A DNA stretch of 38,863 nt from Ignavibacteria bacterium (GTDB lineage Bacteria; Bacteroidota; Ignavibacteria; Tepidaquicellales; OLB5). Where the stretch lies: the NCBI GenBank assembly GCA_030835085.1, contig JAUQWQ010000065.1:1-38863 (forward strand). Direction: 5' to 3'. Each line of letters starts with the position of its first letter. Position 1 is the stretch's first letter. A program made the position numbers and the translations under genes. Shown here piece by piece: positions 1-38,863 of this stretch. The notes below the pieces were generated by a model. That model saw only the letters and a list, made by a program, of their open reading frames with translations. It searched no databases and was not told where the DNA came from.

Positions 1-2888
1 ATTTCAAGCCTTGTGTTTTCATCATCAATATATGTTTCGGGTAAAAACATACTGATATCTGATTCAACCAGCACATCTTTAAATTTATGTTTGCTGCTTT
101 TCTGTGTAAGCTGCTGTATCGTTTCTGCGGGCAGTGATTCAGCCGGAATAGTTTCTTTAAGCTCTGTTACAGCTTCATCCAGAAGCTGCATATACATATC
201 AAATCCAATTTCTCCGATGAAGCCGCTCTGCTCTTTGCCAAGCAGGTTACCTGCTCCGCGTATTTCAAGGTCTTTTAAAGCGAGATTCATGCCGCTGCCA
301 AGCTCTGAAAATTCTTCCAGGGCATGAAGCCTGCGTATTGCCTGTTTGGTTAATGAACTCTGCGGCGGGGTTACAAGGTATGCGTATGATTTGATATTCG
401 ATCTTCCGACCCTTCCCCTTAACTGATAAAGCTCAGCAAGCCCGAAATTATCTGCGCGGTTAATGATGATTGTGTTTACGCTTGGTATATCAAGTCCAGA
501 TTCGATGATCTTTGTGCATAACAAGACATTTGATTTCTTCTCCAGAAAGCGCATCATTACATTTTCAAGCTGTGCAGGTGTCATCTGACCATGTGCAATC
601 GCAACTTTTGCATAAGGCACCACTTCTTCTATAATCTCTGCAAGCTCATCAAGCTTTGCAATTCTATCATTTACAAAATAAACCTGCCCGCCGCGCTGCA
701 GCTCCCTTGATATTGCATTGCCCAGAACTTTTTTATCGAAATTGACAATTTCCGTATGTATTGGTTGTCGGTTCTTCGGGGGAGTGTTAATTATAGATAG
801 ATCTCTTGCACCAAGAAGCGAAAAGTTCAGTGTCCTGGGAATTGGAGTTGCAGTTAGTGTCAGCACATCAACATTTTCCCTGAGGAATTTCAATTTTTCC
901 TTTGCTTTAACACCAAAGCGCTGCTCTTCGTCAATTATCAGTAGACCCAGATCCTTAAAATGCACATCCTTTGAAAGCAGGCGATGTGTTCCGATAATAA
1001 TATTTATCTTACCGTCTTCAAGCTTTTCCAGAATTTCCTTCTGTTCCTTTTTGGTTTTGAATCTTGAAAGGTGGTCAACTTCAGTTGCCCAGGCAGTGAG
1101 CCTGTCTTTAAAAGTATTGTAATGCTGCTCAGCAAGGATAGTTGTTGGTACCAGAACGGCGACCTGTTTATTATCAACTACCGCTTTAAATGCTGCGCGG
1201 ACAGCAACTTCGGTTTTGCCGAAGCCTACATCACCGCAAACAAGCCTGTCCATCGGTACTTCCGATTCCATATCGCGTTTTACTGCCTCGGTTGCGCTAG
1301 CCTGGTCAGCGGTATCTTCGTAAATGAAGCTCGCTTCAAGTTCCTTCTGCCAAATTGAATCACCCGAAAACCTGTATCCCTTTTCTGATTTACGTTTTGA
1401 GTATAACAGTATAAGGTCACGGGCAATTTCCTGAATCTTTTTCTTGGTTTTCTGCTTGATGCGTTCCCACTCGCTGCCCCCAAGCTTATTGAGTTTTGGG
1501 GTAACGCCTTCCTGGGCAGAGAATTTTTTGATGAGGTTAAGCGAATTCAGGTTAACGAAAACTGTATCATTATCTTTATAAAGCAGTTTTACTGCCTCCT
1601 GCTCTACACCGCCGGTAACAATTTTTTTGAGTCCCGCGTATTTACCTATACCAAAATTCTGGTGAACCATAAAATCACCGTAATTCACGGTGCTCAATTC
1701 CTTGAATGTAATACCGCCGAATTTCCTTTTGCGCTTAGCCGGTCTGAAGTACCTTCCGAAAACCTGGTGCTCTGTATAAACAGCCATATTTGCCGAAGGC
1801 AGAATAAATCCTTCGTGGAACGAACCGTTCAGGAATTTTATGCCGGGAAGGTTATCAGTGTTCAGCAGGTCCTCAACAAGCTCACGGGTGCGGTTAAGCT
1901 GGTAATCATCTGTGCAGCTTATGAAAACATCATAACCGGAGGAAGAAAGCTCCTTTAGGTTTTCTGCGAATAATTTTGAATTTGAATTAAATGAAGGCTG
2001 AGTTTTTGCGTCAAAGAATATTTCTTTGATCTTTTCTTTTTCTTCATTGTTAAATGAAGCGCTTTTTATCAATGGAAAACCGGAAAAACAGGACCTTCTG
2101 AAATTTATACTTTTGAAGTAAATACCCGGCATATCTTCTTTTATAAGGTCAGGTTCGTCCATCAGAAAAAGGGTATCATTCTTAACGTAATCTATCAGTT
2201 TTTCAGTTGAGCTGTCATCACGGTTCATTGTTTCAGCCGAAGGCAGTATTTCAACTGAATCAAGCTGCGCTATAGAGCGCTGAGTAACCGGGTCAAATTC
2301 TCTTATTGATTCAACTATATCTCCAAAGAACTCTATCCTTACAGGCTGGTTAAGGTTTTCAGTGTATATATCAATTATACCGCCCCGAACTGCATAATCG
2401 TTTTCTTCTTCAACAATTTTCTTTTTTGTGAAATTGAATTCCCTTAGCTTAGAAACCAGTTCATCAAAACTGAACTCAGTATCTTTTTTTAGGGATATGA
2501 TATTTTTCCTGAATGTTTCTTCAGTTATTATATTTTTATCAAGCGCGGAAGGGGATGTTACAAGGATAAAACTTTCATTACCGGTAAGTTTTTTTAATGT
2601 TCCTGAAAGGGGGGTAATGTCAGATTCAAATTCTTCGTCAAATTCGCCCAGGTAGAGCGAAGTTTTTTCTTCGCCAAGCAGCAGGTTCAGGTCATCTTTC
2701 AGCCTGAAAAGCCTGCCTGAATCATTCGAACAGAATACTATCTTGCTGTTAGATTCATATAATTGCGCTATTACAAAAGAAGTAAGCGAGCCGCGAATAC
2801 CGGTAAAGAAAATATCGTTTCCTCCAGAGGAGGAAATTTCCCTGAATTCAGGTGATTGACGTACTTTATCCTGTAATACTTTTAACAA
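1..2888 (-). CDS. mfd: Transcription-repair coupling factor Mfd (3' end cut by window edge)
   Basis: Mfd removes RNA polymerase stalled at DNA lesions and recruits UvrA. The reading frame runs to the window edge at base 1, giving about 962 residues. It ends inside the conserved LPETYIDDENTRLE segment that follows the translocase module, so roughly 140 C-terminal residues (the UvrA-binding-inhibitory domain) lie outside. Visible in order: an N-terminal UvrB-like module, the CarD-like RNA polymerase interaction domain (NYGDFMVHQNFGIGKY), Walker A GDVGFGKTE near residue 550, the DEEQ box (IIDEEQRFGVKAKEK) near 650, and helicase motif VI-type ELYQLRGRVGRS. The frame has no ATG near its beginning. 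A stop lies five codons upstream of VLQDKVRQ, so the only reasonable start is TTG at 2888-2886, which overlaps the rsmA stop by 7 nt and implies translational coupling. Confidence 0.95.
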   Translation of the reverse strand, partial: MLKVLQDKVRQSPEFREISSSGGNDIFFTGIRGSLTSFVIAQLYESNSKIVFCSNDSGRLFRLKDDLNLLLGEEKTSLYLGEFDEEFESDITPLSGTLKKLTGNESFILVTSPSALDKNIITEETFRKNIISLKKDTEFSFDELVSKLREFNFTKKKIVEEENDYAVRGGIIDIYTENLNQPVRIEFFGDIVESIREFDPVTQRSIAQLDSVEILPSAETMNRDDSSTEKLIDYVKNDTLFLMDEPDLIKEDMPGIYFKSINFRRSCFSGFPLIKSASFNNEEKEKIKEIFFDAKTQPSFNSNSKLFAENLKELSSSGYDVFISCTDDYQLNRTRELVEDLLNTDNLPGIKFLNGSFHEGFILPSANMAVYTEHQVFGRYFRPAKRKRKFGGITFKELSTVNYGDFMVHQNFGIGKYAGLKKIVTGGVEQEAVKLLYKDNDTVFVNLNSLNLIKKFSAQEGVTPKLNKLGGSEWERIKQKTKKKIQEIARDLILLYSKRKSEKGYRFSGDSIWQKELEASFIYEDTADQASATEAVKRDMESEVPMDRLVCGDVGFGKTEVAVRAAFKAVVDNKQVAVLVPTTILAEQHYNTFKDRLTAWATEVDHLSRFKTKKEQKEILEKLEDGKINIIIGTHRLLSKDVHFKDLGLLIIDEEQRFGVKAKEKLKFLRENVDVLTLTATPIPRTLNFSLLGARDLSIINTPPKNRQPIHTEIVNFDKKVLGNAISRELQRGGQVYFVNDRIAKLDELAEIIEEVVPYAKVAIAHGQMTPAQLENVMMRFLEKKSNVLLCTKIIESGLDIPSVNTIIINRADNFGLAELYQLRGRVGRSNIKSYAYLVTPPQSSLTKQAIRRLHALEEFSELGSGMNLALKDLEIRGAGNLLGKEQSGFIGEIGFDMYMQLLDEAVTELKETIPAESLPAETIQQLTQKSSKHKFKDVLVESDISMFLPETYIDDENTRLE

Positions 2889-3664
2889 AGCCTGTTACTC
2901 AATTCAATAAATTCATTAATGCTTAAACTCTCTGCTCTTCTGCCCAGGTCAATTTCAGCTTTCGATAGATCCGCTTCAATATTTTTAAGTGAATTTCTAA
3001 GTGTTTTTCTCCTTGTTCCAAAAGCTGCTTTTACAAGCTTCCTGAAGAAATCGATATTATTTACTTTTTCTTCCTTTGATACCGAAAAATCAAAATATAT
3101 AATTCTTGAATCAACTTTGGGCTTAGGATAAAAACAATTCCGTGAAACTTTGAACAGCAGTTTAGATGAGCCGAAAACATTAAGCAGTACGCTCGGTATG
3201 CCATACTCTTTATTATTCGGGTCCGCCGTTATACGGCGTGCGACTTCTTCCTGTATCATTAACTGGGCATCCTTTACAATTGTTCTGTTATCCATCAGTT
3301 TAAAGATTATTGGAGAAGTAATATTGTACGGAATGTTGCCAATTACACGGAGCTTTTCGACCTGATTGGCCAAAAGTTCACTCAGGTCAAGCTTCAGAAA
3401 ATCGCGGTTAATGATATTTAAGCCCGGGAATATTTCTTTTAGAATAGCACAATTGTTCCTGTCAAGTTCTATGACTGTCAGGTTGGAAGTTTTTTCGAGA
3501 ATATATCTTGTTAATGCACCTTTACCGGGTCCTATTTCAACAATATGTTCGCCCGGTTCAATTTCAAATGCATCCACAATATTTCTGCAGATATTTTCAT
3601 CCGTTAAGTAATTCTGCCCAAGTGATTTTTTAGGGCGGGTACTGTATGTAAATTTCTCGTTCAA
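2882..3664 (-). CDS. rsmA: 16S rRNA (adenine1518/1519-N6)-dimethyltransferase RsmA (KsgA)
   Basis: This S-adenosylmethionine-dependent enzyme dimethylates two adjacent adenines in the 3' hairpin of 16S rRNA, a late step in small-subunit assembly. The length of 260 residues is normal. Visible motifs are the N-terminal KSLGQNYL (residues 13-20), the SAM-binding VEIGPGKGALT (42-52), the acidic VIELDR after strand 2, the catalytic NIPY (110-113) and the C-terminal FGTRRKTLRNSL (215-226), all characteristic of the KsgA/Dim1 family. It sits 7 nt downstream of the penicillin-acylase-like gene and overlaps mfd, so these three minus-strand genes probably form one transcript. I see nothing unusual in it. 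Confidence 0.96.
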   Translation of the reverse strand: MNEKFTYSTRPKKSLGQNYLTDENICRNIVDAFEIEPGEHIVEIGPGKGALTRYILEKTSNLTVIELDRNNCAILKEIFPGLNIINRDFLKLDLSELLANQVEKLRVIGNIPYNITSPIIFKLMDNRTIVKDAQLMIQEEVARRITADPNNKEYGIPSVLLNVFGSSKLLFKVSRNCFYPKPKVDSRIIYFDFSVSKEEKVNNIDFFRKLVKAAFGTRRKTLRNSLKNIEADLSKAEIDLGRRAESLSINEFIELSNRLC

Positions 3665-3671
3665 TTTATCC

Positions 3672-6236
3672 TCAGGGATTCAATATCAGAAGATCGAATT
3701 TCTTATCTATCATTTCAGGTTCACTTGTAACGTTCTTTCTGTAGTCACCGTAACTCCACATTCTTGCCTGGTCACTGTAGTGGCTGCTTACCGGCTGCCC
3801 TGATTGGCCTGTTGAGTTTATTGTTAAAGGATGTTCAATATCTGACATATTAACCAGCATCCTCATTGAAGCACCTACTACTACATCAAAATTTCCTTTT
3901 TCAATTACATCACTGAAACGGTATTCAGTATTATTAACACTAGTCTGGTCTCCGCCAACATCAAACGGTCCAATATTGAATGTTTTATCAAGTGCTTCAA
4001 CAAATCCAAGCGGATGACGGAATTTTATTGAGTGAACTGAACCCCATTGCCATGTATTCTTATCTTTCCCCGGGAATTTAGCTTTGAGAAATTCAATTGC
4101 CTGTGTTATGCTTTTGCGGACAATATCAGGCCGGGTTTCAGTCTTATCAGTAACAATATTATCAAACCAGGGGTTATCAGGCTTTTTCATTAATATTTCA
4201 AGTGAGCGGTAGGGAAGGTTTTGTATTGCGATAAAATCATTGAAAATATTGGCTCCCAGCTCATCTTCAAAGGTATTCTTTACAAGAAATACCAGGTAAG
4301 CATTATATAACAATCCGGCTGCATCATTCTTATTCATATCACCGTTCCAGTTCTTAAGCTTCTCAATTGCCCAATCAGAATCTTCATCCTCCGGACCGGA
4401 GCTGGTATGAGTATCAGAATAAAGATCTTTTAAAATACCGAGTGCATAAGGAGATTCATAACTATTTTGTAACAGCTTAAAATCTTCAATATCAAAAACA
4501 GTTCTGCTGTTTATGAATTTACTTATGCTATTGAATCTTGACGACGGTTCCCAAAGGTAAGATATGTAATACTTTTCTTTGCTGTCCTTCATCCATTCAC
4601 CAGGGTTAGTATTTGCTGTAACAATATAGCCTTCGGGAGGATTGTAAACTTCATACATTTTATCAAATTCTATGAACCCTGTCCAGTTTATTTCATTTTC
4701 GCCGGGGAAAATGTAGCTGTATTCAATATTTGTCTTCCTAACAGGAATTTTACCGCCCGATCTGTATCCAATATTACCGTATATATCTGAATAAATAAAA
4801 TTCTGCGCAGGTACACAATAATCCTTTAAAGAACTTTTAAATTCATCCCAATTCTTAGCGGTATTGATTTCATAGAAACATTTTACCTCATCACTGTATT
4901 CAAACCCTGTCCAGCGGAAAGTCATCAGCTTATCTTTGTATGGATCTTCCGGGTTTTCCTGCATATCCGCGAAGCCTTTGAATTTGAGGTCGGATATTAC
5001 CGGACCTATTTTTGTTGTTCGCACAATGTACTCAGTTTCCATGGAATCTTTTATATAGATCTTTTCCACAATTGAATCCATTGCCACAGACTGGTTGTTA
5101 AATACATACTTCCTGCTATCAGCGGAATCACGTTTTAAGATAATAAAATCATTGTCATCATTCATTAAGTTAGTTAGACCCCAGCTTATGAATTTATTAT
5201 TACCTATAACAACCCCTGGTATGCCCGGGAAAGTCATCCCGCGGACATCAAGCGCGCCGCCCTTGAGATGCAGCTCATACCACCTTGAAGGAGCCTGCAG
5301 CGCCAGGTGAGGGTCGTTGGCAAGTATAGGCTTGCCGAACATTGAACGGCTGCCAGAAACTACCCATGAATTACTGCCTGTATGTGATACATTAATATTA
5401 AAGAACTTCCGGTAATCCTTGTTTATTTCAAAAAAATCTTTTCCTAAAAAAGAAACCTGCCTTAAATATTTTGCATTGTCATTTTCCAGCAGCCCGGTTT
5501 CTGTTTTTTTTCTGCGTTTCTTTGGTGTTTCATCTTCGTTGCTTTCTGTAGTTGAATCAACTTCTACAGGTTCGGGTTTTGTGTAGATCGTAATGCTGGT
5601 ATCTGGAAATATGAGGGCGGTTTTTTCTATTCCTGTTTTGTTAAGCACTTCGCCCATAATATAATCAGTATACCAGGCAATGTTAAGGTCCCAGCCCATC
5701 ATTCTTGCAAGCATTAAAGAATGTTCAGGCTTCCAGGGCTCGGGTCTGTAATTCATAGCGTCAAATTCAACAGGCATATTATCATAATGCGTTTCTATGA
5801 ATTTGTTGACTCCGGCTGTATAAGAAGTAAGAATCTGTTTTGATACAGGACTTAAGCTATCATACCAGCTGTAGGCAAAGCGGTGAATACCTATCGTTCT
5901 GAATAATTTATCAAATTCTATTACCTGGGAGCCGAATACTTCAGAAAGCCTGCCCTGGGCAATTCTCCGGGTCAGGTCCATTTGCCATAATCTATCCTGC
6001 GCATGCAGGTAACCTTCTGTAAAATAGGCATCATCCTGGTTCTGAGCAATTATTGCAGGCACACCGAAATCATCAAAGTAAACTTTTACCTGCGATTTTA
6101 AGCCTGAAACGGCAATTTCACCGGATGTTGGATAGAAAGACTTTTTGGAAAGATTATTAAAAAGTAAGCCCAGAATAAGAATTATGGGAATAAAGATAAT
6201 AATGATACCAAGAAACGTTTTAAAGTATTTATTCAT
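3672..6236 (-). CDS. Penicillin acylase family (S45) Ntn-hydrolase, membrane-anchored
   Basis: The protein belongs to the penicillin G acylase / acyl-homoserine-lactone acylase family. These are N-terminal nucleophile amidases made as a precursor that cleaves itself to expose a serine. The 854 residues start with a hydrophobic segment (7-28), which could anchor the protein or direct export. The alpha-chain hallmark TEGYLHAQDRLWQMDL lies at about 73-88. HTGSNSW at 285-291 places the predicted cleavage before Ser288, the presumed nucleophile. The C-terminal region has the typical GGDQTSVN stretch. A charged, disordered insert at about 221-248 (including KKRRKK) lies 40 residues before the nucleophile, where a spacer peptide would be excised. 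The substrate cannot be read from sequence; acylated amino compounds or acyl-homoserine lactones are possible. A TAnnTTTG box precedes the start. Confidence 0.92.
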   Translation of the reverse strand: MNKYFKTFLGIIIIFIPIILILGLLFNNLSKKSFYPTSGEIAVSGLKSQVKVYFDDFGVPAIIAQNQDDAYFTEGYLHAQDRLWQMDLTRRIAQGRLSEVFGSQVIEFDKLFRTIGIHRFAYSWYDSLSPVSKQILTSYTAGVNKFIETHYDNMPVEFDAMNYRPEPWKPEHSLMLARMMGWDLNIAWYTDYIMGEVLNKTGIEKTALIFPDTSITIYTKPEPVEVDSTTESNEDETPKKRRKKTETGLLENDNAKYLRQVSFLGKDFFEINKDYRKFFNINVSHTGSNSWVVSGSRSMFGKPILANDPHLALQAPSRWYELHLKGGALDVRGMTFPGIPGVVIGNNKFISWGLTNLMNDDNDFIILKRDSADSRKYVFNNQSVAMDSIVEKIYIKDSMETEYIVRTTKIGPVISDLKFKGFADMQENPEDPYKDKLMTFRWTGFEYSDEVKCFYEINTAKNWDEFKSSLKDYCVPAQNFIYSDIYGNIGYRSGGKIPVRKTNIEYSYIFPGENEINWTGFIEFDKMYEVYNPPEGYIVTANTNPGEWMKDSKEKYYISYLWEPSSRFNSISKFINSRTVFDIEDFKLLQNSYESPYALGILKDLYSDTHTSSGPEDEDSDWAIEKLKNWNGDMNKNDAAGLLYNAYLVFLVKNTFEDELGANIFNDFIAIQNLPYRSLEILMKKPDNPWFDNIVTDKTETRPDIVRKSITQAIEFLKAKFPGKDKNTWQWGSVHSIKFRHPLGFVEALDKTFNIGPFDVGGDQTSVNNTEYRFSDVIEKGNFDVVVGASMRMLVNMSDIEHPLTINSTGQSGQPVSSHYSDQARMWSYGDYRKNVTSEPEMIDKKFDLLILNP

Positions 6237-6247
6237 TTAAATATATA

Positions 6248-6255
6248 CAAATATA
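6248..6255 (-). promoter_or_regulatory. TAnnTTTG -7 box upstream of the penicillin-acylase-like gene
   Basis: On the minus strand the sequence reads TATATTTG, matching the Bacteroidota -7 consensus TAnnTTTG. It ends 11 nt before the ATG at 6236, so any transcript would have a very short leader. I see no matching TTG at the -33 position. Confidence 0.4.
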
Positions 6256-6329
6256 ACCATATTACATTTGAACTTAAATTCTTATTTTCGCCTTATAATA
6301 TCAAAGGAAAATACCGGAGAACAAAACCA

Positions 6330-7442
6330 ATGAAAAAAGCAGCATTTTTAATTGCCCTCTTTTTTATCAGCAGCACAGCATTTTCGCAGATCGATTTTCA
6401 AAAGGGGTCTGTAGCGGATGTACTTGCAATGGCCAAAGCCCAGAATAAACTTGTAATGGTTGATGTTATGACCGACTGGTGCAAATGGTGCATTGAACTG
6501 GATAACAAAGTTTACGCAAAGAAAGATATTTCTGACTTTGCCAATGCCAACCAGATAAATTACAAGATAGATGCTGAAAAAGGCGAAGGCATTGATTTTG
6601 CTAAGAAATATAAAATTCAAGGTTTTCCCTCAATATTGTTCCTTGATGGTGACGGCAACGAAATTGACAGAGTTTATGGTTATGTTCCTGCAAAGGATTT
6701 TATGGAAATGATGCAGGACTATAACAAAGGTATCAATACATTTTCATACCTTAAAACAGAAGTTGAGAAAAATCCTGCTAATATCGAAGCATCTCTCAAA
6801 CTTGCAGATAAATATTCAATGTACAGCGAAACTGATAAAGCAAAAGAGTTATTGAATAAAATAGTTGAAATGGATGGCTCTAATGCAGGCGGGAAAACCG
6901 ATGATGCAAAGTTCAGGCTAATATTGTTTTCTGAAAAAGATGAAAAAGCAAAACAGCTCGAAGCCTTCATTACAGATAACCCAGGCAGTGAACAGTTGAA
7001 AGACGCTTACGTATCACTTTCAGAAACATATTATTATGAATTAAATGATATGTCTTCATCAGAAAAATGGTTCAAGGAAACATTAAGCAAATTCCCTAAT
7101 GATGAAGCAGTGGCTTCAAGTTACGGTCAGTATATGAATCAAAGAGCTATTGCGCTGGCGGATAAAAAGTACACAAAAGAAGATTCTTTAAAAGGTTTGT
7201 TGAATATTGAAGGTTTTGTCAGCGATAACAAAACAGGTTTAAGTTATATTGAAACTGCACTTCAGTATGTTGCCGGTTCAGTTAATGAAGCAAGTGCTTA
7301 TTATATACAGTCAAGACTGTTTTTTAACCTTCAGGAATTCGCAAAAGCAAAAGAATCAATAGATAAAGCTATTAAGATATTTGACAGGAAGCTTTACAGG
7401 GATGCAAAGGAAAAAATAGAAAAGCAGTTAAGCCAGAAATAA
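6330..7442 (+). CDS. Secreted thioredoxin-fold protein with helical-repeat C-terminus
   Basis: The start MKKAAFLIALFFISSTAFSQ is a clear signal peptide, so the protein is periplasmic or attached outside the inner membrane. The thioredoxin-like domain (about 25-130) has a CKWC active site at residues 51-54 in the context TDWCKWC and the expected cis-proline in GFPSI at Pro100, so it should be redox-active. Residues about 130-370 are alpha-helical and resemble TPR repeats (for example EASLKLADKYSMYSETDKAKELL), a common layout in Bacteroidota thioredoxin-like proteins of the DUF255/thioredoxin_7 type. It is the first gene of a plus-strand run and is followed after one base by a two-TM protein. 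The partner and exact reaction (reductase or disulfide exchange) are not determined. Confidence 0.88.
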   Translation: MKKAAFLIALFFISSTAFSQIDFQKGSVADVLAMAKAQNKLVMVDVMTDWCKWCIELDNKVYAKKDISDFANANQINYKIDAEKGEGIDFAKKYKIQGFPSILFLDGDGNEIDRVYGYVPAKDFMEMMQDYNKGINTFSYLKTEVEKNPANIEASLKLADKYSMYSETDKAKELLNKIVEMDGSNAGGKTDDAKFRLILFSEKDEKAKQLEAFITDNPGSEQLKDAYVSLSETYYYELNDMSSSEKWFKETLSKFPNDEAVASSYGQYMNQRAIALADKKYTKEDSLKGLLNIEGFVSDNKTGLSYIETALQYVAGSVNEASAYYIQSRLFFNLQEFAKAKESIDKAIKIFDRKLYRDAKEKIEKQLSQK

Positions 7443-7443
7443 A

Positions 7444-7863
7444 ATGAAACGGGTAACGCTTTTAGTTTTAAAAGCCCTCTTTTTTATTGTTTTAATTGCT
7501 GTTATATACCAGATGGTGAACAGCTCGCTGGATATATACAATAATTTCGCATATGATAAAGCTGTTTTAAGATATACTCCTTACGGTTATGTACCGCTGC
7601 TTAATGATCCTTATGATTACCACAGCAGCAACGCAGATGTTAAGGGCGGTGATTTTGTTTATGTCGAAAACTGGGAATCTGCCGATAACGGCAGCGTGGT
7701 TTTCGCAAAGGTAAGATCAAAACTAAGTTCAGGCTATGTAAATAACAGGATGCTGGTTGAGACAAATATTAATGTTATGCCGATAATTTCTGTATTATTA
7801 TTAACATTGATCCTGGTTTTTACTATAAGGAAAGTTTATTTGAAAATCCATAATGTATATTAA
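7444..7863 (+). CDS. Unknown two-TM protein with a possible SH3-like loop domain
   Basis: I do not recognise a named family. The 139 residues hold two hydrophobic helices, at about 5-25 and 108-130, flanking an 80-residue segment expected outside the cytoplasm. The stretch GGDFVYVENW...VVFAKVRSKLSSGYV has the alternating pattern of a bacterial SH3-like barrel (GDxVxV ... KVR ... GYV), which is suggestive only. The start codon lies one base after the stop of the secreted thioredoxin-like gene, so the two are almost certainly co-expressed and may act together in the envelope. purS follows 12 nt downstream. Confidence 0.75.
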   Translation: MKRVTLLVLKALFFIVLIAVIYQMVNSSLDIYNNFAYDKAVLRYTPYGYVPLLNDPYDYHSSNADVKGGDFVYVENWESADNGSVVFAKVRSKLSSGYVNNRMLVETNINVMPIISVLLLTLILVFTIRKVYLKIHNVY

Positions 7864-7875
7864 GGAAAGAACAAA

Positions 7876-8130
7876 TTGTATTCAGCTAAAATAAAGGTAA
7901 CACTCCGCAAATCGATCCTGGACCCGCAGGGCAAGGCTGTTGAACATTCAATTCAGAGTCTTGGATTCAATAATATTCTGGATACCAGGATAGGTAAATA
8001 CATTGAGCTTAAAATTGATACTAAATCTGATGAAGAAGCAAGACTGGTAACCGATGAAGTCTGCAGGAAGCTATTGGCAAACCAGGTAATGGAAGATTAT
8101 GAATTTGAAGTTGTAAGCGTAAACGGATAA
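7876..8130 (+). CDS. purS: Phosphoribosylformylglycinamidine synthase subunit PurS
   Basis: PurS is the small structural subunit that joins PurQ and PurL in the formylglycinamidine ribonucleotide synthase complex (fourth step of purine synthesis). The 84 residues contain the typical KVTLRKSILDPQGKAVEHS and LGF...IGKYIELK segments. The start codon is TTG at 7876, preceded by an AAGGAAAG ribosome-binding site at 7862-7869; no ATG in this frame would keep the conserved N-terminus. It is followed by purQ after 23 nt. purL is not in this window. Confidence 0.93.
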   Translation: MYSAKIKVTLRKSILDPQGKAVEHSIQSLGFNNILDTRIGKYIELKIDTKSDEEARLVTDEVCRKLLANQVMEDYEFEVVSVNG

Positions 8131-8153
8131 TAATTAAGCAGGTAATAAAATAA

Positions 8154-8840
8154 ATGAGTAAAGCAAAATTCGGAGTTGTGGTATTTCCGGGTTCAAATTG
8201 CGATCACGATGCATATAATACCCTGAAACATATACTGAATCAGGATACTGAGTTTTTATGGCATAAAGATAGCTCAATTGGCAATAGGAATGTTATAATA
8301 GTACCCGGGGGATTTTCCTACGGTGACTATTTACGCTGCGGAGCAATTGCACGATTTTCACCAATCATGAAGGATGTTGTAAGACACGCTTCGAATGGTG
8401 GAGTTGTAATTGGAATATGTAATGGTTTCCAGATCCTGTGCGAATCAGGTTTGCTGCCCGGCGCGTTATTGAGGAATGCCAGCTTAAAATTTGTATGCAA
8501 AAATGTTACATTGAATATAGTTAACAAAAACACCATTTTTACGAGTGCTTATAATGGCAACGGAATGGTAAAGCCCGGTAAAATGGTTGTACCGGTTGCC
8601 CATGGTGACGGCAATTACATCTGTGATGAAGATACACTGAAGTCACTGAATGATAACGGGCAGGTAGTATTCAGGTATGAACACAATCCAAATGGAGCCA
8701 TAGATAACATTGCCGGAATTATAAATAAGACGGGTAATGTGCTCGGAATGATGCCCCATCCTGAAAGAGCCAGTGAAGAGATTGTCGGCTCAGGCGACGG
8801 AAGATATTTATTTGAGAGTGTGATAAATTCCGTAAACTAA
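8154..8840 (+). CDS. purQ: Phosphoribosylformylglycinamidine synthase, glutaminase subunit PurQ
   Basis: PurQ is the class I glutamine amidotransferase that releases ammonia from glutamine and passes it to PurL. Its length of 228 residues is normal. The N-terminal [12 protein letters not shown], the [14 protein letters not shown] segment, the nucleophile Cys89 in IGICNGFQ, and His202/Glu204 in MMPHPERA complete the catalytic triad. It is co-oriented with purS, as in Bacillus-type systems where PurL is a separate polypeptide. The enzyme appears complete. Confidence 0.96.
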
Positions 8841-8852
8841 ACGTTATATAAA

Positions 8853-8945
8853 ATGTATACATCACTTGATGTTGCAGTAATAATGTTTGCAGTTGTTGTA
8901 ACTGCTTATTGTGCAGTGAAAGTAATTTTAAAAGTATTTCATTAA
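8853..8945 (+). CDS. Predicted 30-residue single-TM mini-protein
   Basis: An ATG-initiated frame between purQ and tatA encodes MYTSLDVAVIMFAVVVTAYC followed by AVKVILKVFH. This is one hydrophobic helix (about 6-22) with a positively charged tail, a layout typical of small bacterial membrane proteins with the C-terminus inside. There is no convincing Shine-Dalgarno sequence, but several starts in this window also lack one. It begins 12 nt after purQ and ends 38 nt before tatA on the same strand. It might be a chance frame. It fills an otherwise unexplained 143-nt gap and reads as a clean transmembrane segment, which is why I list it. Confidence 0.4.
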   Translation: MYTSLDVAVIMFAVVVTAYCAVKVILKVFH

Positions 8946-8983
8946 TAAATGTTCCGGTATAAACGGAACAATGGAGCAATAAA

Positions 8984-9169
8984 ATGTTTGGATTAGGTCC
9001 GCAGGAAATAATTTTGATCTGTATTGTAATTCTTGTGCTCTTTGGAGCCAAGAAGATACCAGATCTTATGTCAGGTCTCGGCAAAGGCATGAGAGAATTT
9101 AAAAAGGCCTCAAGAGATATTGAGTCTGAAATTAACAACGCCGCAGGCGATGAAAAGAAGCCAAGCTGA
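8984..9169 (+). CDS. tatA: Sec-independent translocase subunit TatA
   Basis: TatA forms the variable pore ring of the twin-arginine pathway that exports folded proteins. The 61 residues show the family layout: a short periplasmic N-terminus, one transmembrane helix (about 6-21), the FGAKKIPDL hinge, an amphipathic helix (GLGKGMREFKKAS) and an acidic tail. A GGAG motif lies about 10 nt before the ATG. tatC is not in the window, but a Tat-signal amine oxidase is encoded 3.6 kb downstream. Confidence 0.94.
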   Translation: MFGLGPQEIILICIVILVLFGAKKIPDLMSGLGKGMREFKKASRDIESEINNAAGDEKKPS

Positions 9170-9226
9170 AAGTATTGTAGTATACTGGAAATTAACTTTT
9201 AAGCTGAATATAATCTTTTGATAAAT

Positions 9227-10648
9227 ATGTATAATGATTACGCCGAATTAAGAAATGAACTTGTAGCGGGCAAAGTTTCCTGCAGGGATATTGTAGAATT
9301 TTACCTGGGAAATATTGAAAAAGGAAAGCATTTAAATGCTTTCCTTTTGGTATTTAATGATGAGGCATTAAAACGCGCGGATGAAATTGACGCAAAGATG
9401 AAGGCCGGAAAAGCTGGCAGGCTTGCGGGTATGGTTATTGCGGTAAAGGATGTACTATCATTAAAAGGATATACTCTTACATGTTCATCCAAAATACTTA
9501 AAAACTTTGAAGCGCTTTATACTGCAACCGCTATTCAGCGGCTGCTTGATGAGGATGCTATTATAATCGGTAAAACAAATTGTGATGAATTCGCAATGGG
9601 TTCATCCAACGAAAATTCAGCCTACGGAAATGTATTAAATCCGCATGATAACTCAAGGGTACCCGGAGGGTCATCAGGCGGCAGCGCTGCCGCAGTTGCT
9701 GCTGATATGTGCATGGTATCACTTGGCACAGATACAGGCGGTTCAATTCGCCAGCCTGCAGCTTTTTGCGGAGTGGCAGGGTTAAAGCCTACTTATGGAA
9801 GAATTTCCAGGTACGGGCTAACCGCTTTTGCTTCGTCATTTGATTCAATTGGTCCTTTTGCCAAAAACATTCACGATGCAGCATTGGTACTCGAAGTGAT
9901 GGCTGGCAAAGATAAAAACGATTCTACTTCTACAGATCATTCGGTTGATAATTATTCTGCTGAACTGGATGATTTTGATGTTTCAAAAATGAAAGTTGGC
10001 ATTATTTCCGATCTTGATGAATCAGGTCTTCAGGCTGAGATAAAACTTTCAATGAATAAAACCATTGAAAAGCTGCGGGCTAAAGGTGCAGAAATTATTC
10101 CGGTTGAGCTGCCTTATCTTAAATATTCAATCCAGGCATATTATATTTTAACCACTGCCGAGGCTTCAAGTAATCTGGCTAGATATGATGGCGCAAGATA
10201 CGGGGTGAGGGCAAAAGACTCTGCTGTTCTTGAAGATATGTACGTGAATTCACGTACAGAAGGTTTTGGGACAGAGGTAAAGCGCCGGATAATGCTGGGA
10301 ACTTATGTGCTATCACACGGTTACTACGATGCATATTATAAAAAAGCGCAGAAAGTCAGAAGATTAATTAAAGAAGATTTCCGTTATGCGTTTACTAAGG
10401 TTGATCTTATTTTAGCTCCAACTACGCCAACAACTGCATTTAGAATTGGTGAAAAAACAAGCGATCCGCTTGAGATGTATTTGAATGATATTTATACAAC
10501 ATCTTCAAATTTATCAGGTAATCCTGCTTTAAGTGTTCCTGCAGGAAAAGATGAATCTGGACTTCCGATTGGTTTACAGATAATTGGGAGAGAATTTGAT
10601 GAAGCGGGAATATTAAGGTTAGGTAATTTTATTATGAAGAATTCCTGA
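9227..10648 (+). CDS. gatA: Glutamyl-tRNA(Gln)/aspartyl-tRNA(Asn) amidotransferase subunit A
   Basis: GatA supplies ammonia from glutamine to GatB in the amidotransferase that converts Glu-tRNA(Gln) to Gln-tRNA(Gln). The amidase-signature core is complete: Lys74 in IAVKDVLS, cis-Ser149 in VPGGSSGGSAAAVAADM, and nucleophile Ser173 in GTDTGGSIRQPA (numbered from the ATG at 9227). A TTG three codons earlier (9218) is the alternative start; I prefer the ATG because neither has a ribosome-binding site. The C-terminal YTTSSNLSGNPALSVPAG is typical of GatA rather than other amidases. gatB and gatC are not adjacent. A perfect 30-bp palindrome sits within the 5' coding region at 9319-9348. Confidence 0.95.
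   Translation: MYNDYAELRNELVAGKVSCRDIVEFYLGNIEKGKHLNAFLLVFNDEALKRADEIDAKMKAGKAGRLAGMVIAVKDVLSLKGYTLTCSSKILKNFEALYTATAIQRLLDEDAIIIGKTNCDEFAMGSSNENSAYGNVLNPHDNSRVPGGSSGGSAAAVAADMCMVSLGTDTGGSIRQPAAFCGVAGLKPTYGRISRYGLTAFASSFDSIGPFAKNIHDAALVLEVMAGKDKNDSTSTDHSVDNYSAELDDFDVSKMKVGIISDLDESGLQAEIKLSMNKTIEKLRAKGAEIIPVELPYLKYSIQAYYILTTAEASSNLARYDGARYGVRAKDSAVLEDMYVNSRTEGFGTEVKRRIMLGTYVLSHGYYDAYYKKAQKVRRLIKEDFRYAFTKVDLILAPTTPTTAFRIGEKTSDPLEMYLNDIYTTSSNLSGNPALSVPAGKDESGLPIGLQIIGREFDEAGILRLGNFIMKNS
9319..9348. repeat. Perfect 30-bp palindrome inside gatA
   Basis: Positions 9319-9333 and 9334-9348 are exact reverse complements with no spacer; the centre is ATTT/AAAT and the outer bases are AAAAGG/CCTTTT. 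It begins 92 nt after the gatA ATG. It could form a cruciform in DNA or a hairpin in RNA. It encodes ordinary GatA residues, so it is not an insertion. Confidence 0.9.
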
Positions 10649-10649
10649 G

Positions 10650-10952
10650 CTAAGCGTAATTATTAACCTGGAATGCTTCAAACTCCTCTATACTTATTAC
10701 TATCTTTTTCTTAAGCTGTAAATATACAACTTCCACCGGGTCACCCAAATACCACTCTTTGCTTTTTTTTATTTTAAAATTCTTTAAAATATCAGAATCG
10801 AGTATGCTCTTAACCTTACTCAGGTCATCGGGATTATGAATAATAAATCCCCTTACTTCGCACTTTCCGGTAAACAAAAAATAATCTATCTTAAAATTAA
10901 TTGAAATATTCTGTAAGGCAACTATAGCCTTTTTTAATTGTTCATTTGTCAT
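10650..10952 (-). CDS. Hypothetical 100-residue protein
   Basis: I do not recognise this protein. It is soluble, with no signal or membrane segment, rich in lysine and isoleucine, and has alternating beta and alpha character: an N-terminal helix, then KIDYFLFTGKCEVRGFIIHN, then a DDLSKVKSILDSDIL helix and a lysine-rich strand near VVYLQLKKKIVISIEEF. Its stop lies one base from the gatA stop on the opposite strand. A TATTTTTG box ending 5 nt before its ATG supports it being expressed as a monocistronic, near-leaderless unit. Confidence 0.7.
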   Translation of the reverse strand: MTNEQLKKAIVALQNISINFKIDYFLFTGKCEVRGFIIHNPDDLSKVKSILDSDILKNFKIKKSKEWYLGDPVEVVYLQLKKKIVISIEEFEAFQVNNYA

Positions 10953-10957
10953 AATTA

Positions 10958-10965
10958 CAAAAATA
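10958..10965 (-). promoter_or_regulatory. TAnnTTTG -7 box, near-leaderless start
   Basis: Minus-strand TATTTTTG ends 5 nt before the ATG at 10952 and matches the Bacteroidota -7 consensus. If used, transcription would start at or within a base or two of the start codon. Confidence 0.45.
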
Positions 10966-11070
10966 CCTATTATTATCCATATTTTAAAGAGAAAATTAAG
11001 CTCAGTAATATAAAATATTCGGCCCAGTGACTAATTTCTTAATATTTCATTTATTATTATTGAAATTCCA

Positions 11071-11640
11071 ATGAAAAAAATAAATATTGTATGCCTTGGC
11101 GGAAGCATGGAACAACAGTCTTCCACACTGGCAGTATTAAAGTATGCAGCACTTAAACTTAAAGAGCTTGGTGCCGATGTTTATATCTCAGATATCAGGA
11201 CTTTAAAACTTCCGGTTTTCAGCTATAAGGCTTTAAGATCGATGAAGAACCGTAAATTTACTGAACTGGTAAAGAAGATCCAAGGGGCTGATGGCTTTAT
11301 TTTTGCTTCTCCGGAATACCACGGATCAGTCAGTTCGGCATTCAAAAATGTAATAGATTATCTTGAAGTACTTTCTGATGAAAAACCACCATATTTGAGT
11401 CTGAAGCCTGTAGGCTGTATAGCATTAGGCGGAGCAGAAAATGCAGGATATGCAACATTAAATTCCATGGTAAGCATTGTGCATAATCTGCGCGGAATTG
11501 CTGCACCCAGCAGCCTTGCGATAGGTTATGGCAGTTCACTTTTTGACGCTAAAGGTAAACTTAAAAGTGAATTGATAATTAAGAGAGTGAACCGGCTTGC
11601 TGAAGAGCTTTTTTTGCTGGCAAAACGATTAAGGGATTAA
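11071..11640 (+). CDS. NAD(P)H-dependent FMN reductase-type flavoprotein
   Basis: The 189 residues have the flavodoxin-like fold of the NADPH-dependent FMN reductase / azoreductase / chromate reductase family. The N-terminal beta strand and phosphate loop read NIVCLGGSMEQQSST. The family hallmark FASPEYHGSVSSAFKNVIDYL-like segment lies at residues about 76-96 (SPEYHGS followed by KNVIDY). A glycine-rich CIALGGAENAG contacts the flavin in relatives. It is a cytoplasmic enzyme, and its electron acceptor cannot be predicted. It is separated by 42 nt from the ligand-gated channel homologue on the same strand, so it may belong to the same transcript as the channel and amine oxidase. Confidence 0.88.
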   Translation: MKKINIVCLGGSMEQQSSTLAVLKYAALKLKELGADVYISDIRTLKLPVFSYKALRSMKNRKFTELVKKIQGADGFIFASPEYHGSVSSAFKNVIDYLEVLSDEKPPYLSLKPVGCIALGGAENAGYATLNSMVSIVHNLRGIAAPSSLAIGYGSSLFDAKGKLKSELIIKRVNRLAEELFLLAKRLRD

Positions 11641-11682
11641 CAGGTAAATTGATTAATTTTTTCTGAAATACAAAATTACAGA

Positions 11683-12774
11683 ATGAAAAAATTGTACAAT
11701 AGCAAAAGAATTTATATCAGTCTGATACCGCTGGTTTTGTTTTTTTTACTGGCTGCAGGAGCACTTTGGCAGGATAAAACTGCAAATGATCGGAAAAATG
11801 ATACTATAGATGAAAAAAGAAAATCGGGAATAGTAGAAAAGACAGAATTACCCGGGAATGAAGAATCTGCCGCGGAAGAGCAAACGGGGCCGGCAGATAC
11901 TGTTAAGATAGGTGCCTATATATTCTCATTGTACGATATGGACTTTCCCGGAAATAAACTGAACATTGATTTTTATTTGTGGTATAATGCAAAAAAAGAT
12001 AGTATGTCTTTACTTGAGAACCTGGAGATCATAAATTCAACAGAGATCAATAAGTCATATGAAATGAATGAAAAACGGGGGGACATTTTTTTTCATTCAG
12101 TACGGATCAGTACTAAGATAAAAGAACAGTGGGAAGTTAATAATTTCCCGTTCGATAAGCAGTTAATTGAGATCAAAATAGAAGATTTTGATAAAGATAA
12201 TACCAAAATGATTTTTGTTGCAGATACGGCGGCAAGCAAGATAGATAAAGATGTCCATCTGGACGGATGGAAGATCAAAGATTTTGGTATAAAAATTGAT
12301 GACCATACATATGAAACTAATTACGGTGACCCGGATATTCCCCTGAACGAGTACTCGTCATTTTCGAGGGCAACACTTCATTTTACACTTGAAAGGGAAG
12401 GTAAAGGACTTTTCTTTAAATTGTTTGTCGGGTTATTCATTTCTGTCCTCATTTCTCTGCTTACTTTTTTTGTTAACCCTCTTGATCTTGATCCGCGATT
12501 TGGACTTTCAGTTGGCGCGATCTTTGCCGCGATCGCAAGCCAATATGTTATTACTTCAACCCTGCCTCAGAACGAAAGCCTTACGCTGGTAGATATTCTT
12601 CATGATGTTTCATTCATCTATATTTTCCTGTGTATATTGATCTCTACAATATCGCTGCATTATATGAAAACAGGCAAAGAAGTGTTATCGCAAAAACTTG
12701 ACAGGTACAGTTTTTTTGTTTTTGCAATTACATATCTTTTGTTAATCATTTACTTTGTTGGTAAAGCAATTTAA
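11683..12774 (+). CDS. Prokaryotic pentameric ligand-gated ion channel homologue
   Basis: The architecture is that of the Cys-loop receptor superfamily as seen in bacterial GLIC and ELIC. There is an N-terminal hydrophobic segment (10-28), an acidic linker (30-74), an extracellular beta domain (about 75-240) and four membrane helices at about 243-265, 272-292, 303-326 and 341-360. The superfamily signature is present as NNFPFDKQ (153-160), with no cysteines around it, as in other prokaryotic members. M2 is followed by the conserved TLP turn (Pro295, matching LP after M2 of GLIC), and the M3-M4 loop is short. Loop C would be near YETNYGDPDIPLNEYSS (210-226), rich in aromatic residues that could line a ligand pocket. 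The gene lies 9 nt upstream of a Tat-exported amine oxidase. Ligand and ion selectivity are unknown. Confidence 0.88.
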   Translation: MKKLYNSKRIYISLIPLVLFFLLAAGALWQDKTANDRKNDTIDEKRKSGIVEKTELPGNEESAAEEQTGPADTVKIGAYIFSLYDMDFPGNKLNIDFYLWYNAKKDSMSLLENLEIINSTEINKSYEMNEKRGDIFFHSVRISTKIKEQWEVNNFPFDKQLIEIKIEDFDKDNTKMIFVADTAASKIDKDVHLDGWKIKDFGIKIDDHTYETNYGDPDIPLNEYSSFSRATLHFTLEREGKGLFFKLFVGLFISVLISLLTFFVNPLDLDPRFGLSVGAIFAAIASQYVITSTLPQNESLTLVDILHDVSFIYIFLCILISTISLHYMKTGKEVLSQKLDRYSFFVFAITYLLLIIYFVGKAI

Positions 12775-12783
12775 AAAAATTAT

Positions 12784-14145
12784 ATGACAACAAGAAGAGA
12801 TTTTATCAAAACAACTGCAGTATTAGCTGCAGGTACTGCAATTCTTCCAAATGCTTTCAGCATTAGCAAAATAATTAAACCCAAAGTTATAATTATCGGT
12901 GCCGGTTTTGCAGGACTATCTGCCGCTTACAGGCTTAAGCAAAAGGGATGCGAAGTAACCATACTTGAAAGCAGGGGAAGAATCGGGGGAAGGGTATTTT
13001 CTCACCCTATCGATAAAGATGAGAACCTTGTGATAGAGCTTGGAGCTGAATGGGTGGGTGCTTCACATGAAAGGCTAATTACAATGTGTAAAGAATTCGG
13101 GCTGGAACTGCAGAATAACCAGTTTGAATCTCATTTGACATTTGCAGGAGAATATTTCCCCAAAGGCAAGTGGGATTATTCAGCTGACTGGAAAACAAAA
13201 TTTGATAAGATCATCAGGGATTACGCTAACTTCCGTGAAGAAGATAAAAAAAGGCTTGATAAAATGGATTGGTGGCGTTATTTAACCAATAACGGAATTA
13301 CAGAACGTGATCTGCAGATACGTGACCTGCTTGACAGCACTGATTTTGGCGAATGTATCCGGCACGTATCAGCATATGCTGCTATAGCAGAGTATGCTGA
13401 GTCCAGTGAAAAAAACGAGATGGATTACAAGATAAAAGGCGGTAACGGCTTGTTTGCAAAAGCGCTTGCCGAAAGAGTTGGTGAAGATAACATTAAATTA
13501 AAACATAAAGTCACTGAAGTAAACCAGGCTGATGGTAAAGTAGATGTTTTATGTGATAACGGCACTGTATTTTCAGGGGATAACCTTATATGTACTGCAC
13601 CAACATATGCACTGTTAAAGATAAACTGGAAGCCCGGGCTGCCGGAAGAGAAAATTAATGCACTTAACGAGCTTCAGTATGCCAGGATAAGTAAGCATGC
13701 AGTTCTCTTTAATGAAAGATTCTGGAAAGATGAAGATTTTGATATGGTAACAGATATCTACGGACATTATTTTTACCATGCCACAAAAAATCAGCCGGGT
13801 AAAAAGGGAGCGTTAATTTCATATACAATTGGTGATAAAGCTGATGTAGTAGCAAGGCAGAACGAAGATTTCAAAGCAAATGTTATAAATGATTCTCTAA
13901 AAACTGCTTTTGGTGAAGTGAAAGATAAGATCGTTACACAGGTAAACTATTACTGGGGGATGGATGAATATACAAAAGGCGGGTATGCATTATATGGTAC
14001 GGGGCAGTGGTTCACAGTAATGCCAATTCTGAAAAAGAGGTTTATGAATACTTATTTTGCCGGTGAACATCTGGCTGACTGGCAGGGATTCATGGAGGGT
14101 GCTATTGTTACCGGTGAAGAAGCTGCAGATGAAATTGCAGGTTAA
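12784..14145 (+). CDS. Tat-exported flavin-containing amine oxidase
   Basis: This is an FAD-dependent amine oxidoreductase of the monoamine oxidase / L-amino-acid oxidase family, which oxidises amines to imines with release of peroxide and, after hydrolysis, ammonia. The N-terminus TRRDFIKTTAVLAAGTAI is a twin-arginine signal, placing the folded enzyme in the periplasm. The dinucleotide motif GAGFAG is at 39-44, followed by TILESRGRIGGRV (59-71). The C-terminal FAD contact is FAGEHLADWQGFMEGAIVTG. It follows the ligand-gated channel gene by 9 nt and is probably co-transcribed, with enzyme and receptor domain facing the same compartment. The substrate is not determined. Confidence 0.92.
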   Translation: MTTRRDFIKTTAVLAAGTAILPNAFSISKIIKPKVIIIGAGFAGLSAAYRLKQKGCEVTILESRGRIGGRVFSHPIDKDENLVIELGAEWVGASHERLITMCKEFGLELQNNQFESHLTFAGEYFPKGKWDYSADWKTKFDKIIRDYANFREEDKKRLDKMDWWRYLTNNGITERDLQIRDLLDSTDFGECIRHVSAYAAIAEYAESSEKNEMDYKIKGGNGLFAKALAERVGEDNIKLKHKVTEVNQADGKVDVLCDNGTVFSGDNLICTAPTYALLKINWKPGLPEEKINALNELQYARISKHAVLFNERFWKDEDFDMVTDIYGHYFYHATKNQPGKKGALISYTIGDKADVVARQNEDFKANVINDSLKTAFGEVKDKIVTQVNYYWGMDEYTKGGYALYGTGQWFTVMPILKKRFMNTYFAGEHLADWQGFMEGAIVTGEEAADEIAG

Positions 14146-14148
14146 TTA

Positions 14149-15081
14149 TCACTGTTTAAAACTCTTTATATAATCCAGCAATTCCTCATCAAGGGTTTGG
14201 ATGGATTTTCCGGTTATATCTTCAAGCTGTGATATACCTGTGTTATCCTTTTTGTAGCTATCCCTGAAGGTTTTGTAGAATTTTTCAAGGAATCCCTTTT
14301 CCTGGAGGTACATTAGCAGGTATCTTGATTGTGCGTAATAGTAAGATGTTCTTTTACCGTATAACTCCTCATCATCTGTTTGCATAAGATGTTTAAGCCC
14401 GGTATACGTATTATCATTGATTGCTCTTCTTAAGGGTAATATGCGGAAACTGAACTCACCTATCAAATTTCCATTTTTGAATACAGATTTTTCGTTAAGT
14501 GAAGCAAATCCTTCATCAAACCATGAAGGAGCATCCGGGAAATCAGCTTTTATGAACCTGTGCGTTGTTTCATGCAAAATGCTTCCTTTCCAGCTTACAT
14601 AACGGATAACAATTACATTTTTAGAGATCTTGTAAAATCCGTATGGTGAAATATCATTCTCAGGAATATCGTAATTTTCCAGTACAAACTCTTTGTAATT
14701 ATCATACTTTTCAAAAAGAAATATGGGGGTAACAACTTCAGGGAGTTTGTTTACATAATTATTTGACATAGCTTCAATGGTATTCCGTATATCGTTATCT
14801 ATCAGTTTATATGTTAGCTCATCGTTCATATCAGAAAAAACAACAAAATATTTGAATTTTGTTACCGACATTCCTGCAGGCACCTTATTTGCCTGAGTCT
14901 TAATAACTGAACTATAGTCGAAATTCGGAAAAGTTTCTTCAAGCTCAGGAAGGCTTTCTTTAACATCATTCCTTGATTCTGTTGAATCGGCATAGTCAGG
15001 TTTAATATCACTTTTCTTACTGCTGCAGCCCAACAGAATTGAAAGTACGATAAATAGTATAATTATTAAGCTTTTTGCCAT
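14149..15081 (-). CDS. Lipoprotein with gluzincin-type metalloprotease motif
   Basis: I place the start at the ATG at 15081 rather than 15114 because CAGGAATTA provides a ribosome-binding site and gives a proper lipoprotein signal: MAKSLIIILFIVLSILLGC, with lipidated Cys19. The 310-residue protein contains HETTH at about 170-174 followed 15 residues later by WFDEGFASLNE, where the EG glutamate would be the third zinc ligand. This is the layout of the peptidase MA-like gluzincin group. Residues before this are beta-rich (KFKYFVVFSDMND). It is probably a membrane-attached zinc protease facing the periplasm, or an inactive relative. Its stop is 3 nt from the convergent amine oxidase stop. Confidence 0.82.
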   Translation of the reverse strand: MAKSLIIILFIVLSILLGCSSKKSDIKPDYADSTESRNDVKESLPELEETFPNFDYSSVIKTQANKVPAGMSVTKFKYFVVFSDMNDELTYKLIDNDIRNTIEAMSNNYVNKLPEVVTPIFLFEKYDNYKEFVLENYDIPENDISPYGFYKISKNVIVIRYVSWKGSILHETTHRFIKADFPDAPSWFDEGFASLNEKSVFKNGNLIGEFSFRILPLRRAINDNTYTGLKHLMQTDDEELYGKRTSYYYAQSRYLLMYLQEKGFLEKFYKTFRDSYKKDNTGISQLEDITGKSIQTLDEELLDYIKSFKQ

Positions 15082-15145
15082 TAATTCCTGGTTTGAAAAT
15101 ATAACAATTATCAATCATATTTAATTTCAACAATTTTAAGATCAA

Positions 15146-15559
15146 ATGAAAGTTAAAATACTGGTTTTATGTACTGGTAATTCATGCCGAAGTCAAATGG
15201 CTGAAGGTATCATAAGGTCAATAAATAGCAATTTTGAAGTGTATTCGGCAGGTACACGGCCTGAAAAGAATGTGAATGCATTTGCAGTAGAAGTGATGAA
15301 AGAAATTGGGATTGATATAAGCGGTCATTACCCTAAAAATGCGGATGAATTTGCGGGAACCGATTTTGATTACGTTATAACTGTATGTGATAATGCCAGG
15401 GAAGTATGCCCGGTGTTTACAGGGAATGTAAAACACAGGTTACACAAAGGATTTGAAGACCCTTTTAACGCAACAGGAACTGATGAAGAGAAAAAAACGG
15501 TATACAGAAAAGTACGTGACCAGATAAAAGATACATTTACAGAATTGTTCGGAAAGTAA
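15146..15559 (+). CDS. arsC: Arsenate reductase, thioredoxin-coupled (low-molecular-weight phosphatase fold)
   Basis: The 137 residues match the Bacillus/Staphylococcus-type ArsC, which reduces arsenate to arsenite through a cysteine relay regenerated by thioredoxin. The phosphatase loop CTGNSCR is at 9-15, and the two resolving cysteines appear as VCDNAREVCP with Cys81 and Cys88, equivalent to Cys10/82/89 of the Bacillus enzyme. The DPF motif in FEDPFNATG (catalytic aspartate) is present. No arsR, acr3 or arsB gene is adjacent, so it may be a stand-alone detoxification gene. Confidence 0.9.
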   Translation: MKVKILVLCTGNSCRSQMAEGIIRSINSNFEVYSAGTRPEKNVNAFAVEVMKEIGIDISGHYPKNADEFAGTDFDYVITVCDNAREVCPVFTGNVKHRLHKGFEDPFNATGTDEEKKTVYRKVRDQIKDTFTELFGK

Positions 15560-15568
15560 AAAAATGCG

Positions 15569-18124
15569 TTATTGCTTTTTCCCGAATTTGATCCTGAAAG
15601 CAGTACCAATTACATTTTCCATAGTGATTGTTCCGTCAATTTGACCAACAAGCGTATTTACCAGCTGCAATCCTAGTGATTTGGTTTCTTTGTAATTTAT
15701 TTCCTTAGGGAACCCGATACCGTTATCTGCAATCATTATTTCATAGTTTTCTTCAACACTCTTTAAATCTATATTGATCATTCCTTTTCTTCCGCCCGGG
15801 AAGGCGTATTTAAGGGAGTTGGATATGAGTTCATTAAGAATCAATCCGCAAGGAATTGCAAGATCAATGCCAATGTTAACATCCTCTGAATTTAATTTAA
15901 TTTCAACATCACCTGATTTTGCTTTGAATACATTTATTAAATGTTCAGAAAGCTGTCTTATGTATTCAGGGAAATCGATTTCCGAAAAATCCTTTGACTG
16001 GTAAAGCTTTTGATGTACTAAAGCCATAGAGCGTACCCTGTTTTGACTATCGATCAACAGGTCAAGAGAACTTTCATCTTTAACATAACCGGATTGTAAT
16101 TTAAGTAAGCTTGAAACTACCTGCAGGTTATTTTTAACCCTGTGATGGATCTCTTTTAAAAGAAGCTCTTTTTCTTTTAATGACCTGCTTATCTTCTGTT
16201 CTGCAAGTTTTCTTTCGGTTATATCTATCAGTATACCTGATAAATAAGAATCTTTTTCATTTACCTTTACCTTGAACATATGGTCTTCAATCCAGATAAA
16301 ATCACTATTTTTCTTCTTTACCCTGAATTCCATATTCAGAATTCCTTCATCGCCGGTTTTATGCCAGTTAGATATTGAATTTTTTACTGATAATAAATCT
16401 TCCGGATGCATGATGCTACCGAAGAAATATTTACTTTTAAGCACTTCAGCGGGAGTGTAGCCAATCATTTCTTCGATATTATCCGAAATAAAGTCATTTG
16501 ATAAACCGGACTGATAAATTACAACTTTCGGCAGGTTCTTCAGTATAGCTGAAAGTTTAGTTTCAGTTTCAAGCATTCTAAGCTGCGTCTTTTTCTGTTC
16601 TGTAATATCTATCATTATACCTGAGTAATAAGGTTTGGCATTCCCTGGATTTACTTCAAACATGTGGTCCTCAAGCCAGATGATCTCTTCCTGTTTATTT
16701 CTTACCCGTATTTCATTACTGATAACACCTTTAGCACCGTTACGTTTCCAGCGGGCTACTTTATCGTCATATATAATAATATCTTCTTCAAGCATGAGAT
16801 TGCTGAATAGAGATTCATTTTTCATGAATTCTTCGGCAGGGTAGCCAAGAATATCCATAATGTTCTCAGAAACAAAATTTATCTCTTCACCGTATTCATA
16901 AATTGCAACATTAGGCAGGTTATTAAGTACAGCGGTAAGCCTTGCCTGTGTTTGTTTAAGTTTTTGCTCAGAGATTATTCTTTCGGTTATATCTACAACC
17001 TGGGCTATTTGCTGGTATGGTTTACCCAATGAATCACGCAAAACATTCAGCCTCAGATCAACATACACAATTTTACCGTTCTTATGAATATATCTTTTTT
17101 CATAATGGAAATTATTGCCGGTACCGTTTATTGTCTGGTCCAAAATCACATTTTCCATGTTAATATCATCAGGGTGAGTGATCTCTTCATATGTCATATT
17201 AAGCAGTTCTTTTTTTGAATATCCTATAATATCGCAATAAGCTTTATTCACTTTAATAAAACTTTTGCTCAGGTCAGTTAAAGCCATGCCTATTGGGGCA
17301 TTTTCAAAAATAAGCTGCAGCTGTTGTTCGCTTTCCTTTAATGCGACTTCAGCGCGTTTCCTTGCAGTAATATCCCGTCCTACAGTTTGGTATTCAATTA
17401 TTCTTCCTTCATCATCAAATATTGCAGTATCTGTCCATCTAAGCCATCTGATTTCACCATCCGGTTTTATAAGCCTGTGAGTAAACTGCCCGACAGGATT
17501 ATTGATATCAAGTGACATAAAGAACTTCGAAAATCTTTCAAGATCTTCGACCGGCATTTGCGGAATGTACCTTTTTCCTATAAGTTCATCCCTGGTTTTC
17601 CCGAAAAAATTACAGTAAACATCATTCACATAAGTAAACGTACCGTCGGGTTTCCAGCGGGTTATCATTTCAGTCTGCTGTTCAACCAGGGTTTTATATC
17701 TTTCTTTGCTTTCAAGCAGCTCCTTTTCAGTAATCTTCCTGTCAGTCATATCAATTAACACACCATATAAAGATACTGGGGAATTATTAATATGGACAAT
17801 CGAAACTATATCTTTAAACCACTTAACTGAACCATCGCATGCTATCATCCTGTATTCAAATTCATGATCTTTGCCAAGGGAAATATTGTACCTGCTGAAA
17901 TGTGATGCCCATTTTTTATCTTCTTCGTGAAGGTGTTCAAACCAGAATCCTTTTTTAAACCATTGGTCAGTGGAATATCCTAAAATAGATTCCGCCATTC
18001 TGCTGACATATGTAAACTTATATAAATTAAGGTCAAATTCGTAGGTAATTACATTTAAACCTTCTATGAGGTCCCGGAATCTATCTTTAACAAATGTATT
18101 TATATGTTTTTCTGAATATTCCAA
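15569..18124 (-). CDS. Cytoplasmic multi-PAS sensor histidine kinase (HisKA_2 type)
   Basis: The 851 residues hold five consecutive PAS/PAC units (about 20-130, 140-255, 265-385, 390-510, 520-640), each ending in a DITERK-like linker, followed by a HisKA_2 dimerisation domain and HATPase. The phosphoacceptor segment KEIHHRVKNNLQ is at 657-668 (His660/661), the N box ILNELISNSLKYAF at 762-775 and the G1 box ADNGIGFP at 799-806. There is no transmembrane helix, so it senses an internal signal such as redox state, light or a small molecule. PAS 4 and 5 are near-duplicates (both have WLEDHMF/WIEDHMF and SGI(M/L)IDITE). The start is TTG at 18124, directly after an in-frame stop three codons upstream. 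No response regulator is adjacent. Confidence 0.93.
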   Translation of the reverse strand: MEYSEKHINTFVKDRFRDLIEGLNVITYEFDLNLYKFTYVSRMAESILGYSTDQWFKKGFWFEHLHEEDKKWASHFSRYNISLGKDHEFEYRMIACDGSVKWFKDIVSIVHINNSPVSLYGVLIDMTDRKITEKELLESKERYKTLVEQQTEMITRWKPDGTFTYVNDVYCNFFGKTRDELIGKRYIPQMPVEDLERFSKFFMSLDINNPVGQFTHRLIKPDGEIRWLRWTDTAIFDDEGRIIEYQTVGRDITARKRAEVALKESEQQLQLIFENAPIGMALTDLSKSFIKVNKAYCDIIGYSKKELLNMTYEEITHPDDINMENVILDQTINGTGNNFHYEKRYIHKNGKIVYVDLRLNVLRDSLGKPYQQIAQVVDITERIISEQKLKQTQARLTAVLNNLPNVAIYEYGEEINFVSENIMDILGYPAEEFMKNESLFSNLMLEEDIIIYDDKVARWKRNGAKGVISNEIRVRNKQEEIIWLEDHMFEVNPGNAKPYYSGIMIDITEQKKTQLRMLETETKLSAILKNLPKVVIYQSGLSNDFISDNIEEMIGYTPAEVLKSKYFFGSIMHPEDLLSVKNSISNWHKTGDEGILNMEFRVKKKNSDFIWIEDHMFKVKVNEKDSYLSGILIDITERKLAEQKISRSLKEKELLLKEIHHRVKNNLQVVSSLLKLQSGYVKDESSLDLLIDSQNRVRSMALVHQKLYQSKDFSEIDFPEYIRQLSEHLINVFKAKSGDVEIKLNSEDVNIGIDLAIPCGLILNELISNSLKYAFPGGRKGMINIDLKSVEENYEIMIADNGIGFPKEINYKETKSLGLQLVNTLVGQIDGTITMENVIGTAFRIKFGKKQ

Positions 18125-18203
18125 AATATCAAATTAGATTTTTAGAAAACCAAAATAGGTAATTTATAATATAATGTAATTAACGTTAATAAGGGATATA
18201 AAA

Positions 18204-18240
18204 AAATCTTAAGTTTATTTTTTACATAAACTTAAGATTT
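18204..18240 (-). terminator. Rho-independent terminator after the TonB-like gene
   Basis: Arms 18204-18217 and 18227-18240 form a perfect 14-bp stem with a 9-nt loop. Read on the minus strand the stem runs into a T tract, so it terminates the TonB-like gene transcript 22 nt after its stop and insulates the kinase gene. Confidence 0.85.
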
Positions 18241-18261
18241 ATATTTATTCAGGAAAATGTT

Positions 18262-19053
18262 TTATTTTAATTTGAAGCTAAAAGGCACATTTATCCATAC
18301 CTTGACCGGTTTGTTGCTTTGTAATCCCGGGGTAAATTGCAGCTGTTTAGCTTTATCTTTTACTTCACTGTGGAATACTTCCGGACCGCTGAGCGATCCT
18401 ATTTTTATAACATTACCATCCGGACCTACTAGTACTTTTACTGTTACCTTACCTTCAATACCTGCCTCAATTGCCAATCCCGGATATTCCATCCCGGCGC
18501 GAACCTGCGAAAGATTTATACACTCAGGAACAACATCAACTTCGGCGCTGGTATAAGTAGTGTTAACCGGATCTTTAACAACATCATTAACCCTGTTATC
18601 AATTTTAATATCGTCAATTTTTATATTATCATTGGATGCAATAATTATAGTATCACCTGTTCTTGAGGTAGTTGTATTAATATTGTTAAGCTCATCCTGT
18701 GTTTTCAAAACAACATCGTCTGCGTCAGATTTCCGTACCGGCTGCGGTTCCAAAGATGAAAGGTCTTTAACTTTCTGCACAATTTCATCTTCCTTAACAG
18801 GAGGTAATTCAGTTTCATCAATAGGCGGAGGTGTAAAATCTACATCCGTTAAAATTATCGGTGTTTTAGGATTATAAGGTATTTCCTTTGCCTTTGACTG
18901 GTTAATGTAGGCAACAAGCATATAAGCCGCAATTAACGCTATATGAATTGTAACCGCAACAATGAATCCTTTTAAGGTATACCCCTGCTGGAGCTTTTTC
19001 AGTTCAGGTGCTCCGTATTTATCATTATTTATGAGTGTTATAGTATCGTTCAT
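18262..19053 (-). CDS. TonB family energy-transducer protein
   Basis: The protein carries one N-terminal membrane helix (about 28-50), a proline- and acid-rich periplasmic stretch (about 55-175, including PKTPIILTDVDFTPPPIDE) and a C-terminal TonB domain with YPGLAIEAGIEGKVTVKVLV...DKAKQLQFTPG...VPFSFKL. TonB transmits proton-motive energy from ExbB/ExbD to outer-membrane transporters; exbB and exbD are not in this window. The 263 residues and the domain order fit the Bacteroidota TonB-like group. The start is well supported by a strong AAGGAGGAAGTT ribosome-binding site before the ATG, the best in the window. The gene has its own terminator and is probably monocistronic. Confidence 0.9.
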   Translation of the reverse strand: MNDTITLINNDKYGAPELKKLQQGYTLKGFIVAVTIHIALIAAYMLVAYINQSKAKEIPYNPKTPIILTDVDFTPPPIDETELPPVKEDEIVQKVKDLSSLEPQPVRKSDADDVVLKTQDELNNINTTTSRTGDTIIIASNDNIKIDDIKIDNRVNDVVKDPVNTTYTSAEVDVVPECINLSQVRAGMEYPGLAIEAGIEGKVTVKVLVGPDGNVIKIGSLSGPEVFHSEVKDKAKQLQFTPGLQSNKPVKVWINVPFSFKLK

Positions 19054-19202
19054 AACTTCCTCCTTTTACAGGCTGTATGTTTGCCTTTAAATGTTATACT
19101 TTCTGCGTAAATTATTGTTCCTGCTGAGAAATACTTAATTTTTATTTAAGGTAATTCATTTTTGTTGAAATCATAATAAATTATACATATTTTGCATATA
19201 AT

Positions 19203-20141
19203 ATGTGTACTTATATGTTTAAAATATTTGGTTTTGTAGTGATTTTTACGGTTTTTTCTGTCTTTGGCTGTAGCAATAAGAAACAGGGTAAAGAGAAAGA
19301 TAACAAGGAAAAATCCACAATAGAAAAGGAACAGAATAACAGAGAGAATTTGCCTGAAGGAAAAGGGAGTCTGAGTGATTATGATATTTCATCAGATTCG
19401 CCAAAAAGGGTAAACCTGCCAACTGAACTGCTTGAAGTTTCAGGTATAACATTCACTGATGATAACAGGTTGTTTGCACATGGCGATGAAGATGGTGATA
19501 TTTTTGAAATAGATCCTGCTAATGGTAAGATCATAAAAAAATTTCATCTAGGCAGCCTTTTAGTAGTAAAAGGTGACTTTGAGGACATAACTTATGTAAA
19601 CGGGAAATTTTACCTGATAGAATCAAACGGAAAGCTATATGAATTCACAGAAGGGAATAATGGAGAATTTGTAAAATATCAAACCTATAAGACATTTCTT
19701 ACTGCAAAAAATGATGTTGAAGGTTTGTGTTATGATAATGAAACAAATTCATTACTTCTTGCATGTAAAGAATCAGCCGGTAAAGAGTTTGGCAATGATA
19801 AGACTATATATTCATTTGCATTGGATAATTTAGAACTTGAACAAGCTCCCCGTTTTATAATATCTTTTAAAGATATTAAAAATAATACAGTTGAAGGCAA
19901 ATTTAATCCTTCAGGTATTGCAAGGAATCCGGTAAGTGGTACGTTTTACATAATTGCTGCGCGCGGTAACACAATTCTTGAAATATCAAAAAACGGAGAA
20001 ATCCTGGACCAGGCAGATCTGCCTGAAAAAGTACATATCCAGGCAGAAGGAATAGCGTTTAAAAGTGATGGTACCCTTTATATCAGCAATGAAGGTAAAA
20101 ATAAGCAGGGCTATTTTATAGAGTATAAAATAAATAAGTAA
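19203..20141 (+). CDS. Lipoprotein beta-propeller of the SdiA-regulated (YjiK) type
   Basis: The N-terminus is a lipoprotein signal ending in SVFGC with Cys23 as the lipidation site (Cys19 if the ATG at 19215 is used). A lysine/glutamate-rich low-complexity linker follows (about 25-55). The folded part has repeated blades such as LLEVSGITFTDDNRLFAHGDEDGDIFEIDPANG, DFEDITYVNGKFYLIE and EGIAFKSDGTLYISNEG, characteristic of the SdiA-regulated domain, a calcium-phytase-like propeller. The exact activity of that family is not established. It probably sits on the periplasmic or surface face of a membrane. Confidence 0.8.
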   Translation: MCTYMFKIFGFVVIFTVFSVFGCSNKKQGKEKDNKEKSTIEKEQNNRENLPEGKGSLSDYDISSDSPKRVNLPTELLEVSGITFTDDNRLFAHGDEDGDIFEIDPANGKIIKKFHLGSLLVVKGDFEDITYVNGKFYLIESNGKLYEFTEGNNGEFVKYQTYKTFLTAKNDVEGLCYDNETNSLLLACKESAGKEFGNDKTIYSFALDNLELEQAPRFIISFKDIKNNTVEGKFNPSGIARNPVSGTFYIIAARGNTILEISKNGEILDQADLPEKVHIQAEGIAFKSDGTLYISNEGKNKQGYFIEYKINK

Positions 20142-20216
20142 TTGTTGCATGGGTTTTTAATGTTTTTCACATTAATAGTATACCTGTAAATATTTCATCC
20201 AAATACCGGAGGCATA

Positions 20217-22898
20217 ATGTTATTTTATAAGTTCATACTTATTGCTCTTATTTGTTTAATTAATTCTGGTTCATTTTTCCAAATATATCCGCAAACTGAT
20301 ACAGATTGGTTTTCTGAATACAAAACTGTTACACCAGGGAAAAATTATGATGCCGGTGCTATTCATGAATTTTTCTTCGGCTCACACTGGCGTGATATCT
20401 GGACAACACCTGTAAAAGCAGGTGTGATCAATATAAAAAAATATGGCGGGGGACTTACTCCAACCGAAAAAGGCGGCGGCCTCCAGACAAAAGCACTGAA
20501 GTTTAAGGGCGGTGACGGTAAAGAATATAAATTCCGTTCACTTGATAAAGACCCCAAAAAAACCCTGCCCCGGGAACTTCAGGAATCGGTTGCTAAACAT
20601 ATCATACAGGACCAGATAAGTTCATCAAACCCATATGCAGGTTTTGTCGTAAATCCTATTTTAGATGCTGCAGGTGTTTTTCATTCAGATTATACGTTGG
20701 TAATACTTCCAAATGACCCTGATTTAGGAGAGTATCAAAAGGAATTTGGTGGTCTGCTTGGTTTGATGGAAATTGTACCGGATGAAGTACAGTATGAGGG
20801 TTCGGATAAGGTTATTGGTACGGTAAAACTTCTTGAAAGATTAAATAAAGAATTAGATGAATCTGTTGATAGCCGAGCTTTTCTAAAAGCAAGGCTGCTT
20901 GACATATTTTTAGGTGATTGGGACCGTCATAAGGACCAATGGAAGTGGATCAGATTCAAGGATGGTGAAAATAAAGTCTACAAACCTTTTCCTATGGATA
21001 GAGATCAGGCATTTGCAAAGTTTGACGGTTTGCTGCCTTTTTTTGCAGAACAAAATGTGCCCCAACTGAATAATTTTGGGTACAGCTATCCCGATATGCT
21101 ATACATGACATGGAGCGGCAGGTACCTTGATCAGCGGTTCCTTGTGTTCCTTTCCCGTGATTCATGGGATGAAGTAACCAATGAAGTAGTAAGCGTACTT
21201 ACAAATGATGTAATTGAAAACGCGGTTAAGAAACTGCCGGCAGAAGTTTACCATAAAGCAAAGGATGAAATTGAATCAAAACTCAAGTCCAGGCGTGATG
21301 ATCTTAAAAAAGCTTCGGGGGATTATTACGAACTAGTGAATTCAGTTGTGGATATTTATGCAACAGATAAAGATGATCTTGTTAGTATTGGATTTAACCC
21401 TATGACGAACACTTATGACCCGAATAGTGATAATAAAGATTTCACGGAAATTATGATATTAGAAAATAAAGAAGATGCAGGTAAAAACAAAGATGAAATA
21501 TTGAAATATAAGCGTTTCAATAATGAAATCACAGATGAAATTAGGATATATGTTCAGGATGGTGATGATAAGGTGATAATATCGGGAAATTCAGATAATG
21601 CCCCGAAAATCAGGATTATTGGCGGTGACGGAAAAGATATTATTATCAATTCTTCAGATGACAATGTACTATTTTATGATGACGGTAAAAAAACAGTAAC
21701 AAAGGGAAATGTATCGTGGGATGAGAGTAATTTTAAATTAAGTTATGAGAAGCTGCAAAATGATCTCAAAAAAAAGAAAGATAGAATATCCAAGGAAGAA
21801 AAGAAAAAATTTGAAGAGGAAATTGCAGAATTGAGATATAACCCGGTTATGCCGCCTGATAAATTTAATAAAACAAGTTTTTTTCCTTTGTTTTTCTATA
21901 CTCCTGATATAGGTCCCTTTTTTGGGGGTACTTACAGCTTCCGCAAGTACGGATTCAGGATGGACCCTTATTTATATAAACTGAATTTTAATGCCGGTTA
22001 TGCGCCTGCAAAAAAAAGTTTAACAGGTTTAGTGGCTGATCTAGATTTTGATTTTATGGGGATAATTAAAAATGCCAAAATGAATTTTCATTTCCGTAAA
22101 TCCGGGCTAGAAATTAACAATTACTTCGGGCAGGGGAATGAAACATACTTTAATAATAACGCATATGAAAGTAATTATTATGAGGTAGTTCATGAAGAGT
22201 TTACAGTCAACCCTTCCATTTCATTTCCCCGGCATAAGCCGTTATATTTCAATTCAGGTATTATATTCAAAAATTTTGACGTTAAACAAAGCGATACTAT
22301 TGACTACATTTCGAAAAGCTTAACAACTAGTCCTGTTAACCTGCTGGGGGTTTCCGGGGGGGTAACATATGATAAACGTGATCACCCAACAGCTCCTTTC
22401 AAAGGATATTATTTAAGTTTTCAGGGTAATTATTACCCCGGAATATTTGATGAAGCATATAATTTTGGAAAAGTATCAGGTGATATAAGAGGTTATTGGG
22501 GATACAAACAAAATATATCTCTGGGGCTCAGGATATGGGGGGAAAAAGTTATTGGTGATTTCCCGTTCTTTGAATCAGCTTTCCTTGGAGGTTCCAGGCT
22601 GCTTCGCGGCTTCGCAGGAGAAAGATTTGCTGGTGACGGTGCATTGCTAGGTTCAGCTGAATTCAGATTAAAGCTTTTCAATATGAACATTCTTTTGCCG
22701 GAGGCTGTTGGAATTTTTACATTTGCGGAAACTGGCAGGGTATTTGTAAAAGGAGAAAGTTCAAACCTTTGGCATACAGGTTACGGAGCAGGTTTGTTTA
22801 TGTTTTTGCTGAACAGGGATATAACTTTCAGGTTTACCGTGGCAAGATCTAAAGAACGTGAAAAAGTATTTTACTTTGGAACCGGTTTTTCATTCTGA
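20217..22898 (+). CDS. Outer-membrane Omp85-type barrel fused to a FAM20/HipA-like kinase domain
   Basis: An N-terminal signal (about 1-25) is followed by a kinase-like region. ALKF...EYKFRSLDKD (93-111) resembles the beta3 lysine strand. LLDIFLGDWDRHKDQW (227-242) resembles the catalytic GNxDRH loop of FAM20/HipA kinases, and PMDRDQAF (259-266) resembles the metal-binding loop after it. A middle region (about 400-500) has a GGDGKDII repeat resembling calcium-binding turns. Residues about 570-893 form a BamA/TamA-like barrel (RDHPTAPFKGYYLSFQG, GGSRLLRGFAGERFAGDG, ending in FGTGFSF). No POTRA repeats are evident. Related Bacteroidota proteins usually carry a metallophosphatase domain at the N-terminus, which is missing here. 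The start has a GGAGG ribosome-binding site. Kinase activity is an inference. Confidence 0.78.
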   Translation: MLFYKFILIALICLINSGSFFQIYPQTDTDWFSEYKTVTPGKNYDAGAIHEFFFGSHWRDIWTTPVKAGVINIKKYGGGLTPTEKGGGLQTKALKFKGGDGKEYKFRSLDKDPKKTLPRELQESVAKHIIQDQISSSNPYAGFVVNPILDAAGVFHSDYTLVILPNDPDLGEYQKEFGGLLGLMEIVPDEVQYEGSDKVIGTVKLLERLNKELDESVDSRAFLKARLLDIFLGDWDRHKDQWKWIRFKDGENKVYKPFPMDRDQAFAKFDGLLPFFAEQNVPQLNNFGYSYPDMLYMTWSGRYLDQRFLVFLSRDSWDEVTNEVVSVLTNDVIENAVKKLPAEVYHKAKDEIESKLKSRRDDLKKASGDYYELVNSVVDIYATDKDDLVSIGFNPMTNTYDPNSDNKDFTEIMILENKEDAGKNKDEILKYKRFNNEITDEIRIYVQDGDDKVIISGNSDNAPKIRIIGGDGKDIIINSSDDNVLFYDDGKKTVTKGNVSWDESNFKLSYEKLQNDLKKKKDRISKEEKKKFEEEIAELRYNPVMPPDKFNKTSFFPLFFYTPDIGPFFGGTYSFRKYGFRMDPYLYKLNFNAGYAPAKKSLTGLVADLDFDFMGIIKNAKMNFHFRKSGLEINNYFGQGNETYFNNNAYESNYYEVVHEEFTVNPSISFPRHKPLYFNSGIIFKNFDVKQSDTIDYISKSLTTSPVNLLGVSGGVTYDKRDHPTAPFKGYYLSFQGNYYPGIFDEAYNFGKVSGDIRGYWGYKQNISLGLRIWGEKVIGDFPFFESAFLGGSRLLRGFAGERFAGDGALLGSAEFRLKLFNMNILLPEAVGIFTFAETGRVFVKGESSNLWHTGYGAGLFMFLLNRDITFRFTVARSKEREKVFYFGTGFSF

Positions 22899-22900
22899 AA

Positions 22901-23761
22901 TCAGAAATCATATGTGAAGTTTATTCCGTTCATTGTTGGTGAAAAGGAAAATCCCCCGCTCTTTTTCATTTTTCGTTTATCTTCTTTTTCTCTATCACGC
23001 TCCCTGTGAATAACAAACATAGATGAACCAAATCCCAGGGCAGCACCAAATACAATATCGCTGAACCAGTGCTTATCATAATGAAGTCTAGCATAGCCTG
23101 TTAAGGCTGCAAAGGAATATAAAATACCCCGTGCCCACCATGTATCAATTTGCTCCGCAAGAATTGTTGAAGTAGCAAATGCTACTACAGTATGTCCCGA
23201 AGGAAACGATTGTGTATCACCCGCGGAATTAAACCACGAAAATTCATATTGATTTCCCGAAGAGCTGAATGGTCGGTGCCTGCCGGTTGCGTACCTGAGG
23301 GCCATTGTTACGGTTCCCGAGTATACAAGTGACTGAATAAGCATTCTGCCGGTTTTCCTTAATTCACTTTCACGGGCTAAAAGCCCGATAGTATATAATG
23401 CTCCCCCGAAAATACTGGGATACTGAACATAACCGTAGGCAATCGGTCCGTCCAGAAATGTACCGGTATATTTTTCTGTTCCAGGTACCGAAAATTGTTT
23501 TCTTACATCTTTATCAACTGTTGATGAGAGTATTGTCCCGCCAACAACCGCAGATGATATGATGAGATTTTTATTGCTGCTGAACGGTGCGGCAAAGAAT
23601 GCTCCCCAGTCAATTGCGAAATACTTCAAGTCATATCCAAGATCCTGAAATATTGTAGTCTTTTTAGGTTTAAATGTTCTTTTGGTAACTGTTGAATCAG
23701 CCTTTAATGCTATATTCAGGAACATAAGTAAAATTACTGCTCTAATTAAAAATTTCATCAA
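22901..23761 (-). CDS. PAP2-family phosphatase, exported
   Basis: A signal peptide (1-21) precedes a type 2 phosphatidic acid phosphatase domain. All three motifs are visible: RYATGRHRP (156-164, the first arginine replacing the usual lysine), SFPSGH (185-190) and RLHYDKHWFSD (225-235), with catalytic histidines 190 and 231. Such enzymes dephosphorylate lipid or isoprenoid phosphates, for example undecaprenyl pyrophosphate or phosphatidic acid. Several hydrophobic helices surround the site. The gene converges on the barrel-kinase gene with a 2-nt gap. Confidence 0.9.
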   Translation of the reverse strand: MMKFLIRAVILLMFLNIALKADSTVTKRTFKPKKTTIFQDLGYDLKYFAIDWGAFFAAPFSSNKNLIISSAVVGGTILSSTVDKDVRKQFSVPGTEKYTGTFLDGPIAYGYVQYPSIFGGALYTIGLLARESELRKTGRMLIQSLVYSGTVTMALRYATGRHRPFSSSGNQYEFSWFNSAGDTQSFPSGHTVVAFATSTILAEQIDTWWARGILYSFAALTGYARLHYDKHWFSDIVFGAALGFGSSMFVIHRERDREKEDKRKMKKSGGFSFSPTMNGINFTYDF

Positions 23762-23839
23762 ATTAACTGAATTAATATTATCATAAATTATTTATAAATT
23801 AACGGGTTTTAAAATTTAAGACAAGTATATAATAAATAT

Positions 23840-24886
23840 ATGTCAATGAATGCAAATACGGCTGCAAAACTAAAGAATGTTATTTATGTTTCCATATTAG
23901 GAGGTGTAATTGGTCCGTTATTTACATGTATTGCATTCGGGTTTGATCTAGAAAGGGCGATCAAAGGAATTGTTGCAGGTGTACTTATTTCTTCAATGAG
24001 CGCTTATTTTGAAACTTTTGTTTTTAGAGGTAAATTAAAAAAGCTGAAGTTTTCTATTGTTCTTCTGCTGAGAACTTTGACTTACATTTCTATCATTTCT
24101 TTTTCTGTATTAATGGTATGGGTAGCTCATGAAGCAATGCTGAACAGCAGGGGAATTATTGATACGATACTCACAGATGACTTCGGTAATTTCATTACAA
24201 AAACGTTTCCTTATATATTTATTTTTTCATTTTCTTTCAGTTTTCTTGTGAACTTCCTTGTCCAGATAAACGACCTTCTTGGCAAAGGCGTACTATTAAA
24301 CTACATTACTGGAAGGTATCATAAACCCAAGATTGAAGAAAGATTTTTTATGTTCCTGGATCTTGAATCCTCTACTACCATAGCAGAAACTATTGGTCCG
24401 GTGAAATACCATGAGTTTATGAACAGTTACTTTTTTGATATCAATGATCCTATAATAGCTTCAAAGGGTGAAATATATCAATATGCAGGTGATGAAGTTA
24501 TAATCAGCTGGAAAAAGAATAATGGAATTAAAGATGCGAATTGTATTAAATGTTATTTTGATATCAGGGATAAGATCGAATATCTGCAGCAAAGGTATAT
24601 AAAAGAATTCGGTTTAATACCCGGTTTCAAAGCCGGCATACATTTCGGGGAAGTTGTAATTGGCGAAGTCGGGGATTCAAGGAAAGAGATCGTCTTCCAC
24701 GGGGATGTTTTGAACACCGCTTCCAGAATTCAGGGGCAGGCGAAAGTTCTGAACAAACAACTGCTGATCTCAGAAGATGCGTTAAAATGTCTGGATCTGA
24801 ACAATAGATTTAGATCTTCTGAACTGGGTAAATATAAACTGAAAGGGAAAGAAATTGAAACGGTAATTTACGAAGTTAACAAATAG
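23840..24886 (+). CDS. Membrane class III nucleotide cyclase
   Basis: The N-terminal third has four hydrophobic helices (about 14-34, 43-60, 72-96, 122-145), and the C-terminal 180 residues are a class III cyclase domain. Metal-binding Asp174 (FLDLESST) and Asp218 (AGDEVIISW) are present, as are the transition-state residues Asn292 and Arg296 (VLNTASRIQ), so the domain should be active. Residues that usually select the purine differ: Gln214 stands where adenylate cyclases have lysine, and Val285 where they have aspartate or threonine. The product could be cAMP, cGMP or another cyclic nucleotide. It lies 3.7 kb from an HD-PycTM gene, on the other strand and with other genes between. Confidence 0.88.
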   Translation: MSMNANTAAKLKNVIYVSILGGVIGPLFTCIAFGFDLERAIKGIVAGVLISSMSAYFETFVFRGKLKKLKFSIVLLLRTLTYISIISFSVLMVWVAHEAMLNSRGIIDTILTDDFGNFITKTFPYIFIFSFSFSFLVNFLVQINDLLGKGVLLNYITGRYHKPKIEERFFMFLDLESSTTIAETIGPVKYHEFMNSYFFDINDPIIASKGEIYQYAGDEVIISWKKNNGIKDANCIKCYFDIRDKIEYLQQRYIKEFGLIPGFKAGIHFGEVVIGEVGDSRKEIVFHGDVLNTASRIQGQAKVLNKQLLISEDALKCLDLNNRFRSSELGKYKLKGKEIETVIYEVNK

Positions 24887-24889
24887 CTC

Positions 24890-26956
24890 TTATTTAAAAC
24901 TTTTCATGTATTCATAGATCTCATACTGCGAGCGGTGTTCTGAAATACTATCTGTTTTCCTGTATGCATTAGTTTGCTTCTCATCTATAACTCGTGCTTT
25001 AACGTTATCACTTAGCTTAATATTCACAATATGTTTAATAATATTTTTCAGGTCGTTATCATAAACAGGGAAAGCTACTTCTATCCTCCGGCTTAAATTC
25101 CGTTTCATCCAGTCAGCGCTGGATAGATAAATTTTTTCATCGCCTCCGTTATTGAAGATGTATACCCTGTCATGCTCAAGAAACCTGTCTATTATACTTA
25201 TTCCCCGGATATTCTCACTCATAGATTTTATGCCGGGTATAAGGCAGCATATTCCGCGTACTATCATATTCACTTTAACTCCGGCATTACTTGCCTCATA
25301 AAGTTTTTTGATCATTCTTTCATCTTCTAAGCTGTTAAGTTTAATAGTAATAGCGGCGGGCTGTCCCTGCTGCGCAAAGGCAATTTCATTTTCTATCATA
25401 GCCTGGAAACCCTGGCGCATGCCATAATGAGCAACAAGGAGATGTTTGAACTCAAACTCGCTGATATTACCTTCAAGCGCTTCAAAAACTTTTTCAACTT
25501 CATCAGCAATGCCCGGATTAGCTGTAAAAAAACCGTAATCTGTATAAAGCCGTGCGGTTTTTTCATTAAAATTCCCGGTCGATAGATATGCATAATTCCT
25601 TAATATATTGTTTTCTTCCCTGGTAATTAATGCTATTTTGGCATGAACCTTTAAACCGGGCAGACTGTAGAGTACTTTAACCCCAGCCTTCTGCATTTCT
25701 TCCGCACTTTTTATATTTATCTCTTCATCAAATCTCGCTTTTATTTCCACAAATGCTGTTACTTCTTTGCCTCTGTGGGCTGCTTTTACGAGCGCGTTTA
25801 CTATTTTAGAGTCCTTAGCTACCCTGTATTGCGTTATCTTGATTGATTTGACTGCAGGATCTTTTGCAGCCTGCTCAACAGCATTTATAACGTAATCATA
25901 TGACTGGTATGGAAAATACAATAACTGGTCATGTTCTGCAGCGGAATCGAAAATATTTTTTTTAAGATCAAGCTCTTTTGATTTGAGCGGTTTCATATCA
26001 GGGTAGTTCAGCTCTTTAATTCCTGGATTGGGAAAAGTAAAGAAATCGCTGAAATTATGGTATTTCCCTCCGGGGTACAGGTCTTCCTCAGATAGCAGCA
26101 ACGCTTCTTTCAGAAAATTCAGAAATGAAGCCGGCATGGACCTGTCATACAAAAATCTTGAAGGTGCACCGCTTGAACGTTTTGCAAGGCTTTTTTTCAT
26201 CTTGTCCAGAAGGTTTCCCGAAAATTCATCTTCGATATATAATTCTGCATCACGGGTTAATTTTACTGCATACGATTCATGTACGTTGTATCCGTAAAAA
26301 ATATTCGGCAGAAAATAACGGATTATGTCATCCAGGAACATTACATAATTATTGTTGCCGATCTTCGGAAGCAATATGAATCTATCAATATGGTTCGTCG
26401 GTATCTCAACAATGGCAGATAGATACCTTTTATGCTTTAGCTGTTTATCAGAACTTCCATTATGCTTTGAAGATAGTTTTACTGCAAGATACAGTCTTTG
26501 ATTTCGAAGAAACGGGGTTATCTTTTTACGCGCAATTATCATTGGCATTATATGCGGTACAACCTGCGAATTGAACAATTCAGATATAAATTCTTTCTGG
26601 ACAATATTTAACTGAGTATGATCTATCAGATAAATATTATTTTGTTCAAGTTCAGGTTTAATAATATTTACAAAAGTATCGCCGTATTCTTCCTGCATTT
26701 TAACAACTGTTTTGTGCAGTTTTTCCAGCAGCTTTTCAACATCGAACTTAAGTTCCTTTTGAGTTTTTTTCTTTAGGTCCAGAAGAGATCTTAGAGAGGC
26801 CACCCTGACACGGAAAAATTCATCAAGATTAGATGAAAATATTGCCAGGAATTTGATCTTATCATATAATGGTGTTGATGGATCTTTAGCTTCCTGAAGC
26901 ACACGATGATTGAACGATAGCCAGCTTAATTCGCGGTTAAAAAATTTATATTCCAT
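24890..26956 (-). CDS. ppk1: Polyphosphate kinase 1
   Basis: Ppk1 transfers the gamma phosphate of ATP to inorganic polyphosphate through a phosphohistidine intermediate. I place the start at the ATG at 26956, giving MEYKFFNRELSWLSFNHRVL, which is the conserved family N-terminus; a frame from 27034 would add 26 unrelated residues. The 688-residue protein has catalytic His438 in LKVHAKIALI, the second conserved histidine His595 in FLEHDRVYIF, and typical GNLLDKM-like and TQYRVAKDSKIV segments. It overlaps the sixA-like gene by 11 nt, indicating translational coupling. Its stop is 3 nt from that of the convergent cyclase gene. Confidence 0.95.
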   Translation of the reverse strand: MEYKFFNRELSWLSFNHRVLQEAKDPSTPLYDKIKFLAIFSSNLDEFFRVRVASLRSLLDLKKKTQKELKFDVEKLLEKLHKTVVKMQEEYGDTFVNIIKPELEQNNIYLIDHTQLNIVQKEFISELFNSQVVPHIMPMIIARKKITPFLRNQRLYLAVKLSSKHNGSSDKQLKHKRYLSAIVEIPTNHIDRFILLPKIGNNNYVMFLDDIIRYFLPNIFYGYNVHESYAVKLTRDAELYIEDEFSGNLLDKMKKSLAKRSSGAPSRFLYDRSMPASFLNFLKEALLLSEEDLYPGGKYHNFSDFFTFPNPGIKELNYPDMKPLKSKELDLKKNIFDSAAEHDQLLYFPYQSYDYVINAVEQAAKDPAVKSIKITQYRVAKDSKIVNALVKAAHRGKEVTAFVEIKARFDEEINIKSAEEMQKAGVKVLYSLPGLKVHAKIALITREENNILRNYAYLSTGNFNEKTARLYTDYGFFTANPGIADEVEKVFEALEGNISEFEFKHLLVAHYGMRQGFQAMIENEIAFAQQGQPAAITIKLNSLEDERMIKKLYEASNAGVKVNMIVRGICCLIPGIKSMSENIRGISIIDRFLEHDRVYIFNNGGDEKIYLSSADWMKRNLSRRIEVAFPVYDNDLKNIIKHIVNIKLSDNVKARVIDEKQTNAYRKTDSISEHRSQYEIYEYMKSFK

Positions 26957-27449
26957 GTTTGAACATTTTTGGATAGATGAAGTATTCCAGTTTTCCTTTT
27001 TCTTTTTTAATTTTCTCCCAGTTACTGAACTCAAATATTATTTTAACAATTCCGCAGGTCGGGATATTATCGATTCGGGATCCGCTTAAGTAATTTGCAA
27101 AATCAGTAATACCGTAATTATGGCTGAAAAGCATTATTATCTTATCTTTGTTGCGGCATTCCTTCAAAACTTCAATAAAATCACCTATACCTGCCATATA
27201 GAGCCTGTTGTCGATAATGATATCTTTATGCATGTAACCTAATTCATCAGATATCAGCTTTGCAGTCTTAAAAGCTCTTTCAGCTGGACTCGAAATGATC
27301 AAATCAGGGTTTTCTTCTCTATTTTCAAGCATTCTGCCCATCATTGGGGCATCATTCTTCCCTCTCGCATTCAGCGGACGATCTTTATCACTTAAGCCGG
27401 GTTCAGTCCAGCTTGATTTGGCATGTCTGCAAAGAAATAATGTTAACAT
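26946..27449 (-). CDS. sixA: SixA-like phosphohistidine phosphatase
   Basis: The 167 residues belong to the histidine phosphatase (phosphoglycerate mutase-like) superfamily. The signature is FLCRHAKSSW with catalytic His9, followed by LSDKDRPLNARGKNDAP, which is typical of SixA. The second half has the ISSPAERAFKTA segment and a LFSHN motif near residues 108-112 with the second catalytic histidine. SixA removes phosphate from phosphohistidine in phosphorelay or PTS proteins. Here it overlaps ppk1, whose mechanism uses phosphohistidine. A TAATTTTG box lies 8 nt before its ATG. Confidence 0.88.
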   Translation of the reverse strand: MLTLFLCRHAKSSWTEPGLSDKDRPLNARGKNDAPMMGRMLENREENPDLIISSPAERAFKTAKLISDELGYMHKDIIIDNRLYMAGIGDFIEVLKECRNKDKIIMLFSHNYGITDFANYLSGSRIDNIPTCGIVKIIFEFSNWEKIKKEKGKLEYFIYPKMFKHGI

Positions 27450-27457
27450 AAGAATAA

Positions 27458-27465
27458 CAAAATTA
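27458..27465 (-). promoter_or_regulatory. TAnnTTTG -7 box for sixA-ppk1
   Basis: Minus-strand TAATTTTG ends 8 nt before the sixA-like ATG at 27449. It matches the Bacteroidota -7 consensus and would give an extremely short leader. Confidence 0.45.
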
Positions 27466-27511
27466 ACTAAATAAAAATTATAATAACACTGAAATTAAAA
27501 TCTCATTTAGT

Positions 27512-27519
27512 TAAATTTG
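27512..27519 (+). promoter_or_regulatory. TAnnTTTG -7 box for the potassium channel gene
   Basis: Plus-strand TAAATTTG ends 5 nt before the ATG at 27525, the same box-to-ATG distance as at 10958-10965. It suggests a leaderless or near-leaderless transcript. Confidence 0.45.
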
Positions 27520-27524
27520 TTAAG

Positions 27525-28538
27525 ATGGCAAAGGAATTGTTAAGAAAATTCAGAATACCCTTTGTACTTTTGTTCTTAGTACTGGTAACAGGTACTTCAG
27601 GGTATTGGTTCATTGGCGGCGGAAAGTATTCTTTGCTTGATTGCTTTTACATGACCGTAATTACCATTTTAACTATCGGTTACGGTGAAATTATTGACCT
27701 GACAAACAGTGACTGGGGGAGATTATTTACAATTTTGATAGCTTTTACAGGAATAGGAACGGCAACATACATAATCTCAACCTTTACTGCTTTGATAGTT
27801 GAGGGACAGCTAAAAGAAACATTCAAAAAAAGAAGAATGGAAAAGAATATTAAGAAGATCAGTGATCATTACATTGTATGCGGGGCAGGAAGAGTTGGCT
27901 CTGTAATTATTCATGAGCTTTATACAACAGGCAGACTCTGTGTTGTTGTGGATAATGATGAGGAAATTATTCAGATAGTAACTGAAAAATACCCCGAAAT
28001 AATAGCTATTGCAGGAGATGCTGATATAGAAGAAGTACTTGAAAAAGCCGGGATTAAAAATGCCGCCGGAATATTTGCGGCTACCGGAGATGATAATCAG
28101 AATCTTGTTATCAGTCTTACATCAAAGTATATTAATCCGAATGTAAGAGTCGTAGCCCGCTGCCTGGAAGCAGCAAATCAGCAGAAAATGAAGAAAGCCG
28201 GCGCTGATACTGTAATTACAGAAAATTTTATTGCCGGAATGCGTATGGCCTCGGAGATGGTTCGCCCTACTGTGGTTAATTTCCTTGATAAAATGCTGGC
28301 AGATAAAGATAAGAACCTGAGAGTTGAGGAAATATTGATGAAAGAAAAATATTCCGGCGTAAGAATTTCAGATCTGGATATGCACAGGTTCCAGGATACA
28401 CTTATACTGGCAGTGCTTGATGATAATAAGTGGACCTACAGTCCAAAAGGTGATTACCTGCTGAACCCGGGATGCAGGATAGTAGTTATTACCACTCCTG
28501 AGGAAAGAGTAAAGCTGGCAGAACATTTCCAGGATTGA
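27525..28538 (+). CDS. Potassium channel with TrkA-N/TrkA-C (RCK) regulatory domains
   Basis: The protein is a two-TM potassium channel subunit. TM1 lies at about 11-29, the pore helix and selectivity filter TILTIGYGE at 47-55, and TM2 at about 66-92. It is followed by a cytoplasmic RCK domain with the Rossmann motif CGAGRVG (119-125) and an acidic VVVDND end of strand 2, then a TrkA-C domain from about 255. This MthK/Kch layout forms a tetramer gated by calcium or nucleotides. The 337 residues are complete. It is divergent from sixA-ppk1 and convergent with the HD-PycTM gene. Confidence 0.93.
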   Translation: MAKELLRKFRIPFVLLFLVLVTGTSGYWFIGGGKYSLLDCFYMTVITILTIGYGEIIDLTNSDWGRLFTILIAFTGIGTATYIISTFTALIVEGQLKETFKKRRMEKNIKKISDHYIVCGAGRVGSVIIHELYTTGRLCVVVDNDEEIIQIVTEKYPEIIAIAGDADIEEVLEKAGIKNAAGIFAATGDDNQNLVISLTSKYINPNVRVVARCLEAANQQKMKKAGADTVITENFIAGMRMASEMVRPTVVNFLDKMLADKDKNLRVEEILMKEKYSGVRISDLDMHRFQDTLILAVLDDNKWTYSPKGDYLLNPGCRIVVITTPEERVKLAEHFQD

Positions 28539-28548
28539 TCACCCGTTT

Positions 28549-29862
28549 TCAGTTCAATAGGTCTAAAGATGTTGAATGAGATTCCGGGTTTAATATAAAT
28601 GCTATAGTGTATGCAGCAACTGCAATTATAAGCCCATACATGAAAATTGTATAACATATCCTGAGATATTTATATTTGCGTCCCAGCACCTGGCCAAGAA
28701 AATAGAAATCCTTGACCATACTTCCGTACAAATAATCCTTATCATGCATTAGCTGATCCATACCCCACTGAAAATCACTTAAAGGCATATTAAAGAAGTT
28801 CCCGAAGAACAGTAAATTAGTTTTTTTCTGTTCAATATCCAGTTTAGTAAAAGTACCTGATGTAATGTTAGGCCTGGTAACAAAAACCGCGAATATTATA
28901 CATGTTAAACATACAGCAAGCAAAATAAATGTCGGGGCTGTAAGATAAGGGTATTCAACAAGTTTCCTAAGCAGGGTAGTAACTATTATCCCGATTATAA
29001 GGGTGTTGATACTTATCATTATATTGGCTTTACTGTCAGCCATTGCCGAAAATTCAACATGAGTTCTTACAGTGTTGCGGAACATTGTTTCAATACCGCG
29101 CTCGGCTACTTTAGCTGATTCCTTTTTAAAAGCAATTTTTTCTTTTTCAACAGCAAGTTTTTCTTCATCTTTCCTTGAAAGGATCTTTTGTTTTTCCAGT
29201 TCAAGTTTTTGTTTATCAAACTCAAGCTTTGCTTTTTTCCCTGCTTCTTCTTCTGCCTGCTGCAAAAGTTTTTTGTAGCATTTTTGGGCTTTTATAAGGT
29301 TCATTGCCTGCTGAGGTTCAAATTTTTTGCGGGCATACCGGGTAAAGAATTTGTGAGTAGATAATAACTCTACGCTCTGCCTGTACCACTCTGCTTCACT
29401 TACCTGCCTAATACCGAGTGTTTCCCATTCGTTTTTCAGCAATTCCGAATAATCAAAAAAATCTTCCCTGCCGAAATGAATAAGATCGGCATCGCACAGT
29501 ATTTGCTCCAAAAGACTTAACGGCTCCTGCGGCATTTTTGTGGAATTAATGCAGCTTAAAACTTTAGCAGTTTTATCGGGGTCATAATTATGCTTCTGCA
29601 GAAATGCCTGCGCAATTTCTTTTCCGGCTTCTTCATGCCCCTGGTATGATACAGTGTAACCGGAATCATGGAACCAGGCAGCAAGAGTTACAATTTCCAG
29701 GTCGGTAGCATCTAAACCTGTTTTTTTACCTATTTTAACAGTATTGCCCACAACATCAAGAGTATGGGCATAGTTGTGGTATATCATATTCGGTGAAAGT
29801 TTCTCACTGAAAAGTTCAGATATATAAATTTCGGCTGATTTTAGAATGTCGTGATGAGGCAT
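28549..29862 (-). CDS. HD phosphohydrolase fused to a Pycsar-type membrane effector (PycTM)
   Basis: The N-terminal half is an HD-type phosphohydrolase: NMIYHNYAHTLDV (His33), AAWFHDSGY (His65-Asp66) and ILCDADLIHFG (Asp124/Asp126) give the metal ligands. A lysine/glutamate coiled coil (about 200-252) follows. The C-terminus has MADSKANIMISINTL, membrane helices at about 283-300, 308-328 and 404-424, and LLFFGNFFNMPLSDFQWGMDQLM. This last region matches the family called Pycsar effector (PycTM), which in Pycsar antiphage systems responds to cCMP or cUMP by damaging the membrane. Many Bacteroidota have this HD fusion outside defence loci, so the role could be housekeeping signalling. The cyclase at 23840-24886 is the only cyclase in view. 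Confidence 0.85.
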   Translation of the reverse strand: MPHHDILKSAEIYISELFSEKLSPNMIYHNYAHTLDVVGNTVKIGKKTGLDATDLEIVTLAAWFHDSGYTVSYQGHEEAGKEIAQAFLQKHNYDPDKTAKVLSCINSTKMPQEPLSLLEQILCDADLIHFGREDFFDYSELLKNEWETLGIRQVSEAEWYRQSVELLSTHKFFTRYARKKFEPQQAMNLIKAQKCYKKLLQQAEEEAGKKAKLEFDKQKLELEKQKILSRKDEEKLAVEKEKIAFKKESAKVAERGIETMFRNTVRTHVEFSAMADSKANIMISINTLIIGIIVTTLLRKLVEYPYLTAPTFILLAVCLTCIIFAVFVTRPNITSGTFTKLDIEQKKTNLLFFGNFFNMPLSDFQWGMDQLMHDKDYLYGSMVKDFYFLGQVLGRKYKYLRICYTIFMYGLIIAVAAYTIAFILNPESHSTSLDLLN

Positions 29863-29938
29863 ATTTTTGATATTTTCTAAATTAAAATATCCTTATAAAA
29901 AGATTTATTCAACATATTATATAGTGGCTTAAAAAGTA

Positions 29939-31402
29939 CTATGGTTTTAGAAAAACCCTGATATCAATGTTTTCCCACGTTGTCTGGTCAGCAATCATAT
30001 AATCTATGAAATCCCTTGATAGGCTGTACTCATCGCCATCTCTGCGCAGTTTGTAAACGGGAATGCTGAGACAATTATTGACCGTATCTTTGTAATCTTT
30101 TACCTGTTTTATTCCGGGAATTGATTCGATTTCCTTAAGCGTTACATCATCATCTACAAACGGTGAGCCCTCAAGATAGCTGCACCATATGATCAATGCC
30201 TTTGGAGTATTGTTAAGATTAGTTTGAGAAAGGAGAGTAAATTTTTTACCTCCGGTTTGTGACTCATCAAGTGCATTTGCTACCTGGTGCATATTTGTGA
30301 TAATTTTGTATTCAGGGTAGTTATCATTTGCAAATTTTGTGATATCTTCGGATACCTTTTCAATTTCAAATTTATTGTGATATGGGGTTGAGTACGGTCC
30401 CAATATGAACATTATAAACAGCAATATAGTACTAAGGATAATATTCCCAAGCGGCTGTTTGAGTTTTATATAGAAATACCCGATACCGACTGCTGCTAAG
30501 ATTCCGAATGCGGGACCAACTACCGCAACATACCTCAATTGACCGATACTGCAGGTCAAGTTCAGCCCTTTTAAAGCAAGCAATGTCTGCACCGCAATAC
30601 CGCCGAAGAAAAACAGTACCAGGAGCCAATAATCTTTTAGTTCTTTTTTAAGAAATAGTATAATCACCCCTGCCATAAAGAATACTGCCTGTAAAAATCC
30701 GAATATTTTCGGGGAGTGCATCAGGTAGTAGTACCAATCTACTCCAACATCAATCTTAAGCAGTCTGGAGTGCAGTGTCATATCATAAAAGAACTGAGTT
30801 GGATTGAGTGAAATTAATGTTGTATATAAATACCATAAAACGGGTCCGGTTATTGCAAACAGCAGTACTTTATAATTTTTCCTGTATGCATAGATAAGAA
30901 AGTATATGGCACATATAAAAGAATATTCCGTGCGGAATATGAAAATGAGAGAGGATGTTATTAAAACAAGTCTTGGCTTATCTTTTAAGTAATAATAGAA
31001 TGAAAGTACAATCAGGAATGCTGCGGGAAGCTCAGCCAGCGACGTATAAGAAATATTGAATAACACAGGCTGGAAGCCCAGAACCGGGATAATCCATTCA
31101 GCATAAGGAATATTTTTTTCTTTCAGTATCCTGTATGAAATGTGAATAGTAAGCATGAAGATCAGTGCCGAGGCAATTTGAACGCCTTTTAAGCCAAACT
31201 GTGCGGGAATTGCAAACAGCAGAACTCTGCCCATTCTGTGCCAGGCGCCCGTGCTCTGCGAGAATGAATCGAAAAAGTGCCTGTTAAAGTTAAAATGGCT
31301 TGAATCATCTATAAAATAGAAACCGTCAGAATTGAATATCCAGATTGCCTGAACAATTATCAGTACAACCCAGAATAAGTATTTTCTTGTTTTATTTTCC
31401 AA
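29939..31402 (-). CDS. Polytopic membrane protein, probable GT-C-type glycosyltransferase
   Basis: The 487 residues contain about ten hydrophobic helices in the first two thirds and a soluble C-terminal domain (about 335-487). The first loop has FYFIDDSSHFNFNRHFF, an acidic pair after TM1 like the catalytic DD/DE of GT-C glycosyltransferases, and the layout is that of lipid-linked sugar transferases. I cannot assign donor or acceptor. The start codon is TTG at 31402; an in-frame stop lies four codons upstream. A promoter with TTG and TATTTTTG lies just before it. It could instead be an unrelated transporter-like protein. Confidence 0.7.
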   Translation of the reverse strand: MENKTRKYLFWVVLIIVQAIWIFNSDGFYFIDDSSHFNFNRHFFDSFSQSTGAWHRMGRVLLFAIPAQFGLKGVQIASALIFMLTIHISYRILKEKNIPYAEWIIPVLGFQPVLFNISYTSLAELPAAFLIVLSFYYYLKDKPRLVLITSSLIFIFRTEYSFICAIYFLIYAYRKNYKVLLFAITGPVLWYLYTTLISLNPTQFFYDMTLHSRLLKIDVGVDWYYYLMHSPKIFGFLQAVFFMAGVIILFLKKELKDYWLLVLFFFGGIAVQTLLALKGLNLTCSIGQLRYVAVVGPAFGILAAVGIGYFYIKLKQPLGNIILSTILLFIMFILGPYSTPYHNKFEIEKVSEDITKFANDNYPEYKIITNMHQVANALDESQTGGKKFTLLSQTNLNNTPKALIIWCSYLEGSPFVDDDVTLKEIESIPGIKQVKDYKDTVNNCLSIPVYKLRRDGDEYSLSRDFIDYMIADQTTWENIDIRVFLKP

Positions 31403-31419
31403 TAAATGTAATTAGGTTA

Positions 31420-31450
31420 CAAAAATACTTTTATATTAACTGCATATCAA
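31420..31450 (-). promoter_or_regulatory. Bacteroidota-type promoter of the GT-C-like gene
   Basis: On the minus strand TTG (31450-31448) is followed after 20 nt by TATTTTTG (31427-31420). This matches the TTG / TAnnTTTG pairing with the usual spacing and lies 17 nt before the TTG start codon. Confidence 0.55.
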
Positions 31451-31554
31451 TGAAATAATTATGTGTTGCATTAGAACTTTTTTATATTGTTAATTATTGA
31501 TAAATTAGAACATATGGTCAGTTTAAAGAATGAAAATACCGTAACAATTTTATT

Positions 31555-31647
31555 ATGACTTTTGATAGCCGCCTGCATAAGATTATAGTAAATTCTAATA
31601 ACGCTCTGCCTGAATTTACGGTATTAAACGGAGATGTTTTATTCTAG
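31555..31647 (+). CDS. Short 30-residue ORF upstream of the PdeM-like gene
   Basis: ATG at 31555 opens a frame reading MTFDSRLHKIIVNSNNALPE and ending FTVLNGDVLF at TAG 31645-31647. It overlaps the beginning of the PdeM-like reading frame, so it could be a leader peptide, a remnant of a neighbouring gene or noise. It is flanked by the 10-bp inverted repeat AATACCGTAA (31535-31544) and TTACGGTATT (31616-31625). There is no membrane segment and no similarity I recognise. Confidence 0.2.
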   Translation: MTFDSRLHKIIVNSNNALPEFTVLNGDVLF

Positions 31648-32324
31648 ATAACTCATATAAAATATTTATTTCGGATGAAGAATTAACCCTGCTGCCGCTA
31701 AAAGCAATCTATTTTGAAAGACACAAAACACTGTTGGTTTCAGATATTCATTTAGGCAAGGTTGGTCATTTTAAGAATTCACCGGTTGCACTTCCTGATG
31801 GGTTAGCAGAAACAGACATGGTTTTGCTGGATAGAATAATTAATGCAATTGATGTTACGGAAATATTTATACTGGGTGAACTTTTTCCCCGAAAAGAGAA
31901 TTTTGATATCAGGCTTTTTAAATCCTGGAGAGATCTGTACCAGAATATTGATCTGAATCTGATCAAGGAAGGTACAGATCTGATTTCCGATGAAATGTAT
32001 ACTAATTTTGAAATCCGTATACATCGAAAGTATTTTTTATGGAATAAGTTTCTTTTTACCCATAAGCCGCTTGATAAAGATATTATATTAAGCGGATGCG
32101 AATACGTTTTCTGCGGTTACATTAATCCCGGGATAAATATTAACGGCAGCGGGAGACCTCTCCAAAATCTTCCTTGTTACTTTTTTGACGAGAAACAATG
32201 TATCCTGCCCGCTTTTGGTGAACCAAACAGGAAAAGCCTCGTGAGGCCTTCTCCAAAAGACAGGGTATATGCAATATCCATTTCAGAAAATGAACCTATT
32301 GTATTAAAGGTTGATAAAATGTAA
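31641..32324 (+). CDS. PdeM-like metallophosphoesterase, degenerate active site and abnormal start
   Basis: The sequence aligns by eye with PdeM, the metallophosphoesterase that accompanies the DNA ligase / Lhr helicase repair cassette: LLPLKAIYFERHKTLLVSDIHLGKVGHF. The first metal motif SDIH is intact (Asp35, His37, numbering from 31641). The rest is eroded: GDLF is GELF (Glu80), GNHD is EGTD (Gly111, Thr112) and GHIHP is GYINP (Tyr160, Asn162). The conserved N-terminal 31 residues precede any ATG, GTG or TTG in frame. Translation must start at ATT 31641 (GGAG 7 nt upstream), or at ATG 31634 after loss of one T in the TTTT run 31637-31640. TTG at 31734 would delete the first domain strand. 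It is probably an inactive or decaying homologue. Confidence 0.7.
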   Translation: MLDNSYKIFISDEELTLLPLKAIYFERHKTLLVSDIHLGKVGHFKNSPVALPDGLAETDMVLLDRIINAIDVTEIFILGELFPRKENFDIRLFKSWRDLYQNIDLNLIKEGTDLISDEMYTNFEIRIHRKYFLWNKFLFTHKPLDKDIILSGCEYVFCGYINPGININGSGRPLQNLPCYFFDEKQCILPAFGEPNRKSLVRPSPKDRVYAISISENEPIVLKVDKM

Positions 32325-32348
32325 AAACCCGCTAAATAGCGGGTTTTT
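32323..32348. terminator. Bidirectional rho-independent terminator
   Basis: The stem CCCGCT/AGCGGG with a 4-nt loop is extended by flanking A and T runs on each side (arms 32323-32333 and 32338-32348). It ends the PdeM-like gene on the plus strand and the tRNA transcript on the minus strand. Confidence 0.85.
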
Positions 32349-32357
32349 TAATAAATG

Positions 32358-32430
32358 AGCTAGCGACCGGGATCGAACCGGTGGCCTGCGCATTACGAAT
32401 GCGCTGCTCTACCAGCTGAGCTACGCTAGC
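32358..32430 (-). tRNA. tRNA-Thr (anticodon CGT)
   Basis: The minus strand folds as a complete cloverleaf: acceptor GCTAGCG/CGCTAGC, D arm GCTC/GAGC, anticodon arm GCGCA-TTCGTAA-TGCGC with anticodon CGT, and T arm ACCGG-TTCGATC-CCGGT. The discriminator base is T and CCA is not encoded. It reads ACG codons. It is 73 nt long and lies 10 nt from the bidirectional terminator. Confidence 0.97.
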
Positions 32431-32517
32431 TTTTAAAACAGAAAACAAAATTACTATTAATGAATACTTTATTCAATGAAAATAGAAATCTTATAAGTGA
32501 TTTAATGATATTAAATT

Positions 32518-33810
32518 TTATCTGATCAGCATAAGCTTTCTTGTAATTCTGTTTTTATCTGTCTTCAGTCTATAGAAATATATTCCGCTAGACAGGTTTG
32601 TTCCGTCAAATTCCGTTTTATAGGAACCGGCATTTACTCTGCCCTGGTGCAAAACTTTTATAGTTTTACCCAGAATATCGGTGACCTCAAGTTTGATATC
32701 GCTGTATTCGGCAATATCAAATGTTATTATAGTTATTGGGTTAAAGGGATTCGGGTAATTTTGATAAAGATTAAATTTTCCGGGTATAATTGTACTGATA
32801 GGTATTATTCCAATTGGATCAGAATAACGGGCTATTTCACCATCACCGGTTACACCCCAGCCATGAACCACTGATAAAGAATTATCTCCCGGCGTTGAAA
32901 CAAAACTCAGATCACGGAAATCTTCTTCTGATACATTAGTAAATTGCAGAGAAAATGATGCTGCATTATTGGTTGAGCGGTATATACTGGGTCCGCTGGA
33001 ATAAAAATACTGCCCTGCAACATTTTCGAATGAGTAATACCTTCCTGTGTTTGGATAAGAACCCTGGAATATCCAGCCGGCTCCGCCGTTTACTGACATA
33101 AAGGGATCATCCCCCCCGCAAAGACCGTTTTGTGAACTTGAAAATGTTAATGATTGCATTGAAATATTTGTATCCGGGATGGAAAAACTCCATGACGTGC
33201 CTGTATTTGTGCTGTAAAATAAATGTCCCGTACTGGTACCAAACCATATAAATATTGGGTTCCCTACAGCTGACTGGAAAAGATGTGTGCAGTTTGGAAT
33301 AATCTGGCTGTTTGGATTAGGAGAGGGCGGTCTAGTTACAGATACTGTATCAAAGGAGTTACCGCCGTTTGTGGTTTTGAATATGAAATATTGATTGGCG
33401 ACAGGGTTGCCGAAAACAAAACCTGTAGTAGAATTAACAAATTGTATATCAGATAAAGTTACATTGCTCCTTGAAAACAAGGTCTGCCAGCTTAAGCCGC
33501 GGTTAGTTGATCTGAAAATCTTTCCTCCGCTTACATTGCTGACGACAATCGCAGTTGTTGGATCCATTCCATGCACACTATAAACATTGCTGGTGCCAAA
33601 TATGGCATTTGTCATATTGAACCAGTTATTACCACCATTGGATGTATATAATACTTTTCCCAATTCCCCTGTGGCCCAGGCAACATTTGCATCATATGCG
33701 TAGACTGAGAACATTACTCCCGGAGAGGGATTGATCTGGTTTACCCAAACCTGCGAATGTAAGTTGATAGCAGTAAACAGTAATATAACAGCAAAATAGC
33801 GGATTTTCAT
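32518..33810 (-). CDS. Secreted beta-propeller protein with T9SS sorting domain
   Basis: A signal peptide (1-20, ending LHSQ) is followed by repeated propeller blades of the BNR / photosynthesis-stability-factor kind, such as VLYTSNGGNNWFNMT, IFRSTNRGLSWQTLF and IFKTTNGGNSFDTV. The last 95 residues (336-430) are a type A sorting domain of the type IX secretion system: YQNYPNPFNP at 349-358, GSYKTEFDGTNLSSGIYFYRL, and terminal KLMLIR. The protein should cross the outer membrane and be attached or released. A GGAGG ribosome-binding site lies before the ATG. Binding partner unknown. Confidence 0.92.
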   Translation of the reverse strand: MKIRYFAVILLFTAINLHSQVWVNQINPSPGVMFSVYAYDANVAWATGELGKVLYTSNGGNNWFNMTNAIFGTSNVYSVHGMDPTTAIVVSNVSGGKIFRSTNRGLSWQTLFSRSNVTLSDIQFVNSTTGFVFGNPVANQYFIFKTTNGGNSFDTVSVTRPPSPNPNSQIIPNCTHLFQSAVGNPIFIWFGTSTGHLFYSTNTGTSWSFSIPDTNISMQSLTFSSSQNGLCGGDDPFMSVNGGAGWIFQGSYPNTGRYYSFENVAGQYFYSSGPSIYRSTNNAASFSLQFTNVSEEDFRDLSFVSTPGDNSLSVVHGWGVTGDGEIARYSDPIGIIPISTIIPGKFNLYQNYPNPFNPITIITFDIAEYSDIKLEVTDILGKTIKVLHQGRVNAGSYKTEFDGTNLSSGIYFYRLKTDKNRITRKLMLIR

Positions 33811-33868
33811 GGTTTGCCTCCTATAGTAATTTTAATGATTTTAGTATATCAATACAATGATAAAAGCC

Positions 33869-33898
33869 AAAAAAGCACAATTGAATATTGTGCTTTTT
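33869..33898 (-). terminator. Rho-independent terminator after the outer-membrane protein gene
   Basis: Arms 33870-33881 and 33887-33898 form a 12-bp stem (AAAAAGCACAAT / ATTGTGCTTTTT) with a 5-nt loop. Read on the minus strand it is followed by a T run and lies 21 nt after the stop at 33920. Confidence 0.8.
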
Positions 33899-33919
33899 AG
33901 CTTTCTATTTCAGTTGAAA

Positions 33920-34747
33920 TTAAAAACCAAATCCAAAACCTGCACTTACTGAACTTGATTTGCCAAAACTGTAATCACCATTCAGATTAACCGGTCCGAG
34001 CTTTATATTCAATCCAACAATTGCCTTAATATTGTTATCGTTTTCGTAATTCATAATTGAAACAACATTATTGTAGTTTACTTTTACATCCATATTTGTC
34101 CTGTCATACTGCACTCCAGTATAGAACGTGAACACGCTTAGTTCTTTGCTTAACTGCAGATTTGCCGCGAAAGATGATGCAGTAACCAGATCTTTATCTT
34201 TTGAATCGCCAATTGATAGGTTATTTACTGAAAATCCTATCGCTATATCAATGGGTGATTTCTTAAAATGACTGGTTATTCCGTGTTTGATCCCAAATCC
34301 CCACATACCAACAGAGCCATATTGACCTATTTTTATTGAAGGAAGAAATCTTGCTGAAAATTCTGTGCCAAATACAGAGCCGACCTGTAACTGCGGTATA
34401 GCCATCGGAAGTATATCAAGTGTATTGTTCGCATCTTTAACAACCGGGTTATCGCCATTAACGTATGTACCCGTGCCCTTTATCCCGAAGTACAGGCTGA
34501 ACCCTTTTTTCACTTTTGCTGAATGAAAAAGACCTGAATTCATATCGGTGCTTACAGCATCTGCATATGGCTGCAGGACTTTCGTATCACCCGCTGAAAT
34601 AAATGTGAACATTACACCTTCAAGAGATTTGTTATCCTGAGAAAGTGTACTTAAGTTAGTTACAAATGAAAATACTATTACGGATAGTAATGTTGTAACG
34701 ATTCTTCCTGCTTTGAATGTTCTTTTTGAATTTGTTGAGTTTTTCAT
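33920..34747 (-). CDS. Predicted outer-membrane beta-barrel protein (DUF6588-like)
   Basis: The 275 residues start with a basic stretch and hydrophobic signal (about 15-36) ending TLSQ. The rest is made of alternating strands (for example SVGMWGFGIKHGIT, DIAIGFSVNNLSIG, VNLNGDYSFGKSSSVSAGFGF) and ends in phenylalanine, as outer-membrane barrels do. The layout resembles the Bacteroidota family DUF6588; the function is unknown. Its promoter contains two perfect CTGTAAG heptamers and a TATCTTTG box almost identical to those before the small ORF at 38504, implying joint control by the STAND-SARP regulator encoded between them. Confidence 0.82.
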   Translation of the reverse strand: MKNSTNSKRTFKAGRIVTTLLSVIVFSFVTNLSTLSQDNKSLEGVMFTFISAGDTKVLQPYADAVSTDMNSGLFHSAKVKKGFSLYFGIKGTGTYVNGDNPVVKDANNTLDILPMAIPQLQVGSVFGTEFSARFLPSIKIGQYGSVGMWGFGIKHGITSHFKKSPIDIAIGFSVNNLSIGDSKDKDLVTASSFAANLQLSKELSVFTFYTGVQYDRTNMDVKVNYNNVVSIMNYENDNNIKAIVGLNIKLGPVNLNGDYSFGKSSSVSAGFGFGF

Positions 34748-34800
34748 GGTTTTGCTTCTTTCTATTTTTGTTACAGTTAGTTGTTTAATTAACTTCTGTA

Positions 34801-34847
34801 CAAAGATATCCTGAAAGCTTATTGCAGGACTTACAGCTTTCTTACAG
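34801..34847 (-). promoter_or_regulatory. Candidate SARP operator and promoter of the outer-membrane protein gene
   Basis: On the minus strand: CTGTAAG (34847-34841), 4 nt, CTGTAAG (34836-34830), 5 nt, CAATAAG (34824-34818), 9 nt, TATCTTTG (34808-34801). The 11-bp period and the position just upstream of the -7 box match how SARP activators bind. The ATG is 53 nt after the box. Confidence 0.8.
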
Positions 34848-34916
34848 AAAAAAGTGTTGAAATTTTTGGTTATTGCTAAGATTTGAGGATAATACCGTAA
34901 AAGGGTTGAGTGTGTT

Positions 34917-37900
34917 TTATGCTAATATTGACTGGATCCTGTTTAACAGTTCCTTCGGGGGTTTTTCGCCGTATTCTTCTTCATAATTCTTTAATAATTG
35001 TGAATTTTTCTTTTTTGCCATAGTTTCATTCCCAATGGCTTTATAAGCATATATTAGGTAATAAAATGCTTCTTCGTGAAGTTTATCAATTAGTAACAGC
35101 TTTTCTGAATAATTTATTAACTCTTCATATTTGTTTCTCTTTTTAAGGATTGCAAGCAGAATTTCCACGGTTTCTGTATATTTATGTGATAAAACTGAAC
35201 GCATTTCCTCTATCCACTCATCATAATACCCGGGCAGGAACTCTCCCCGGTATAACTCAATTGCTTTTTTTGCAAAACTTACTTTTTCATCATTATCAGT
35301 TTCCGGAGAGGTTACCCTGGCTGCAAGTTTATTGAACTCCAGTACATCTATGTTATACTTAAATTCAGGATCCATTTGCAGGATCTTATCTTCGTATACT
35401 ATGAAGGATGGAGATACTTCTGTTTTCGTGTTTTCTTTTTTTCCTGCTTTTTTCCCGGAACCGACTAAGGGAGAATTTGTTTTTATTACATTCCTTATGT
35501 TTGTAATAGCCTGGTGGAATATATTATCTGCGCTATCTGCGGATAGCTCGCTGAAAAAAATACCCAGAACTTTATCTTTTTGTATTCTCAGTCCCTGGTT
35601 TACCAGCAGATAAATCAGCAAAAGTTTGCTTTTTTTTCTGATCCAAAGGTCTTCAGTAACGCTATTGCCTCTCACTAAAATTTCAGTTCCGCCGAATGTT
35701 GTAAGTGTAATGTCATCCAAAACCGCAAATTCCCGGCTAAGTCTCATTTGGGATTTTGGTGATAACCACGGTAGTTCATTTCTTTCTGCAACAAGATTTT
35801 TTAAGTGATGAACAAAATCTGTCATTATCTTTTCATTTACAGCCATATCAAACAAGTATCTGAAATTAATAAAATGCTGAATCAAAAAAGAATAGTAATG
35901 ATTTCTATTTGCTGTTTCAAAGCTGTTTTTTAGAAAACTTAACGAAGTCTGAAGTTCACCTTTTCTGAAATAATGATCTGCCAGCTGGAATTGTACCTGT
36001 GAAATATCGTAAACAGACCGGGATTCTTCGTATTGTTTTAAAGTGTTGAGTAAGGTCTTTTCAGTTTTTGAGCCTGTGCCGGTATTTTTATCTATTAATG
36101 CTTTGTGATAATCAAGTTCCAGTTTAAGATATTCATCTTTAGGGTCCCTGTGTTTTTCAGCAATTTCAAGGTGCTCTTTGGATTTAGAATATTCTCCCAT
36201 TAACATGTGAGCTTCTGATAATATTAAATGATAAGTTAATGTGAATGAAACTATGTTATTCTTTTTATCCAGATTATTAAGGACACCCAATCCTTCAACA
36301 GCTCCTTCGTAATCACCGGCTTCAAATCTCAATAACGCATTTAATCTGATAAGGTCACGTTCCAGGTGGACCAGGTTATAACGTTTATATAATTGTTCTG
36401 ATTCATCATAGTATTCCTTTGCCTTTTTATAATCACCTGACCATGAGTGCAGAATTACAATGTCACTCAGCGTCTGGAACCTGCGGTATATGTTGTTTTC
36501 CCTGGCAAGGTTGCTTTCAAAGTAGTGCAGTGATTTCACAAATTCACCTTTATTAAGATGGATCCTGCCGTTGAGATTATAAATATTCGGGATGAATTTA
36601 TCAGTTTCATATTTACTGCTTATTTCCTCAGCTTCTTTCATGAGCAGTAATATTTCATCATAGTACTTTGAGCCAAGCCTGTAATAGCTCATTGCAAGAG
36701 AGATAATAATTTTTATTCTCAGCTCCGGTTCTGCATCAAGCTTATACAGCTCTTTAGATATATTCAATGCTTCATCAGGTTTGCCTGTAAGGCGGTATAT
36801 AACCGCCAATTCTGAATTAGCATTAATATATAGTGCAGTATTTACCGGCGAGTGTTTGATTATTTCATTGAAAATACCCGCAGCCTCTCCGGTATCATCT
36901 TTAAAAAAACTAAACAGCTTTCCTTTTATAAAAAGCAGGTCGTAATTACTGCTTAATGTTTCAGCCGGGAACTGGGCTATCCATCTTTTGAGTGATTCAA
37001 GCCTGGCGGCGCGCAGAAGATCATCAAAGTTACTGATAATAAGCTCTGCAGCCTTTGCGTAGCTGCCTGCTTCGAGGCTGAATTCAATTGCCTGAATATA
37101 GTCACCTTTGGTACTGTAATATTCATAGATATTTTCAGCAAGAGCTTTTACTTCACTCTCGCTTTTTGTTTCTCTCAGCTTCTTTTGCAGGAACTGCCTG
37201 AATAAATTGTGGTAACTGTAGGATGTTTCTGTTAAACCTGTTTCTGTGATATGCTGTGAAGATTCAACAAATAGGTTTTTCCTTACAAGCTCATCCAGTG
37301 TTTCTTTACAGCCGCTTAGACCAAGCACACTTTCGCAGATATCTGTTGTGAAGTTATCCAGCATTGAAGTTGTAAGGAGGAATTCCTTTGTATTTTCTTC
37401 AAGCTGGGCGAAAATATCCTCTGCAAAGTACCCGAAGATATCCTCATCGATCTGTTTGTTGCCGCCTGCGGCTTTTGCGAAATCAATACCGTATGCCTGC
37501 AGTACAAGGTGCAGACCTGTTATCCACCCTTCGATCTTTGCAAGCAGTTTATTCACGTCTTCCTTTTTACAGGAAATGGAATAAATATCTTTCAATAAAG
37601 ATTCAGTTTCATCCGCGGTGAAGTTAAGCTCATCGCTTTGAATTTTGGCAAGTCTCCTTTTGGCGGTAAGTTTTGCCATATTGAACCCGGGAGTGCTGCG
37701 CGTTGTAAAAATGATGTGAAGATTATCAGGAAAGTTATCGTTAAGCGCGTTGAAGATATCGTTAGTCCACCCGCTGCCCTCTATATTATGCAGGTCATCT
37801 ATCACCAGAGTAATATCTTCAGTAAAATCAGTTACAAATTCATTTACAAATGAACCTATTACAGTATTTATGGATGTGACTGCTTCCCTTGTAAACATAT

Positions 37901-38222
37901 CATTTACGGTAAGAGAATTGATAAGCTCCAGTGTGTTTTCGCCAAATGAACCATTGAGTTCCCTGAGACTGTGGATCAGGTAGCTTAACAATACTGAAGG
38001 ATTATCAATATCAGGACTTAAGTACAGCCATGCATACTTCTTTCCCGAGCTGTTCAGGTAATCCAGAACCGAAGTAGTTTTACCGTACCCGGCAGGTCCT
38101 ATCACCAAAATTATGTTTTTAGAGGCATTTTCTTCAAACTTTTTGTAAAGTCTCTGCCTGGAAACAATGTTTTCAGTGATCTTCTTTGGAATTATCCTCG
38201 TTTTTACAATGATTTGGCTCAT
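34917..38222 (-). CDS. Large STAND ATPase transcriptional regulator with C-terminal SARP (wHTH-BTAD) module
   Basis: The 1101-residue protein starts with a MalT-like NTPase domain: Walker A GPAGYGKTT (42-50), Walker B TLVIDDLHN (138-146) and the sensor FTTRSTP. The long middle (about 330-830) is made of TPR-type helical repeats that would receive a signal. The end has a winged-helix region (about 831-950, ITLTTFGGTEILV...SKLLLIYLLVNQG) and a bacterial transcriptional activator domain (about 955-1101, ELYRGEFLPGYYDEWIEE). SARP regulators of Streptomyces have this pair at the N-terminus; here it is C-terminal, replacing the LuxR domain of MalT. It is flanked on both sides by genes with SARP-type repeats. 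The inducing signal is unknown. Confidence 0.9.
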   Translation of the reverse strand: MSQIIVKTRIIPKKITENIVSRQRLYKKFEENASKNIILVIGPAGYGKTTSVLDYLNSSGKKYAWLYLSPDIDNPSVLLSYLIHSLRELNGSFGENTLELINSLTVNDMFTREAVTSINTVIGSFVNEFVTDFTEDITLVIDDLHNIEGSGWTNDIFNALNDNFPDNLHIIFTTRSTPGFNMAKLTAKRRLAKIQSDELNFTADETESLLKDIYSISCKKEDVNKLLAKIEGWITGLHLVLQAYGIDFAKAAGGNKQIDEDIFGYFAEDIFAQLEENTKEFLLTTSMLDNFTTDICESVLGLSGCKETLDELVRKNLFVESSQHITETGLTETSYSYHNLFRQFLQKKLRETKSESEVKALAENIYEYYSTKGDYIQAIEFSLEAGSYAKAAELIISNFDDLLRAARLESLKRWIAQFPAETLSSNYDLLFIKGKLFSFFKDDTGEAAGIFNEIIKHSPVNTALYINANSELAVIYRLTGKPDEALNISKELYKLDAEPELRIKIIISLAMSYYRLGSKYYDEILLLMKEAEEISSKYETDKFIPNIYNLNGRIHLNKGEFVKSLHYFESNLARENNIYRRFQTLSDIVILHSWSGDYKKAKEYYDESEQLYKRYNLVHLERDLIRLNALLRFEAGDYEGAVEGLGVLNNLDKKNNIVSFTLTYHLILSEAHMLMGEYSKSKEHLEIAEKHRDPKDEYLKLELDYHKALIDKNTGTGSKTEKTLLNTLKQYEESRSVYDISQVQFQLADHYFRKGELQTSLSFLKNSFETANRNHYYSFLIQHFINFRYLFDMAVNEKIMTDFVHHLKNLVAERNELPWLSPKSQMRLSREFAVLDDITLTTFGGTEILVRGNSVTEDLWIRKKSKLLLIYLLVNQGLRIQKDKVLGIFFSELSADSADNIFHQAITNIRNVIKTNSPLVGSGKKAGKKENTKTEVSPSFIVYEDKILQMDPEFKYNIDVLEFNKLAARVTSPETDNDEKVSFAKKAIELYRGEFLPGYYDEWIEEMRSVLSHKYTETVEILLAILKKRNKYEELINYSEKLLLIDKLHEEAFYYLIYAYKAIGNETMAKKKNSQLLKNYEEEYGEKPPKELLNRIQSILA

Positions 38223-38290
38223 CCCCGCAATTTAAGTGTGATTTATCAAACATTCAGTGCTTTTTCCAGTCATTTACCAGCCTATGCTAT

Positions 38291-38343
38291 GTCACCCCGT
38301 GCCGGACCCCGGGATCATTAGAGAATTGAACAGAGATCCCTGC
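38291..38343. repeat. Degenerate GC-rich palindromic repeat
   Basis: An imperfect GC-rich palindrome (GTCACCCCG ... CCCGGGATC) is followed by a second short arm, GGGATC (38311-38316) against GATCCC (38335-38340). The composition differs sharply from its AT-rich surroundings. It resembles a decayed copy of the interspersed palindromic repeats common in bacterial intergenic DNA. It lies 69-121 bp upstream of the STAND-SARP start codon. Confidence 0.4.
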
Positions 38344-38397
38344 CTTTAAAGAAATAACATACAGCATTTTAAATCATATAAACACAATAACTTAGAG

Positions 38398-38444
38398 CTG
38401 TAAGGAAGCTGTAAGGTTTACCCTAAGGTTCAGAAATATCTTTG
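38398..38444 (+). promoter_or_regulatory. Candidate SARP operator and promoter of the small-ORF pair
   Basis: Plus strand: CTGTAAG (38398-38404), 4 nt, CTGTAAG (38409-38415), 5 nt, CCCTAAG (38421-38427), 9 nt, TATCTTTG (38437-38444). Spacing is identical to that at 34801-34847. A minus-strand CTCTAAG (38391-38397) abuts it and could serve the divergent regulator gene. Confidence 0.8.
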
Positions 38445-38503
38445 TAGTAAGAAGTAGATAACTAAACAAAGAAAACAGAAAAACAAACAGGGGAAATAAG
38501 AAA

Positions 38504-38680
38504 ATGAAAAACACAGAAAACAAAAACACCAGAATAACCGCAAAGAACTTTAAGATAACAAAAATACAGTTCAGCTGGGAATTTAAAGGAAACGGCGATT
38601 TTTCACAGGAGCATAAAGAAATAGATTACAGAAGGTTTATCGAAAGAAATTACGTAAGCAAATCAAACCAGGATCTTTAA
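38504..38680 (+). CDS. Small charged protein, 58 residues, unknown
   Basis: The frame starts MKNTENKNTRITAKNFKITK and ends SKSNQDL. It is hydrophilic and lysine/asparagine-rich, with no signal peptide or membrane helix, and a central ITKIQFSWEFKGNGDF that could be a short beta hairpin. I do not recognise a family. The start is supported by AGGGG about 11 nt upstream and by a promoter 59 nt upstream that shares its repeats and -7 box with the outer-membrane protein gene. It is followed 38 nt later by a second small ORF. Confidence 0.65.
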   Translation: MKNTENKNTRITAKNFKITKIQFSWEFKGNGDFSQEHKEIDYRRFIERNYVSKSNQDL

Positions 38681-38718
38681 AAAAAAGTAAATAAAAAAAA
38701 TAAAAAGGGAATACTAAA

Positions 38719-38850
38719 ATGAAAGCAATAAATTTTATAATAACAATGGTTCAGGGTTTTTTAGTAGCGGCTTACATATTATTCTACAATGTACAGTATT
38801 ACTGGTCGCTTAAATCAACAGTGCAAAATATAATAAGTTTGATATTCTAA
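38719..38850 (+). CDS. Small single-TM protein, 43 residues, unknown
   Basis: The frame begins MKAINFIITMVQGFLVAAYI and has one hydrophobic helix (about 5-26) followed by a tyrosine-rich junction (YNVQYYWS) and a short amphipathic tail ending in ISLIF. A GGGA motif lies 8 nt before the ATG. It probably shares the SARP-type promoter with the preceding ORF. It could be a membrane partner of that protein, a small regulator of a larger complex, or a toxin-like peptide; the sequence does not decide. Confidence 0.6.
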   Translation: MKAINFIITMVQGFLVAAYILFYNVQYYWSLKSTVQNIISLIF

Positions 38851-38863
38851 ACAAAGAATATAA

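Follow-up and report, generated by a model that had tools for sequence, protein, structure and literature searches.

The window analysed here comprises 38,863 nucleotides of a contig (JAUQWQ010000065.1) from an Ignavibacteria bacterium of the phylum Bacteroidota. It encodes a large regulator of 1101 residues (34917-38222, minus strand), whose gene lies between two promoters carrying the same putative operator. Operator 1 (34801-34847, minus strand) faces a gene for a DUF6588 outer-membrane beta-barrel of 275 residues with a C-terminal Phe (33920-34747, minus strand), which starts 61 nt from the -7 box of the promoter. Behind it, probably in the same operon, is a gene for a BNR-like protein of 430 residues (32518-33810, minus strand) with the C-terminal domain of type IX secretion (T9SS) cargo (Por_Secre_tail, 1.6e-11). 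Operator 2 (38398-38444, plus strand) precedes two small genes, encoding a protein of 58 residues (38504-38680, plus strand) and a hydrophobic one of 43 residues (38719-38850, plus strand).

The regulator consists of a MalT-type NTPase (residues 6-437), a TPR region and a C-terminal SARP module (residues 832-1101, i.e. 34920-35729). The first part matches the NCBIfam MalT model NF003420 (2.7e-59), at 201 bits against an equivalog cut-off of 537, and its Walker A (GPAGYGKTT, 42-50) and Walker B (DDLHN, 142-146) motifs are invariant in five orthologues. Pfam finds TPRs and a C-terminal BTAD domain (6.4e-9). It did not report a winged helix, and we therefore modelled residues 832-1101 with AlphaFold, using 30 homologues (pLDDT 89.9). 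The model aligns end to end with its best PDB matches, AfsR (Z 18.9 and 18.3) and EmbR (Z 17.7), which score clearly above structures matching by TPRs only (Z around 14 and below). The BTAD match and the model together give the order of a SARP module, an OmpR-type winged helix followed by BTAD. The NTPase profile, the BTAD domain and the modelled fold thus identify the protein as a STAND ATPase whose output module is a SARP, as the original prediction had it; the ATPase is of the MalT type. MalT, a STAND activator, shares the N-terminal NTPase but has a LuxR-type HTH as output, and no such C-terminal HTH is found here, where the C-terminus is a SARP. The order NTPase-TPR-SARP also departs from that of AfsR and PimR, in which the SARP is N-terminal and the NOD or LAL half follows. 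Three proteins of Chloroflexota (L172, L173 and L195, from Anaerolineales/Anaerolineae) align by tblastn over the whole span between NTPase and SARP region (about 5-1092 of the query), at 22-25% identity. Given such full-length similarity, the architecture as such is probably not unique.

The DUF6588 assignment (PF20230) has an E-value of 4.6e-44 and 151 bits against a gathering score of 27. The AlphaFold model shows a signal helix, short helices and about 10 strands, and Foldseek matches it to outer-membrane barrels, at modest TM-scores, in agreement with the barrel proposed originally. A literature search on DUF6588 gave nothing relevant. A protein of like size and kind to the 430-residue one also follows the DUF6588 gene in three other loci (L055, L057 and L058). 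The 58-residue protein has orthologues in three other genomes, with substitutions concentrated at codon position 3. Orthologues of the 43-residue protein, 81-86% identical, occupy the same place and show a similar excess at position 3 (e.g. 7/1/15). To judge from this codon-position pattern, both small genes are real. The 43-residue protein is probably a membrane protein and has a paralogue of 44 residues elsewhere in the genome (67% identical here, 55-69% in relatives). The hydrophobic family to which it belongs matches no Pfam or NCBIfam model; nearly every genome of the bacterial family holds a further copy (here G000:C46:11720-11845), which adjoins a 756-aa gene where examined. The contig of the window shares an overlap of 141 identical bases with the start of contig C141 of the same genome, and from this the small-gene unit ends right behind the 43-aa gene. 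Contig C141 also carries two proteins of about 591 residues of one family (G000:C141:254-7027, L151), each divergent to a gene for a secreted-looking protein of about 480 residues. These look like another local set of regulators and surface proteins.

The two promoters share the 47-bp motif CTGTAAG-N4-CTGTAAG-N5-CNNTAAG-N9-TATCTTTG. In operator 1 the heptamers lie at 34841-34847, 34830-34836 and 34818-34824, and the -7 box TATCTTTG at 34801-34808; in operator 2 they lie at 38398-38404, 38409-38415 and 38421-38427, with TATCTTTG at 38437-38444. The third repeat is degenerate, with only TAAG fully kept, and the last TAAG is 9 bp from TATCTTTG in both. An 11-bp repeat period had been proposed; it holds for the first step in both operators, but the second step is 12 bp. 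The exact 30-bp repeat blocks (34818-34847, minus strand, and 38398-38427, plus strand) have an expectation of 0 in dinucleotide shuffles, and the two sites are 72% identical within the motif and 41% outside it, so that the claim of a shared, identically spaced motif in otherwise differing promoters is borne out. A scan of the 4.05-Mb genome with a 46-bp pattern, allowing up to 3 mismatches over the fixed positions, matched these two sites alone (reversed control 0); as anticipated, the motif is not scattered over the genome. At up to 1 mismatch it was absent from 394 other genomes sampled across the phylum, a sample free of other clade A genomes (clades are defined below). Two near-misses to the first 18 bp, on contigs C45 and C217, were rejected since they lie inside reading frames (judged by eye). 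Between the regulator gene and operator 2 there is also a GC-rich stretch, GTCACCCCGTGCCGGACCCCGGGATC (window 38291-38316). We discarded it as a repeat element because, even with up to 3 mismatches allowed, the genome contains a single copy.

We analysed the conservation of this arrangement in a set of 148 genomes, and assigned regulators to clades with a quick tree of 39 homologues. Orthologues of the regulator (clade A), 47-60% identical, occur in four other genomes (G006, G008, G010 and G013). The motif is present in all four and flanks the regulator on both sides wherever the contig reaches; both its position beside STAND-SARP genes and its conservation upstream of orthologous genes had been predicted. 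Operator 1 is conserved before the DUF6588 gene in G006, G008, G010 and G013, and operator 2 before the pair of small genes in G006, G010 and G013. The conserved order has the 43-aa and 56-60-aa genes on one side of operator-regulator-operator and the DUF6588 and T9SS-type genes on the other. It recurs in G010 and G013 and, within the reach of their contigs, in G006 and G008, in surroundings that differ. Overall, the motif occurs in 5 of 5 genomes with a clade A regulator versus 1 of 143 others (Fisher test, 1e-8, on genomes that are phylogenetically non-independent). The exception, in G028, has 3 mismatches and lies about 2.4 kb from a diverged STAND-SARP gene. Among the 15 genomes of the family, DUF6588 is found in exactly the five with a clade A regulator. 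We rejected an intrinsic tie between DUF6588 and the motif, as DUF6588 occurs in 106 of the 148 genomes, mostly without it.

The likeness of the two promoters might reflect a recent duplication or chance resemblance of ordinary promoters, with no regulatory meaning. Both do contain a common sigma-A -7 box. Yet in four genomes only the motif is shared and not its flanks: over all pairs of the two promoter types in the five genomes, cross-promoter identity falls from 0.74 within the motif to 0.39 beyond it. Conserved in 8 or more of the 9 sites are CTGTAAG, TGTAAG, TAAG and TAT-TTTG-TA. Together with the null expectation from shuffles, the lack of a further site in the genome, and conservation across orthologues that have diverged to 47-60% identity, which contradicts it, this makes such an origin extremely improbable. 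Conservation of an operator within a clade is by itself weak evidence, because orthologous promoters share ancestry. What carries the argument is the likeness of two non-homologous promoters, along with the unlinked targets.

Clade A regulators are also preceded by a conserved TAAATTGC (here 38227-38234, minus strand; conservation read by eye), a few bases before the regulator start. It is a putative -7-like box of the regulator's own promoter, similar to the TAnnTTGY box in the SM5 promoters of flavobacteria; the mRNA of the regulator may have almost no leader. We looked for a TAnnTTTG-type -7 box or an operator facing the regulator itself and found none.

The register of the repeats relative to the promoter suggests how they would work. 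The sigma-A -7 box of Bacteroidota has the consensus TAnnTTTG at -12 to -5 (PMC9723704), to which TATCTTTG at both sites and TATTTTTG in G013 conform. On this scale the heptamers fall at about -51/-45, -40/-34 and -28/-22, and repeat 2 occupies the expected place of the -33 element (read by eye). Direct repeats spaced by one or two helical turns, the last of them about 8 bp before the -10 box, are the geometry of SARP promoters; the present repeats agree with it, the 12-bp step being a deviation from 11 bp. AfsR of Streptomyces coelicolor has two repeats, at -40/-30 and -29/-19, and contacts the first 8 bp of each; its SARP dimer provides the docking site for sigma region 4, replacing a -35 contact (PMC10936776; structures 8hvr and 8k60). 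AfsR likewise combines SARP, STAND/NOD and TPR parts, its SARP fold matches the predicted one (Z 18-19), and repeats 2 and 3 here are in the same promoter register. It differs by its N-terminal SARP, by having two repeats instead of three, by a period of 11 bp throughout, and by a -10 box read with the sigma factor HrdB instead of TAnnTTTG. The extra repeat recalls PimR of Streptomyces natalensis, a SARP-LAL regulator whose operator has three heptamers with consensus CGGCAAG and 4-nt spacers (PMC5930380). PimR too is a large protein, with a SARP and a LAL/guanylate-cyclase-like ATPase half; its three direct heptamers match CTGTAAG at 5 of 7 positions, and its operator belongs to the promoter of pimM, a target gene close by. 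In contrast to the present system, its SARP is N-terminal, its operator does not overlap its -35 box, and its target is an antibiotic pathway regulator instead of envelope genes, in another phylum and at another promoter type.

We consider it very likely, from sequence comparison, that the adjacent STAND-SARP activates both flanking units through the triple repeats, by sigma adaptation and in a signal-dependent manner. The MalT-type ATPase and the TPR region would sense a signal, and the C-terminal SARP module would bind the triple heptamers head-to-tail. The protomers just upstream of the sigma-A -7 box would then stand in for the -33 element and dock sigma region 4 and RNA polymerase, as in AfsR. 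The protomers at repeats 2 and 3 would have this role, and repeat 1 would contribute cooperativity to the binding. By analogy with AfsR and MalT, the process presumably requires ATP and a ligand. The two divergent units, one with the DUF6588 barrel and the T9SS-secreted protein, the other with the 58-aa and 43-aa proteins, would thereby be switched on. Sigma adaptation appears the likeliest mechanism because the register of the heptamers matches that of AfsR and the triple repeat that of PimR. Co-occurrence, uniqueness and register support the activation of both units put forward in the original prediction, but activation itself, like binding, ATP or signal control and sigma adaptation by the regulator, is something we infer. 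The regulator might instead bind the repeats and repress both units until a signal releases them, since the sign of regulation is not fixed by sequence and the site overlaps the promoter. We regard this as unlikely: the SARPs characterised in PMC10936776 and PMC5930380 are activators that bind in the same register, and no obvious -33-like element is seen at the expected place, which would fit dependence on an activator.

Activation by the STAND-SARP is also in keeping with a wider family in which regulators and operators come in pairs. The generic pattern TAAG-N7/8-TAAG-N7/8-TAAG-N9-TAnnTTTG occurs at 18 places in the 148 genomes, versus one match of the reversed control, and mostly beside STAND-SARP genes. 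Matches in G095 and G106, which are not among the genomes with a STAND-SARP match, were treated as chance, in line with the single control match. The operators sort with the regulator clades when mapped on the quick tree. Clade A has CTGTAAG with spacing 11/12 (9 of 9 sites). Clade B (8 regulators) has GGTATA...GGTAAG with a spacing of 12 between the last two repeats, before a gene for a protein of about 109 residues. It includes the second STAND-SARP of this genome (G000:C21:63842-67305; L013:7843-11315), whose operator (GATAAG/GGTAAG, last spacing 12) lies in the promoter of a divergent gene for a 111-aa protein; this protein is a stand-alone T9SS sorting domain (PF18962, 1.9e-7) with no evident signal peptide. 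Clade C has TGATAAG with spacing 12/11, before a T9SS-type protein of about 560 residues or a lipoprotein of 172 residues. A different DNA-binding protein could read the repeats, the STAND-SARP gene being merely a neighbour, but this is very unlikely: the presence of the motif tracks the regulator clade, repeat flavour and spacing differ from clade to clade, and the repeat geometry is SARP-like.

The lipoprotein, of unassigned family, is encoded in seven genomes (L244-L250: G005:C414, G011:C72, G004:C40, G007:C16, G003:C131, G006:C251 and G010:C73), and all 7 genes have a clade C-type operator with 0-1 core mismatches. In G004, G005, G007 and G011 this gene and the regulator found in the same genome lie on separate contigs. 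Because these unlinked genes carry the matching operator, the clade C regulator likely acts in trans, at least as judged from the sequences; they are the best computational evidence for such action. The original prediction of a self-contained regulon had missed the T9SS-secreted 430-aa protein as a member of the unit, and self-containment does not hold generally, given that operators of a sister clade also precede an unlinked lipoprotein gene. In G003, a STAND-SARP homologue broken by stops (G003:C131:14679-17935) is directly upstream of the lipoprotein gene, which keeps its operator, with one core mismatch, despite the broken neighbour.

No triple-TAAG operator was recognisable near many of the more distant homologues (e.g. 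L065, L071, L073, L077-L079, L085 and L087-L092). The operator rule is therefore not universal in the family. Downstream of the clade D homologues L073, L077 and L079, CTGTCAG-N9-TAnnTTTG before small secreted peptides is a candidate. Secreted peptides of 57-83 residues from another family of the order (L083, L086, L157 and L158, in G028, G022, G018 and G033) also lie behind similar repeat promoters, and several are Gly/Asp-rich near the C-terminus (DGSGG).

SARP control by tandem heptamers is known and has been described mainly for antibiotic genes of Streptomyces. Our literature searches, largely of non-subscription journals, gave nothing relevant on SARP or BTAD proteins in Ignavibacteria or Chlorobi, which agrees with the initial statement that no description of such a system was known for this lineage. 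New with respect to that literature is the use of SARP control in Ignavibacteria by STAND proteins with a C-terminal SARP, where the promoter is of the TAnnTTTG type, the operators are specific to clades and the targets belong to the envelope. It is possible, though we advance it only tentatively, that Ignavibacteria expanded these regulators into parallel circuits within one cell, insulated from each other by private triple-heptamer operators, each monitoring some state of the envelope or type IX export. This idea comes from the predicted targets, which include barrels, lipoproteins, T9SS cargo, small secreted peptides and a stand-alone T9SS sorting domain with no signal; the latter could itself be a sensed or competing ligand.

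These results provide a predicted, sequence-derived regulon of a STAND regulator for a lineage from which no example was known. They suggest that the replacement of the sigma -35 contact by a SARP extends beyond actinobacteria, to a Bacteroidota-type promoter. The clade-specific heptamers, of which two flavours are found in one genome, are natural material for deciphering a SARP recognition code. Finally, the operators offer a handle on targets among uncharacterised genes for surface proteins, such as DUF6588 barrels, T9SS cargo and small proteins.
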